DNA of 49,311 nt. Origin: an uncultured Methanobrevibacter sp. GTDB taxonomy: Archaea > Methanobacteriota > Methanobacteria > Methanobacteriales > Methanobacteriaceae. The DNA lies in contig CACXWH010000031.1 of the NCBI GenBank assembly GCA_902771225.1, forward strand, positions 1-49,311, written 5' to 3'. Every line of letters begins with the position of its first letter. Position 1 is the first letter of the stretch. The notes beneath the pieces are model-generated. The model was not told the DNA's origin. It ran no database searches and saw nothing but the letters and a program-made list of their open reading frames with translations. Below, in pieces: positions 1-49,311 of this stretch. The translations under genes and the position numbers were made by a program.

Positions 1-84
1 AGTATGCTTGAGCCGTATGTCCTAAAAGGGACACGTACGGTTCTTAGAAGAGGGGAGACAAGTAATTGTCTCTTCTTATTCGAC
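1..84 (+). mobile_element. 3' end of a group II intron (domains V and VI)
   Basis: Positions 10-43 fold into a textbook 34-nt domain V. GAGCCGTA (10-17) pairs with TACGGTTC (36-43), C34-G35 form the two-base bulge, and TGTCCT/GGGACA closes an AAAA tetraloop (24-27). The catalytic AGC triad lies at 11-13. Positions 47-81 form a domain VI hairpin with a GTAA loop (62-65). A78 is the unpaired adenosine, the seventh base from an AC end at 83-84, as expected of the lariat branch point and 3' splice site. The body and any reverse transcriptase/maturase gene lie outside the window to the left. The fold is read directly from the sequence; activity is not shown. Confidence 0.85.
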
Positions 85-260
85 GTAATCCCAACAAAAA
101 CATAAAAAAACAAATGATAATCCAATATCAAGAAAATATAGAAAAAAAAATAATTCATTCGAGAAAAAAAAGTATACCAACTTAAAAAAAAATACCACTT
201 AACATTCAAAACAAGCATAAAAAAAATAAAAAAAGAAACCAGCACCCATAATAATGTAGT
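85..260. other. A-rich non-coding spacer (3' exon side of the intron)
   Basis: This stretch begins with the presumed 3' exon (GTAATCCC) and is strongly A-rich on the plus strand, with many A runs. No gene, RNA fold or repeat can be supported here. Confidence 0.5.
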
Positions 261-317
261 ATACCCTTCCCTTACAGTGCAATTCATCCCCGACCTAAGA
301 GGTCGGGGTGTTCTTGC
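261..317. mobile_element. Putative IS200/IS605-type right-end hairpin (remnant)
   Basis: CCCCGACC (288-295) and GGTCGGGG (301-308) form a perfect 8-bp hairpin with a TAAGA loop. Flanks read GCAATTCAT before and TGTTCTTGC after. In the IS200/IS605 family a GC-rich hairpin of this form, followed by a short TTCTTGC-like tail, marks the right end and overlaps the 3' end of the TnpB guide RNA. No tnpB reading frame is left in the window, so only the terminus would remain. A plain terminator hairpin is the main alternative. The hairpin lies exactly where the adjacent adhesin pseudogene stops being recognisable. Confidence 0.45.
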
Positions 318-321
318 AAAA

Positions 322-1434
322 ATATGATAAATTGCATTTTTAGTATTATTTTCAAAAGTTGAATTGGTTATTGTAACATTGCTGTAATCACAATAGAAAC
401 TCCCTCCGTCAAAGGCTTCATCAAGCAAAGTATTTGACATGATTTTAGAATTGATTAATTAAAAGTTAGTATATGAAACGTATATTGCTCCACCATTATA
501 AATAGCTGAATTATCAATAAAATAAGAACCATAATACTTAAATTACCACCCAATTGTACAACAGCTCCTCCAAAATCACCCCGCAATTAATGAATTTAGA
601 GTTTTTAACAGACACAATGCCATAAACCTCATAAGCATCAATGTCCATGAATAGAGCCCCACCATTTTTTAAAGCAGTAGTATTTACAAACAAACAGTTT
701 TCAAATTCACTTTCCACACATCCTTTAAGTGCTATCGCACCACATGATATATCAGCAGCCAGATTAGTAAAATTAGAATTTTTAATACCTGTTCTTTTTT
801 CACTGTATATTGCAGGAGCATATCTGGAGGTTAAATTTAAAAATAAACAGTTATTGACTTGAAGCTTACCATCACCGTACCCGTATATTTGAGAAAAAGT
901 ATAATTATCGCTATTTAAAAAAGTTGTATCTTCAACAGTGATATTTGCATAACCATATACTCCAGCACCCGCTTTTGCATGATTTTTAGTGAATTCACAA
1001 TTGATTAAATTGATATGATGCCCATTTATAGCACCAGCAGTATCAGCACTATTATTTACAAAAGTTACATTTTCACAATTCAAAAGGGTAGAAAAACTAG
1101 AAAAAATCGCTCAGCCCATTTCTTTGTTAAAGCCGTTAATGATTTTAATGTTAAGAAGCGTAACATTGCTTTGAATATTAAATATTCTCGCCTGACCGGC
1201 ACCATCAACAGTATGACCATTACCATTAATAGTAAAATCCGTTTTATTAACAAATATTCCATTTTTCAGTCCAAAATCAGTGGAATTATCATAAATATAA
1301 TCCCTAGTTATTTCAATACTATCACCAGCGTTATTAATTTCTGTTTGAAGAGATGTGAAGTTTCCATCAGCATGAACTGCACTAACAGAAATAAAAAGCA
1401 CTAACAATATGAATAAAATTTTAAACTTTTTCAT
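322..1434 (-). pseudogene. Adhesin-like beta-helix surface protein, decayed
   Basis: The gene starts at ATG 1434 behind a GGGGGAT ribosome binding site and encodes a signal peptide (MKKFKILFILLVLF...HADG). Short beta-helix repeats follow, of the type N-C-x-F-x-N-N-x-A-x-x-x-G-G-A-I, seen in Methanobrevibacter adhesin-like proteins. The frame is interrupted by TGA at 1113-1111, where GGA of a GGAI motif is expected. An extra G in the G run at 579-582 shifts the frame, a missing base near 538-541 shifts it back, and TAA stands at 461-459. Translation across the lesions gives recognisable repeats on both sides (e.g. NSAIYNGGAIYVSY, DYSNVTITNSTFENN). The 3' end is cut off at about 322 next to the IS-like hairpin. 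Adhesin genes are variable surface genes that often decay. Confidence 0.8.
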
Positions 1435-1509
1435 AATATCCCCCAATAATAATTATTATTTATCAAAATAATCCTTAAAAAGATTATCGAAAATACTATG
1501 AATGAAATT

Positions 1510-1548
1510 AAAAGATTAAAAAATAAGTGAAAAGGAATTAATCCCTTT
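1510..1548 (-). terminator. Likely terminator of the ribosomal superoperon
   Basis: AAAGG (1531-1535) and CCTTT (1544-1548) form a small hairpin just after the Cbf5 stop, followed on the minus strand by T-rich sequence. Archaeal termination depends mainly on T tracts, so the T-rich part is the stronger evidence. Confidence 0.45.
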
Positions 1549-1550
1549 AG

Positions 1551-2516
1551 TTATTTCCAAAGTTTTGGATAAACAGCAGGTTTCATGAAAACTTTAGAAA
1601 CATTAACTACAAAGCCGCCTTCAGCCTCTAAAATCTCATCAGCAAAAAACATTGAGTTTCCGGCCCCTACAAGCTCGCCTTTCAAAGTTTCTATAGCTAC
1701 AATATCTCCCTTTTTAATATCCTCAGATAAATAGGCAACTCCACCGCTTGCAAGATCTGCACCGTGACATATTGCATCTACAGCTGAATCTTTAATTATG
1801 ACCTTTGGCAGATAATCCGCTGCTCGCTCCATTGGCATTATTGCTTCACGCAAATATGATTCATCCCCATCTTCAATATAGAAATGATATGCATCAGTAA
1901 CATCCTGCAATGTTACCAAATTTTCACGTTCACGAAAAGAACCTACCTGTGTTCTTCTAAGTTCTGACATATGAGCTCCAACACCTAGTGCTTCACCGAT
2001 ATTGTGACAATATGTTCTGACATAGGTTCCGGCTTCACATCCTATTCTAAATAAGACGTCACGGCCTTTAATTTCATAAATTGTAGAATAATAAACATTA
2101 CGGGTTCTTAATTCACGTTTAACCGCAGATTTAACAGGTGGCAGTTGAAAGATTTTACCTGTGAACTCTTCAAAAACACGTCTGATTTCATTTTCATCCA
2201 CATCCGCATGAAATGTGAGTAAACACACATATTCCTTTGGAGCGGTTAATAATAACTGTATTGCACGGGTTGCATCAGCTAAACCAACAGGCAAAACACC
2301 AGTAACCTTTGGATCAAGTGTTCCTCCATGACCTGTTTTATCTAATTTTAAAATTCGTTTTACCCATGAGTCGACTTCATGAGATGTTGGTCCTGAAGGT
2401 TTATCTAAATTAATAACACCTTTAGAAATATAATCAGCAATTTCCCTTTCTTCAGGTTTGCATCCATATTCGGGATTTGTAATTGATTTGGATTTTGTTA
2501 TTAAATTAGTTTTCAT
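1551..2516 (-). CDS. cbf5: Cbf5, archaeal RNA pseudouridine synthase (H/ACA RNP, tRNA U55)
   Basis: The protein is 321 residues, the usual archaeal Cbf5 length. It is the catalytic subunit of H/ACA guide RNPs that convert uridine to pseudouridine in rRNA, and can also act on tRNA U55. The TruB-type catalytic core is visible: GHGGTLDPKVTGVLP with the catalytic Asp at about residue 68, preceded by the INLDKPSGPTSHEV motif (35-48). Residues from about 235 form the C-terminal PUA RNA-binding domain. It is the last gene of the ribosomal-protein superoperon, 68 bp after L14e, fitting a role in ribosome maturation. Confidence 0.95.
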   Translation of the reverse strand: MKTNLITKSKSITNPEYGCKPEEREIADYISKGVINLDKPSGPTSHEVDSWVKRILKLDKTGHGGTLDPKVTGVLPVGLADATRAIQLLLTAPKEYVCLLTFHADVDENEIRRVFEEFTGKIFQLPPVKSAVKRELRTRNVYYSTIYEIKGRDVLFRIGCEAGTYVRTYCHNIGEALGVGAHMSELRRTQVGSFRERENLVTLQDVTDAYHFYIEDGDESYLREAIMPMERAADYLPKVIIKDSAVDAICHGADLASGGVAYLSEDIKKGDIVAIETLKGELVGAGNSMFFADEILEAEGGFVVNVSKVFMKPAVYPKLWK

Positions 2517-2584
2517 GAATTAAACCTTATTAAAAAAAATAGTATAAAAATAGTAAAAATAATGAATAAAATTAATTATTCATC

Positions 2585-2806
2585 TTATAAATCAGCTAAA
2601 GCTGCTTTAATAGATTCAGCGTCGCCAGAAACATCGATAGTTTCTTCAGTTGGTTCTAAGTGAGCAATATTACATCTTCTGTTTTTAACAGCTTCACCGA
2701 CAACTTCAACAAAGTTTTCGTCAATGATTTCAACGATTGCACATTTTTCACCAGCTTCTCTTCCAGCAGTTTTAACACATACTCTTCCTACTTCAATTGA
2801 TGCCAT
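2585..2806 (-). CDS. rpl14e: Ribosomal protein L14e
   Basis: This 73-residue protein is archaeal/eukaryotic-type large-subunit protein L14e, a compact SH3-like fold. The N-terminal ASIEVGRVCVKTAGREAG is typical of the family. Its ATG shares one base with the stop of cytidylate kinase (TAATG), and the GGTGAT ribosome binding site lies within the last codons of that gene, suggesting translational coupling. The cmk-L14e-cbf5 order is common in archaea. Confidence 0.93.
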   Translation of the reverse strand: MASIEVGRVCVKTAGREAGEKCAIVEIIDENFVEVVGEAVKNRRCNIAHLEPTEETIDVSGDAESIKAALADL

Positions 2807-3324
2807 TATATCACCTTTAATGTTGTTAAAATGATTTCTGATACTTTTTCGGGATCGAATGTACCAGTATTAATAATTAAATCGTAAATACTCATATTTG
2901 AAATATCAATATTATGAATATCCTTATATCTTAAAGCTTCACTTTTTTCCCGAGAAATGATTTCTTCGGATGCTACGTCTACAGATTTTGATTCCCTTTC
3001 AGCTATTCTGCTTGAACGAATATCAAAGGGAGTGACTAACCAAAGTTTTAAATCAGCTTCAACAAAATAAGCAGATAACCTGCCTTCAACTATTAAATTA
3101 TCTGCAGATTTAGCCAGTTCAGCTTGTCTTTTATCAATCTCCTTATCAATATCATCATTACCTTCAGCAAATGCGCTGAATTCAAGAACAGACATATTAT
3201 GTTCACGAGCCATTTCTCTAAAAACATAACCTGCAGAAATGTAATCTATGCCCATCTTTTCACTGAGCAATTGTGCTGCAGTTGTTGTTCCAGTGCCAGC
3301 TAATCCGCCAATAGTAATAATCAT
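2806..3324 (-). CDS. cmk: Cytidylate kinase, archaeal type
   Basis: The 172-residue protein phosphorylates CMP/dCMP to the diphosphate with ATP. The P-loop GGLAGTGTTT occupies residues 6-15, followed by the archaeal Cmk pattern SAGYVFREMA and the VEGRLSAYF segment. It overlaps the upstream L34e stop and the downstream L14e start by one base each, so the three genes are probably coupled in translation. Nucleotide kinases (this one and AdkA) are regular members of this archaeal operon. Confidence 0.94.
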   Translation of the reverse strand: MIITIGGLAGTGTTTAAQLLSEKMGIDYISAGYVFREMAREHNMSVLEFSAFAEGNDDIDKEIDKRQAELAKSADNLIVEGRLSAYFVEADLKLWLVTPFDIRSSRIAERESKSVDVASEEIISREKSEALRYKDIHNIDISNMSIYDLIINTGTFDPEKVSEIILTTLKVI

Positions 3325-3590
3325 TATTTTCTAGCCTCTTGTTTAAAATGTTTACGCATACATTTTGTACATAAGTACCCGCCGTATGGACGGCTAGGTC
3401 TTTTGCTAGTTTTTGAAAGTTTACCAATTTCGTATGGACGTCCACGAGGAACTCCATGTAAGACTGCACCACATTCAGCACAAACGTGCTTAGATGGTTT
3501 TTTCTTTTTATATCTTAAAACATTTTCTCCACCAGGAGTGTTTTTTCTCATTCTTTTATATGATCTTGATCTAAACCTATTTGCAGGCAT
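3324..3590 (-). CDS. rpl34e: Ribosomal protein L34e
   Basis: This 88-residue basic protein of the large subunit is found in archaea and eukaryotes. Two CxxC pairs (C37/C40 and C74/C77) form a zinc-binding site. The conserved [20 protein letters not shown] segment lies between them. It begins a tightly overlapping group (L34e-cmk-L14e) that is separated from the upstream gene by about 120 bp carrying a possible promoter. Confidence 0.94.
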
Positions 3591-3640
3591 TTAATCACCT
3601 TGATTAAAATTAATAAAAAATTTAATAATTGTGTAATAGC

Positions 3641-3695
3641 GTATTCAAAATAGAATACTATAATATATCTATTTCATCATTAATAAATATATAAG
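3641..3695 (-). promoter_or_regulatory. Possible internal promoter before L34e
   Basis: On the minus strand a TATATATTTA-type TATA element lies near 3680-3693. A 6-bp inverted repeat GTATTC/GAATAC (3641-3658) lies about where transcription would begin, and the L34e start is at 3590. This 119-bp gap is one of the few wide gaps in the operon. Placement by sequence only. Confidence 0.3.
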
Positions 3696-3698
3696 GTA

Positions 3699-3720
3699 AA
3701 GGGTTAATTTTAGAACCCTT
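3699..3720 (-). terminator. Hairpin across the stop codon of the EMC3-like gene
   Basis: AAGGGTT (3699-3705) and AACCCTT (3714-3720) form a perfect 7-bp inverted repeat with an 8-base loop that contains the stop codon of the upstream gene (3710-3712). It could attenuate transcription or mark an RNA processing point ahead of L34e. Confidence 0.3.
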
Positions 3721-4288
3721 GTTTAAATCCTAAGAATTTTCTTAATATCTGACTCATACCAAAAGTACAAATCATATACCATAATAACCAACCAATACCA
3801 TATGGAATAGTAGCTTTTCCCCCATATAACATTGGTCCAATGAAATGCCAAAATGGAGTTAAAGTAAGCCAATAAGCAGGAGCAGGTAAAATTAAAACCA
3901 AATGACTAATTGATGAAGCCCTCATCCAGAAGAAAATAAGAATAATAGGAACCATAGTAACAATCATTGGTTTGAATGATTCCATCATGACTTCATTTTG
4001 ATTTTTAAGCATTTCAGTTTGTTCAGCCTGAAGTTTAGCTATTTCTTTTCCATCCCCATTCTTTTGAGCTTCTCTAAGCTTTGAAGAAAGCTCTTTAGAT
4101 TTTTTTTGACTTTCATTAACCTTATCTTGATCGACCAAATATTTATTGGCAATATTTGTAATTAACGAAACAATAAATGCTACAATCACCACTGTTAAAG
4201 CAGGATTCTGAGGATTTGGATCCAATGCAAGTATTGGATTAAATATAGCATTTAATACATCTAATACCATACCAAAAAAATCAGTCAT
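3710..4288 (-). CDS. EMC3/TMCO1-like membrane insertase (DUF106, Oxa1/YidC superfamily)
   Basis: The protein has 192 residues with a membrane segment at about 30-50, a charged coiled coil at about 52-100 and two or more membrane segments at about 106-122 and 160-182. This is the layout of archaeal DUF106 proteins, the homologues of eukaryotic EMC3 and TMCO1 and distant relatives of YidC/Oxa1. The family helps insert membrane proteins. It lies in the operon directly after secY and adkA, supporting a role beside the Sec translocon. Family assignment comes from layout and context. Confidence 0.85.
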   Translation of the reverse strand: MTDFFGMVLDVLNAIFNPILALDPNPQNPALTVVIVAFIVSLITNIANKYLVDQDKVNESQKKSKELSSKLREAQKNGDGKEIAKLQAEQTEMLKNQNEVMMESFKPMIVTMVPIILIFFWMRASSISHLVLILPAPAYWLTLTPFWHFIGPMLYGGKATIPYGIGWLLWYMICTFGMSQILRKFLGFKQGF

Positions 4289-4297
4289 TTAACTCAC

Positions 4298-4855
4298 CTA
4301 TTTTAAAACATCCACCAATTTTGAAACGGTTTTAGGCAAATGATTATCATGATTTGCAATGATTTTAACAGTAGCTCCAGTTAATGTTGCATATGCCATA
4401 GAAGCCGCCCTATTCATTTCCTGATGTAATTGAATATCACTTGCTTTTTCAACATCACGTGAACGGGTATCATCATTCATTCTTCTATAGATAATCTCAT
4501 CAGGATTTGCCTCAACCAAAATAAATAAATCCGGTTGTAATTGTTCTAAAACCCAATTAGGAAGACCTGGTAAAAATCCGGAAGGAGTATTTATAGTACA
4601 ATGAGTATCTACAATAACATTTTCTTTTTCAGATCTTTCTTTGATTCTTTTAGCAGCTTTAGCTTGAATCTCTTTTTGAGTTTGAGCAGGTAATTTCCTT
4701 AAAGCATCTCTATCTTCTACAAGTTTTTCCTCAATTGCAAGTTCAGTCATTATGTCGCCATAGTTTAAATGTACATAATCAACTTCTTCAAGAGCTTTAC
4801 TAAGTACAGTGGTACTTCCTGAACCTGGAATTCCTGTTAATACTACTAATTTCAA
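4298..4855 (-). CDS. adkA: Adenylate kinase, archaeal AdkA type
   Basis: The 185-residue protein interconverts ATP + AMP and 2 ADP. The archaeal P-loop GIPGSGSTT spans residues 8-16, and the sequence follows the AdkA pattern (NYGDIMTELA, TPSGFLPGLPNWVLEQLQPD) rather than the bacterial Adk with a lid. It follows secY, its common position in Euryarchaeota, and is followed after 9 bp by the EMC3-like gene. Confidence 0.94.
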   Translation of the reverse strand: MKLVVLTGIPGSGSTTVLSKALEEVDYVHLNYGDIMTELAIEEKLVEDRDALRKLPAQTQKEIQAKAAKRIKERSEKENVIVDTHCTINTPSGFLPGLPNWVLEQLQPDLFILVEANPDEIIYRRMNDDTRSRDVEKASDIQLHQEMNRAASMAYATLTGATVKIIANHDNHLPKTVSKLVDVLK

Positions 4856-4890
4856 TTTAATCCCTCATATTAAAAAATATGTGGAGAAGA

Positions 4891-6255
4891 TTAATCTCCT
4901 CCTAAAAATTTTCTGAGAAGTGGATTTGAAGACATTAATTGTTCTTCTGCCATTTCCTCATAAAGCTTATGTATAATACCTACAGTAAGCAATACACCAG
5001 TACCTCCACCTAAAGCACCGGTTAAATCTGCAAAGAATGCAATAACACCTACATATATACCACTTAAAATGGTAAGTGCAGGAATATATTTTCTTAAAAT
5101 TTTATATAATTGGCGTTTACTACTTCTAAAACCAGGTATTTGGATACCTGAATTATAAAGTTGTTCAGATATTTTTTTCGCATTTAATCCACTAATTTCA
5201 ACCCATAAGTATGAGAACAATATACAACAGGACAAGAAGAATATTGCATATACCAGAATATGGAACGGTTCTGTAACAAACATACTTATTTTATTTGGAG
5301 TTGATAATAACCATGCAATACCGCTAACAGCTTTACCGTTTTCAACTGTACCTAAAATAGGGAATCCTATTTTTTGGAAAACATTAGCTAAAAGTGAAAC
5401 GTTAACCAAGAGCGCACTGGTCAAAATAACCGGCATGTTACTTGCATAAACAAATTTTAAAGGATATTTACCAACAGAACCTCTAATTCTTCCGTGACCT
5501 CTAACTGAACCATGTGAAATTGGAATTTCAACACGAATAGATTCACCATAAACAACAACTGCAAATACACAAATTGTTGCAAACAATGGAATAAGTAATG
5601 AGAAATTAGCAGATCCCATAGTAATAGTTTGGATAAATCCAGGAATTGCACCGGTCATTATACCATCTTGACCAGGGAAGAAATTAAATGTACCTACAAG
5701 AATAGCTTGACATACACCAGCAGCAATGAATAAACCAATACCACTACCGAATCCCCATTTTGAAACAACTTCATCTAAATAAATTACTAAAACTGCACCA
5801 ATTACAAGTTGAAGGAATAATACACCAAGATAAGAATTATCGATTGGTACTAAGTTACCTGTTAATACTAAAACACCCGCTTCAAAAATTGTGAAAACAA
5901 TAGATAAAAGCTTTTGGGTAGCTTGAAAGTGTGACTTATCCTTATGTGATGAAAGATCCAAATCCAAAAGATTAGATCCGACTAATAATTGCAATACAAT
6001 AGATGCAGTAACAATTGGACCAATTCCTAAAGTAAGAATTGAACCAAAATTTCCAGCCATAACTGCCCTTAAAGCAGCGAATTGATCTACAGCAGCAGCA
6101 CTTAATCCATATAATGGTATTTGAGTCAAAAAGTAATATAATACCAAAATAAGAGCAGTCCATTTAAGTTTCTCATTAAAATCTTCATTGTGAACAGGAG
6201 ATTTTACTTCTGGCAAGAACTTAAATAATGGCTCCAATATTTCGAGTGATGACAT
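4891..6255 (-). CDS. secY: Preprotein translocase subunit SecY (Sec61 alpha)
   Basis: The 454-residue protein forms the protein-conducting channel in the membrane and works with SecE and Sec61 beta, which are not in this window. About ten hydrophobic segments are seen. The second segment forms the plug region (AALRAVMAGNFGSILTLGIG), and the conserved ISHGSVRGHGRIRGSVGKYP cytoplasmic loop follows segment 6. It lies after L15, as in nearly all archaeal spc operons. Confidence 0.96.
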   Translation of the reverse strand: MSSLEILEPLFKFLPEVKSPVHNEDFNEKLKWTALILVLYYFLTQIPLYGLSAAAVDQFAALRAVMAGNFGSILTLGIGPIVTASIVLQLLVGSNLLDLDLSSHKDKSHFQATQKLLSIVFTIFEAGVLVLTGNLVPIDNSYLGVLFLQLVIGAVLVIYLDEVVSKWGFGSGIGLFIAAGVCQAILVGTFNFFPGQDGIMTGAIPGFIQTITMGSANFSLLIPLFATICVFAVVVYGESIRVEIPISHGSVRGHGRIRGSVGKYPLKFVYASNMPVILTSALLVNVSLLANVFQKIGFPILGTVENGKAVSGIAWLLSTPNKISMFVTEPFHILVYAIFFLSCCILFSYLWVEISGLNAKKISEQLYNSGIQIPGFRSSKRQLYKILRKYIPALTILSGIYVGVIAFFADLTGALGGGTGVLLTVGIIHKLYEEMAEEQLMSSNPLLRKFLGGD

Positions 6256-6285
6256 TTTATTCCTCTAAAAAAATTTATGGAAAAA

Positions 6286-6723
6286 CTATAATTCTATAGC
6301 TTCTCCTCCCACTTCTTCAATTTTTTCAATAGCAGATGCTGAGAATTTTGGAGCGGAAATTTTGAAAGGTTTAGAAATTTTACCTTTTGCTAAAACTTTG
6401 TCATAACCTAATTCAGTTACATCAATAACAATTGCATCTCCGTCCATAGATGCTTTTCCACTAGCAATTAAATCATCTGCTTTTTCTTCTAAATAACTTA
6501 AGTTAACAGAATTAACTTTTTTAATCATTTTTTGAGGTCTTTTAAAACCATGTTTACCGAAATAATTTGGTTCATGGATTACAGTCCATGTCCAATGTTG
6601 TTTTCCGGCTCCGGCTTTACCTTTTCCACCTTTGTTACCTGCACCTCTACGTTTTTTAGTACAGCCTCCTCCGTTGGATCGGGAACCTCTGAGTTTGTTA
6701 ATTTTACGTTTTGTTCTAATCAT
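6286..6723 (-). CDS. rpl15: Ribosomal protein L15
   Basis: I chose the start at ATG 6723 (MIRTKRKINKLRGSR) because AAGGTG lies 7 bases upstream; an upstream GTG at 6732 would overlap that ribosome binding site. This gives 145 residues, normal for archaeal L15. The Gly/Lys-rich N-terminal region (GAGNKGGKGKAGAGKQH) penetrates the 23S rRNA. It lies between L30 and secY in the usual order. Confidence 0.95.
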   Translation of the reverse strand: MIRTKRKINKLRGSRSNGGGCTKKRRGAGNKGGKGKAGAGKQHWTWTVIHEPNYFGKHGFKRPQKMIKKVNSVNLSYLEEKADDLIASGKASMDGDAIVIDVTELGYDKVLAKGKISKPFKISAPKFSASAIEKIEEVGGEAIEL

Positions 6724-6737
6724 AATAAACACCTTAT

Positions 6738-7196
6738 CTAAAGCATTCTTTTTGCAAGATCTTTAATTTCTTCGCCCCTGTAACCTAAAGATCCACCTTC
6801 GTTAATGGATAAACGGATATCTTCGTATCCTTTTCTAGGAGGGTGTAAACGGAATACAGGTTTAATTCCCACATCAGCTAATTTAACTTCTGAATTAATT
6901 AAAGCTTCAGCTAATTCAGCAATATCTTTATAATCAGAATTTTCAGCTACAAATTCATCAGTAACTTTGTTATTACCTTCGATTCTACCTCTTTTAGCAA
7001 TGATTTGAGCTAAAAGTTCAGCGTCGATTTCACCCCAGGTAATGTAATCCTTAGACTTTTGAAGCATACCTTCAAAACTAGGATTTTCTTCAACTAATAC
7101 TGCGTGGTTGATTCTGTTAAGTCTTAACATATGTAAAGTGTCAGCAACATTTTGAATGACACCAGTAGTTCCTCTAACTCTAATAACTAAAAACAT
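6738..7196 (-). CDS. rpl30: Ribosomal protein L30
   Basis: The start at ATG 7196 ([13 protein letters not shown]) follows a GGTGAT ribosome binding site; upstream in-frame TTG/GTG/ATG codons overlap that site. The result is 152 residues, the long archaeal/eukaryotic L30 (L7-like) form. The C-terminal [21 protein letters not shown] segment is typical. Confidence 0.94.
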
Positions 7197-7208
7197 AATC
7201 ATCACCAA

Positions 7209-7850
7209 TTAATAGTTAACTCCCATTTTCTTGAGGTCTTCATTACTTGCTTTTACTTCACTTAAAGTTTTTAAAGCATTGAACACTGCATTAGCAAAGT
7301 TAACAGTAGTTTGGGTTTGACCAAAAGATTGAGACCATACATCATGAATACCAGCAAGTTTTAAAATAGTTTTACCAACATCACCAATTACTAAACCTAC
7401 TCCTGCAGGTGCAGGCATTAAGTTTACATTTACACTACTGGTTTTACCTTGTACTTTGAAAGGTACGGTGTGTTCTCTACCACAAACACAACCCCAATCA
7501 CCACAGCCTCTTCTTACTTTTATAATATTATATTTAGCATTGTCAACTGCTTTTCTGATTGCAGGTCCAACCTCTTTAGCTTTACCTTGACCTAATCCAA
7601 CATAACCATCTTTGTTACCTACAGCAACAATTACTCTGAAATTAACTTTTCTACCTGATTTATGCATCCTTTGAACTAAGTTAACATCCATTACTTCTTC
7701 TTCTAAATCTGGAATTAAGGCATCAACTATTTCTAATTCCATAATTGGAAGACCTTTTTCAAAGATTTCATCGATATCAGTAATGGTTCCATCTTTAACT
7801 AATTGACCCATTTTAGTTCTAGGTTCCCATTCATCAATATTAAAACTCAT
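7209..7850 (-). CDS. rps5: Ribosomal protein S5
   Basis: The 213-residue protein is small-subunit S5, which shapes the mRNA entry channel and decoding accuracy. The conserved VAVGNKDGYVGLGQGKAKEV motif and the archaeal RRGCGDWGCVCG Cys-rich segment are present. The length fits archaeal S5. It starts 2 bp after L18. Confidence 0.95.
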   Translation of the reverse strand: MSFNIDEWEPRTKMGQLVKDGTITDIDEIFEKGLPIMELEIVDALIPDLEEEVMDVNLVQRMHKSGRKVNFRVIVAVGNKDGYVGLGQGKAKEVGPAIRKAVDNAKYNIIKVRRGCGDWGCVCGREHTVPFKVQGKTSSVNVNLMPAPAGVGLVIGDVGKTILKLAGIHDVWSQSFGQTQTTVNFANAVFNALKTLSEVKASNEDLKKMGVNY

Positions 7851-7852
7851 AG

Positions 7853-8434
7853 TTATTCCTCTGCCTCATCAATCTTCTTAATAGTTTCATCAAAGTTTTC
7901 AGGTAAATCTGCAGGTTCTAAACCTCTTTCCAAATACTTTGAGAATTTTTTATTTTTTTCTTCATCATCTAAAGATTCAGCATAATTTGCAATGTGTTCT
8001 CCTCTGATACGTTCATCTTCAGGGAAAATAAAGTCACCGTGAGGAACTTCTAAACCTGCATCAACAGCACCTTTGAGAGCTGCAAATATTTTAGAACCTT
8101 TAATAGGGGATCTTAAACCGATGTCTAAAATTGCATAGTCTACTCCTGCAGCTAAAGCTCTTTTAGCACAAAGGTAACCAGTCAAATAAACTCCAGTAAT
8201 ATTACCGGTGTTTCCTAAGTAACCATAATCAGCTAATTGTTTACCTACAGCAGATGCAATAGTGATATCTCCTTCAGGAGTGTAATCAACAATTTGAACA
8301 GTAGCCTGAGCGTTAGAAATTCTAACAACTAAACGAGATTTTTCATAATCAATTAATTTTATTCTAGCACCGTAATCGGTTTTTCCTTCTCTTCTTCTTC
8401 TAAATGCTACTTTATAATTTGTTCCTTGTGCCAT
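7853..8434 (-). CDS. rpl18: Ribosomal protein L18
   Basis: The 193-residue protein is the archaeal L18 (eukaryotic L5-like) that binds 5S rRNA. The N-terminal FRRRREGKTDYGARIKLI and the central GDITIASAVGKQLADYGY segments are characteristic. The ribosome binding site lies at the end of L19e, 2 bp upstream. Confidence 0.95.
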   Translation of the reverse strand: MAQGTNYKVAFRRRREGKTDYGARIKLIDYEKSRLVVRISNAQATVQIVDYTPEGDITIASAVGKQLADYGYLGNTGNITGVYLTGYLCAKRALAAGVDYAILDIGLRSPIKGSKIFAALKGAVDAGLEVPHGDFIFPEDERIRGEHIANYAESLDDEEKNKKFSKYLERGLEPADLPENFDETIKKIDEAEE

Positions 8435-8436
8435 GT

Positions 8437-8892
8437 TTACTCATCTCCTTTAATTAAATCATGGTCACGTGCGTAGTTTCTCATGTAAGATTTACTTCTG
8501 AAAGCTCCACCTTTAGCCATTTTATATAATTTACGGTAAGTGGTAGCATCAATAATTTCATCTTCACGCATTTCTTTAAGGTCTTTTCTTAAAGCTCTGA
8601 TTGTAGTCATCCATTGTTTTTTCTTAGGAGTACGAGCTTTTTTAGCCCCTTTTCTACTACCTGCACCTTTTCTTTTTCCTTTTTGCTTTTGTTCCGCGAT
8701 TTTTTTAGATCTGTAGCTACTAATACCTTTTTGAGGTTTTGCTTTAATAGCTCCATCATTAATTAACTGCATTACACCTTCTCTTGTAATAGCCATGGAA
8801 ATTTCTTCCATTCTTTCAGGGTCCATCCATACACGATTGAGCCCTACTTTAAGAATGCTTGCAGCTAATCTTTTTTGAGTTGTAAGATTCAT
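8437..8892 (-). CDS. rpl19e: Ribosomal protein L19e
   Basis: ATG 8892 (MNLTTQKRLAASILKVG) is preceded by GGAGG with a 9-base spacer, so the open frame upstream to 8937 is leader, not coding. The 151-residue protein is the archaeal/eukaryotic L19e with a long basic helix (about 55-90) reaching across the subunit surface. A 139-bp leader separates it from L32e. Confidence 0.95.
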   Translation of the reverse strand: MNLTTQKRLAASILKVGLNRVWMDPERMEEISMAITREGVMQLINDGAIKAKPQKGISSYRSKKIAEQKQKGKRKGAGSRKGAKKARTPKKKQWMTTIRALRKDLKEMREDEIIDATTYRKLYKMAKGGAFRSKSYMRNYARDHDLIKGDE

Positions 8893-9031
8893 ATATATAA
8901 TCCTCCATAATTCAGCATAGCTGATAAATTTAGACAAATAATCTAAATTCCCTTATTTTTATCTTTAATAGTTTTATATCAATTCATAAAAGCCCCGGAA
9001 TTGATTAAAACATATAAACATAATGCATAAT
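8893..9031 (-). promoter_or_regulatory. Leader between L32e and L19e with two inverted repeats
   Basis: This gap is unusually wide for the operon. It contains AATTTAGA (8927-8934)/TCTAAATT (8942-8949), a perfect 8-bp repeat with a 7-base loop, and ATCAATTC (8978-8985)/GAATTGAT (8998-9005), a perfect 8-bp repeat around a GC-rich CCCCG-containing loop. Both lie in the transcript upstream of the L19e ribosome binding site and could be processing or autoregulatory structures. Confidence 0.35.
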
Positions 9032-9367
9032 TTAAATATTTTTATTTAAAACTTTAATTCCTAACTCAGATGCTTTATCTAACATCATAAGTTTTTTTCT
9101 TTTACCAATAGAAGCACTGATTCTTGCAGCTTCAGTTTCTGGGTTTAAAGCTTCTAATTCTTTCATATTGTGAACAAGAACATCATTATAACCAGAAGGA
9201 TGTAAATTCCTTATAGCTCTAGGGGTTCTGTAACCAATAGCAGGCATGTCTGGTTTTCCTGCTTCATATCTTCTCATTTTACTAGTTTTACCTCTAGGGC
9301 GTCTCCATTTTATTCCAAGTTTTTTATAACGAGCATATTCTTGTCTTTTAAATCTTTTATTAGCCAT
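9032..9367 (-). CDS. rpl32e: Ribosomal protein L32e
   Basis: ATG 9367 (MANKRFKRQEYARYKK) follows GGTGAT. The 111-residue basic protein matches archaeal/eukaryotic L32e, with the core GIKWRRPRGKTSKMRRYEAG and the PAIGYRTPRAIRNLHPSG segment. It lies between L6 and L19e, its normal position. The 12 bases before it still hold the end of the disrupted L6 reading frame. Confidence 0.94.
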   Translation of the reverse strand: MANKRFKRQEYARYKKLGIKWRRPRGKTSKMRRYEAGKPDMPAIGYRTPRAIRNLHPSGYNDVLVHNMKELEALNPETEAARISASIGKRKKLMMLDKASELGIKVLNKNI

Positions 9368-9379
9368 AATAATCACCAA

Positions 9380-9771
9380 TTATTCTTTGCTAGTTAAGTA
9401 TATTCCATCTATCTTGGGTGTCTTTCCCCGAGGAAATTATCTATAGATACGATATCTTTTTCGACTTTTACAGTCATTGGAAAGTGAGCAAATACAATTT
9501 TCATATGATATTCAAAACCATCAGTAACACCAGTAATCATATTGTTAATGTGTGCTTTAGTGGTTCCAATCATTGCTTTATCTTTCTTTTTAGGAAATGC
9601 TGTTTCTAATACAACATTATCTTCATCTTTTTTAATACTTACATTAGGATAAGTAAATTTTCTGGAATCTTCTCCATTAGGTCCTTTTACAGTGACCATA
9701 TTATTTTCAATTATAACTTCGACGCCTTCAGGGATTTCAATTTCTTCCCTTATAGCTGCAGCTACTACCAT
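9380..9771 (-). pseudogene. rpl6: Ribosomal protein L6, shortened by an internal deletion
   Basis: Residues 1-120 are a normal archaeal L6 ([19 protein letters not shown] through NFLGERHPR), then TAG stops the frame at 9411-9409. Archaeal L6 is normally about 175-180 residues. Immediately after the stop, another frame reads DGIYLTSKE and ends with TAA at 9382-9380, which is the expected L6 C-terminus. So roughly 45-50 codons between GERHPR and DGIY are missing, with a frame change at the join. L6 stabilises the factor-binding region of the large subunit and has one copy, so loss of half of its second domain is surprising. An assembly or sequencing deletion is a real alternative. Confidence 0.8.
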
Positions 9772-9779
9772 TTTATCAC

Positions 9780-10172
9780 CTAATACATGTAAACCAACAA
9801 ACGTCCACCAATTCCTCTTTCTTTAGCCTCATAGTGAGTCATAATTCCTTCAGGAGTTGTGACGATTAAAATACCAAAGTTCTTTGCTGGCAAATATCTT
9901 TTCTCAAATTTCTCAAATTCATCTTTCTTTACAGCGTGACGAGGTTTGATAACACCACACTTGTTAATGTTACCTAATAATTCAACAGTGAATTTTCCTG
10001 CTCTATTGTCATCGATGTATTCAAAGTTACCAATATAATTCTCTTTTTGCATTGTGCTTAAAACTTCACCTATTAATTTTGAAGCTGGAGAAATAACACA
10101 AGAATCATTTACTTGTAATTCGTTATTTCTAATATTAGTTAAAGCATCTGCAAGAGGATCCATAAGACTCAT
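9780..10172 (-). CDS. rps8: Ribosomal protein S8
   Basis: The 130-residue protein binds the central domain of 16S rRNA. The N-terminal [15 protein letters not shown] and the C-terminal [20 protein letters not shown] are diagnostic. The neighbours are S14 upstream and L6 downstream. Confidence 0.96.
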
Positions 10173-10183
10173 ATCATAACACC

Positions 10184-10327
10184 TTAATTATATTTTTTAA
10201 ATCCGATTTTAGGAGCAATTTCCCTAAAACATTGTCTGCACAAATTTAATCCATATCTACTAATCATAGCAGAGTGATCTCCACAACGAGCACATTTTTT
10301 TGCTGCTTTTCCATATTTTCTTGGCAA
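10184..10327 (-). CDS. rps14: Ribosomal protein S14 (zinc form, TTG start)
   Basis: This short gene of 47 codons starts with TTG at 10327, one base after the L5 stop, with GGTGAT just upstream. The product reads (M)[19 protein letters not shown] and ends PKIGFKKYN. Cysteines 12/15 and 30/33 form the zinc site of the small archaeal S14. It fills the exact position expected between L5 and S8. It binds near the head of the 30S subunit. Confidence 0.95.
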
Positions 10328-10328
10328 A

Positions 10329-10850
10329 CTAATCACCTATTTCTGTTACATAATTAACATTAAAGTTTTCTTCCATGAATTTCATGGTTTCTTCTTTAGA
10401 AATTCTATGTTTTTGAGGAACTTTCTTTTGTTGAATTTTTCTTCTAGCTATCCTATAACCAGGTTTTTCAAAAGTAATTGAAACATTCATACCAAAAATA
10501 CCAATATCAGGATTATATTTCATTCCAGGAATATCAATATGTTCTTTAATACCGAATGAAAGGTTTCCTTGAGCATCAAATTGAGTAGGTTTAATGTTTC
10601 TACTAATTCCTTCTAAAACCATATCAATCGCTTTGTCAGCTTTTTCTCCACGTAAAGTTAATTTACATGCGATTGGTTGACGTTTTCTAATACCCCATTC
10701 TGGATTAGTTACTTTAGAGTAAGTTTTAACTGGGGTTTGATCAAACATTCCTTCTAAAAGTGTAATAGCACGTGATAATTTTTCACCAGCTTCTCCTACA
10801 CCAATACTGACAGTAGCTTTTTCAATTTTAACTTCATTCATTGGGTTCAT
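10329..10850 (-). CDS. rpl5: Ribosomal protein L5
   Basis: The 173-residue protein binds 5S rRNA and the P-site tRNA region. The [20 protein letters not shown] and [18 protein letters not shown] segments are typical of archaeal L5. Its ATG overlaps the S4e stop (ATGA), and the ribosome binding site GAGG lies in the last S4e codons. Confidence 0.95.
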
Positions 10851-11575
10851 TTATTAACCTCCAATAAAGAAATTGCTGGAGCATCGCTACCAACTACAAA
10901 TGCATAATCTTTTAAAGTTAAAAATTCATCTTTAGCACTATTTTCAATAATAATAGTGTTTGGATTAGATGATTTATTTTCAATGATTTCACTTACAGTA
11001 CCTAATTCACCTGTGTGTTTACCACCAGTAACAAGAACAGTAGCACCAATTTCTAAAGGATAAACTTCATTAATTTCTTGTTCAGGTACTTTTAAACTGA
11101 TTACATCCCCAACATTATAATCATTTTCATCGAGAATGATATTTTTACCATCATGTAAGTTTAATTGAATTTTTCCACCTTTAATGGTAGATTTATTAAC
11201 AATTTTACTTAATTTAGAATCATTTTCATCAATCGGGTGTAATTGTAATCTTCCTTTAGTATCTAAAAGAACTCTATAAACTTCCTCAGTTTTTGGAATT
11301 TCAATGATATCTTGGAAACCAACTGGGAATTTATAATCTTTAACAACTCTGCCATCTACTAAAACATTACCTGAGTTAATAATCCTTTTAGCTTCTCTTG
11401 AATTATCAGCTAATTTTAAAACATCTCTTATAACTAAAGTTAATGGGATAGCATCAACAATAGCATGAGAACCTGCAGAAGGTTTTACTGTCCAGGTATC
11501 TTCTTTAGGATGAATAGGCCAAGTTTTAGGTGCTTTATATCTTTTAAGATGTTTTCTAGATCCCATTTTAGCCAT
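10847..11575 (-). CDS. rps4e: Ribosomal protein S4e
   Basis: The 242-residue protein is the archaeal/eukaryotic S4e. It has the N-terminal [17 protein letters not shown], an S4 RNA-binding domain at about 42-105 and a KOW-type segment ([14 protein letters not shown]) near residue 185. It follows L24 by one base. S4e is absent from bacterial spc operons. Confidence 0.95.
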
Positions 11576-11576
11576 T

Positions 11577-11927
11577 TTAATTATCTCCTCTATTTTTTAT
11601 TCTTCTATCGTCTTTTGTATCAGCATCAATAATCATTAAGTTAGATGGATCAACTGGAAGGAAAACTGCAGTTCCGTCTGATTTTGATAATGTAACATCT
11701 TCAATAGTTACTTTATAAGAATTGTAATCAACATCGAGAATTTCTCCTTCATGTCCTTTAAAGTCTCCACGGAGAACTCTAACTTTATCTCCTGATCTTA
11801 CAGGTAAAGATCTTTTACCTAAATCTGCTCTTAAATCTTTACTTAAAGTAGCGCTTAAGTGTTTACCACGTGCATGAGCAGGAGCATTATAAAGAGCTTT
11901 TCTTTGTTTTCTTGGTTGTTTTGACAT
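11577..11927 (-). CDS. rpl24: Ribosomal protein L24
   Basis: The 116-residue protein is archaeal L24 (L26e type), an early assembly protein. The KOW motif [20 protein letters not shown] spans about 46-65. The N-terminal [19 protein letters not shown] is typical of the archaeal form. Confidence 0.95.
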
Positions 11928-11935
11928 TTTTTCAC

Positions 11936-12334
11936 CTATACTAAAATATTTGCTGCACTACCTACACTAGGCCATCTGTCAGCTGCTTCTTTAGCTACAG
12001 GACCTCTGATTTCAGACCCTTTTAATATTCCTTCAGGAGTAATAATAACAGCAGCATTATCTTCAAATTTAACACGAAGACCATCAGCACGTCTATATTC
12101 CTTTTTTTGTCTAATAACAACTGCGTTGACAATTTCTCTTCTCATATCAGCAGTTCCTTTTTTAACAGAAGCAACAACTAAATCTCCAACACCAGCAACG
12201 TCTAATCTTCTTCTTACCCCTTTAAATCCTTTTACGGAAATAATTTCGATTTCACGTGCACCAGTGTTATCAACACAATTGAGTCTAGCTCCAATTGGTA
12301 ATGCTTTAGATACACTAGATGTTAATGGTTTCAT
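11936..12334 (-). CDS. rpl14: Ribosomal protein L14
   Basis: The 132-residue protein lies at the subunit interface. The [20 protein letters not shown] and [15 protein letters not shown] motifs are the family signature. Order S17-L14-L24 is standard. Confidence 0.96.
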
Positions 12335-12339
12335 ATTAT

Positions 12340-12657
12340 TTACTCTCCTTTAACCTCAACTAAAACAAAATGTTTAGTTTTACTTAATGGTCTGCATTCT
12401 GCAACTTTTACAGAATCACCAACATTCACATCTAAACAATCTGGTTTGTGAACATTGATTTTAGATTTTCTTTTTTCATATCTTTCATATTTTCTAATGA
12501 ATTTATAGTAACTACGTTCGACACTAATAGTCCTTTCTGCTTTGTTACTAACAACAACACCTTCAAGTACTTGACCTCTTACAGGTAAAGTCCCATGGAA
12601 AGGGCAGTTAGGATCATCGCATGTAGTTTCTGGTTCTTGAACATTAAGCCCAACCAT
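12340..12657 (-). CDS. rps17: Ribosomal protein S17
   Basis: The 105-residue protein is archaeal S17 (eukaryotic S11). The N-terminal extension [16 protein letters not shown] carries two Cys and a His. The OB-fold core contains the [19 protein letters not shown] signature. It begins 11 bp after the RNase P subunit gene. Confidence 0.95.
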
Positions 12658-12668
12658 ATTATCACCAT

Positions 12669-12944
12669 TTAAATTTTTTTAAACCTTTTTTTTATTCTAT
12701 CTTCAGGACGAATTGACAAAATATCACCAATCACTTCGACTTTTTCACCAGATGGAATTTCGAAAGTGAAAATTGAACCTTTTTTGGGAATTATTTTTTC
12801 CTGACCCTCAGATTCAATTTTAAAGGTATTTTTCGTCTCATCAATAATAATTCCATTTAAATTAAGAGATTTATCAGTCTTACTTTTCACATCAACAATT
12901 AATCCGATGAATTCATGATGCACCAAATTACTTGAATTAATCAT
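12669..12944 (-). CDS. rnp1: RNase P protein component 1 (Rpp29/Pop4)
   Basis: The 91-residue protein is the archaeal homologue of eukaryotic Rpp29, a protein subunit of the ribozyme that trims tRNA 5' ends. [18 protein letters not shown] and the Sm-like barrel pattern [14 protein letters not shown] are recognisable. In archaea it sits between the SUI1 factor and S17, as here. Confidence 0.92.
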
Positions 12945-13023
12945 ATTCCCAAATCTCTTAACTAAAACATTTATAATAAATCATGCAGAAAAATTATAAA
13001 ATTTTATTGAATATATCGAAGGA

Positions 13024-13362
13024 TTATCTTCTTTTTTTATTATTTTTCTTTGATTCACGAATTTCAATTGTATCAGATGAGAAACCCATTTCAGATAAAA
13101 CTTCTTTGACCTTTACTTTATGGTCACCTTGAAGTTCTATTTGACTATTCTTAGCGGTTCCACCACAAGCACATTTAGCTTTAAGAGTTTTAGTAAGCTC
13201 TTTGATATCAATATCATGTTCATCGATACCTTCGATAATAGTCATGAGTTTTCCAAATCTTCTTCTAACTGTAAAAACTTTAACAGTCTGAACTTCACGT
13301 GCAATTTCTTCACAAACACAAAGTTCCTCAGGAAGCCCACACACATCACAGATTTTTGACAT
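13024..13362 (-). CDS. Translation initiation factor aIF1 (SUI1/YciH)
   Basis: The 112-residue protein has an N-terminal Cys pair region ([13 protein letters not shown]) and the SUI1 fold ([45 protein letters not shown]). It monitors start-codon pairing on the small subunit. It follows L29 with no gap, a conserved archaeal arrangement. Confidence 0.94.
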
Positions 13363-13569
13363 TTAATTCTCCTTCTGTTTTTCATTCAATATTGTAAGAA
13401 CACGAGCAATTGTTCTTTTTAATTCTCTAATTTTTCCAGGGTTTTCATTAACCCCAGCAGCTGCACTTTTAGAAACATTTTTGGATAATTCAGTTCTGAG
13501 TTCAACTAATTTTTCTTGAATCTCATCAACTTCCATGTCCCAAATTTCTTTACTTCTTAAAATCGCCAT
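13363..13569 (-). CDS. rpl29: Ribosomal protein L29
   Basis: This 68-residue two-helix protein lies at the polypeptide exit tunnel. The pattern LRSKEIWDMEVDEIQEKLVE followed by PGKIRELKRTIARVLTIL is typical. Its stop is adjacent to the SUI1 start. Confidence 0.94.
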   Translation of the reverse strand: MAILRSKEIWDMEVDEIQEKLVELRTELSKNVSKSAAAGVNENPGKIRELKRTIARVLTILNEKQKEN

Positions 13570-13604
13570 TGTTCCAACTCTTTTAAGATAATTAAATTTA
13601 GTAT

Positions 13605-14390
13605 TTAACTATCATCTTCTTCTACTTCTTCAGTAGCTTCTTCTTCGACAACTTCTTCCACAACTTCTTCTACAACTTCTTCTAATTCCTCTAAATCTTC
13701 GATTTCTTCGACGACTTCTTCCTCTTCGATGATTACTTCAGTTTCAATATCGATTTCTTCTTCAATAACTTCACCATCTTCTTCTTCGATGATCATTTTA
13801 GGAGGAAGAATTTCAACGGAATCAGGTAAGACAGTTTCTGGAGGCATAATTCTTACATAAATACCTAATACACCAGGTTTTAATTGAACAGTTGCAAAAC
13901 CTTCTTCAACTAATCTGATTGAAGGTTCACCACATTTTTTAATGTATCCTTCAACGAATTTAGCTACAGCAGATCTTGAACCTCTGATTTTACCAGAAAT
14001 AGTAACTTCCACACCTTGAGCTCCTGCTCCCATAATTCTACGAATAGTGGAATAAGCAACTCTTCTGAAGTGCATACCTCTTTGTAACATGTTAGCTATT
14101 TTATAAGCCATGATTTTAGGGTTAAGTTCAGGAACAGCAACTTCTTTAACTTCAATTTGAGGATTATCTAATCCAAATTCGTTTTTAAGAGTATTGGTGA
14201 TGGACCTGACATTTTTTCCACCTCTACCAATAACCATACCTGGTCTTTCAGCATAAACAATAACCATAGTACCTAAAGGTGTAATTTGAACATCCATACC
14301 TCCGTATCCTGCTCTTTCAAGTTCTTTTTCTAAGTATTCGTCAATTCTGGTTCTTCTAAGGCCCTCTGTGACAAAATCTTTTTCTATCAT
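13605..14390 (-). CDS. rps3: Ribosomal protein S3 with a long acidic C-terminal tail
   Basis: Residues 1 to about 195 are a normal S3 with the KH loop GRGG at 55-58 and the mRNA-channel domain after it. About 62 residues at the end, from roughly 200, are almost entirely Glu, Asp, Val and Ile, with EEVVEE-type repeats. Such tails are known in some methanogen S3 proteins, but the function is unclear. The start ATG shares a base with the L22 stop (TAATG), suggesting coupling. Confidence 0.95.
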   Translation of the reverse strand: MIEKDFVTEGLRRTRIDEYLEKELERAGYGGMDVQITPLGTMVIVYAERPGMVIGRGGKNVRSITNTLKNEFGLDNPQIEVKEVAVPELNPKIMAYKIANMLQRGMHFRRVAYSTIRRIMGAGAQGVEVTISGKIRGSRSAVAKFVEGYIKKCGEPSIRLVEEGFATVQLKPGVLGIYVRIMPPETVLPDSVEILPPKMIIEEEDGEVIEEEIDIETEVIIEEEEVVEEIEDLEELEEVVEEVVEEVVEEEATEEVEEDDS

Positions 14391-14857
14391 TAGTTAGCCT
14401 CCTGTAAAACTATTTGAATGTGAGTTGTAGGTGTATTGAAAGGAGTCATTCTACCGAATGCCCTAGGGATGTAACCTCTAATAACAATACCTCTGTGGCT
14501 TGAGATATGATCAATGAATAATTTCTCAGTGTCCATACCTTTATATTCTGCATTAGCTTCAGCATTTTCCAATACTTTTAATATTTGTTCTGCAGCTTTG
14601 ACAGGATATCTACCGCTAGGCCATCCTTCTTGTCCTTTTCTGTGTCCAACACCTTTATTGTGTCTTTTGAAAGGAACAGATTTTTTCATTTCAATAACAT
14701 CTTCTAAATAAACTTTAGCTTTAGCAACGTCCATTCCTCTTATTGCGTTACAAATTTCAACACTGTGTTTTGGGGAAATCTTGAGAGATTTTGCCATAGC
14801 ACGTGCAGTTTTTGCTTCGTCAACATCTTTATTATAAGCATATTTATTATTAGCCAT
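14390..14857 (-). CDS. rpl22: Ribosomal protein L22
   Basis: The 155-residue protein lines the exit tunnel. The archaeal signature [20 protein letters not shown] and the C-terminal [19 protein letters not shown] are present. It lies between S19 and S3. Confidence 0.95.
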
Positions 14858-14869
14858 GATCTAATCTCC

Positions 14870-15280
14870 TTATTTAAGTGGTACGAACATTGATGATCTT
14901 GTAGCTCCCATACCTGGGTCCCCATGTTGAACTCTTTGTCTAGTTGGAGCAAATTCACCAAAGTAATGGCCAAGCATTTCTGGTGTAATTTTAACTTCAA
15001 CAAAATTGTGTCCATCATAAATACCGAAAGTAGTTCCAACCATTTCAGGTATAACAATCATATCTCTACAATGGGTCCTTACAACAACAGGACGACCATC
15101 TTTAGTTCCTTCTTTATTCAACTTTCTCATTTTATCCAAAACTTTTTGTTGTCTTGGTAAGAATCCTCTCTTTAAAGATCTTCTTTGTCTTGCAGGATAT
15201 AATTTCATAACTTCCTCTAAAGACATTTCTTGTAATTCTTCAAGAGTATAACCTTTATATTTAAAAACTTTTCTTGCCAA
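14870..15280 (-). CDS. rps19: Ribosomal protein S19
   Basis: The 136-residue archaeal S19 (eukaryotic S15) contains the [20 protein letters not shown] and [11 protein letters not shown] motifs near the C-terminus, which contact the decoding side of the 30S head. The N-terminal extension ([14 protein letters not shown]) is typical of archaea. Confidence 0.95.
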
Positions 15281-15295
15281 TGAAACACCCTCTAT

Positions 15296-16021
15296 CTATC
15301 TTTTTAATCCAGTTCTTCTAGCTGCAATTGAACCAACTTTCCTTCCTGGTGGTGCATGTCTTGAAATAGTAGTAGGACGACCAGGATGTTGTCTGTTACC
15401 TCCCCCGTGAGGGTGATCTACTGCGTTCATTGCTACTCCTCTAACAGTCATACATTTCTTACCTTTAGCTTTAAGAGCATGCCATCTTTTACCTGCTTTA
15501 AGATAAGGTTTATCTTTTCTACCTCCACCGGCTACAACACCGATACTTGCACGACAATTAGGGTTTAAATATTTTAATTCACCAGATGGTAATTCAACAA
15601 CAGTTTGATTTGCATCGTGAGTAATTAAAGAAGCATAAGTTCCAGAAGATCTTACGAAACGACCACCGTCTCCAGGAGTATTTTCAATATCGTAAATTGG
15701 AGTACCTTCAGGAATTTCAGCGAGTGGTAAGGTGTTACCAAATTTAATAGGTGCAGAAATACCGCATTCAATTTCATCATCTACTTGAATACTTTCAGGT
15801 GCTAAGATAAATTTCTTTTCTCCATTTTCGAATTTGACTTCTGCAATAGGAGCGGTTCTTGCTGGGTCATGTACAATATCAATGACTTTACCTTTAATAC
15901 TACCTTCTTTTTCTAATGCATCGAAAGATCTGTATCTAATTTTATCTTTAAAACGATGAGAAGCAACACGATGAGTAGGAGTTCCTTTACCTCTTCTTTG
16001 ATGTATTAATCGTTTTCCCAT
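15296..16021 (-). CDS. rpl2: Ribosomal protein L2
   Basis: The 241-residue protein contacts the peptidyl-transferase region. The conserved VAMNAVDHPHGGGNRQHPGR carries the functionally important His, and the N-terminal RLIHQRRGKGTPTHR is the archaeal form. Confidence 0.96.
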   Translation of the reverse strand: MGKRLIHQRRGKGTPTHRVASHRFKDKIRYRSFDALEKEGSIKGKVIDIVHDPARTAPIAEVKFENGEKKFILAPESIQVDDEIECGISAPIKFGNTLPLAEIPEGTPIYDIENTPGDGGRFVRSSGTYASLITHDANQTVVELPSGELKYLNPNCRASIGVVAGGGRKDKPYLKAGKRWHALKAKGKKCMTVRGVAMNAVDHPHGGGNRQHPGRPTTISRHAPPGRKVGSIAARRTGLKR

Positions 16022-16033
16022 TCAAATTCCTCC

Positions 16034-16294
16034 TTAGAATACTCCTATTCTGACAGCAAGTTCTTCTGCCATTTCTTCTTCTACAAGTTTAATATATGCT
16101 ACTTTTTCACCTTTAGGAGTAATGTGAGTGTTAACTCTTTCTACTTCCTCTTCGTATAAGTCTACAAAAGCTCTTTTGATTTGCATTTTGTTAGCGCTAC
16201 GACGTACGACGAAAGCAATTTCATTATTTTCATCGATTAAATTCATGGTTTTTTCAGTAACATGAGGTTTAATAATAATTGAGTATGAATCCAT
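16034..16294 (-). CDS. rpl23: Ribosomal protein L23
   Basis: ATG 16294 (MDSYSIIIKPHVTEKTMNL) is preceded by GGTGAT, giving 86 residues. L23 sits at the tunnel exit and docks SRP and the translocon. The PHVTEKTMNLID motif is diagnostic. Confidence 0.95.
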   Translation of the reverse strand: MDSYSIIIKPHVTEKTMNLIDENNEIAFVVRRSANKMQIKRAFVDLYEEEVERVNTHITPKGEKVAYIKLVEEEMAEELAVRIGVF

Positions 16295-16319
16295 AATAAT
16301 CACCTTAATTTATCCAAAA

Positions 16320-17084
16320 TTATTGGAATAAACCTCCTAACTTTTCTACAGCAGATTTAGTGTAAATAGTAAGTCTTCCAGCGTGAGTACCTGGTGCTAA
16401 TAATTCTGCGTTTAAGTTTTCAACAACTACAACGTCAACACCAGCGTGGTTTCTTGCACCTAAGCTGATACCATCATCTTCACCAACAACTAAAAGAGGT
16501 CCTTTTACTTTTTTGTATTTTCTTCCTCTTGTTTTACCTCTACCTGCTCTTATTCTTTTACCTTCTTTTGCACGAATGATATCATCATAAACTCCTAAAC
16601 TTTGGAAAATTTCACGAGTTTGTTTAGTAGTTTTTACAGAACAGATTTCATCTTCAACAATGATAGGCACTTGTTCTAAATCGTCAACTTTGTGACCTCT
16701 ATTTTCAACAAGTTCTTTATCAGTTGTTGCTGCAACTGCAGATCTAATTGCAAATCTTCTTTCTTTTATATTGATTTTTTCATGATGATTTTTCTCAGCT
16801 CTTGTTGGGTGAGCTTGTCTACCACCAATAGCCATTGGTACAAAAGCTGCTCTGGAACCGTTTTTAATCCTAGGAACTCTAGCAGTACCTCTACCTGAAC
16901 CCCAACCTTTAGCGGAAGTTCTTTTACCTGCCATAGGATCATTACCCCATGGTTGTACTCTAGCAGATTGTGCTGATAAAACAGCCCTTTTGATTAAATC
17001 TGGCCTATATACTTCATCAAAAATAGCAGGAAGTTCCATTTCTTCTTTGACTTCCCCGTTAATAGAATAAACATTAGCCTTCAT
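16320..17084 (-). CDS. rpl4: Ribosomal protein L4
   Basis: The 254-residue archaeal/eukaryotic L4 has the basic loop QPWGNDPMAGKRTSAKGWGS, which reaches into the tunnel, and an RAGRGKTRGRKYKKVKGPLL segment. It lies 2 bp after L3. Confidence 0.96.
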   Translation of the reverse strand: MKANVYSINGEVKEEMELPAIFDEVYRPDLIKRAVLSAQSARVQPWGNDPMAGKRTSAKGWGSGRGTARVPRIKNGSRAAFVPMAIGGRQAHPTRAEKNHHEKINIKERRFAIRSAVAATTDKELVENRGHKVDDLEQVPIIVEDEICSVKTTKQTREIFQSLGVYDDIIRAKEGKRIRAGRGKTRGRKYKKVKGPLLVVGEDDGISLGARNHAGVDVVVVENLNAELLAPGTHAGRLTIYTKSAVEKLGGLFQ

Positions 17085-17086
17085 GA

Positions 17087-18097
17087 TTATACCCCTTGTT
17101 TAGATTTTGTACTTATGTAGTTGATTTGAGGTATATCCTCAGATTTCTTAGTAGGTCTAATTGCTTGTCTTAAAATAACTAATCTTTTAGATGGTCCTGG
17201 AACGGAACCTTTAATTAAGATATAATCATTTTTAACGAGACCATATTTAATAAATCCACCGTCAGGGTTGATTTGATCAACTTCATCAGCAGATGCAATT
17301 TTTAAAACTTTTTTATTGAATTCAGTCCTTTTATGGTATCCCATTTGTCCTGCTTGTGCTACAGTCCACATAGTTCTGCTTGGAGTCCAAGGACCAATTG
17401 AACCAACATGTCTTCCTTTACCACTTCTAGTAGCTTTACCATATTGAATTCTAATATTCCATCTTTTAACTACACCTTGGAATCCTTTTCCTTTTGTAGT
17501 TGCTATTGCATCAACAAATTGACCTTCATTTAAGATGTCACTAGCTTTTACTTCATTACCTAATAATTCTAAAGCAGTATTTAATTTTTCTTCAGCATTT
17601 GCGCCTCCAATACCACATTCAAATATGTCTGGTTTTTTCTTAGGTACGCTAGTCACTTTTGGATTGGTGTGTACTAAGACTTTGATATCTTCTGTGCGAT
17701 CTAAAACACCTTGTATTTTTGCAATAGCTTCAGATTTATTGTATTCTTTAGGAAGTGAAATTTTCCTAGATAATTCTTCATCCAAATTATCTGCAAGTAC
17801 TTCGGTGATTACTTTCAATCCACGAGAAGTTTTTTCGTATGCTCTAATACCCATTACTACGACAGGAGGGACTTCCAAAACAGTAACTGGAGTGAAAACT
17901 TCCATACCATTAGTTGGAGAGTTTTTGTCAGCATCAGTGACTAAAGCATGAGTCATACCGACTTTATACCCTGCGAGGCCTAGTAATTTAGGTTCATCAT
18001 TTTGCGGCCAAGCCTTTACTCTAGGGGTTTCTTTTGCTGCTCTTTTCCTTGGACTGTAAGCAACAGACCCTTTTCTTGGCTGGTGATGTCTTACCAT
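17087..18097 (-). CDS. rpl3: Ribosomal protein L3
   Basis: The 336-residue archaeal L3 contains TTKGKGFQGVVKRWNI and GKGRHVGSIGPWTPSRTMW, the loop near the peptidyl-transferase centre. The ribosome binding site AAGGAGG lies 8 bases before ATG 18097. It is the first ribosomal-protein gene of the cluster, and a 322-bp gap precedes it. Confidence 0.96.
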   Translation of the reverse strand: MVRHHQPRKGSVAYSPRKRAAKETPRVKAWPQNDEPKLLGLAGYKVGMTHALVTDADKNSPTNGMEVFTPVTVLEVPPVVVMGIRAYEKTSRGLKVITEVLADNLDEELSRKISLPKEYNKSEAIAKIQGVLDRTEDIKVLVHTNPKVTSVPKKKPDIFECGIGGANAEEKLNTALELLGNEVKASDILNEGQFVDAIATTKGKGFQGVVKRWNIRIQYGKATRSGKGRHVGSIGPWTPSRTMWTVAQAGQMGYHKRTEFNKKVLKIASADEVDQINPDGGFIKYGLVKNDYILIKGSVPGPSKRLVILRQAIRPTKKSEDIPQINYISTKSKQGV

Positions 18098-18419
18098 TCA
18101 TTAACCTCCTTAAATATATATTTTCCTTTATTTTAATTATATTCAAATTTTTAATAGCTTGAAATAGCTATCTTTGACAAAATTACCCGAAAATAATTTC
18201 ATCGAAATAATAAATAGCTGTAAAACTGATTACAACTAGATAAATATTATTGCAATATATTCTATATGAGCTAAAATTTATTTGAAGCACAATAAAGAAT
18301 TTATTTAATGTATAAATTATTCTGCGCTAAGTTATTTTTGGCGAGTCCCAAAAATATCAATGTATAAAAAGTTGAGCAAGTAATCTATTAGCAGTGTAAA
18401 AACTAATAAACAAAGTGAA
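18098..18419 (-). promoter_or_regulatory. Non-coding leader/promoter region before L3
   Basis: No gene is seen in this 322-bp stretch. On the minus strand it holds TATA-like elements: TTTATACA near 18361-18369, just after the SPOUT gene stop, and AATTTATACAT near 18308-18318. Either could drive the L3 transcript with a long leader, or the leader may be read through from the SPOUT gene. No strong hairpin was found. Confidence 0.35.
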
Positions 18420-19250
18420 TTAATATCTCATAAAGTTGAATAAAGAAAGTGTAGCGACAACTGCCTCTTCAGTTCGAACAGTTTCAGTACCCTGACCAGG
18501 AATAGTATTTAATTTTATTAAATCCCAATTAGGATTTGAAACATCTTCATGAATTGAAGAATAAGGGCCACCAAACAAAATAGCAATACTTTTAGATTCT
18601 TCTACTTTATGCTTTAATTCATCAAAAATAGAATCAATATAATCTCCATATCTTGTAGTTTCAATTACAAGATTAGGTTTAATTAATTTTAAGCTATTTT
18701 TAAGACTCTTATTAGAGGATATTACATTATATCCCCAGTAAACGTCATCTGGTTTATCAGGTGTGACTATTACTTCTTTCTTAGCTATTTTAACAATCTT
18801 AAAGTCAAAAATTTGTTTGACAGAAAGTTGTTCTTTGCAGAATGCAAGTTTATCCATACCTATATCAACAAAAGTTCCTTTATTGTTTCTTTTAACAGTG
18901 AAACCTTGCCTATAATCACCGACTTCAGGCTGATTATTCAAAGGATGATGCGGAGTTCTTAGTGGGGGTAAAATACCTACATGTTTAAGTTCTCTTTTTA
19001 TTGGAAAAGCTTGCTTCCTCAAATATTGAGGCGTATCCATAAAACTTAAAACTTCAGCCATAAAGGCCCCATCACTTTCTCCATCTTCATTTTTCATATG
19101 GTCATCATTGTAAATAACCACATTATCTGCTTGAAACACGGCTAAAGCTCTACCTAAAACCCCTACCTTATAAGTACGGACTTTGAGATCTTTAGACTCA
19201 GAAAGAAATGAATTTGGAATAAATATAGATAGCTCATCTTTATACATCAT
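18420..19250 (-). CDS. Putative SPOUT-family RNA (uridine) methyltransferase, DUF171
   Basis: The 276-residue protein matches the archaeal DUF171/SPOUT1-like family, often encoded directly upstream of L3. An OB-like insert (KGTFVDIGMDKLAF...) is flanked by the knotted methyltransferase halves. The C-terminal knot carries LFGGPYSSIHED and NTIPGQGTETVRTEEAV. The likely substrate is rRNA, judged by family and by the operon; the exact target is not visible. A TATA box about 24 bases upstream of the first ATG suggests a leaderless message. Confidence 0.8.
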   Translation of the reverse strand: MMYKDELSIFIPNSFLSESKDLKVRTYKVGVLGRALAVFQADNVVIYNDDHMKNEDGESDGAFMAEVLSFMDTPQYLRKQAFPIKRELKHVGILPPLRTPHHPLNNQPEVGDYRQGFTVKRNNKGTFVDIGMDKLAFCKEQLSVKQIFDFKIVKIAKKEVIVTPDKPDDVYWGYNVISSNKSLKNSLKLIKPNLVIETTRYGDYIDSIFDELKHKVEESKSIAILFGGPYSSIHEDVSNPNWDLIKLNTIPGQGTETVRTEEAVVATLSLFNFMRY

Positions 19251-19278
19251 ACATAATATATTATGTAAACTATATAAA
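19251..19278 (-). promoter_or_regulatory. Promoter of the SPOUT gene with a 16-bp palindrome
   Basis: TTTATATAG (rc of 19270-19278) is a good archaeal TATA box, placing the start of transcription near ATG 19250. Between the box and the ATG lies ACATAATATATTATGT (19251-19266), a perfect 16-bp palindrome. A protein bound there would block RNA polymerase recruitment, so it is an operator candidate. Confidence 0.5.
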
Positions 19279-19476
19279 GATTACCCTACATCTAATCACT
19301 AAAATAGATTTACACATTTTTTAAGTATTATATCAATTATAATACCTGTAGCTCTTTTTATGCTACCAACTTTTTTATACTCAGAGAATATATTACTATT
19401 ATATATCAGTAACCTACTATATAAAGGTATTGTTTTTTGGTGTTGAAAAAAGAAAAAATAGAATTTATAAAAAATT

Positions 19477-20106
19477 TTAAATTGTGGCTCTTATAACAAT
19501 GACGTCAACATTTTGAGATTCCTTAGTATGAAAATCATAGATTTTAGGAATTGGAAATGAATATCTGAAAATATGGGTAATATCAAATGACAGATTTTCA
19601 TAATAATCAATTAAAAATTCCTCAGTTGAAGCCATATGAAACGAATATATAACATCAGGTTTGAATTCATAAGCCTTTTTTACAAATTTTAAATCAATAC
19701 CCTTATCAGCTCTTTTTTGAGATCCAAATGGAGGATTTTGAAAAATTGTATCCACATCCAAATCATTGGTTAAATCGCAAATATCCCTAACAATAAAATC
19801 AACATTTTCAACATCAAATTTATCAGCACTTTTTCTAGCTAAATTAATTGAATCTTCATCAATGTCAACACCGATAGCTGATTTGGCTCCAAGTAAAGCT
19901 GAACCTATAGAAAATATTCCGCAACCGCAGCCCAAATCTAAAACATTTTTGTTTTCAATATCTCCTAAAGATAATGCATTCCATAACAAATCAGAAGCTA
20001 TATCTGATGGGGTGGCATACTGTTCAAGTTCTACCTTTGGTTTTGGATGGGAAGGTATTGATTGAATTCTCATTTCCAGATGTTTTTTACGAGTAATTTT
20101 TTTCAT
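19477..20106 (-). CDS. METTL5-family N6-adenine RNA methyltransferase
   Basis: The 209-residue protein has the SAM-binding motif VLDLGCGCGIFSIGSALLGA (about 55-74), the acidic GVDIDED (79-85) and the adenine N6-methyltransferase motif NPPF at 124-127, followed by GSQKRADKGID, a pattern typical of METTL5-like proteins. Eukaryotic METTL5 methylates one adenosine of 18S rRNA, so an rRNA target is likely here by homology. It is divergent from pycA across a 70-bp shared promoter region. Confidence 0.8.
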   Translation of the reverse strand: MKKITRKKHLEMRIQSIPSHPKPKVELEQYATPSDIASDLLWNALSLGDIENKNVLDLGCGCGIFSIGSALLGAKSAIGVDIDEDSINLARKSADKFDVENVDFIVRDICDLTNDLDVDTIFQNPPFGSQKRADKGIDLKFVKKAYEFKPDVIYSFHMASTEEFLIDYYENLSFDITHIFRYSFPIPKIYDFHTKESQNVDVIVIRATI

Positions 20107-20176
20107 CTAATCAACAAATATATAATTTATAGTAGATATAATTAATATCATAAAAAAAATTACTTTGAGGTTTCAC
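20107..20176. promoter_or_regulatory. Shared divergent promoter region of METTL5 and pycA genes
   Basis: On the plus strand AATATATAAT (20117-20126) is a TATA candidate placing the pycA start near 20148. The GAGGT ribosome binding site at 20166-20171 precedes ATG 20177. The minus-strand gene starts at 20106, so its message must be leaderless or nearly so. Confidence 0.4.
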
Positions 20177-21624
20177 ATGTTTGAAAAAGTATTAATTGCA
20201 AACAGAGGAGAAATAGCTATCAGAGTTATGAGGGCTTGTCGTGAGCTTGATATAAAAAGTGTGGCAGTATACTCTGATGCAGATAAAACCTCCCTTTATA
20301 CAAATTATGCAGATGAAAATTATCCTTTAGGTAACCCTTCTCCTGCTAAATCTTACTTAAATATTGAAAAAATAATCGATATTGCTCTTGAATCTGGAGC
20401 AGATGCAATTCATCCAGGATACGGATTTTTAGCAGAGAACCCTAAATTCGGAGAAGAATGTGAAAAAAATGGAATAAAACTTATAGGACCTAGTGGAAAA
20501 GTTATCCACGAAATGGGAGATAAAATCACATCTAAAGCTTTGATGAAAAAAGCTGGCGTACCAGTTATTGAAGGAACTCCTGAGGGTGTAGTTGAGATTG
20601 AAGAAGCAAAAGAAATAGCCAGACAAATCGGATATCCAGTAATTGTAAAAGCTTCTGCTGGAGGTGGAGGTATTGGTATGCGTGCAGTTTATGAAGAAGA
20701 AGAACTCGTGCGTGCAATCGAATCCACACAATCTGTTGCAGCTACAAACTTCGGAGATTCGACTGTATTTATCGAAAAATACCTTGAAAAACCAAGACAT
20801 ATCGAATTCCAACTTTTAGCTGATGAACATGGAAATGTTATTCATGTAGCAGACAGAGAATGCTCTATTCAAAGAAGACACCAAAAACTACTTGAAGAAG
20901 CACCTTCTCCAATTATGACCGAAGAATTAAGGGAAGAAATGGGAGGAAGTGCAGTTAAAGCTGCAGAATATATTGGATATACTAGTGCAGGTACTGTGGA
21001 ATTCCTATATGATAATGGAAACTACTATTTCCTGGAGATGAATACACGTATTCAAGTAGAACACCCAATTACAGAACTTGTTACAAATACAGACTTAATC
21101 AAAGAACAAATTAAAATTGCGGCAGGCGAAGAATTAAGTTATGCTCAGGAAGATATTCAAGTAACCGGCCATGCAATTGAATGTCGTATTAATGCAGAAG
21201 ATCCGCTTAATGATTTTTCACCAAATCCCGGTAAAATCACAGGTTACAGATCTCCCGGAGGACCTGGTGTGCGTTTAGATAGTGGAGTCTATATGAATTA
21301 TACAATCCCAACATTTTATGACTCTATGATTTCTAAATTAATCACTTATGGAAGAAATCGTGACGATGCGGTGTAAAAACCACCATTCCATTCCATAAAG
21401 CTATTTTAAGAAACCCTAATTTCATTAGTGGAAACTTAAACACACACTTCATTGATACCTATAAAAAAGGTATCGAACTAGAAATGAATAATATAATAGC
21501 TGAAGATGTGGAATATGTAAACAGACTTAAATCAACATTCATGCCGGGTAAGAAGATAGCTGCAATTTCAGCTGCAGTTGGTTCTTATCAAAATGCTGCT
21601 AAAGCTCATATGACTAAAAAATAA
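20177..21624 (+). pseudogene. pycA: Pyruvate carboxylase subunit A (biotin carboxylase), frame broken by a short internal deletion
   Basis: The start is ATG 20177 ([16 protein letters not shown]) behind GAGGT. The ATP-grasp biotin carboxylase core is intact: Lys 158 with the Gly-rich loop AGGGG (161-165), the [13 protein letters not shown] segment, and ExNxRxQVEHP (E287, N289, R291). After RDDAV a TAA appears at 21374-21376. Another frame from 21370 continues [20 protein letters not shown] to AKAHMTKK and TAA at 21622-21624, the normal C-terminus. About 13-16 codons that usually link the two parts are absent. With PycB it makes oxaloacetate from pyruvate for assimilation. birA follows at once. 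A real mutation and an assembly error both remain possible. Confidence 0.85.
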
Positions 21625-21639
21625 TTTAATGGGATTAAA

Positions 21640-22557
21640 ATGCAAAATGAAATAATTAATATTCTAAAAAAAGAAGAAAAGTTTTCTGATACAACTATTG
21701 AAGAAATCCGTGAAGTTGAAATTAACGATTTTGCAGATATCATTAAAGAAGTTGGACAACAAGAAACAGATCATTTAAAAAGAGATAAAATTTTAAATGA
21801 TTTAGACACAAATAAAATTGGAAAAGAAATATATATCTTCAACGAAGTTATGTCCACCAATACAGTAGCAAAATTCTTGGCTGAAAATGATGTCGAGAGC
21901 GGCAGTGTTATTCTTTCAGAAAAACAAAGCAATGCTAAAGGAAGGCTTGGAAAACATTGGGAATCTCCATTAGGTGGAATTTGGTTATCTCTTATTTTGA
22001 ATCCAAAAGTAGACCATTCAAAAATCCCAATGATAACATTAGCTACTGGTGTTGTAGTTATTAAGACTCTTGAAAGAATAGGGATTACAAATGCAGAAAT
22101 AAAATGGCCAAATGACGTTTTTATTAATGGCAAAAAAGTTTGTGGAATATTAACAGAAGCAATTACCAAATTTAATGTCATAGATAAGGTTATTGTTGGT
22201 GTTGGAATAGATGCCAATTTTGAAGTGAATGAGCTTTCTGAAGAATTGCAAGAAGGAACAACAACATTAGACATTGAATTAGGTCACAGAGTAGATGAAA
22301 ATGAAGTAATTAGAATTTTCCTTGAAGAATTTGAAAAAATGGGCCAAATATTCGAGGCAGGAGAATTTGAAGTCATACTTAAAGACTGGAGAAAATATTC
22401 ATATTCAATTGGAAAAATCGTAGAAGTTATAGAACCGTTCAGCAAATCCTATGATGCTTACGTTTTAGGAATAAGCAGAGAAGGAGCTCTTGTTGTTGAA
22501 AAAATTGATGGAACCTTAGAAAAAGTAATATCTGGAGAATGTAGACTTAAAAATTAA
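21640..22557 (+). CDS. birA: Biotin-protein ligase (BirA)
   Basis: The 305-residue ligase activates biotin to biotinyl-AMP and attaches it to the carboxylase carrier subunit (PycB). The catalytic loop GRLGKHW is at 101-107, KWPND at 155-159 and KKVCGIL at 165-171. The C-terminal SH3-like domain occupies about 260-305. The N-terminal 60 residues are charged and not a clear helix-turn-helix. It starts 15 bp after the pycA frame ends, so the two are probably one operon. Its last 11 bases overlap the convergent PLP gene. Confidence 0.92.
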   Translation: MQNEIINILKKEEKFSDTTIEEIREVEINDFADIIKEVGQQETDHLKRDKILNDLDTNKIGKEIYIFNEVMSTNTVAKFLAENDVESGSVILSEKQSNAKGRLGKHWESPLGGIWLSLILNPKVDHSKIPMITLATGVVVIKTLERIGITNAEIKWPNDVFINGKKVCGILTEAITKFNVIDKVIVGVGIDANFEVNELSEELQEGTTTLDIELGHRVDENEVIRIFLEEFEKMGQIFEAGEFEVILKDWRKYSYSIGKIVEVIEPFSKSYDAYVLGISREGALVVEKIDGTLEKVISGECRLKN

Positions 22558-23686
22558 ATACAATCTCCCTACACTCATCTTCATTAATAACTAATTTTTC
22601 CAAGTTATTAAATGAAGATACTATTTTTTTATTTAAATTAAAAGCATCACTAGTTGATAAATCAAATCTTATTGTGGCGGATGCACCAGGCATTGAAACA
22701 GGAGGAATTGTAATTATACCATGTTCTTTTAACAAAATAAAAGAAAATACGAAAGCCACATCATTATCAGACAAATTATGTGATACTTTAAGTTCACTGG
22801 CCAAATCTTTTGGAGTAATCATTACACCCGTAGGAGTAGTTTTAAAATTATTAAAATTCTGATTCAATAAATCCAAAAGCTCATCTTTTCTTGAAAAACT
22901 TTTGATTAGATTATCGCCGTTGAAATTTTTAATACCATTTAACATAGCAAGAATTGCAGGCGGCTGAGCTTCAAGACCAAATTGATTTACCTTAACTTTA
23001 ATTTCATCTATCAAATCGCTTCTTCCTGCCATCAATCCTCCTCTTGGACCAGACATTAATTTATCAGTACTTGTTATTGAAATATCTGCACCCAAATCAC
23101 ATGCTTTCGGTTGGTTGAAAACTACAGTTCTCAGTCTTGCTCCTGAAGCATCATCAACCATTACAGGAATATTTTTATCATGAGCCATTTCAATAACCTT
23201 TTTAAAGTTTTCCAAATCAATAACCTTATGATCCATTGTTGAACCTGTAATGACAACAAGGGAAGTGTTTTCAGGTATTGTGAACTCATCAAAATTATCG
23301 GTTTCACTATAATTAGCATTAACTAAAGCGCAGCTTCTGGGAATAGATGGATGTGCAGGCAATTCTGCCAAATAATGAACTACATTAGTATTTTCACTTA
23401 CAAGTGCTAATATGGTTGCAAGTATTCCTGAAGAAGTTCTATTTAATGGGAGAACTTTTTCACCACCCATATGTTCAATACCCACTTTTTGAAGTTCTTC
23501 TTCAAAAATAGCAGGACCAACATAAGTTTCTAAAAGATCAATTTCTGAGGGGCTTGCTATAAATCCCCCAGACAGCCCTGTTAAATCATATAATGATTCA
23601 CGAGATTTATTTAAAACCCAATCTTTAATTATTGCGAGAGCATTCTCTCTTTTTTTAACTTCATCCAAGGAATTATTTACAATCAT
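22547..23686 (-). CDS. SelA-like PLP-dependent enzyme, MJ0158 family
   Basis: The 379-residue fold-type I PLP protein resembles the methanogen MJ0158/TIGR03576 family, distant relatives of selenocysteine synthase SelA. The PLP lysine is probably K209 in ITSTDKLMSGPRGGLMAG, with the Asp pair VDDASGARLR at 178-186. MJ0158 itself was reported not to act as a selenocysteine synthase, so the reaction is unknown. It ends 11 bases inside birA on the other strand. Confidence 0.8.
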   Translation of the reverse strand: MIVNNSLDEVKKRENALAIIKDWVLNKSRESLYDLTGLSGGFIASPSEIDLLETYVGPAIFEEELQKVGIEHMGGEKVLPLNRTSSGILATILALVSENTNVVHYLAELPAHPSIPRSCALVNANYSETDNFDEFTIPENTSLVVITGSTMDHKVIDLENFKKVIEMAHDKNIPVMVDDASGARLRTVVFNQPKACDLGADISITSTDKLMSGPRGGLMAGRSDLIDEIKVKVNQFGLEAQPPAILAMLNGIKNFNGDNLIKSFSRKDELLDLLNQNFNNFKTTPTGVMITPKDLASELKVSHNLSDNDVAFVFSFILLKEHGIITIPPVSMPGASATIRFDLSTSDAFNLNKKIVSSFNNLEKLVINEDECREIVFNF

Positions 23687-23726
23687 TCATACATCATCCA
23701 ATTCGAATTTCATGTCCGCAAAAGCT

Positions 23727-23978
23727 TCAAGGAATGGTTTCTTCTTCAGGTTCTTCATAGGAATATTCTGCATCAAGGACTTTTCCTTCAGGAGTAACCC
23801 AAATCATTATACTATCACTAACAGTATCACTTTTTTTAGTTGGTGGGAAAAATATTTCAAATGAAGTTCCTAATTGAGAGAAAAATTTTTCTTTTTCTTC
23901 TTCACTTTTATTGCACTTTTTAATTTTTCTAATTCTTGATTTTAATCTTTTTTCAGCAAGTTCATTTATATCTGACAT
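23727..23978 (-). CDS. Small conserved-looking hypothetical protein
   Basis: ATG 23978 (MSDINELAEKRLKSR) follows GAGGAG by 9 bases, giving 83 residues. The N-terminal half is a basic helix (RLKSRIRKIKKCNKSEEEKEK) and the C-terminal half may be a short beta segment (SIMIWVTPEGKVLDAEYSYEE). I do not recognise the family. It lies between the PLP enzyme and the fumarase subunit, on the same strand. Confidence 0.7.
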   Translation of the reverse strand: MSDINELAEKRLKSRIRKIKKCNKSEEEKEKFFSQLGTSFEIFFPPTKKSDTVSDSIMIWVTPEGKVLDAEYSYEEPEEETIP

Positions 23979-24046
23979 TTTAAAAAAACTCCTCAATATA
24001 AATATTTATAATAACTATAATTATTTTAGTATATAAATAATATGTA

Positions 24047-24568
24047 TTAATCATACAAACTATTACCTTTACTATCCATTGCTACAATAAGAGGTCCAAA
24101 GTCTTTAACTTTTAAATTCCATATTGCTTCAGGCATTCCTAAGTCTAACCAATCCACACTTTCAATATTTTTAACAGCATCAACGTATAATGCAGCACAA
24201 CCTCCAGTTGCAACAGCGTAAACTGCCTGATTTTCAATTAAGGCTTCACGAACGGTATCGTCCATACCACCTTTTCCAATTATAATCTTTGGTCCCATTG
24301 CAATCACATCACTCTGGTATGGGTTCATACGCATGGAAGTGGTTGGGCCAACAGCAACCATTTTATAGTTATCTCTTTCTTCTGTTATAATTGGACCTGC
24401 GTGAAAAATAGCCGCTCCGTCGATGTCTCTCGGAGCGCCTTTTTCCAGTATTCGTTTATGTGCCTGGTCTCTTGCAGTCAATATGTTTCCGGTTAAACTA
24501 ATAACATCACCAATTTTTAAATCAGCAATACAATCATCTTTAATTGGTACATTTATTTTTTTCTCCAT
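24047..24568 (-). CDS. fumB: Class I fumarate hydratase, beta subunit
   Basis: The 173-residue protein matches the C-terminal (swivelling) half of iron-sulphur fumarases. The motifs ILTARDQAHKRILEKG, VAVGPTTSMRMNPYQ, IIIGKGGMDDTVREA and ATGGCAALYVDAVK are present. It converts malate and fumarate in the partial reductive citric acid pathway of methanogens, downstream of pyruvate carboxylase. The alpha subunit gene is not in the window. Confidence 0.9.
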   Translation of the reverse strand: MEKKINVPIKDDCIADLKIGDVISLTGNILTARDQAHKRILEKGAPRDIDGAAIFHAGPIITEERDNYKMVAVGPTTSMRMNPYQSDVIAMGPKIIIGKGGMDDTVREALIENQAVYAVATGGCAALYVDAVKNIESVDWLDLGMPEAIWNLKVKDFGPLIVAMDSKGNSLYD

Positions 24569-24615
24569 TTACACACCTTTACTAAGTAAAATATATTAAT
24601 TTAAAACAATGATAA

Positions 24616-24664
24616 TTATATTATATAAGTTTAGATTTAATATTATTTATAGTAGTGATTAATT
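24616..24664 (+). promoter_or_regulatory. Promoter of the DUF2070 gene
   Basis: TTATATAAG at 24621-24629 is a clear TATA box about 36-44 bases before ATG 24665. A GTGAT ribosome binding site lies at 24655-24659. Confidence 0.45.
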
Positions 24665-26497
24665 ATGTCAAGTATGAGTAGTGTTGCAGGATTATCAAAA
24701 TATATTAAAACACTTCCAAGAACCCGTACATCTATGATACTAATAGTAGTTTTAAGTTTTTTAACTGGAATAATCTATTATTTAATTAATCCTTCATATA
24801 GCTTATCAAATAATTTATTTCTTGAAGGATGCTGTACTTTTATGATATTTGGGGTTAGTTCCATATTAAGCGGAAGTCTTAATCAATATGGTGTGAAGGT
24901 CCTTCATGGTATTAATCTAAAAATAAAACATTCGATGTTTTTATCATTAACTTCAATGTTTTTTCTTTGTTTTCTTTTAATTTGTGCAGGAGTAATATCT
25001 TCAATATTCCATATGGATTTATATGCTAATTCATTATTGTTCGGTTGTGTGATTATATATGGTTTTAATACTTTAGTGTTATGGAGTACAACAAAAATTG
25101 GATTCACCAAGTCTGCAATAATTGGATTAATACAACCAATATTAATTTTATCAGTGCTTGTCTTATTATTATTTTTATGGAGTGATCCTTCCGTATTTAC
25201 AACACCATTAATAATCAGCATTATTATTAAAACTGTCATTGGCTGTATTATATTTATTCTAGCAATATATGCATTCATTTCAATAGCTGCTTCACCTCTT
25301 GAGAAAAATCTGAATATTGGTATGTTGGATTTATTAAGTTTATTTATCATGCATATGAATGAAGGATCTAATCTTTTAGAATCTACTTTTGCAAAAATGG
25401 GTGAACCGATTGATACATTAGTCACATTCATTAGTTTTAAGGGTGCAAATGGCATTAAATCTTTATTTATATCACCATCAGTCCATCCCGGACCATTAGG
25501 TAATATTGGCGGATCAAATATGCCTACAATACTTGCCAATAAATTTGATTATTTCACAATGGTGGCTCACGGTCCATCCACACATGATTTTAATCCAATT
25601 TCCACATCAGAGATTGATAAAATTGAATCATGTGTAAAAGAGGGATTGGATGAAATAGAATATACTAAAAATGCTACTAAATTCAAAAGATATTCCCACA
25701 ATGCAGCTAATATTGGAGTTCAATTCTTCAATAAAGGAATGGTAATTTTATCAACTTTAGCACCAAATGGCAGTGATGATATTGAATTTGGTGTTGGCCT
25801 TACAATGATGACGCAGAGTATCAGCAAATGTGATGTGAAGGACTCTGTTATTGTTGATTGTCATAATTCATTTACTCCGGAAAGTGGTGAAGTATTGCCT
25901 GGAAATCCTGAAGTATTTGATTTGATAGACGTTATTGATAAAATTGAATCAAATAATGAAAAATATGAAAATATTAAAGTAGGCTGCTGTCACGATAAGA
26001 TGGAAACCCTTGATAAACATGAAGGTATTGGGGAAAGTGGTTTGAAAGTCATGGTTATTGAAGTAGCATCCCAAAGAACTGCATATGTATTGTTCGATTC
26101 AAATAATATGGAAATTGGATTCAGACAAGAAATAATTGATGCTACAAAAGATTTGGATATTGATGAAATAGAAGTAATGACAACTGATACCCATACAGTT
26201 AACACATTATCAAGAGGATATAATCCTGTCGGAATAGAAAAAAGACCTGAAATCACTGAATACATAATAAAAAGTATAAAAAAAGCTATTGATGATTTGG
26301 AAGATGTTGAAGTTGGAACTGGAACTAAAAAAATTAAAAATCTCTACACTTTCGGTCCTAAAAATTCAACGGAACTCATATCAACAATCAGTTCAGTTGT
26401 TGCCGTTAGTAAAATAATAGCTCCAGTTTTATTGATTACTGCATTATTTATAATATTCATATGGATATTTTATGGAAATTTACATATAATTGGCTAA
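24665..26497 (+). CDS. DUF2070 family multi-spanning membrane protein
   Basis: The 610-residue protein has about seven membrane segments in residues 20-215, a long soluble region (about 220-575) and one more membrane segment near the C-terminus (about 580-605). The soluble part has conserved-looking His/Asp motifs (SPSVHPGPLGNIGGSN, VAHGPSTHDFNP, DCHNSFTPESGEVLPGNPE, TTDTHTVN), which look like a metal-binding hydrolase site. DUF2070 is an archaeal family of unknown function, and this assignment comes from the overall layout. Its end overlaps the convergent EMC6-like gene by 18 bases. Confidence 0.82.
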   Translation: MSSMSSVAGLSKYIKTLPRTRTSMILIVVLSFLTGIIYYLINPSYSLSNNLFLEGCCTFMIFGVSSILSGSLNQYGVKVLHGINLKIKHSMFLSLTSMFFLCFLLICAGVISSIFHMDLYANSLLFGCVIIYGFNTLVLWSTTKIGFTKSAIIGLIQPILILSVLVLLLFLWSDPSVFTTPLIISIIIKTVIGCIIFILAIYAFISIAASPLEKNLNIGMLDLLSLFIMHMNEGSNLLESTFAKMGEPIDTLVTFISFKGANGIKSLFISPSVHPGPLGNIGGSNMPTILANKFDYFTMVAHGPSTHDFNPISTSEIDKIESCVKEGLDEIEYTKNATKFKRYSHNAANIGVQFFNKGMVILSTLAPNGSDDIEFGVGLTMMTQSISKCDVKDSVIVDCHNSFTPESGEVLPGNPEVFDLIDVIDKIESNNEKYENIKVGCCHDKMETLDKHEGIGESGLKVMVIEVASQRTAYVLFDSNNMEIGFRQEIIDATKDLDIDEIEVMTTDTHTVNTLSRGYNPVGIEKRPEITEYIIKSIKKAIDDLEDVEVGTGTKKIKNLYTFGPKNSTELISTISSVVAVSKIIAPVLLITALFIIFIWIFYGNLHIIG

Positions 26498-26749
26498 TAA
26501 AATCCACACAATAATCCATGAGAAGAAGAAAGGCAATACACAATCCCACATTTTTTGAGATCTGTCAATTTCTTCTGTTACGATTTTACCAACTGATTTT
26601 AAAGAAGCGTAAACAAAAATAATAGCAATTAATAAACCAATCATATCATTTTTGAAACCAAAAACACCTACTGTAAATAAAGCAGATAATACACCGGCAA
26701 TAATACCCAATATAGTATTGATTGAAGTAAGTTTAACAGTATCGTCCAA
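26480..26749 (-). CDS. EMC6-like small membrane protein (TTG start)
   Basis: GGAGG stands 7 bases before TTG 26749, giving 89 residues. Three hydrophobic segments are seen (about 10-27, 34-48 and 71-88), with a short charged loop between the second and third. The final segment FFFSWIIVWILLANYM resembles the last helix of eukaryotic EMC6. The same layout occurs in methanogen EMC6-like proteins. If right, it would partner the EMC3-like protein encoded at 3710-4288. The assignment is by topology and weak similarity only. Confidence 0.6.
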   Translation of the reverse strand: MDDTVKLTSINTILGIIAGVLSALFTVGVFGFKNDMIGLLIAIIFVYASLKSVGKIVTEEIDRSQKMWDCVLPFFFSWIIVWILLANYM

Positions 26750-26839
26750 AATATTTCCTCCACAAAATAAATTAAATAGAATAAATATAATTTAATAATT
26801 AATAGTATATTAAAGTATTGATATTCAAAGGTGTTTAAA

Positions 26840-28846
26840 ATGAAAGCAATGTCAAATGTTGACATTTTTACAATAAGTGATGAACTTAATAATTTATTAA
26901 CTGGTGCGAGAGTAGATAAATCATTTCAACCAAGCAAAGACATAGTTGTAATGAGATTTCATGTTGCTGGAACTGGAAGAGTTGATTTAGTGATGCAATG
27001 TGGCTCAAGAATACATACAAGCAAATATCCTCTTGAAAATCCTACTAATCCACCTACATTTCCAATGCTTTTAAGAAAAAGAGTTAAAGGAGCGCATGTT
27101 GAAAGTGTTACACAACATAACTTTGACAGAGTTGTTGAAATTAAAGTTAAAAAAGACAAATATTATACAATCGTTGTGGAATTGTTTGATAAAGGAAATA
27201 TAATTCTATTAGACGAAGACAACAATATCATTTTACCTCTTAAAAGAAAACATTGGTCAACAAGAGATATTAGTTCTAAAAAAGAGTATATTTTTCCTGA
27301 AGAAAGAGGAATTAACCCAATTAAGGTTAGTGAAGAGGAATTTAAAAACATATTTATCCAAAACGAAAGTGATGTAGTAAGGACACTTGCTGTTAATGGA
27401 TTCGGAAGTTTATATGCAGAGGAGATTATTCAACGGGCTAATAAATATGCGCAAATTGATAAAAATACGCAAAATAATGATTTAACCGAAGAACAGATTT
27501 CTGCACTATACAAATCCCTAAAAGAGTTGTTTGATATTCTCAAAAATGAAGAATACAAGCCTCAAATTGTAAAAGATGGCAGAAGAGAAGATGTCCTTCC
27601 TCTAGATTTAGTCAAATATGAAGGCTTTGAAAAAACATATTATGAAAACTTTAATGAGGCCTGTGATGAATTTTACTCAAAAAGAGTCAATAATGATATA
27701 AAGGACATTAAAGAGAAGGCTTGGAATAAAAAAGTAAACAAGTTTGAAAAAAGATTGCGTTTGCAGGAAGAGACACTTGATAATTTTAATAAAACCATTG
27801 AAACAAGCCAACATAAAGGAGAATTGATTTATTCTAATTACACAGGGATTGAAAATTTGATTAATGTTGTTAACTCAGCCATAAGTAAAGAGTATTCTTT
27901 TAAAGAAATTGGAAAAATTCTTAAAAAAGCAAAAAAGGATGGAATGGGTGAAGCTCAAATTTTTGAATCCATAGATAAAATGGGTGTTTTAACATTAAAC
28001 ATTGATAATACTTCAATACTTATCGATCCAAAATTATCAATACCTGAAAATGCTGAAAGTTACTATGAAAAAGCTAAAAAAGCCAAAAAGAAAACAAAAG
28101 GTGCATTAATAGCAATTGAAAATACTAAAAAGCAGCTTGAAGAAATAAAATCCAAAAAAGAGCTTGCAATGGAAAATATATCTATTCCTAAAAAACGTGA
28201 AAAGAAAAATCTTAAGTGGTATGAAAAATTAAGATGGTTTGTTACCTCAGATAATACTTTAGTAGTTGGGGGACGTGATGCAGGTACTAATGAGGCTATT
28301 GTAAAAAAATATTTGGATAATAATGACATTTATTTACATGCAGATATACATGGTGCATCATCAACTGCAATAAAATTAGAAGGCAAATCATTAAATGATA
28401 CAATCCTTAAAGAATCCGGGGAGTTTGCAGCTTCATTTTCATCTGCTTGGTCAAAAGGTTTCACAACACAAGACGTGTTTTGGGTTCATCCGGACCAAGT
28501 ATCAAAAACACCTGAGGCAGGTGAATTTTTAGCAAAAGGATCATTTGTAATAAGGGGAAATCGTAATTTCATAAGAAGTGCAAGAGTAAAAATTGCTATT
28601 GGAATAGTTAATTATGAAGGAAAAAGAATAATGGCAGGTCCTGTAGATGCACTGGAAGCACATTGTGAAAATTATGTAGTATTGAAACCAGGATACACTA
28701 AAAAAGAAGCAATAGCTAAAAAAATTCTACATAAAATAAATGAAGAAGATTTAATAACATTAGATGATATTATACGAGTTTTACCATCTGGAAAATGCGA
28801 TATCGATGAAGAATATCATCAGAGAAAAAAATATGAACAGAATTAA
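26840..28846 (+). CDS. rqcH: RqcH/NEMF/Tae2, ribosome quality-control factor
   Basis: I chose ATG 26840 because AAAGGTG lies 6 bases upstream and overlaps the GTG at 26831. The 668-residue protein binds stalled 50S subunits with peptidyl-tRNA and, in bacteria, recruits tRNA-Ala to add C-terminal alanine tails. The NFACT-N domain holds FDR at 95-97 (D96, R97), needed for tailing in RqcH. A long coiled coil lies at about 285-445 and the NFACT-R domain follows (HADIHGASSTAIKLEG, DVFWVHPDQVSK). Archaeal members are less studied. Confidence 0.92.
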   Translation: MKAMSNVDIFTISDELNNLLTGARVDKSFQPSKDIVVMRFHVAGTGRVDLVMQCGSRIHTSKYPLENPTNPPTFPMLLRKRVKGAHVESVTQHNFDRVVEIKVKKDKYYTIVVELFDKGNIILLDEDNNIILPLKRKHWSTRDISSKKEYIFPEERGINPIKVSEEEFKNIFIQNESDVVRTLAVNGFGSLYAEEIIQRANKYAQIDKNTQNNDLTEEQISALYKSLKELFDILKNEEYKPQIVKDGRREDVLPLDLVKYEGFEKTYYENFNEACDEFYSKRVNNDIKDIKEKAWNKKVNKFEKRLRLQEETLDNFNKTIETSQHKGELIYSNYTGIENLINVVNSAISKEYSFKEIGKILKKAKKDGMGEAQIFESIDKMGVLTLNIDNTSILIDPKLSIPENAESYYEKAKKAKKKTKGALIAIENTKKQLEEIKSKKELAMENISIPKKREKKNLKWYEKLRWFVTSDNTLVVGGRDAGTNEAIVKKYLDNNDIYLHADIHGASSTAIKLEGKSLNDTILKESGEFAASFSSAWSKGFTTQDVFWVHPDQVSKTPEAGEFLAKGSFVIRGNRNFIRSARVKIAIGIVNYEGKRIMAGPVDALEAHCENYVVLKPGYTKKEAIAKKILHKINEEDLITLDDIIRVLPSGKCDIDEEYHQRKKYEQN

Positions 28847-29562
28847 TCCTGATACTCATCAGGATTATATTCAAAATATTCATTTGGATTTAAAATAACT
28901 GTACTGATTTTTGGATTAAACTGCATTACAAAGTTTGCAAAAACAGTTGGATCTTGAACTATTGGAGGAAAAGTATTATAATGCATAGGGATAGTTACTT
29001 TAGGATTTAACCACATTGAAGCAAGAGCTGCTTCAAAAGGACCCATAGTAAATTTATCTCCAATGGGCACCATTACAATATCCGGTTTATAAATATCACC
29101 GATAATAGTTTTCATATCACCAAATAAACCAGTATCTCCTGAATGGAAAATTGAAGTACCATCTTCAAAAGTTATTAAAAAACTAGCTGCAACACCACCA
29201 GGAACCATTTCTTCCACCATATCAATATCTGATGAATGTTTAGCATCAAGCATTGTGAATTTAATATCTCTAAAGATAAATGAACCCCCAATATTTAGGC
29301 CAATAGTTTCAATACCCTGTTTAGATAAGAATAAAGAAATTTCATGAATAGCTGCAATAGGAGCATTGCATGAATTAGAAATATCCAATGCATCACCTAA
29401 ATGATCTGAATGACCATGAGTAACCAAAATAATATCCGGATTTAATTCTTCAACAGGAACCGGACAGGAAGGATTATTACTTATAAAGGGATCAATTAAA
29501 ATATGGACATCATCATCACTTATAATTTCAAAAGCAGAATGCCCCAACCATCTAATTTCCAT
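28843..29562 (-). CDS. UPF0173 metal-dependent hydrolase (UlaG-like beta-lactamase fold)
   Basis: The 239-residue protein has the metallo-beta-lactamase motif THGHSDHLGD (H49, H51, D53, H54), a downstream HSGDTGLFGDM and IPMHYNTFP near residue 205. The length and N-terminus (IRWLGHSAFEI) fit UPF0173. The substrate is unknown. It overlaps rqcH by 4 bases end to end and shares one base with the upstream gene. Confidence 0.88.
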   Translation of the reverse strand: MEIRWLGHSAFEIISDDDVHILIDPFISNNPSCPVPVEELNPDIILVTHGHSDHLGDALDISNSCNAPIAAIHEISLFLSKQGIETIGLNIGGSFIFRDIKFTMLDAKHSSDIDMVEEMVPGGVAASFLITFEDGTSIFHSGDTGLFGDMKTIIGDIYKPDIVMVPIGDKFTMGPFEAALASMWLNPKVTIPMHYNTFPPIVQDPTVFANFVMQFNPKISTVILNPNEYFEYNPDEYQD

Positions 29563-30743
29563 TAAGCAGTTCCCCCAATACTATTTAATAATACATTTTC
29601 ATCTAAATTAGATGCAATATTCCATGTTTTTTCAAAATCAGCTCGAATAGTGGAAATAGAAATTCTATCCTCATAAATTGCACCATATTCAGAATCACCT
29701 GTAGTATATCCGTCTGAAATAATCATTGCATGAGAATCATCAGTGATTAAATTTACAGTATGTACCTTAGGAACTGTTTTAATATGGACTCCTTGTTTTA
29801 AAAGAGATGCAATTAAAACCGCATAAGAAATATCGGATAAATCAAATTCATCAATGATTACTCTGGAATAAATTGTAGGAACATGAGATAAGAACCTATC
29901 GGATAGATTGTTTAAAGATGGAATTTCCAACATGATTTCTTTATTAACACCACTAGCTAATTGTTCAAAAGCATCATTTGAAGTAACTAAATCATTGCCA
30001 AGCAAAACATTACCTTTAAGAGAATCTGGAATAGGTAATCTTTCGGGATTATTAACATCAATTTCAATATCCTTTGGTTTAGGAGTAGATTCTAATCTAA
30101 CTTGTGGTTCAATATCTTGAGATAAAGCTTTTTTAATTTCTTCTGTTTTATCCACATTTTCTTCAACAGGAATACTGTCATAAATATGATCCGCTGAACG
30201 TTTTTTAGGTTTTCTAGTAACTTTCACCGGTTTTTCATAAGAAGGAGTGAAATCTAATTCTTTATCCAAATCAATTTCTTTTTCTTCTCTGTTTACAACA
30301 TGTAAAACCGCTTTTGATTCATCCACATCCTCGTCATAGTATTCACTTGGAGTTAAATCCTTATTTTGTTCAGATTCATAATATTCCCATAAGCCACTAT
30401 CATCTATATTTTTACCATAGTCATAATCATCATTTCTAGGTCTCATTACTAAAGGACCATTTTTATCAAAATCTGGTGAATGACTTTTTTTTGAAAGATT
30501 AATAGAAGATGTGCCAATATTTCTTGAATCTAAAAATTCCTTAATAAGACCACTAGTTTTTTCAGCATTAGAATCGACAAAATAACTAATAATCAATATT
30601 ATTCCAACTATAGATATTAAAAAACCGACCATCAATAGCATATCTATAAGGTTATAGGCCATTACCCCATACGATATAATCACACCGGTTATAAGTAAAA
30701 TAATTCCTGATACAAATTTTAATGTATGTCCCAATTTCTTCAC
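29562..30743 (-). CDS. Membrane-anchored protein of unknown function with a possible PLD-like C-terminal domain
   Basis: The 393-residue protein has two hydrophobic helices (about 10-30 and 35-55), a long charged linker rich in Asp, Glu and Lys (about 60-240) and a globular C-terminal domain (about 245-393). The last part (LIASLLKQGVHIKTVPKVH, HAMIISDGYTTG, DFEKTWNIA) resembles the effector half of TrmB-type or phospholipase-D-like domains, but the catalytic HxK motif is not clear. It is the first gene of a likely two-gene unit with the UPF0173 hydrolase (one-base overlap). Confidence 0.75.
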   Translation of the reverse strand: MKKLGHTLKFVSGIILLITGVIISYGVMAYNLIDMLLMVGFLISIVGIILIISYFVDSNAEKTSGLIKEFLDSRNIGTSSINLSKKSHSPDFDKNGPLVMRPRNDDYDYGKNIDDSGLWEYYESEQNKDLTPSEYYDEDVDESKAVLHVVNREEKEIDLDKELDFTPSYEKPVKVTRKPKKRSADHIYDSIPVEENVDKTEEIKKALSQDIEPQVRLESTPKPKDIEIDVNNPERLPIPDSLKGNVLLGNDLVTSNDAFEQLASGVNKEIMLEIPSLNNLSDRFLSHVPTIYSRVIIDEFDLSDISYAVLIASLLKQGVHIKTVPKVHTVNLITDDSHAMIISDGYTTGDSEYGAIYEDRISISTIRADFEKTWNIASNLDENVLLNSIGGTA

Positions 30744-30899
30744 CCTTCATTTAATATTCACTCTAATACTATTATTTATTGATAACACTATTAATAAACC
30801 TAATGGTTGAACAATCAAAAATACTTCTAAGTTATGTCCTAAAAAAATGTAATTGCAAAAAGTAAAGAAAAAATAAAAGGAAATTTAAAAATTTTATCA

Positions 30900-31020
30900 G
30901 ATATTAGGAAAGGAATATAATATTCAAATATCCTAAAAAAATTGCTTTGAAAAAAACAAAGCATATAAATGTAATACTTTTTTAATTTTAAGTAATATTA
31001 ATATTTATAAAAATCCTATA
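30900..31020 (+). promoter_or_regulatory. Regulatory region upstream of the pilin-like genes
   Basis: The region contains GAATAT-A-ATATTC (30913-30925) nested inside TTAGGA (30904-30909)/TCCTAA (30931-30936), and a perfect 7-bp repeat TGCTTTG (30943-30949)/CAAAGCA (30957-30963) that overlaps the TATA candidate GCATATAAAT (30961-30970). A second TATA candidate TTTATAAA lies at 31004-31011, but it is close to the start codon. Confidence 0.4.
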
Positions 31021-31038
31021 ATTTACATGGTGAGACAA

Positions 31039-31245
31039 ATGAACTCTATAAAAAAATTTATCAACGAAGAATCTGGACAAGGTGCAGCAGAATACATATT
31101 ATTATTTGGAGGAGTTATTGTAATTGCTCTTTTAGCATTAACAATATACCGATCATATATGGAAACAAGTGATAGAAGTTTAAAAGCTAAAGACGATATA
31201 ATTGATGTCAGAAACACGATATTGGACAACAGGACACATGTTTAG
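31039..31245 (+). CDS. Class III signal-peptide pilin-like protein 1
   Basis: GGTGAG lies 6 bases before ATG 31039, so this start is preferred to 31027. The 68-residue protein has a short charged leader, then the class III signature G-Q-G-A-A-E-Y followed by a hydrophobic stretch. Cleavage is expected between G13 and Q14 by the prepilin peptidase EppA, as in methanogen archaella-like type IV pili. The remaining 55 residues form one hydrophobic helix and a short charged tail, so it may be a minor pilin or an adaptor. Confidence 0.85.
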   Translation: MNSIKKFINEESGQGAAEYILLFGGVIVIALLALTIYRSYMETSDRSLKAKDDIIDVRNTILDNRTHV

Positions 31246-31414
31246 AATAGATAATAAAGGACAAAGTAGTGCGGAAATAATCTTAATTATTGGTGGGTTA
31301 TTAGTTATTGTATTATTTGTAGCATCATACATTACAAATATTATAAACACTACACAAAATTCTTTTGATGGATTAATAAAACAAGAAAGAGATTTTTTAA
31401 TAAATAAAATATAA
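31238..31414 (+). CDS. Class III signal-peptide pilin-like protein 2
   Basis: ATG 31238 overlaps the end of the first pilin gene by 8 bases. The 58-residue product MFRIDNKGQSSAEIILIIGG has the class III motif with cleavage expected between G8 and Q9, a hydrophobic helix and a short charged tail. The ribosome binding site is weak (AGGA close to the ATG), which suggests coupling to the first gene. Confidence 0.82.
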   Translation: MFRIDNKGQSSAEIILIIGGLLVIVLFVASYITNIINTTQNSFDGLIKQERDFLINKI

Positions 31415-31435
31415 GGGGAGCGAATTCTCTCCTTA

Positions 31436-32440
31436 TTAATTTAAAATTTTGTTTAAACATTCGTTCCAAGATTCAGAATTAATATTAGTTAATTTCATTG
31501 AAGTTCTTGTTAATTCCCTAATATGCTGAGGACATGCGCTAATACATGCACCACATAAATTACAGAAGTCCAAATTAGTTTCGGCCTTACCGTCAACTAT
31601 TTCAACTGCATTACATGGGCAAACATCTTGACATGCGTGACAAGAATCGCCTTTACAAATAGCTTCTCCTGTTTCAACAAGTTCTAATTTACCTTCAAAT
31701 GGTTTAGTAATATTTATAGCATCAACAGGACAAATTTCGGCACACCATGAACAGTTTACACAATCATCTTCAACAATAATTGTAGTTCCAGTAATTTCAG
31801 GTACTTCAATTTGATCTTGTAACATACATGTTGAACAAATTTCAGTAATTGCGTCTTGAGGACATACTCTTTTACAAATTCCACAATAAACACATTGAGA
31901 AGCATCAACTTCAATACTATTATTTACAAATTCTACACTAGATGCAGGAACATTATTTATTTTAATAGCTCCAGGAGGACATAAATCTGCACAGAAACCA
32001 CAGAAAATACATTTTTCGTCATCTATATTGATTTCTCCGCGAACTAATTCTTCTCTTTCAGGAAGTTTTCTTTCAAATAGTATAGCATCTCTCGGACATG
32101 CGATAGTACATCTTCCACAGTAAAGACAATCTTTTTCATTAACTTCTGATTCTACTTCCCATGTTGGATAATTATCTCTCTCTTTAATTGGAGTATCATC
32201 TATAGTTAATGATAGTGCATCAAATGGACATGCAACAGAACATAATCCACATAATACGCAAGAATCTGCATTTACAGAAAGTAAGTCCATTTCTATTAAT
32301 CCACGTGCTATCGGTACTGTAGGTCCTAATCTTAGTGAAGTTGTAGGACAAACTTCAGTACAAATTCCACAACCTAAACATTTAGTGTCATTGTAGTTTA
32401 ATTTACGAACTTCGGAACCAGTTCTTTCTACATTAAACAT
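31436..32440 (-). CDS. fwdF: Polyferredoxin with eight [4Fe-4S] motifs, FwdF-like
   Basis: The 334-residue protein contains eight CxxCxxCxxxC-type motifs (for example CLGCGICTEVCP, CVLCGLCSVACP, CLYCGRCTIACP, CIFCGFCADLCP, CVYCGICKRVCP, CVNCSWCAEICP and CNLCGACISACP). The N-terminal region, with LGPTVPIARGLIEMD between motifs 1 and 2, is like FwdF of the formylmethanofuran dehydrogenase. FwdF carries electrons for the reduction of CO2 to formylmethanofuran. The catalytic fwd subunits are not adjacent: convergent pilin genes follow instead. Eha/Ehb polyferredoxins are alternatives. Confidence 0.75.
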   Translation of the reverse strand: MFNVERTGSEVRKLNYNDTKCLGCGICTEVCPTTSLRLGPTVPIARGLIEMDLLSVNADSCVLCGLCSVACPFDALSLTIDDTPIKERDNYPTWEVESEVNEKDCLYCGRCTIACPRDAILFERKLPEREELVRGEINIDDEKCIFCGFCADLCPPGAIKINNVPASSVEFVNNSIEVDASQCVYCGICKRVCPQDAITEICSTCMLQDQIEVPEITGTTIIVEDDCVNCSWCAEICPVDAINITKPFEGKLELVETGEAICKGDSCHACQDVCPCNAVEIVDGKAETNLDFCNLCGACISACPQHIRELTRTSMKLTNINSESWNECLNKILN

Positions 32441-32452
32441 ATATTATCCCTC

Positions 32453-32644
32453 TCATGCTTTGGATATAGCTTGGTTAGGACAATTCTGAATGCACAAATC
32501 ACAATCATCACAATTTTCAGGAACGATTTTAACATCGCCGTTTTCTTCTATGATTGCTCCTTGTTCACAAAGTTTAATGCATAAACCTTGAACTGGACAA
32601 TTTTCAATATGTCCACAAACATCAGAATCAATTTTAACTGCCAT
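32453..32644 (-). CDS. Small two-cluster ferredoxin
   Basis: The 63-residue protein has two Cys motifs. The first is atypical (CGHIENCPVQGLCIKLC, with inserted residues) and the second is regular (CDDCDLCIQNCP). It is 12 bp upstream of the polyferredoxin, so the two are probably made and act together in electron transfer, like the small ferredoxin beside FwdF in formylmethanofuran dehydrogenase operons. Confidence 0.82.
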   Translation of the reverse strand: MAVKIDSDVCGHIENCPVQGLCIKLCEQGAIIEENGDVKIVPENCDDCDLCIQNCPNQAISKA

Positions 32645-32739
32645 ATAACCACCTCATTTACATATCGACGATTAATTTTTAAAAATTAATATGATATGAT
32701 ATTTAATTATTTATCGAAATGTACATATAAACATATCGA

Positions 32740-33207
32740 TTATTTTTCGGTATTATTAATAAGTAACCCATTTTTATTAATTTCACCACACCTAATACGT
32801 GTGGACGAAATTGGGTTTCCATCTTCAGCCAATACAAAACTAACAACAACAATATCAATAGGTTTCATGCCTTTAGACAACCTTATCTCATTAATCTTTT
32901 CAGCAGTAGGTTCGGTCTCTTTACTGACAACAATAGCATCAAAATCCTCATCAAAGATAGTAGTTCCAAAAGGATCATCTAATGGTACTACATTGAAATT
33001 AGATCTATCGCCAAAAAACAATTTAAGATTAACCATTCTCTTTTTACATGAATCAATATCTCCTTTTAAACCGCCAAATGCATCAGAAGTTACACCAATT
33101 TCAATTTGATTGCCCAGTTCAAAAGCAGTGGATAATAACTTTTTGTGACCATCATGAAACTTATCAAAAGTACCGCCAACAGCCACCTTCTTATATCTTT
33201 TATTCAT
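32740..33207 (-). CDS. coaD: Phosphopantetheine adenylyltransferase, archaeal type
   Basis: The 155-residue nucleotidyltransferase makes dephospho-CoA from 4'-phosphopantetheine and ATP. It shows the GGTFDKFHDGHKKLL motif, with HxGH at 18-21, and ISSTRIR near residue 133, the two ATP-binding motifs of the family. The sequence is the archaeal/eukaryotic-type PPAT (COG1019). Confidence 0.92.
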   Translation of the reverse strand: MNKRYKKVAVGGTFDKFHDGHKKLLSTAFELGNQIEIGVTSDAFGGLKGDIDSCKKRMVNLKLFFGDRSNFNVVPLDDPFGTTIFDEDFDAIVVSKETEPTAEKINEIRLSKGMKPIDIVVVSFVLAEDGNPISSTRIRCGEINKNGLLINNTEK

Positions 33208-33261
33208 AATACTGTCCCAGTTAGTTAAGTATTAATATTTATTATGAGAACTATTATAAAT

Positions 33262-33298
33262 TATTAGCTATTAAAAAAAAAAGAAAAAAAGAAGTTAA
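33262..33298 (-). terminator. T-rich terminator of the surface-protein gene
   Basis: On the minus strand the stop codon is followed by TTCTTTTTTTCTTTTTTTTT, a strong T tract typical of archaeal intrinsic termination. Confidence 0.5.
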
Positions 33299-36200
33299 TT
33301 AGAAGTCAAGACTAGAATAATAACCGTTAAGGCTATAATTATAGTTATTCCAATTAACCACTACACCAAATGAGTTTCTAGTACTTGTTGAATCACTTAC
33401 AACCCATGTATCTCCAAGCAAGACTTGAGCCCATACATGTCCATAAGTACTACCGCTACTAAATACACAAGTTCCGTGAACATATCTGGCAGGGAGTCCT
33501 GCTGCTCTGTATAATGCAACAGACAAGTGAGCTTGGTCTACACAATTTCCGGTTCCAGCATTTAAAGTACCTACAGCACCATATCTAGTATCATAATAGA
33601 AACTATATGATATATCATCCCTGACAAAATTATAGATAGCTACAGCCTTATCATATGAATTTGTTAAACCATAAGTCAATCTATTAGCTAAATCAACAAT
33701 AGCAGGATTTGTAACTTGACAGTTTGAAGAACTTGATAAATATGGGCCTAAATCAGAGATTGTATTCTGTTTATCTAAAACACTTTGTGATTCATACAAT
33801 TTAAGTGATTTCACATAAACAGAAGATGGTAACTGATTAGTTAATCCATAGTATACAATAACACGAGTCAATGCATAAACAATTCCGTCATAACCGACAT
33901 TACCAACACTAGTTTCAACAGAATTAGGAGTTATTCCTTGCTGCATACTACTTAATACAGTACCTGCTAGGTTAACATATTCATTTAGATAACCCATATT
34001 TGCTGCAGCACCCGGATTAGATGGATTATTCACATCATAGGTATATAAATTAGAATAATCTCCAGCATTTATATTAACAATAGCTTGTGAAATTAAGAAT
34101 AAATATTGTGCGGTAGTGAATTGTTCATCACCAACTCTAATAAGACCAGGCAATGCAGTATTAGCTTCAATGAAAGAATTAACATCCATAGCTGCAGAAA
34201 CTAAGTCGCCGATAGAAATTGTTCCAATCACATTAATCAAAGATAATGCCTCATTATCATCATAACGATAAACAATAGGATAAATACCTTTATCCAAACC
34301 ACTAATAGTGATAGTAGCTACTCCGTCTGCATTAGTAACAGCAGAAGTTTTCACATTAGCATATTCAAATTCAATAGTGGCACCAGAGATTGGTTTTCTA
34401 TATGCATCAAGTAATGTTGCTGAGAACTGAGCAGTGGTTCCAACAATCATGTCTAAATCCTCAGCCACAAATATGGTACCATTAACTAAAATATGATTAG
34501 TTATGGTCTTTGCAGAATAATAAGCATTATCAAGAGAGGTTTTGATTGCATAATATCCAACATTAAGATTGATATTTAATTTGGCAACACCACTAGCATT
34601 AGTAGTACGATTATATGAAACACTATTTATATTAAAAGTGACAGTAGCATTGGCAATCGGATTATCTTCATCGTCAACCAAAGTAGTTTTGAAAGAACCT
34701 GGTTCATCATGCTCTAAAAATAAATCCTCAGAAGATAATTTAGCAGGTAATTTATTAACAACAATAGTGTTTGATCCTTCATTGTAATCTTCAGAATCGA
34801 TTTGGGAATAAGAATAGAAGATATCAAAGGTACCTGGAATCAAGTTTATAGTTAAACTTGCAACACCATCATCATCAGTAATACGGTTATATGTACGGCC
34901 ATTTACAGTAAAAGAAATAGTCTTATTTACTAATGGAGTTTTATCTAACTCTGTTAAAGTTACATTAAATTTAGAACCGTCTTTATAATACATTTTTAAA
35001 TCATTTCCTGTGAGAATTACTGTTGAATCTGCAACAACCAAAGTACTTTGGCCATTAGAAGCATAATAAAAGTCATTTCCATCAAATCCATAATTTATTG
35101 TGTAAGAACCTTCTGTAAGATTAGAAATATGGATTGATGCTACACCATTTTCATCAGTGATAACATCCTGACTAATACCATTATAATTAAAGTGTACAGA
35201 TGTTGAACTAATAGTTTTATTACCATCACCCATTAATGTTACATTATAAATTCTATCAGTACCAACAATAATATGTGCATCATTACCCAAGATAGTAGTA
35301 TGGGCTTTAGCAATAGAAATTGTATTGGATACTGATAAACCATTAGGATGAGTAGATGTTATAATATAATTACCCGGATTAAGATTAATGTTTAAATAAG
35401 CATTACCTTCATCATCACTTAGACGATTATACAATACACCATTAATATTGAATGTTACATTCGTATTAGTTAATGGAGCACCCATATCATCAAGAATATT
35501 GGCTACAAATCTACCGCTCCTATAAGTCATATTCATATCATTTGCAGATATTGTAGGCAATACTTCTATATTATTAGAAAGCATTTCCCCATTATTAGGA
35601 TTAGTAGCAGTGATAGTATAATTATTAGGATTAAGATTAATATTTAATCTAGCAACACCCCTATCATTAGTTGAACGATTATAATACACACCATTAATAT
35701 TAAATATTACATCAGTATTGGATATAGGATTACCCACATCATTTAAAAATGTAGCATAATACTGAGTGTTATTCTTATAATATTTTACTACATCAGAAGC
35801 TAATATTGTAGGCAATACTTTTACAAAATTAGAATGCATTTCACCATTTAATGTATTTGTGGCAGTTATTACATAGTCTCCAGAATTAAGATTAATGTTT
35901 AATCTAGCAGTACCACTTTCATCAGTTTCTCTTTCATAAAATACGCCATTGATATTAAAAATAACAGTAGCATTATTTAAAAGAGCACCATTACCGTCTA
36001 AAAATGTAGCATAATATTGAGTACCATTTTTATAATATTTCTCAACATCTTCTCCAGAAATTGTAGATAATACCTTAACAAGGTTTACAGTAGAAGAAGG
36101 TTCATAGCTACTTGTACCTGCAAAGAAAGATGTAATATTATAATTTCCAGAATTTAGATTTATTGCAATTGAAGCAATACCTTCATCATTTGTTACTCTG

Positions 36201-36628
36201 GTATAATTATTACCATTAATATTAAAGATTACATTTTGATTAGATAATAATGAACCATCACTATCAGTTAAAACAACTTTATATGCAGTACCATTTTTAA
36301 AGTATAATTCTGTGTCATTTCCAGCTAATGAAGTTGATTTTGTATCATTAACATTAAGAATATCATCAGAGACATATTGAGATGTTAATAACCCCTTATC
36401 TTCGTTAGAAAAATAACTTTTTAAATTATCATCATGAGAAGTATTCTCTGAGATAGAATCATAACTAGAAACTTCTAAATTTTGTGAAGAAAAAACAATT
36501 TTATTATTTTCATTTAATAAATTTGAATCATCTGTAGTAACATTTGAATCTATTGCTGAAACAGAACTTATCATCATAAAGATCATGAAAACAATAGAAA
36601 AAAACATCACTTTATTTATCTTAGAAAT
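33299..36628 (-). CDS. Large surface protein: Ig-like repeats, pseudomurein-binding segment and transglutaminase-type protease domain
   Basis: Counting from GTG 36610, the protein has 1103 residues. A signal peptide leads into a Ser/Asn-rich spacer, then eight related repeats of about 85 residues (from about 92 to 780), most with the core V-x-F-N-I-N-G-x-x-Y-x-R-x-T-x-x-x-G-x-A-x-L-N-I-N-L. A segment like pseudomurein-binding repeats follows (LPGLIRVGDEQFTTAQYLFL, AIVNINAGD). The C-terminal transglutaminase-like domain has C1023 (GNCVDQAH), H1058 (YGHVW) and D1073 (VVSDSTS), the triad seen in pseudomurein endoisopeptidases PeiW/PeiP. It probably cuts or binds the cell wall. The start is uncertain: GAGGTGG precedes ATT 36628, which gives a better signal peptide (ISKINKVMFF...). 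Confidence 0.85.
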   Translation of the reverse strand: MSKINKVMFFSIVFMIFMMISSVSAIDSNVTTDDSNLLNENNKIVFSSQNLEVSSYDSISENTSHDDNLKSYFSNEDKGLLTSQYVSDDILNVNDTKSTSLAGNDTELYFKNGTAYKVVLTDSDGSLLSNQNVIFNINGNNYTRVTNDEGIASIAINLNSGNYNITSFFAGTSSYEPSSTVNLVKVLSTISGEDVEKYYKNGTQYYATFLDGNGALLNNATVIFNINGVFYERETDESGTARLNINLNSGDYVITATNTLNGEMHSNFVKVLPTILASDVVKYYKNNTQYYATFLNDVGNPISNTDVIFNINGVYYNRSTNDRGVARLNINLNPNNYTITATNPNNGEMLSNNIEVLPTISANDMNMTYRSGRFVANILDDMGAPLTNTNVTFNINGVLYNRLSDDEGNAYLNINLNPGNYIITSTHPNGLSVSNTISIAKAHTTILGNDAHIIVGTDRIYNVTLMGDGNKTISSTSVHFNYNGISQDVITDENGVASIHISNLTEGSYTINYGFDGNDFYYASNGQSTLVVADSTVILTGNDLKMYYKDGSKFNVTLTELDKTPLVNKTISFTVNGRTYNRITDDDGVASLTINLIPGTFDIFYSYSQIDSEDYNEGSNTIVVNKLPAKLSSEDLFLEHDEPGSFKTTLVDDEDNPIANATVTFNINSVSYNRTTNASGVAKLNINLNVGYYAIKTSLDNAYYSAKTITNHILVNGTIFVAEDLDMIVGTTAQFSATLLDAYRKPISGATIEFEYANVKTSAVTNADGVATITISGLDKGIYPIVYRYDDNEALSLINVIGTISIGDLVSAAMDVNSFIEANTALPGLIRVGDEQFTTAQYLFLISQAIVNINAGDYSNLYTYDVNNPSNPGAAANMGYLNEYVNLAGTVLSSMQQGITPNSVETSVGNVGYDGIVYALTRVIVYYGLTNQLPSSVYVKSLKLYESQSVLDKQNTISDLGPYLSSSSNCQVTNPAIVDLANRLTYGLTNSYDKAVAIYNFVRDDISYSFYYDTRYGAVGTLNAGTGNCVDQAHLSVALYRAAGLPARYVHGTCVFSSGSTYGHVWAQVLLGDTWVVSDSTSTRNSFGVVVNWNNYNYSLNGYYSSLDF

Positions 36629-37068
36629 TTTTCCACCTCTTGGTTCTCATTACGAAAATTTTAATAGAAATATGATATATACTAAGATTAGTATTCATAA
36701 TGAGTAAATAAACATTAATAGTTAATAATATATAAATGTTTTTAAAACTTTAATATTAAAAAAACGACTTATAACAATTCAAATTGGTCAAAATAGCCTA
36801 AAAATATACATAAATAAGATAGAAAATAAAATTTATGTTGAAATAAACTAAATCAAGCATATATACCTTGAACTTAGATTCATGAATAACCTACCTTATG
36901 AATAATAAATACTCCATTAATTTACTAGTTAAATTAATTATCATTTTAAAATTACTTAGATAATAAAAAAAATAGAAAATTTAACTATAATAATTAAAAA
37001 ATAAAAGAAATATAAGGGAAAAATCGAGTATAGAAGAATTTTATTAAATTTTCTAAAAAAATGAAAAA
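36629..37068. other. Divergent intergenic region, no gene seen
   Basis: This 440-bp AT-rich gap separates the surface protein (minus) from the radical SAM gene (plus). A minus-strand TATA candidate CATTTATATATT lies at 36727-36738, about 100 bases before the surface protein start. On the other side, only weak AT-rich elements precede the radical SAM gene, and no good ribosome binding site is seen. No RNA gene or repeat is apparent. Confidence 0.4.
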
Positions 37069-38625
37069 ATGAAAAAAATGATATATGAAGACAATATTTT
37101 CAAGAAAGATTATAAAAAATTAGACATTCGATTTGCTTTATCATATCCCAACATATACAGAACCGCAATGTCCTCATTAGGTTATCATATTTTGTATAAT
37201 TTAATTAATGAAAGAGAAGACACATGGTGTGAAAGAGCAATTTATCCCCATATTCATTCAATAGAGTCAAATACGCCCCTAAAAAGCTTTGACATAATAA
37301 GTTTCTCCCTGCAATTTGAAGAAGATTATTTTAATGTATTAGAAATGCTAAAAAAAGCAGAAATACCATTAAAAAGAAAAGACCGGGGCGAAAATGATCC
37401 ATTAATTATAGCTGGTGGACCCTGCGCCAGTGCAAATCCCATGCCCTTATCGGATTATATTGACATTTTTATAATCGGTGAGGGGGAAGCAATTTTAAAT
37501 AAATTTCTTGATAAATACAAACAAGATAAAGATTTAAGTAATTTTTTAGATATTGATGGGATTTACATTCCAGAATTTAACAACAGTACGAAAATATCTT
37601 TAGTTCATGATATGAAAGATGCATACCATATAACACAACCAATCATCACAAAAAGTGATGATGACGAATATAAAACCGTTTTCAGTGATTCAATAATGTT
37701 GAATGTATCAAGAGGATGTACTAGAGGATGTAGGTTCTGCATGTCCAGTTATCTTTATAGGCCACTTCGTGAAACAGACATTAATAAATTAATTGGCACC
37801 GCAATTGAAACAAGAAAAAACACTGGTTTAAATAAAGTCACTTTAATTGGAGCTGCAGTAAGCGATTATTCTGAGATTGAAACCTTAATTAAAAAATTAG
37901 AAGAAGAAACTTTTCAAATATCAACTCCTTCCCTCAGAATAGAATCTATCACTTATGAAAGTTTAAAACTACTGAAAGAAAGTGGACTTAAAACAATTAC
38001 ATTAGCACCTGAATCAATTGATTCCCTTCGAAAAAGAATTAATAAAGAAATACCCGATGAAAAAATATTTAGTGTAATTGAAAATGCTGTGAAACTTGAT
38101 TTTAAAATAAAATTATATTTCTTAATAGGACTTCCTTATGAAACAATGGATGATATAAAAAATCTTTGTAGATATATTGAAAAGATTGTGAAAATGCACA
38201 CATCCAGACATAATATAAAAATCAGCATAAATCCTGTTGTTCCAAAACCACATACTCCATTGCAATGGGTAAGTTATAATTTTAAAGATATAAAACATAA
38301 AAGTAAATATATTAAAAAGAATTTAAGAAAATATAATATTAAGATTGAAAGTCCAAAAAAAGCACTCATTCAATATATATTATCTTGTGGAAATAGAGAT
38401 GTTTCATCAATTATTGAAAAATCATTAACTAAAAATATTACAATTCATGAGTGGATGGAATACCTACCGCAATACACTATTGATGATGAACTGCCCTGGG
38501 ACAAAATTAACACAAGTGTAAAAAAAGAATTTTTAAAAAAGGAGTTCAAACGAATAGAAACAAAAAAACAAACTCCATGGTGTAATGAATCATCATGCTA
38601 TAATTGCGGAGCTTGTAAAAATTAA
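37069..38625 (+). CDS. B12-binding-type radical SAM protein (COG1032), function unknown
   Basis: The 518-residue protein has an N-terminal cobalamin-binding-like domain (RFALSYPNIYRTAMSSLGYH at about 21-40, LIIAGGPCASANP at 112-124) and a radical SAM core with C217, C221 and C224 in RGCTRGCRFC. The pattern resembles the TIGR03960 family, whose substrate is unknown. The protein ends with an extra Cys group (C505, C510, C513, C516: CNESSCYNCGAC) that may bind a second cluster or metal. ATG 37078 is an alternative start, as no clear ribosome binding site marks 37069. Confidence 0.85.
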   Translation: MKKMIYEDNIFKKDYKKLDIRFALSYPNIYRTAMSSLGYHILYNLINEREDTWCERAIYPHIHSIESNTPLKSFDIISFSLQFEEDYFNVLEMLKKAEIPLKRKDRGENDPLIIAGGPCASANPMPLSDYIDIFIIGEGEAILNKFLDKYKQDKDLSNFLDIDGIYIPEFNNSTKISLVHDMKDAYHITQPIITKSDDDEYKTVFSDSIMLNVSRGCTRGCRFCMSSYLYRPLRETDINKLIGTAIETRKNTGLNKVTLIGAAVSDYSEIETLIKKLEEETFQISTPSLRIESITYESLKLLKESGLKTITLAPESIDSLRKRINKEIPDEKIFSVIENAVKLDFKIKLYFLIGLPYETMDDIKNLCRYIEKIVKMHTSRHNIKISINPVVPKPHTPLQWVSYNFKDIKHKSKYIKKNLRKYNIKIESPKKALIQYILSCGNRDVSSIIEKSLTKNITIHEWMEYLPQYTIDDELPWDKINTSVKKEFLKKEFKRIETKKQTPWCNESSCYNCGACKN

Positions 38626-38666
38626 TATTAAAAATATAAATATAATATATTATAAAGAAGTATAAT

Positions 38667-39785
38667 ATGACTAAACCTGCTAAAAGAACAAGGACAATTG
38701 AATTATCCCAAATAAGAAAAATGTTTGAAATAACAAATCCTAATGCAATTAACTTAGGAATCGGCGAACCGGATTTTAACGTTCCTGAAAATATCAAAAA
38801 GGCAATGATTCAATCAATAAATGATAATGATACACATTATACTCCAAATAAAGGTTATATTGAATTAAGGGAAGAAATTGTAAAAAAATTTAAAAAGGAT
38901 AATGGAATAAAAACAGATCCCGAAAACATAATAGTAACTGTTGGAGCAAGTGAAGCACTATACATGTGTGCACAGGCATTTATAGAAAAGGGAGATGAAG
39001 TAATATTACCAAACCCTAGTTTTTTATCATATGAAGCCTGTATAAATCTAGCAGATGGAAAAATAACGCCAGTCAACTGTAAAATGGAAAATGAATTTAA
39101 ACTCAAAGCCAGTGACGTTGAAGAAAAAATAAATAAAAATACAAAAGCAATAATCTTAAATTCACCATCAAATCCAACAGGTGCAGTAATGGAAAAAGAG
39201 GACATGAAATCTATAGCCGATTTATCTATGGACAATGATTTTCTTATCATATCCGATGAAATCTATGAAAAAATAATTTATGATAAAAAACATTACTCTC
39301 CAGCAAAATGGAGTGATAATGTAATTACATTAAACGGATTTTCAAAGACATATGCAATGACAGGATTAAGAATAGGATATTTAAACGCAAATGAAGAATT
39401 ATGTGAAGAATTACTTAAAATTCACCAATATAATATTGCATGCGCAACCACAACATCCCAAAGAGGTGCTATTGAAGCATTACGCGGACCACAAGATGAA
39501 GTGGAAAAAATGATAGCGGAATTCAAAAAAAGAAGAAATTTAATAGTTAAAAGATTAAACGAAATGGGATATGAAACAGTGAATGCCGAAGGTGCATTTT
39601 ATGTATTTCCAAAAATTGAAGATGAAAATTTTGTCCAAAATGCAGCAAAAGCAGGTGTTATAACAGTTCCAGGGGCAGCTTTTGGATCTAATGGAAAAGG
39701 TCATGTAAGAATGTCTTATGCTAACTCTTATGAAAATATTAAAAAAGCAATGAATATCTTAGAGGAGAATATAATTAATGGATGA
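38667..39785 (+). CDS. Class I aminotransferase (aspartate-aminotransferase-like)
   Basis: The 372-residue PLP enzyme has NSPSNPTGAV at 165-174, SDEIYEKI near 196-203 and the PLP lysine K227 in NGFSKTYAMTGLRIGY. The end PGAAFGSNGKGHVRMSYA has the Arg that binds the substrate carboxylate. The family contains aspartate and aromatic aminotransferases; the exact substrate cannot be told. The CDF gene overlaps its end by 8 bases. Confidence 0.9.
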   Translation: MTKPAKRTRTIELSQIRKMFEITNPNAINLGIGEPDFNVPENIKKAMIQSINDNDTHYTPNKGYIELREEIVKKFKKDNGIKTDPENIIVTVGASEALYMCAQAFIEKGDEVILPNPSFLSYEACINLADGKITPVNCKMENEFKLKASDVEEKINKNTKAIILNSPSNPTGAVMEKEDMKSIADLSMDNDFLIISDEIYEKIIYDKKHYSPAKWSDNVITLNGFSKTYAMTGLRIGYLNANEELCEELLKIHQYNIACATTTSQRGAIEALRGPQDEVEKMIAEFKKRRNLIVKRLNEMGYETVNAEGAFYVFPKIEDENFVQNAAKAGVITVPGAAFGSNGKGHVRMSYANSYENIKKAMNILEENIING

Positions 39786-40680
39786 AACTAGAAATAAAAC
39801 CGGTAAAAAAGCAGCCATAATTGCAATAGTTACAAACTGCATTTTAACAATCATGAATATAACAGTAGGATATGCAGGAGGCAGTTATGCATTAGTTGCT
39901 GAAGGAATACACACATTTTCAGATGTTATAACTTCAATTATAGCATATATTGGATTTAAAATAGGGCAAAAACCTGCTGACGCGGATCATCCCCAAGGAC
40001 ATGGTCGTGCTGAACCCATATGTGGACTCATTATCGTTTTATTTTTAACAATAGTCGGATATGAAATCATAGATACAGCAAAAGATAAACTTTTAAATCC
40101 AAATTTAATCACTACTCCAGATGTATATGTAGCGATAATGGCTGTTTTTGGAATAATTTTTAACTTTGCAATGAGCTCATATATTATTAGAATAGGTAAG
40201 CAAATAAATAGTCCGGCCATTATAGCAGATGGAGAACATCAAAAAACAGACATATTTTCTTCAATAGCTATTTTAATTGGTGTGGTTGTATCCAACTGTG
40301 GTTTTCCAATACTTGACCCAATAATTGGTCTGGTTATAGGATTATTAATATTGAAAACAGCTTATACACTGGCTAGAAAAAATATAGATGCTATTCTAGG
40401 TAAAGTTCCAGACAAAAAAATAATAAAAAAAATAGAAAAAGCAGTTAAACAAACACCCGGTGCCCATGAACCCCATAACATAAAAGCAGATAATTATGGT
40501 CCATATTACATCATTAATTTACATATAAAAGTTGATGGAGACCTTACTGTAAATGAAGCACATGAAATAGTGCATAAAGTTGAACAGAATATTCTAAAGA
40601 TAGATAATATAAAGGGCGTATCTGCACACGTTTGTCCATTAGGATCAGATTATGAACATCACCAAAAAATATATGAATAA
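39778..40680 (+). CDS. Cation diffusion facilitator (CDF) metal transporter
   Basis: The 300-residue protein has about six membrane segments in residues 12-205 and a soluble C-terminal domain. The metal site motifs HxxxD are seen twice (EGIHTFSDVITS and DGEHQKTDIFSS). It probably exports divalent metals such as Zn, Fe or Mn in exchange for protons. It overlaps the aminotransferase gene, so co-translation is likely. Confidence 0.92.
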   Translation: MDETRNKTGKKAAIIAIVTNCILTIMNITVGYAGGSYALVAEGIHTFSDVITSIIAYIGFKIGQKPADADHPQGHGRAEPICGLIIVLFLTIVGYEIIDTAKDKLLNPNLITTPDVYVAIMAVFGIIFNFAMSSYIIRIGKQINSPAIIADGEHQKTDIFSSIAILIGVVVSNCGFPILDPIIGLVIGLLILKTAYTLARKNIDAILGKVPDKKIIKKIEKAVKQTPGAHEPHNIKADNYGPYYIINLHIKVDGDLTVNEAHEIVHKVEQNILKIDNIKGVSAHVCPLGSDYEHHQKIYE

Positions 40681-40685
40681 TTAAA

Positions 40686-40769
40686 CGCCGGGACCGGGAT
40701 TTGAACCCGGGTGGTCATATGACCATCGGATTAGCAGTCCGACGCCGTACCAGGCTGGGCCATCCCGAC
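40686..40769 (-). tRNA. tRNA-Ser (GCT anticodon)
   Basis: The 84-nt gene on the minus strand folds as a type II tRNA. The acceptor is GTCGGGA/TCCCGGC with G as discriminator. The anticodon stem TCGGA/TCCGA holds loop CTGCTAA, with the anticodon at 40733-40735. A long variable arm TGGTCATATGACCA marks it as Ser, and the T arm contains GGGTTCAAATC. CCA is not encoded. It reads AGC/AGU codons. Confidence 0.95.
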
Positions 40770-40850
40770 ATAACAAAACAAGATATAACATTATATGTAA
40801 AAAGTTACTAATAAAGTTATTTATTTATTATATAAATGGCATGTTCAAAA

Positions 40851-41143
40851 GTGGACTGATTTCAAAAACATAAGTGATCTGGAAACCCAACTCCACCCCG
40901 GGATACTACAAGCATCAATTGTTAATAGTAGAGCTGCTCCCTTCCGGGCCTGACACGTTCCTATATCAAAGATGATTCTTCTTTACCCTCCAGTAAAGAC
41001 TCCATCACCATTAATCCTGTAGGACGAAGTTTCTATGTTGTTTTTCCAGGCTCATGCTTCCTTAAAAAGCCGCCTCTTGAACTTCAACTGCACCAAAGGG
41101 GGTGTGTGCTTACAGAGGACCCCTAACCCTCCAGTCTAGCCAC
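40851..41143 (-). ncRNA. ffs: Archaeal SRP (7S) RNA
   Basis: The minus strand carries the helix 8 signature CAGGCCCGGAAGGGAGCAGC, which binds SRP54, and the 5'-domain segment GGAGGGTTAGGGGTCCTCTG. The ends pair (GTGG...GACTG at the 5' side, CAGTC-CAC at the 3' side) as helix 1, giving about 293 nt. The RNA targets ribosomes making membrane proteins to SecY. The tRNA-Ser gene follows 81 bp downstream. Confidence 0.93.
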
Positions 41144-41164
41144 TATTATTTTATATCATTAATA

Positions 41165-41173
41165 TTATATAAA
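41165..41173 (-). promoter_or_regulatory. TATA box of the SRP RNA
   Basis: TTTATATAA (rc of 41165-41173) is centred 26 bases upstream of the predicted SRP RNA 5' end at 41143, the expected archaeal distance. Confidence 0.7.
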
Positions 41174-41449
41174 TGTTAACAATTTAAAGAAAAAAAGTTT
41201 TTACAGTAACTCCATTAAAATTATTGAAAGAAGAAAAGACTCAGTTAAAAAAGTAAAAAAATAAAAACTAAAATAAAAAGAAAAGATAATTAAAAAAAAA
41301 TAGATTGTTTTAAAAGAAAATTAAAATTAAAAATATTAAAATGAAAATCAGAAAAAATCATTGAAATTCATTACTGTAAAAAATAAATATTTACAGTAAA
41401 ACCCCCCAACTAAGCAAAATTTAAAAAAACAGAATTAAAAGAGGTTAAT
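41174..41449. other. A-rich intergenic region with TTTACAGTAA repeats
   Basis: No gene is seen. TTACTGTAAA (41371-41380) and TTTACAGTAA (41390-41399) form a perfect 10-bp inverted repeat with a 9-base loop. A third TTTTACAGTAA copy lies at 41199-41209. A C6 run (41402-41407) follows the hairpin. On the minus strand the hairpin lies about 50 bases after the CBS gene stop, so it might be a terminator or mRNA end structure. Confidence 0.4.
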
Positions 41450-41839
41450 TTAAAATATCTCTTGAATAATATCCCCATCAGAAATAATGCCAACCAATTT
41501 ACTATTATCAATGACCGGCAATTGATTTAATATGCCTGAGCCAGGATTAGAATCTTTCATGACTTTAATTGCTGTTTCAATAGTATCCTCAGGAGATATT
41601 GTAACAACATCTTTAATCATAATTTCTTCAACTTTTGTTCCTAATTCATATTTATCCAATATCAAATTATGACCAACATCTGTTGCAGTAATAATACCAA
41701 TTAGATTATCATCTTCAACAACAGGAAGAGAACTGATTTTAAATTCCATTAATTTTTCAAATGCATATACAACATCAATTTCTGGAGTAGTTGTAATTAC
41801 ATCACAAGTCATTATCTGTGATACTTTTTTATTTATCAT
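41450..41839 (-). CDS. CBS-domain pair protein
   Basis: ATG 41839 (MINKKVSQIMTCDVITTTP) follows GGGGGTGA by 6 bases. The 129-residue protein consists of two CBS motifs (about 5-60 and 68-129), which normally bind adenine nucleotides and sense energy state. It overlaps the end of the 2-phosphoglycerate kinase gene by 11 bases, so it may regulate that step, but this is inference. Confidence 0.9.
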   Translation of the reverse strand: MINKKVSQIMTCDVITTTPEIDVVYAFEKLMEFKISSLPVVEDDNLIGIITATDVGHNLILDKYELGTKVEEIMIKDVVTISPEDTIETAIKVMKDSNPGSGILNQLPVIDNSKLVGIISDGDIIQEIF

Positions 41840-42731
41840 TAGTTTCACCCCCAAATTCTTTAATAATATCATTAACCATTAAATCTATAGTTTGTTTATA
41901 ATCTACATTATTAATAACACAGGAATTGTGAATATTCGCTTGACTAATTAAAAAATCTTGTGTCTTTCTAATTGTATCAAAATTATCCATATAATGATCA
42001 AGAGACCTTTTAACCCAAGGCTGCCTACAACGGCTGTAAAACCTTTGTTTATGCATTTCCTCATCTTCAACAATTAATGTGAGCATTATTATATTTCCTT
42101 TATTAATTAAATCTTCACGAATGAAACCTGGCACTACATGAACTCCTTCAATAATAATACTTATTCCTTCTTTAATAGATCTTTCCACAATAGCCTCAAT
42201 ACCCACATTAACAACATCAACATGACTAATAAAACCTTCAATAGTAGTATCTACACGAATAGCAGGCGTTCTTATACTTTCATATGCATCAAAACTGGAT
42301 TTATGAATAACAGGATTTAATTCCTTAGAAATAATTTTACGCATTACTTCACGTATCATATCAGTACTTATAATATTTTTCAATCCTAAACGATTTGCAA
42401 GTTCAAAAGCCATTGAAGATGTACCAACACCTGAAGCACCCCCAATTAAGATGATTAATGGTTCATTTGATTTTCTAAGAGAACTTAACCTTTTATATTT
42501 AAAAGCAATATCCGGATCAATTTTCTTTAAATAATCAGAAATATATTTAGATAATTCATCTAAAGAAATTTCATCCACTTCATTTTCTATTAGTTTGGTT
42601 TCAATATCACTAGCTATTTCATAAGCTTGGTCTAAACCTAAATTTGAAAATCTCAATGAACGAGCTAAAACCCCTTTTGAAAATGGTTCTTTATAATAAT
42701 TACCATCTACATTCCCAACAACCCAAATCAT
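41829..42731 (-). CDS. pgk2: 2-phosphoglycerate kinase (cyclic 2,3-diphosphoglycerate synthesis)
   Basis: The 300-residue kinase has an ATP-cone-like N-terminal region (VLARSLRFSNLGLDQAYEIA) and the P-loop GGASGVGTSS at 97-106. EGVHVVPGF and RFYSRC are further family motifs. It makes 2,3-diphosphoglycerate, the precursor of cyclic 2,3-diphosphoglycerate, a solute and phosphate store of Methanobacteriales. The synthetase for the cyclising step is not in the window. Confidence 0.88.
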   Translation of the reverse strand: MIWVVGNVDGNYYKEPFSKGVLARSLRFSNLGLDQAYEIASDIETKLIENEVDEISLDELSKYISDYLKKIDPDIAFKYKRLSSLRKSNEPLIILIGGASGVGTSSMAFELANRLGLKNIISTDMIREVMRKIISKELNPVIHKSSFDAYESIRTPAIRVDTTIEGFISHVDVVNVGIEAIVERSIKEGISIIIEGVHVVPGFIREDLINKGNIIMLTLIVEDEEMHKQRFYSRCRQPWVKRSLDHYMDNFDTIRKTQDFLISQANIHNSCVINNVDYKQTIDLMVNDIIKEFGGETNDK

Positions 42732-42828
42732 AATATCACATTAGAATTTATTAGTTAAAAAAATATTTTAAAATAATGATAAATAAAAGTTGTTATTTAA
42801 TTTTTAGAAAAAAAGAAAAAAAAGAATA

Positions 42829-43518
42829 TTATTCATCTAATTGAATAATATTAATATCATAATTAGATCCATCAGCAATATCTATTAAAACAGCCCCATT
42901 ATCTTTTAACATACCTGGATTAGCAACATCAGTAGTTATACCAATTTTACTAAGGGATTTTGCTTCGTGAATATGTCCACAAATATTAACCTGTGGTTCA
43001 AATTCATGAATTGATTTTAAAATTCCTGAGCTTCCAACATGGTCTCCACCTGCAGTTAAATCTGCTTCAGTATTAAATGGCGGAGCATGTGTTACTAAAA
43101 TTTTAACTTTAGGAACATCTTTATTGTATACATAATCATAATTAGCCATTAATTCAAAGACATCCCCATATATTTTTAAATCATCAATTTCACCTGGAGT
43201 GTCGAATGGTGTAGGATTAGACCCACCATATCCGAATAAAATAGCATCACCATAGCCGACAATTTCATTATGTAAACAAAATGCACCTGATTCACCAATT
43301 GCATTACAAATTCCTGCAGGATCGCAGTTTCCTGGAATTGCGATTACATCACAATCATATTCAAATATTTTTCCAATAAATTCACCAACGAATTCTAAAG
43401 GTCCGAAATCTGTAATATCTCCAGTAATTATAACTAAATCAATATCATTATTTTCTAAATATTTGTATAAATTTTCATTTTCTTCGCCATGAACGTCACT
43501 AATAGCTAAAATTTTCAT
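42829..43518 (-). CDS. Metallophosphoesterase (calcineurin-like fold)
   Basis: The 229-residue protein shows the metal-binding motifs SDVHGEE (7-13), GDITDFGP, PGNCDPAG, VTHAPPFN and CGHIHEA of the YfcE/MJ0936-like group, which hydrolyses phosphodiesters. The substrate is unknown. It is the last gene of a three-gene unit, 13 bp after its neighbour. T-rich sequence after its stop (42807-42828 on the minus strand) probably terminates the unit. Confidence 0.88.
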   Translation of the reverse strand: MKILAISDVHGEENENLYKYLENNDIDLVIITGDITDFGPLEFVGEFIGKIFEYDCDVIAIPGNCDPAGICNAIGESGAFCLHNEIVGYGDAILFGYGGSNPTPFDTPGEIDDLKIYGDVFELMANYDYVYNKDVPKVKILVTHAPPFNTEADLTAGGDHVGSSGILKSIHEFEPQVNICGHIHEAKSLSKIGITTDVANPGMLKDNGAVLIDIADGSNYDINIIQLDE

Positions 43519-43531
43519 TGTATTTCCCCCA

Positions 43532-44056
43532 TTATTCTAAAAAGAAAGAACCCATTTCTTTTAAACCTATTTGCAAATCAGGTTTATCTCCATGTAAAGC
43601 AACTGTAACATCATCATCAAATTCTATGATAAGTCCATGCCATTCAGCAATTTCTTGAACTCTTTCTTCCGCTAATGGAACTTTTAAATTTATTCTTCCA
43701 GTTGTTAATCCTGGAGGAGTATTTACTAAAAATGTGGAACGGGATTTAGGGAATTCAAATAATTCATCTCCTTTCATCGCCCTTTTTAATAAATCAAGCC
43801 AATAATCAGTGTACTCTTCCCCTTCCTCTTCTGCAATTGCCAAAATTGTCCCTTGAACATTACTTAAAGACATTTCTGCTTGTGCTAAACCATTGATTAA
43901 CTCTGGATGAGAAGGATCTCTTTTATATGAATTAATAGATGATCTGATTAATCCCATCTCAGGGTTAATGCCCTGTGGGATTTCATAACCTTTTTTACTT
44001 AAATCTGAAATTAGATTATAAAGAACTAACCAATTTTGTTCAGAAGGTAAACTCAT
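43532..44056 (-). CDS. Methanogen conserved protein, perhaps DUF2096
   Basis: The 174-residue soluble protein has an all-helical N-terminal half (NWLVLYNLISDLSKKGYEI) and a C-terminal alpha/beta half with PPGLTTGRINLKVPLAEERVQ and a final GDKPDLQIGLKEMGSFFL. It resembles the methanogen family DUF2096, but I am not certain. It overlaps the downstream end of the DUF749-like gene by 4 bases (ATGA), so they are translated together. Confidence 0.7.
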   Translation of the reverse strand: MSLPSEQNWLVLYNLISDLSKKGYEIPQGINPEMGLIRSSINSYKRDPSHPELINGLAQAEMSLSNVQGTILAIAEEEGEEYTDYWLDLLKRAMKGDELFEFPKSRSTFLVNTPPGLTTGRINLKVPLAEERVQEIAEWHGLIIEFDDDVTVALHGDKPDLQIGLKEMGSFFLE

Positions 44057-44319
44057 AAGTGTCCACCTATAATTTTTAAAGTAGTGTGGTTGATTTTTGC
44101 GTCAGCTTCTTTCAATTCTTTTTCAATTTCCCTAGTATTTTTATATGAATCTAAAAATAATACATGGTGTGTTGAAGTTCCAGCAATATTTAAAATAGCC
44201 AATTCATCACTAGGTTTAAGTTCTCTTTTATCAATTGTTGCTTTAAATTGAACATAAGGTTCATATTCTTCTGGAAGGTCTTCATATTTAAATATACCAT
44301 CTAATGTTGCTACAAACAT
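44053..44319 (-). CDS. Small methanogen protein, DUF749-like
   Basis: ATG 44319 (MFVATLDGIFKYEDLPEEYE) is favoured because GAGGTA lies 7 bases upstream, while the ATG at 44325 would sit on it. The 88-residue product looks like the methanogen family DUF749, of unknown role. An inverted repeat AATTGTT/AACAATT (44332-44349) lies in the leader and a TATA candidate near 44362-44373. It begins the three-gene unit. Confidence 0.7.
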   Translation of the reverse strand: MFVATLDGIFKYEDLPEEYEPYVQFKATIDKRELKPSDELAILNIAGTSTHHVLFLDSYKNTREIEKELKEADAKINHTTLKIIGGHL

Positions 44320-44470
44320 ATTCATTACCTCAATTGTTTTATAACAATTTAACTTTTTATATTAATAATATATAAAATTAATTAAAAATTATTCGTATCC
44401 AATCGAACAAAATAAAATTTAAAAAAAAAATTGCTACTTTTACGTAACAATCAATCCAAAATGTGTTTTC

Positions 44471-44511
44471 AATGCCTAAAAAATAAAAAAAGAATAAGGA
44501 AAAAATCCTTA
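44471..44511 (-). terminator. Terminator after hdrB
   Basis: On the minus strand TAAGGA...TCCTTA (44495-44511) forms a short hairpin directly after the hdrB stop, followed by TTCTTTTTTTATTTTTT. Both elements suit termination of the hdrCB message. Confidence 0.6.
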
Positions 44512-44514
44512 AAC

Positions 44515-45411
<897 letters not shown>

Positions 45412-45433
45412 ACTAAAACTCTCCTAAACTAAA

Positions 45434-46444
45434 TTATTCTTTTAATCCGCCGGTTGCTTCATCGTAACCGATTAATTCATCAAATGCGGTAAGTTTACAT
45501 AATTTTTGTACTTCTTCTAATGCTCCAGCATCTGCGTGAGTAGTTGCAGGTACTTCGGAAAGACCAATTTTGGTTCTTAATGCTTTAGCTGCATCATTGA
45601 TTGGTACACCATGACCTGTGTTAATTACAAATACACCAGTCATTTTGTGTGGTTTTGCCATGTATCCAGCGTGAGCAGCAACATTACGTGCTTTTTTAAT
45701 AATTTCCACAATTTTTACGCTTCTAGGACATCTTTCTTGGCAAGTGTAGCAGGTAGTACACATCCATAATGCATCGTCAGTGATTACGTCTTCTTTTAAT
45801 CCGAGTAAACATTTTCTGACAATTTGTCTTACTTTATAAGGAGTTCTTCTTCCTGAAGGACATCCTCCACCACAGGTACCACATTGGAAACAATGTTTAA
45901 CAGTTTCAATTCCAGCATCAATGAACTCAGCAGTAAATTCTGGGTCACGATTTGCGTCTGTTAATAATTCTTTATCAGTCAATAAAGTCATATTATCTCT
46001 CTCTTTATTTTCTTTTTCTTTTTTATCTTCATCAACTTTCTCAGTTGATTCGACTTCATCATCAGTGTTAACATCTTCCTCATCTGAAGAAGTATTTTCT
46101 TCAACATCTAAAGATTCTTCCGCAAGATCCTCTTCTGCTTCTTTAGGAATTTCTTCATTATTAGAAGGTTCATCTTCTTCTATTATAGGAAGAGTTTCTT
46201 CAACACTTTCTTCCTCAATTGAGCGTACTTCTTTTTTGAACTTTAATTCTATAGTAGCTGTGCTACTTTTTTCTTTTTTAAGAACATCAGAAATTGGTAC
46301 TGATGTTTTTGTGCCAGAAACTACAGTATCATCAAAATCAGAAGATTCGCTGTTGACATCTTTAGAAATTTCTTCTTGGACATCTTTTTCTTCAAAATCC
46401 TTTTCTTCTTTGAATAAGGATTTAAGACGATTTATAATAGACAT
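45434..46444 (-). CDS. hdrC: Heterodisulfide reductase subunit C with a ~150-residue acidic N-terminal extension
   Basis: The last 185 residues are a normal HdrC (MTLLTDKELLTDANRDP... from ATG 45991) with two cluster motifs, CFQCGTCGGGCP and CTTCYTCQERCP. The frame is open upstream to ATG 46444 (MSIINRLKSLFKEEKDFEEK), which has a strong GAGGTG site 8 bases away, so a 336-residue form is likely made. The extra 151 residues are mostly Glu, Asp, Ser and Lys without predicted fold, after a short amphipathic basic helix (INRLKSLFK). The internal ATG 45991 has only a weak GAGAG site. HdrC carries electrons between HdrA and HdrB. Confidence 0.9.
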   Translation of the reverse strand: MSIINRLKSLFKEEKDFEEKDVQEEISKDVNSESSDFDDTVVSGTKTSVPISDVLKKEKSSTATIELKFKKEVRSIEEESVEETLPIIEEDEPSNNEEIPKEAEEDLAEESLDVEENTSSDEEDVNTDDEVESTEKVDEDKKEKENKERDNMTLLTDKELLTDANRDPEFTAEFIDAGIETVKHCFQCGTCGGGCPSGRRTPYKVRQIVRKCLLGLKEDVITDDALWMCTTCYTCQERCPRSVKIVEIIKKARNVAAHAGYMAKPHKMTGVFVINTGHGVPINDAAKALRTKIGLSEVPATTHADAGALEEVQKLCKLTAFDELIGYDEATGGLKE

Positions 46445-46511
46445 TGAAAACACACCTCGGATTTTCATAGGAATATTTCCTCTAATCCTTAATTATAATT
46501 TATCTGAAAAT

Positions 46512-46521
46512 CATATATAAA
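46512..46521 (-). promoter_or_regulatory. TATA box of hdrCB
   Basis: TTTATATATG (rc of 46512-46521) is a good TATA box. Transcription should start near 46490, leaving a leader of about 45 bases before ATG 46444. Confidence 0.5.
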
Positions 46522-46541
46522 GCTTACTAAATTTTTTAAAA

Positions 46542-46562
46542 GTGTAATCAAAAAGATTACAC
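46542..46562. promoter_or_regulatory. 8-bp inverted repeat between hdrC and the TGT-like gene
   Basis: GTGTAATC (46542-46549) and GATTACAC (46555-46562) are a perfect inverted repeat with an AAAAA spacer. It lies about 20 bases upstream of the hdrCB TATA box and upstream of the divergent gene, a position fit for a shared activator or repressor site. Confidence 0.5.
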
Positions 46563-46652
46563 CAAATCACTTTTTTAGGAAAACCTAAAATTTTAAAAAT
46601 TAATAAATAATAATATACAAAAAAGATAATCAAATAAAAAAGGAAGAATTAA

Positions 46653-47396
46653 ATGATAAATAAATTCGAAATTAAATCCCATGACGGACCTGGAAGAATA
46701 GGAAAATTAAATGGTGAAAAAACCCCAAAATTATTTTATAAAACAGATTTAAAAATAGCACCATCCGAAGGTTCCGCATACAACATTGAAAAAGAAATTG
46801 CAAGATTTAACATAGAAGAAACATTAAAACTCGCCGAAGAAAATGTGGAAAAATGTGATGCTGCAGTAATACAGGGATCAAAATACATTGATTTAAGAAT
46901 CAAATGCCTAAAACAACTTGAAGAGGTAGGATACAATATATTTATTATTGCAAATGGAGATGAACTACTAACAAATCCAAGAGAATTAGTAGACATTACT
47001 GTTAATTTAAGGATGAATGCACATCCCTCAAGTATGTTAATATTTACATTTGCAGAAAGTTCATTCATGCCAATACTAACCTATATGGGAATTGATGGAT
47101 TTTTAACAGATGCAAGTAACTATTATAGCTACTTAAATGTATTGCAAACACCAACAAAAGCATATGATTTAAACACATATAAAATCTATGATGAAATAAC
47201 ACAAAAAGAATTGGAAGAAAAAAACATGGAATGTCTAGAATTTGTTATACGCGAAATCCAAACACATATGGAAAATCATTCCCTAAGAAATCTTATAGAA
47301 GAGCGTTCAACCACATCTCCCCAAAATATAGCTACATTAAAATTATTAGATAAAAAATATATAGATTTTATTTTAGAACATAATCAGTTATTCTAA
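46653..47396 (+). CDS. Stand-alone TGT-like domain protein (archaeosine synthase-like)
   Basis: The 247-residue protein begins FEIKSHDGPGRIGKL, like the N-terminal TGT domain of archaeosine synthase ArcS/TgtA2. The later ESSFMPILTYMGIDGFLTDASNYYSYLNV corresponds to the segment around the TGT catalytic aspartate. Canonical archaeal TGT and ArcS are over 480 residues with PUA domains, which are missing here, so this is either a reduced form or a paralogue. It may work in tRNA G15 modification. The end overlaps the next gene by 9 bases. Confidence 0.65.
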   Translation: MINKFEIKSHDGPGRIGKLNGEKTPKLFYKTDLKIAPSEGSAYNIEKEIARFNIEETLKLAEENVEKCDAAVIQGSKYIDLRIKCLKQLEEVGYNIFIIANGDELLTNPRELVDITVNLRMNAHPSSMLIFTFAESSFMPILTYMGIDGFLTDASNYYSYLNVLQTPTKAYDLNTYKIYDEITQKELEEKNMECLEFVIREIQTHMENHSLRNLIEERSTTSPQNIATLKLLDKKYIDFILEHNQLF

Positions 47397-47813
47397 TTTG
47401 AATGATGAAATTAAATCATCATATTCTTTTATTACACCAGACGAATAATCAACGGTTCTTAACTCAAAAATATAGATATTTCCATTTTCAATGAATACAT
47501 AAGTATGAATATCAAATGTAATTTCAGGAGTTTTAATATTTCCATGAAGTTTAATAGCATCCATTGATGCAATACTTGTAAAATCAGAATTTAAAATTAC
47601 TCCACCATCATCAACTATGCATTTTTCCATAAATTCCTTATACTCCTCCAAATTGGTATGTGTTGGAAAAGTTACTAAATTTAAAAGATTATTTTCACCT
47701 TTGGATAATGTTGCAATACAATCAGGATTATTGCTTGTATTTGCCTTTTCAACTTCCCATGAATCCAAATATTCGAAACTTAAATTGCCTGATTGAAATA
47801 ATCTAGTTTCCAT
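47388..47813 (-). CDS. Hypothetical protein, PsbP-like alpha/beta fold
   Basis: The 141-residue protein has no signal peptide or membrane segment. The pattern NLSFEYLDSWEVEKAN, a central helix EEYKEFMEKCI, and IDIHTYVFIENGNIYIFELR ending in a helix, DDLISSFKLE, resembles small PsbP-like proteins. The function is unknown. The stop codon of the coiled-coil gene upstream lies directly against its start, so they are co-transcribed. Confidence 0.7.
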   Translation of the reverse strand: METRLFQSGNLSFEYLDSWEVEKANTSNNPDCIATLSKGENNLLNLVTFPTHTNLEEYKEFMEKCIVDDGGVILNSDFTSIASMDAIKLHGNIKTPEITFDIHTYVFIENGNIYIFELRTVDYSSGVIKEYDDLISSFKLE

Positions 47814-48818
47814 TTATTCCTCTCCACCATCATTTTCTTTAGAAGAATCAATATCAATAGTTTCCTGAGCTTCATCATTATCTTTAGAAGAATCAATATC
47901 AATAGTTTCCGGAGCTTCATCATTATCTTTAGAAGAATCAATATCAATAGTTTCCGGAGCTTCTTCTAAGGTATCAATATATTTGGAAAATGGTTCTGGA
48001 AGTTTAGGCATTACTTCTTTTAATATTTCACCAGCATCCAATTCTAATGCCTGACCTGAAAATAACTGTTCAACATCAAAATCAAATTCGAATGGTTTGA
48101 GTAAATCATCAGTAGGTACTCTTAGATTGATCTTATGTTTGTTAAATATCATTTTAATAGTACTTGTGTTTTTAATTTGCTCATTCATATCATCGATAGT
48201 ACTATTTATATCATATGCTATAGCTTTATTCTTTTCATTTACATCATGTTTAGCCTTAGAAATAGATTTTTCTAAACTTTTAACTAATTGGGCATTTCTT
48301 CTATTAATATTATCCCTAGCCTCATCTATCACTACATTAATAGCATTTAAAATTGATTTATTTAACTCAACATTATAAGCAAGAATCATCTTATTTTTAT
48401 AATCCAATTCTTTAAAAATAGCAACCCTCTCTTCATCAACGCTGACAAGTTTTTTATTTAATTCATAAATTTCATCTTTAGCTTTGATTAATTCTTCTTT
48501 ATCAGATAACTGATCTTTTAAAGAACCAACATCATCAAAAAATGAACCTTTAAGTGCATCCAATTGTTGTTGTAATTCAGCAATCTCAGCATCTTTTTGC
48601 GCTAAAATCTCTTCATCCACACTAGATGCATTTGCCATTAATTTTTCATATTCGTCTTTAGGAATAACTTTAACTAAATCATTATCTTCAAAAGGGTCTT
48701 CCTTTTTAAGACTAACTTGTTTTTGTTTAGATTCTTTTTCAATGGAGTTACCATCTTTATCCTTACTGGTGTATTTTTTGGTATACACACGAACAGTTCT
48801 GAATTCCTCATCATCCAT
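47814..48818 (-). CDS. Coiled-coil protein with a repeated acidic C-terminus
   Basis: ATG 48818 is chosen because AGGTG lies 7 bases upstream. The 334-residue protein has a basic/acidic N-terminal part (TVRVYTKKYTSKDKDG), a long predicted coiled coil (about 55-215, with EEILAQKDAEIAELQQQLDAL), a compact segment near 225-285 and a tail with three copies of a 15-residue unit (EAPETIDIDSSKDND). No known family is recognised. A structural or scaffold role is possible. Confidence 0.75.
   Translation of the reverse strand: MDDEEFRTVRVYTKKYTSKDKDGNSIEKESKQKQVSLKKEDPFEDNDLVKVIPKDEYEKLMANASSVDEEILAQKDAEIAELQQQLDALKGSFFDDVGSLKDQLSDKEELIKAKDEIYELNKKLVSVDEERVAIFKELDYKNKMILAYNVELNKSILNAINVVIDEARDNINRRNAQLVKSLEKSISKAKHDVNEKNKAIAYDINSTIDDMNEQIKNTSTIKMIFNKHKINLRVPTDDLLKPFEFDFDVEQLFSGQALELDAGEILKEVMPKLPEPFSKYIDTLEEAPETIDIDSSKDNDEAPETIDIDSSKDNDEAQETIDIDSSKENDGGEE
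47836..47964 (-). repeat. Three tandem 45-bp repeats inside the coiled-coil gene
   Basis: Copies start at 47836, 47881 and 47926, nearly identical (one T/G change in the first and a divergent end in the third). The unit is a multiple of three, so copy number can change without a frameshift. Confidence 0.9.
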
Positions 48819-48921
48819 TTCCAAACACCTACTTAATTATAACTAGATTCTTTATAATTTAAATAGTTTATCTAAAAATGATTTAAAAAAAATAAGAATT
48901 GGAGAGGTAACCTAATTAAAA

Positions 48922-49077
48922 TTACTTCTCCTCATTTTCAATCCACAACATCATAGCTTCTTCAATAGCCCTTGAATACCAACCCTTGGTGAACAATAAC
49001 TTAGAAGAGGCTAATTTACGAAAATACATGTCTAGGTCATTATTGACCATAATAGTAACTCTTCTACTTTTAGTCAT
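48922..49077 (-). CDS. Small ribbon-helix-helix DNA-binding protein
   Basis: A frame of 51 codons from ATG 49077 encodes MTKSRRVTIMVNNDLDMYFR and then KLASSKLLFTKGWYSRAIEE and AMMLWIENEEK. A beta strand (RRVTIMVNND) followed by two helices is the CopG/Arc ribbon-helix-helix layout, seen in small archaeal repressors. There is no clear ribosome binding site, so the start could be leaderless. It lies divergent from the promoter at the end of the window. Confidence 0.7.
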   Translation of the reverse strand: MTKSRRVTIMVNNDLDMYFRKLASSKLLFTKGWYSRAIEEAMMLWIENEEK

Positions 49078-49239
49078 GAATAATTATTAGTATACTTCTA
49101 GTAAATAAATTAAACAGTATTTTTTGAGCTTTAATTCTTGCTTTGAATATAATAATGATTTCAAAAAGTAAAATCAAGCGGATTTAGAAACCTTTTAATT
49201 AGAATTTTAAGATAGGATAATTAAGAATTTATGAAAAGG

Positions 49240-49288
49240 TTTATATATTATAAAAACATAATAATATACGATGTGAATATAAATTCAC
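49240..49288 (+). promoter_or_regulatory. Strong promoter with a palindrome, gene beyond the window
   Basis: TTTATATATT (49240-49249) is a good TATA box on the plus strand, and transcription should start near 49270. GTGAAT-ATAA-ATTCAC (49273-49288) is a perfect 6-bp inverted repeat at that point, and an ATG follows at 49296. The palindrome could be an operator for the divergent ribbon-helix-helix protein. Confidence 0.45.
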
Positions 49289-49311
49289 CTCAACAATGAA
49301 CATCAGTCAAC

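Follow-up and report, generated by a model that had tools for sequence, protein, structure and literature searches.

Ribosomal protein L6 (uL6) is universal. Its intact archaeal form is described by the family models TIGR03653 and NF004037 and is encoded, for example, in G014 (one contig, 2.54 Mb), which is the closest genome by L6 among those compared. The L6 gene described here, from an uncultured Methanobrevibacter sp., agrees with this intact form in its ordinary residues 1-120 and in having identical gene neighbours, but differs from it in that residues 121-168 are absent and the final nine residues are out of frame. Shortened forms of the protein have been described in bacteria. The Discussion of one article (PMC12572303) reports C-terminally truncated uL6 (rplF) in aminoglycoside-resistant bacteria, refers for such variants to Escherichia coli (Buckel et al., 1977) and Pseudomonas aeruginosa (Halfon et al., 2019), and states that rplF mutations or deletions are often linked to defects in ribosome assembly and growth. 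As far as they are described there, these variants resemble the present case in that L6 is shortened C-terminally, whereas they come from drug-resistant bacteria and the present case comes from one archaeal assembly and is known from sequence alone. Judged by title, no paper on an archaeal uL6 truncation was found.

The window, i.e., the whole stretch of DNA that was analysed, comprises 49,311 nucleotides and corresponds to the entire contig C31 of a genome of 2.36 Mb in 122 contigs, whose completeness is rated 99.88%. The open reading frame (ORF) for L6 occupies positions 9409..9771 on the minus strand and encodes 120 amino acids, in which the first Ribosomal_L6 domain is complete and a second one begins; in the ORF listing its translation terminates in NFLGERHPR. 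An out-of-frame remnant of the 3' end of the gene (9380..9409, minus strand), coding for DGIYLTSKE followed by a stop codon in the -1 frame, starts directly at the deletion junction, which lies between positions 9410 and 9411 and at which the coding strand reads CCAAGAT and then AGATGG. Including the stop codon, the gene measures 537 bp in G014 and 392 bp here, and the alignment of the two contains a single large gap with a net loss of 145 bp, which is not a multiple of three and breaks the frame. The 120 residues that remain are 98% identical to those of G014. An earlier note on this DNA had described an L6 that stops at residue 120 and is followed at once by DGIYLTSKE in another frame, and had estimated the loss at 45-50 codons or 140-150 bp; ORF coordinates, translation and the alignment with G014 bear out the description, and the measured loss falls within the estimate. 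The internal gap in the L6 gene of this assembly is thus confirmed.

Searches with protein family models agree with this picture. PF00347 matches residues 13-85 in one stretch with 77.1 bits (cut-off 27), so that the first domain is present, and the second Ribosomal_L6 domain was not detected, the model finding one stretch here and two in the intact L6 of G014. The cut-offs of the full-protein models are missed by both TIGR03653 (162.5 bits against a cut-off of 185.4, with positions 1-113 of 170 matched) and NF004037 (167.5 against 184). The window contains no N at all, the gap in L6 having been closed without any. Neither of two conceivable ways of decoding past the break would restore the domain, since a -1 frameshift adds one residue before DGIYLTSKE and readthrough of the TAG stop codon ends four codons later.

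The surroundings of the gene are those expected for L6. A ribosomal protein operon, for which the gene names other than L6 are our own reading, spans about 18.1 kb to 6.3 kb on the minus strand, and the neighbours of L6 and their order match those in G014. Both the downstream gene (9032..9367, minus strand), which we take to be L32e, and the upstream gene (9780..10172, minus strand), presumably S8, are intact, of full length and 98% identical to their counterparts in G014. Among ORFs of 60 or more residues, the size range taken into the comparison with G014 and one that leaves out a 50-residue ORF we take to be S14-like, no gap or frame change was found in the remaining ribosomal protein genes of the window. 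One match to G014, for a gene that we read as S4e-like, contains a stop codon, which is positioned upstream of the start codon used here. At position 13648, a 24-bp insertion relative to G014 is located in the acidic C-terminal tail of a 261-residue ORF (13605-14390) that is presumably S3-like.

If the break at the present locus were real, the protein might still be made from a second, complete gene elsewhere in the genome; this idea, which the earlier note had also raised, found no support when the genome was searched with the family model, with the missing C-terminal part and at the DNA level, and the second copy was rejected. The whole assembly holds one PF00347 match, the sole L6, and the note's reading of L6 as a single-copy gene with an internal deletion therefore holds for the assembly. 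The missing C-terminal part, used as a protein query, left no trace in the assembly (best match E 0.73, 36% over 28 residues). At the DNA level, a query spanning the gap detected only the L6 locus besides weak short matches, the next best having an E value of 0.0065 over 25 bases. Furthermore, the single-contig genomes of the genus (G011, G014, G043, and G044) carry one L6 match apiece. Completeness is rated 99.88% and the 122 contigs leave gaps able to hide a copy, yet a second, complete L6 gene is extremely improbable.

Across the genus, an L6 match is present in 38 of 67 genomes, this one included. Apart from the present genome, 37 have a match; in 33 of them, all 178 residues are encoded in one frame, and in the remaining four the gene is cut at contig ends: G016 loses its last three residues in this way, in G018 and G050 the gene starts mid-way at a contig end, and in G051 it is divided into two pieces, both of them located at contig ends. 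In these 37 genomes L6 is never interrupted within a contig, and the 25-mer that spans the junction occurs in only this one of the 67 genus genomes. No L6 match was obtained for 29 of the 67 genomes, among them seven of the 37 with a completeness rating of 90% or more and a contamination rating of 5% or less; of the 15 genomes G001-G015, eight yielded L6 and all 15 yielded PycA, a biotin carboxylase discussed below. Since L6 is universal, the genomes without a match have most likely lost the gene from the assembly. Contig ends also accumulate near L6, ten falling within the 850 bases around it and eight within the remaining 5.55 kb of flanks of 30 loci (28 of 55 matched loci, namely those from the genus that match most closely, plus two further ones), a count that may be biased in that all 30 loci were found through L6. 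The L6 locus is therefore easily lost or broken when genomes of relatives are assembled, as judged from the 29 of 67 genomes without a match and the clustered contig ends, and L6 makes a poor marker gene for assemblies of this kind.

Contig C31 contains two further clean gaps. The gene for a biotin carboxylase resembling pyruvate carboxylase subunit A (PycA; 20177..21621, plus strand), assigned to its family from the intact protein of G014 with NF006406 as the best NCBIfam model, lacks 43 bp between positions 21369 and 21370, and its frame is broken. This is the only internal break of PycA among 25 genomes; in the other 24, the gene is in one piece in 23 and split over two contigs in G012. The other gap concerns an ORF that has 109 codons in G014, where its intact protein gave no Pfam or NCBIfam match; here, this ORF corresponds to 23693..23978 on the minus strand and lacks 38 bp at about 23739, again with a broken frame. 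The other 15 genus genomes searched give matches of at least 107 residues, so that the sole break is that of the present genome, and nine genomes outside the genus gave five weak matches and four times none. Clean gaps within 14.3 kb in three unrelated genes, all of them intact in relatives, are difficult to account for biologically. About 1 kb of G014, with a 224-codon ORF, is also absent here at 24649-24659, as is about 420 bp at 33274-33276, each with a sharp alignment border, and these absences may reflect genuine differences from G014 or additional gaps.

To what extent contig C31 stands out from the rest of the genome can be judged from a comparison of G014 genes (1.26 Mb of G014) with 0.81 Mb of this genome, the window included, which gave 200 testable query rows. 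Clean frame-breaking gaps were found in 3 of 51 tested genes of the window and in 3 of 149 rows elsewhere, a higher proportion in the window than in other contigs that does not reach significance (Fisher P 0.17). The three rows elsewhere stem from one gene counted twice, because G014 has two copies of it, and from a very long gene with a gap of about 14 bp. Altogether, 11 of the 200 rows were flagged, three in the window and eight elsewhere. The latter comprise two rows for the twice-counted gene, which is located in contig C10, has a gap of 116 bp and presumably codes for a transposase-like protein; a 2400-codon G014 gene whose match in C28, at about 42,694, shows a frame change and the loss of about 14 bp; a gene with small indels in C17 that we take to be transporter-like; a frame change of one base in C9; and partial matches without a clean gap in C6 (one) and C8 (two, one of them covering 230 of 429 residues). 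In the reverse control, in which ORFs of this genome were compared with G014, 2 of 198 were flagged, one in C5 and the other being the very long gene of C28. A smaller first comparison had flagged 6 of 78, all in the window, three of which showed only a stop inside the match; these three were not counted in the 200-row comparison, as the stop is close to the match end.

The sizes of contigs C1-C41 drop mostly in order, the longest falling subsequence including 27 of 41 contigs as compared to a maximum of 16 in 2000 shuffles. Contigs that are out of order are mostly longer, and C31 exceeds its in-order neighbours by about 22 kb, which suggests that it was extended by later joining after a first assembly. 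However, frequent gaps were not encountered in other possibly joined contigs: nine of the 13 other out-of-order contigs were sampled (C18 and C25 in part, two contigs without a testable gene, C6 only for its first 20 kb, and C29, C30, and C40 left out), and 98 tested genes in these nine contained one clean gap, the 14-bp gap of C28. Contig joining as such therefore does not explain the gaps.

Two readings of the L6 gap have to be weighed against each other. If the deletion were real, the strain would make an L6 of 120 residues, with the first domain kept and nearly all of the second absent, and its ribosomes would run without the C-terminal domain of the protein, perhaps slowly. The clean junction, the good conservation of the N-terminal 120 residues and the lack of a significant excess of gaps in C31 over other contigs are all consistent with such a deletion, and truncated uL6 has the precedent that PMC12572303 reports for aminoglycoside-resistant bacteria. 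However, these known truncations come from drug-resistant bacteria, L6 is not broken within a contig in any of the 37 further genus genomes that have a match, and C31 carries two more unrelated frame-breaking gaps, so that we consider a real deletion very unlikely. A ribosome with half an L6, which the earlier note had named as the consequence of a true loss, is likewise unlikely in view of the two other gaps on the contig and of the frequency with which the locus is lost or cut in assemblies from the genus, and a true biological loss is not supported. In contrast, an error of genome assembly, and not a property of the organism, is the most probable source of the 145-bp gap, an explanation in which we have high confidence. 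In this genus, assemblies frequently lack or split the L6 locus, presumably as a result of near-identical DNA in many species; co-occurring species could tangle the assembly graph at L6, and the two sides of the gap would have been abutted here with the middle omitted. The organism itself would in that case possess a normal, complete L6. That the contig was misjoined at L6, that shared sequence was the cause and that a metagenome was the source are three points which we infer. Broken or lost conserved genes are known from draft and metagenome assemblies, and the absence of L6 or its truncation at contig ends in many relatives is of this kind, whereas the gap described here was closed without Ns and resembles a real deletion.

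Sharing of sequence between species is indeed pronounced at the deleted stretch, the 25-mers of which are common to 8.6 of 35 loci on average as compared to 3.0 over the surrounding 5 kb, and the most shared 120-base stretch in this region overlaps the deletion at its 3' end, as seen in the direction of the gene. Part of this contrast arises because the upstream flank is reached by fewer loci (20-22 of 28, versus 27 of 28 at L6). The 20-base downstream flank of the gap, as it reads here, is shared exactly with only 4 of 36 loci, and the gaps in PycA and in the 109-codon ORF sit in DNA that is little shared between species. Shared k-mers thus fit the L6 gap but do not explain the gaps of 43 bp and 38 bp. 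A chimera between distant species is not visible, as both flanks are nearest to G014 and to the RGIG7892 genome, with no switch between them. Relatives possess CCAAGA near both ends of the deleted stretch, but simple recombination at this microhomology was rejected, as the product found here keeps an extra AGAT; the microhomology does not separate a real deletion from an artefact. A search for 16S, as a clue to origin from an isolate or a metagenome, gave no match in this genome, although only 4 of 41 genomes gave any and single-contig relatives, G011 among them, also gave none. No literature was found that links chimeric assembly with ribosomal protein genes in Methanobrevibacter.

For the use of draft genomes, the case means that ribosomal protein genes in crowded genera may appear truncated without any N or contig end to indicate it, and that a completeness score does not expose such a gap, the present genome being rated 99.88% complete in spite of it. 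It is very improbable that a methanogenic archaeon lives in nature with a single L6 that lacks nearly the whole second domain. If the deletion were real, it would add a new archaeal example to a type of truncation already known and would not represent a new kind of ribosome, and it would mean that an archaeal ribosome tolerates the loss of the C-terminal domain of L6. Archaeal ribosomes would then work without a part of L6 for which contacts with the incoming tRNA and with EF-G are reported in bacteria.
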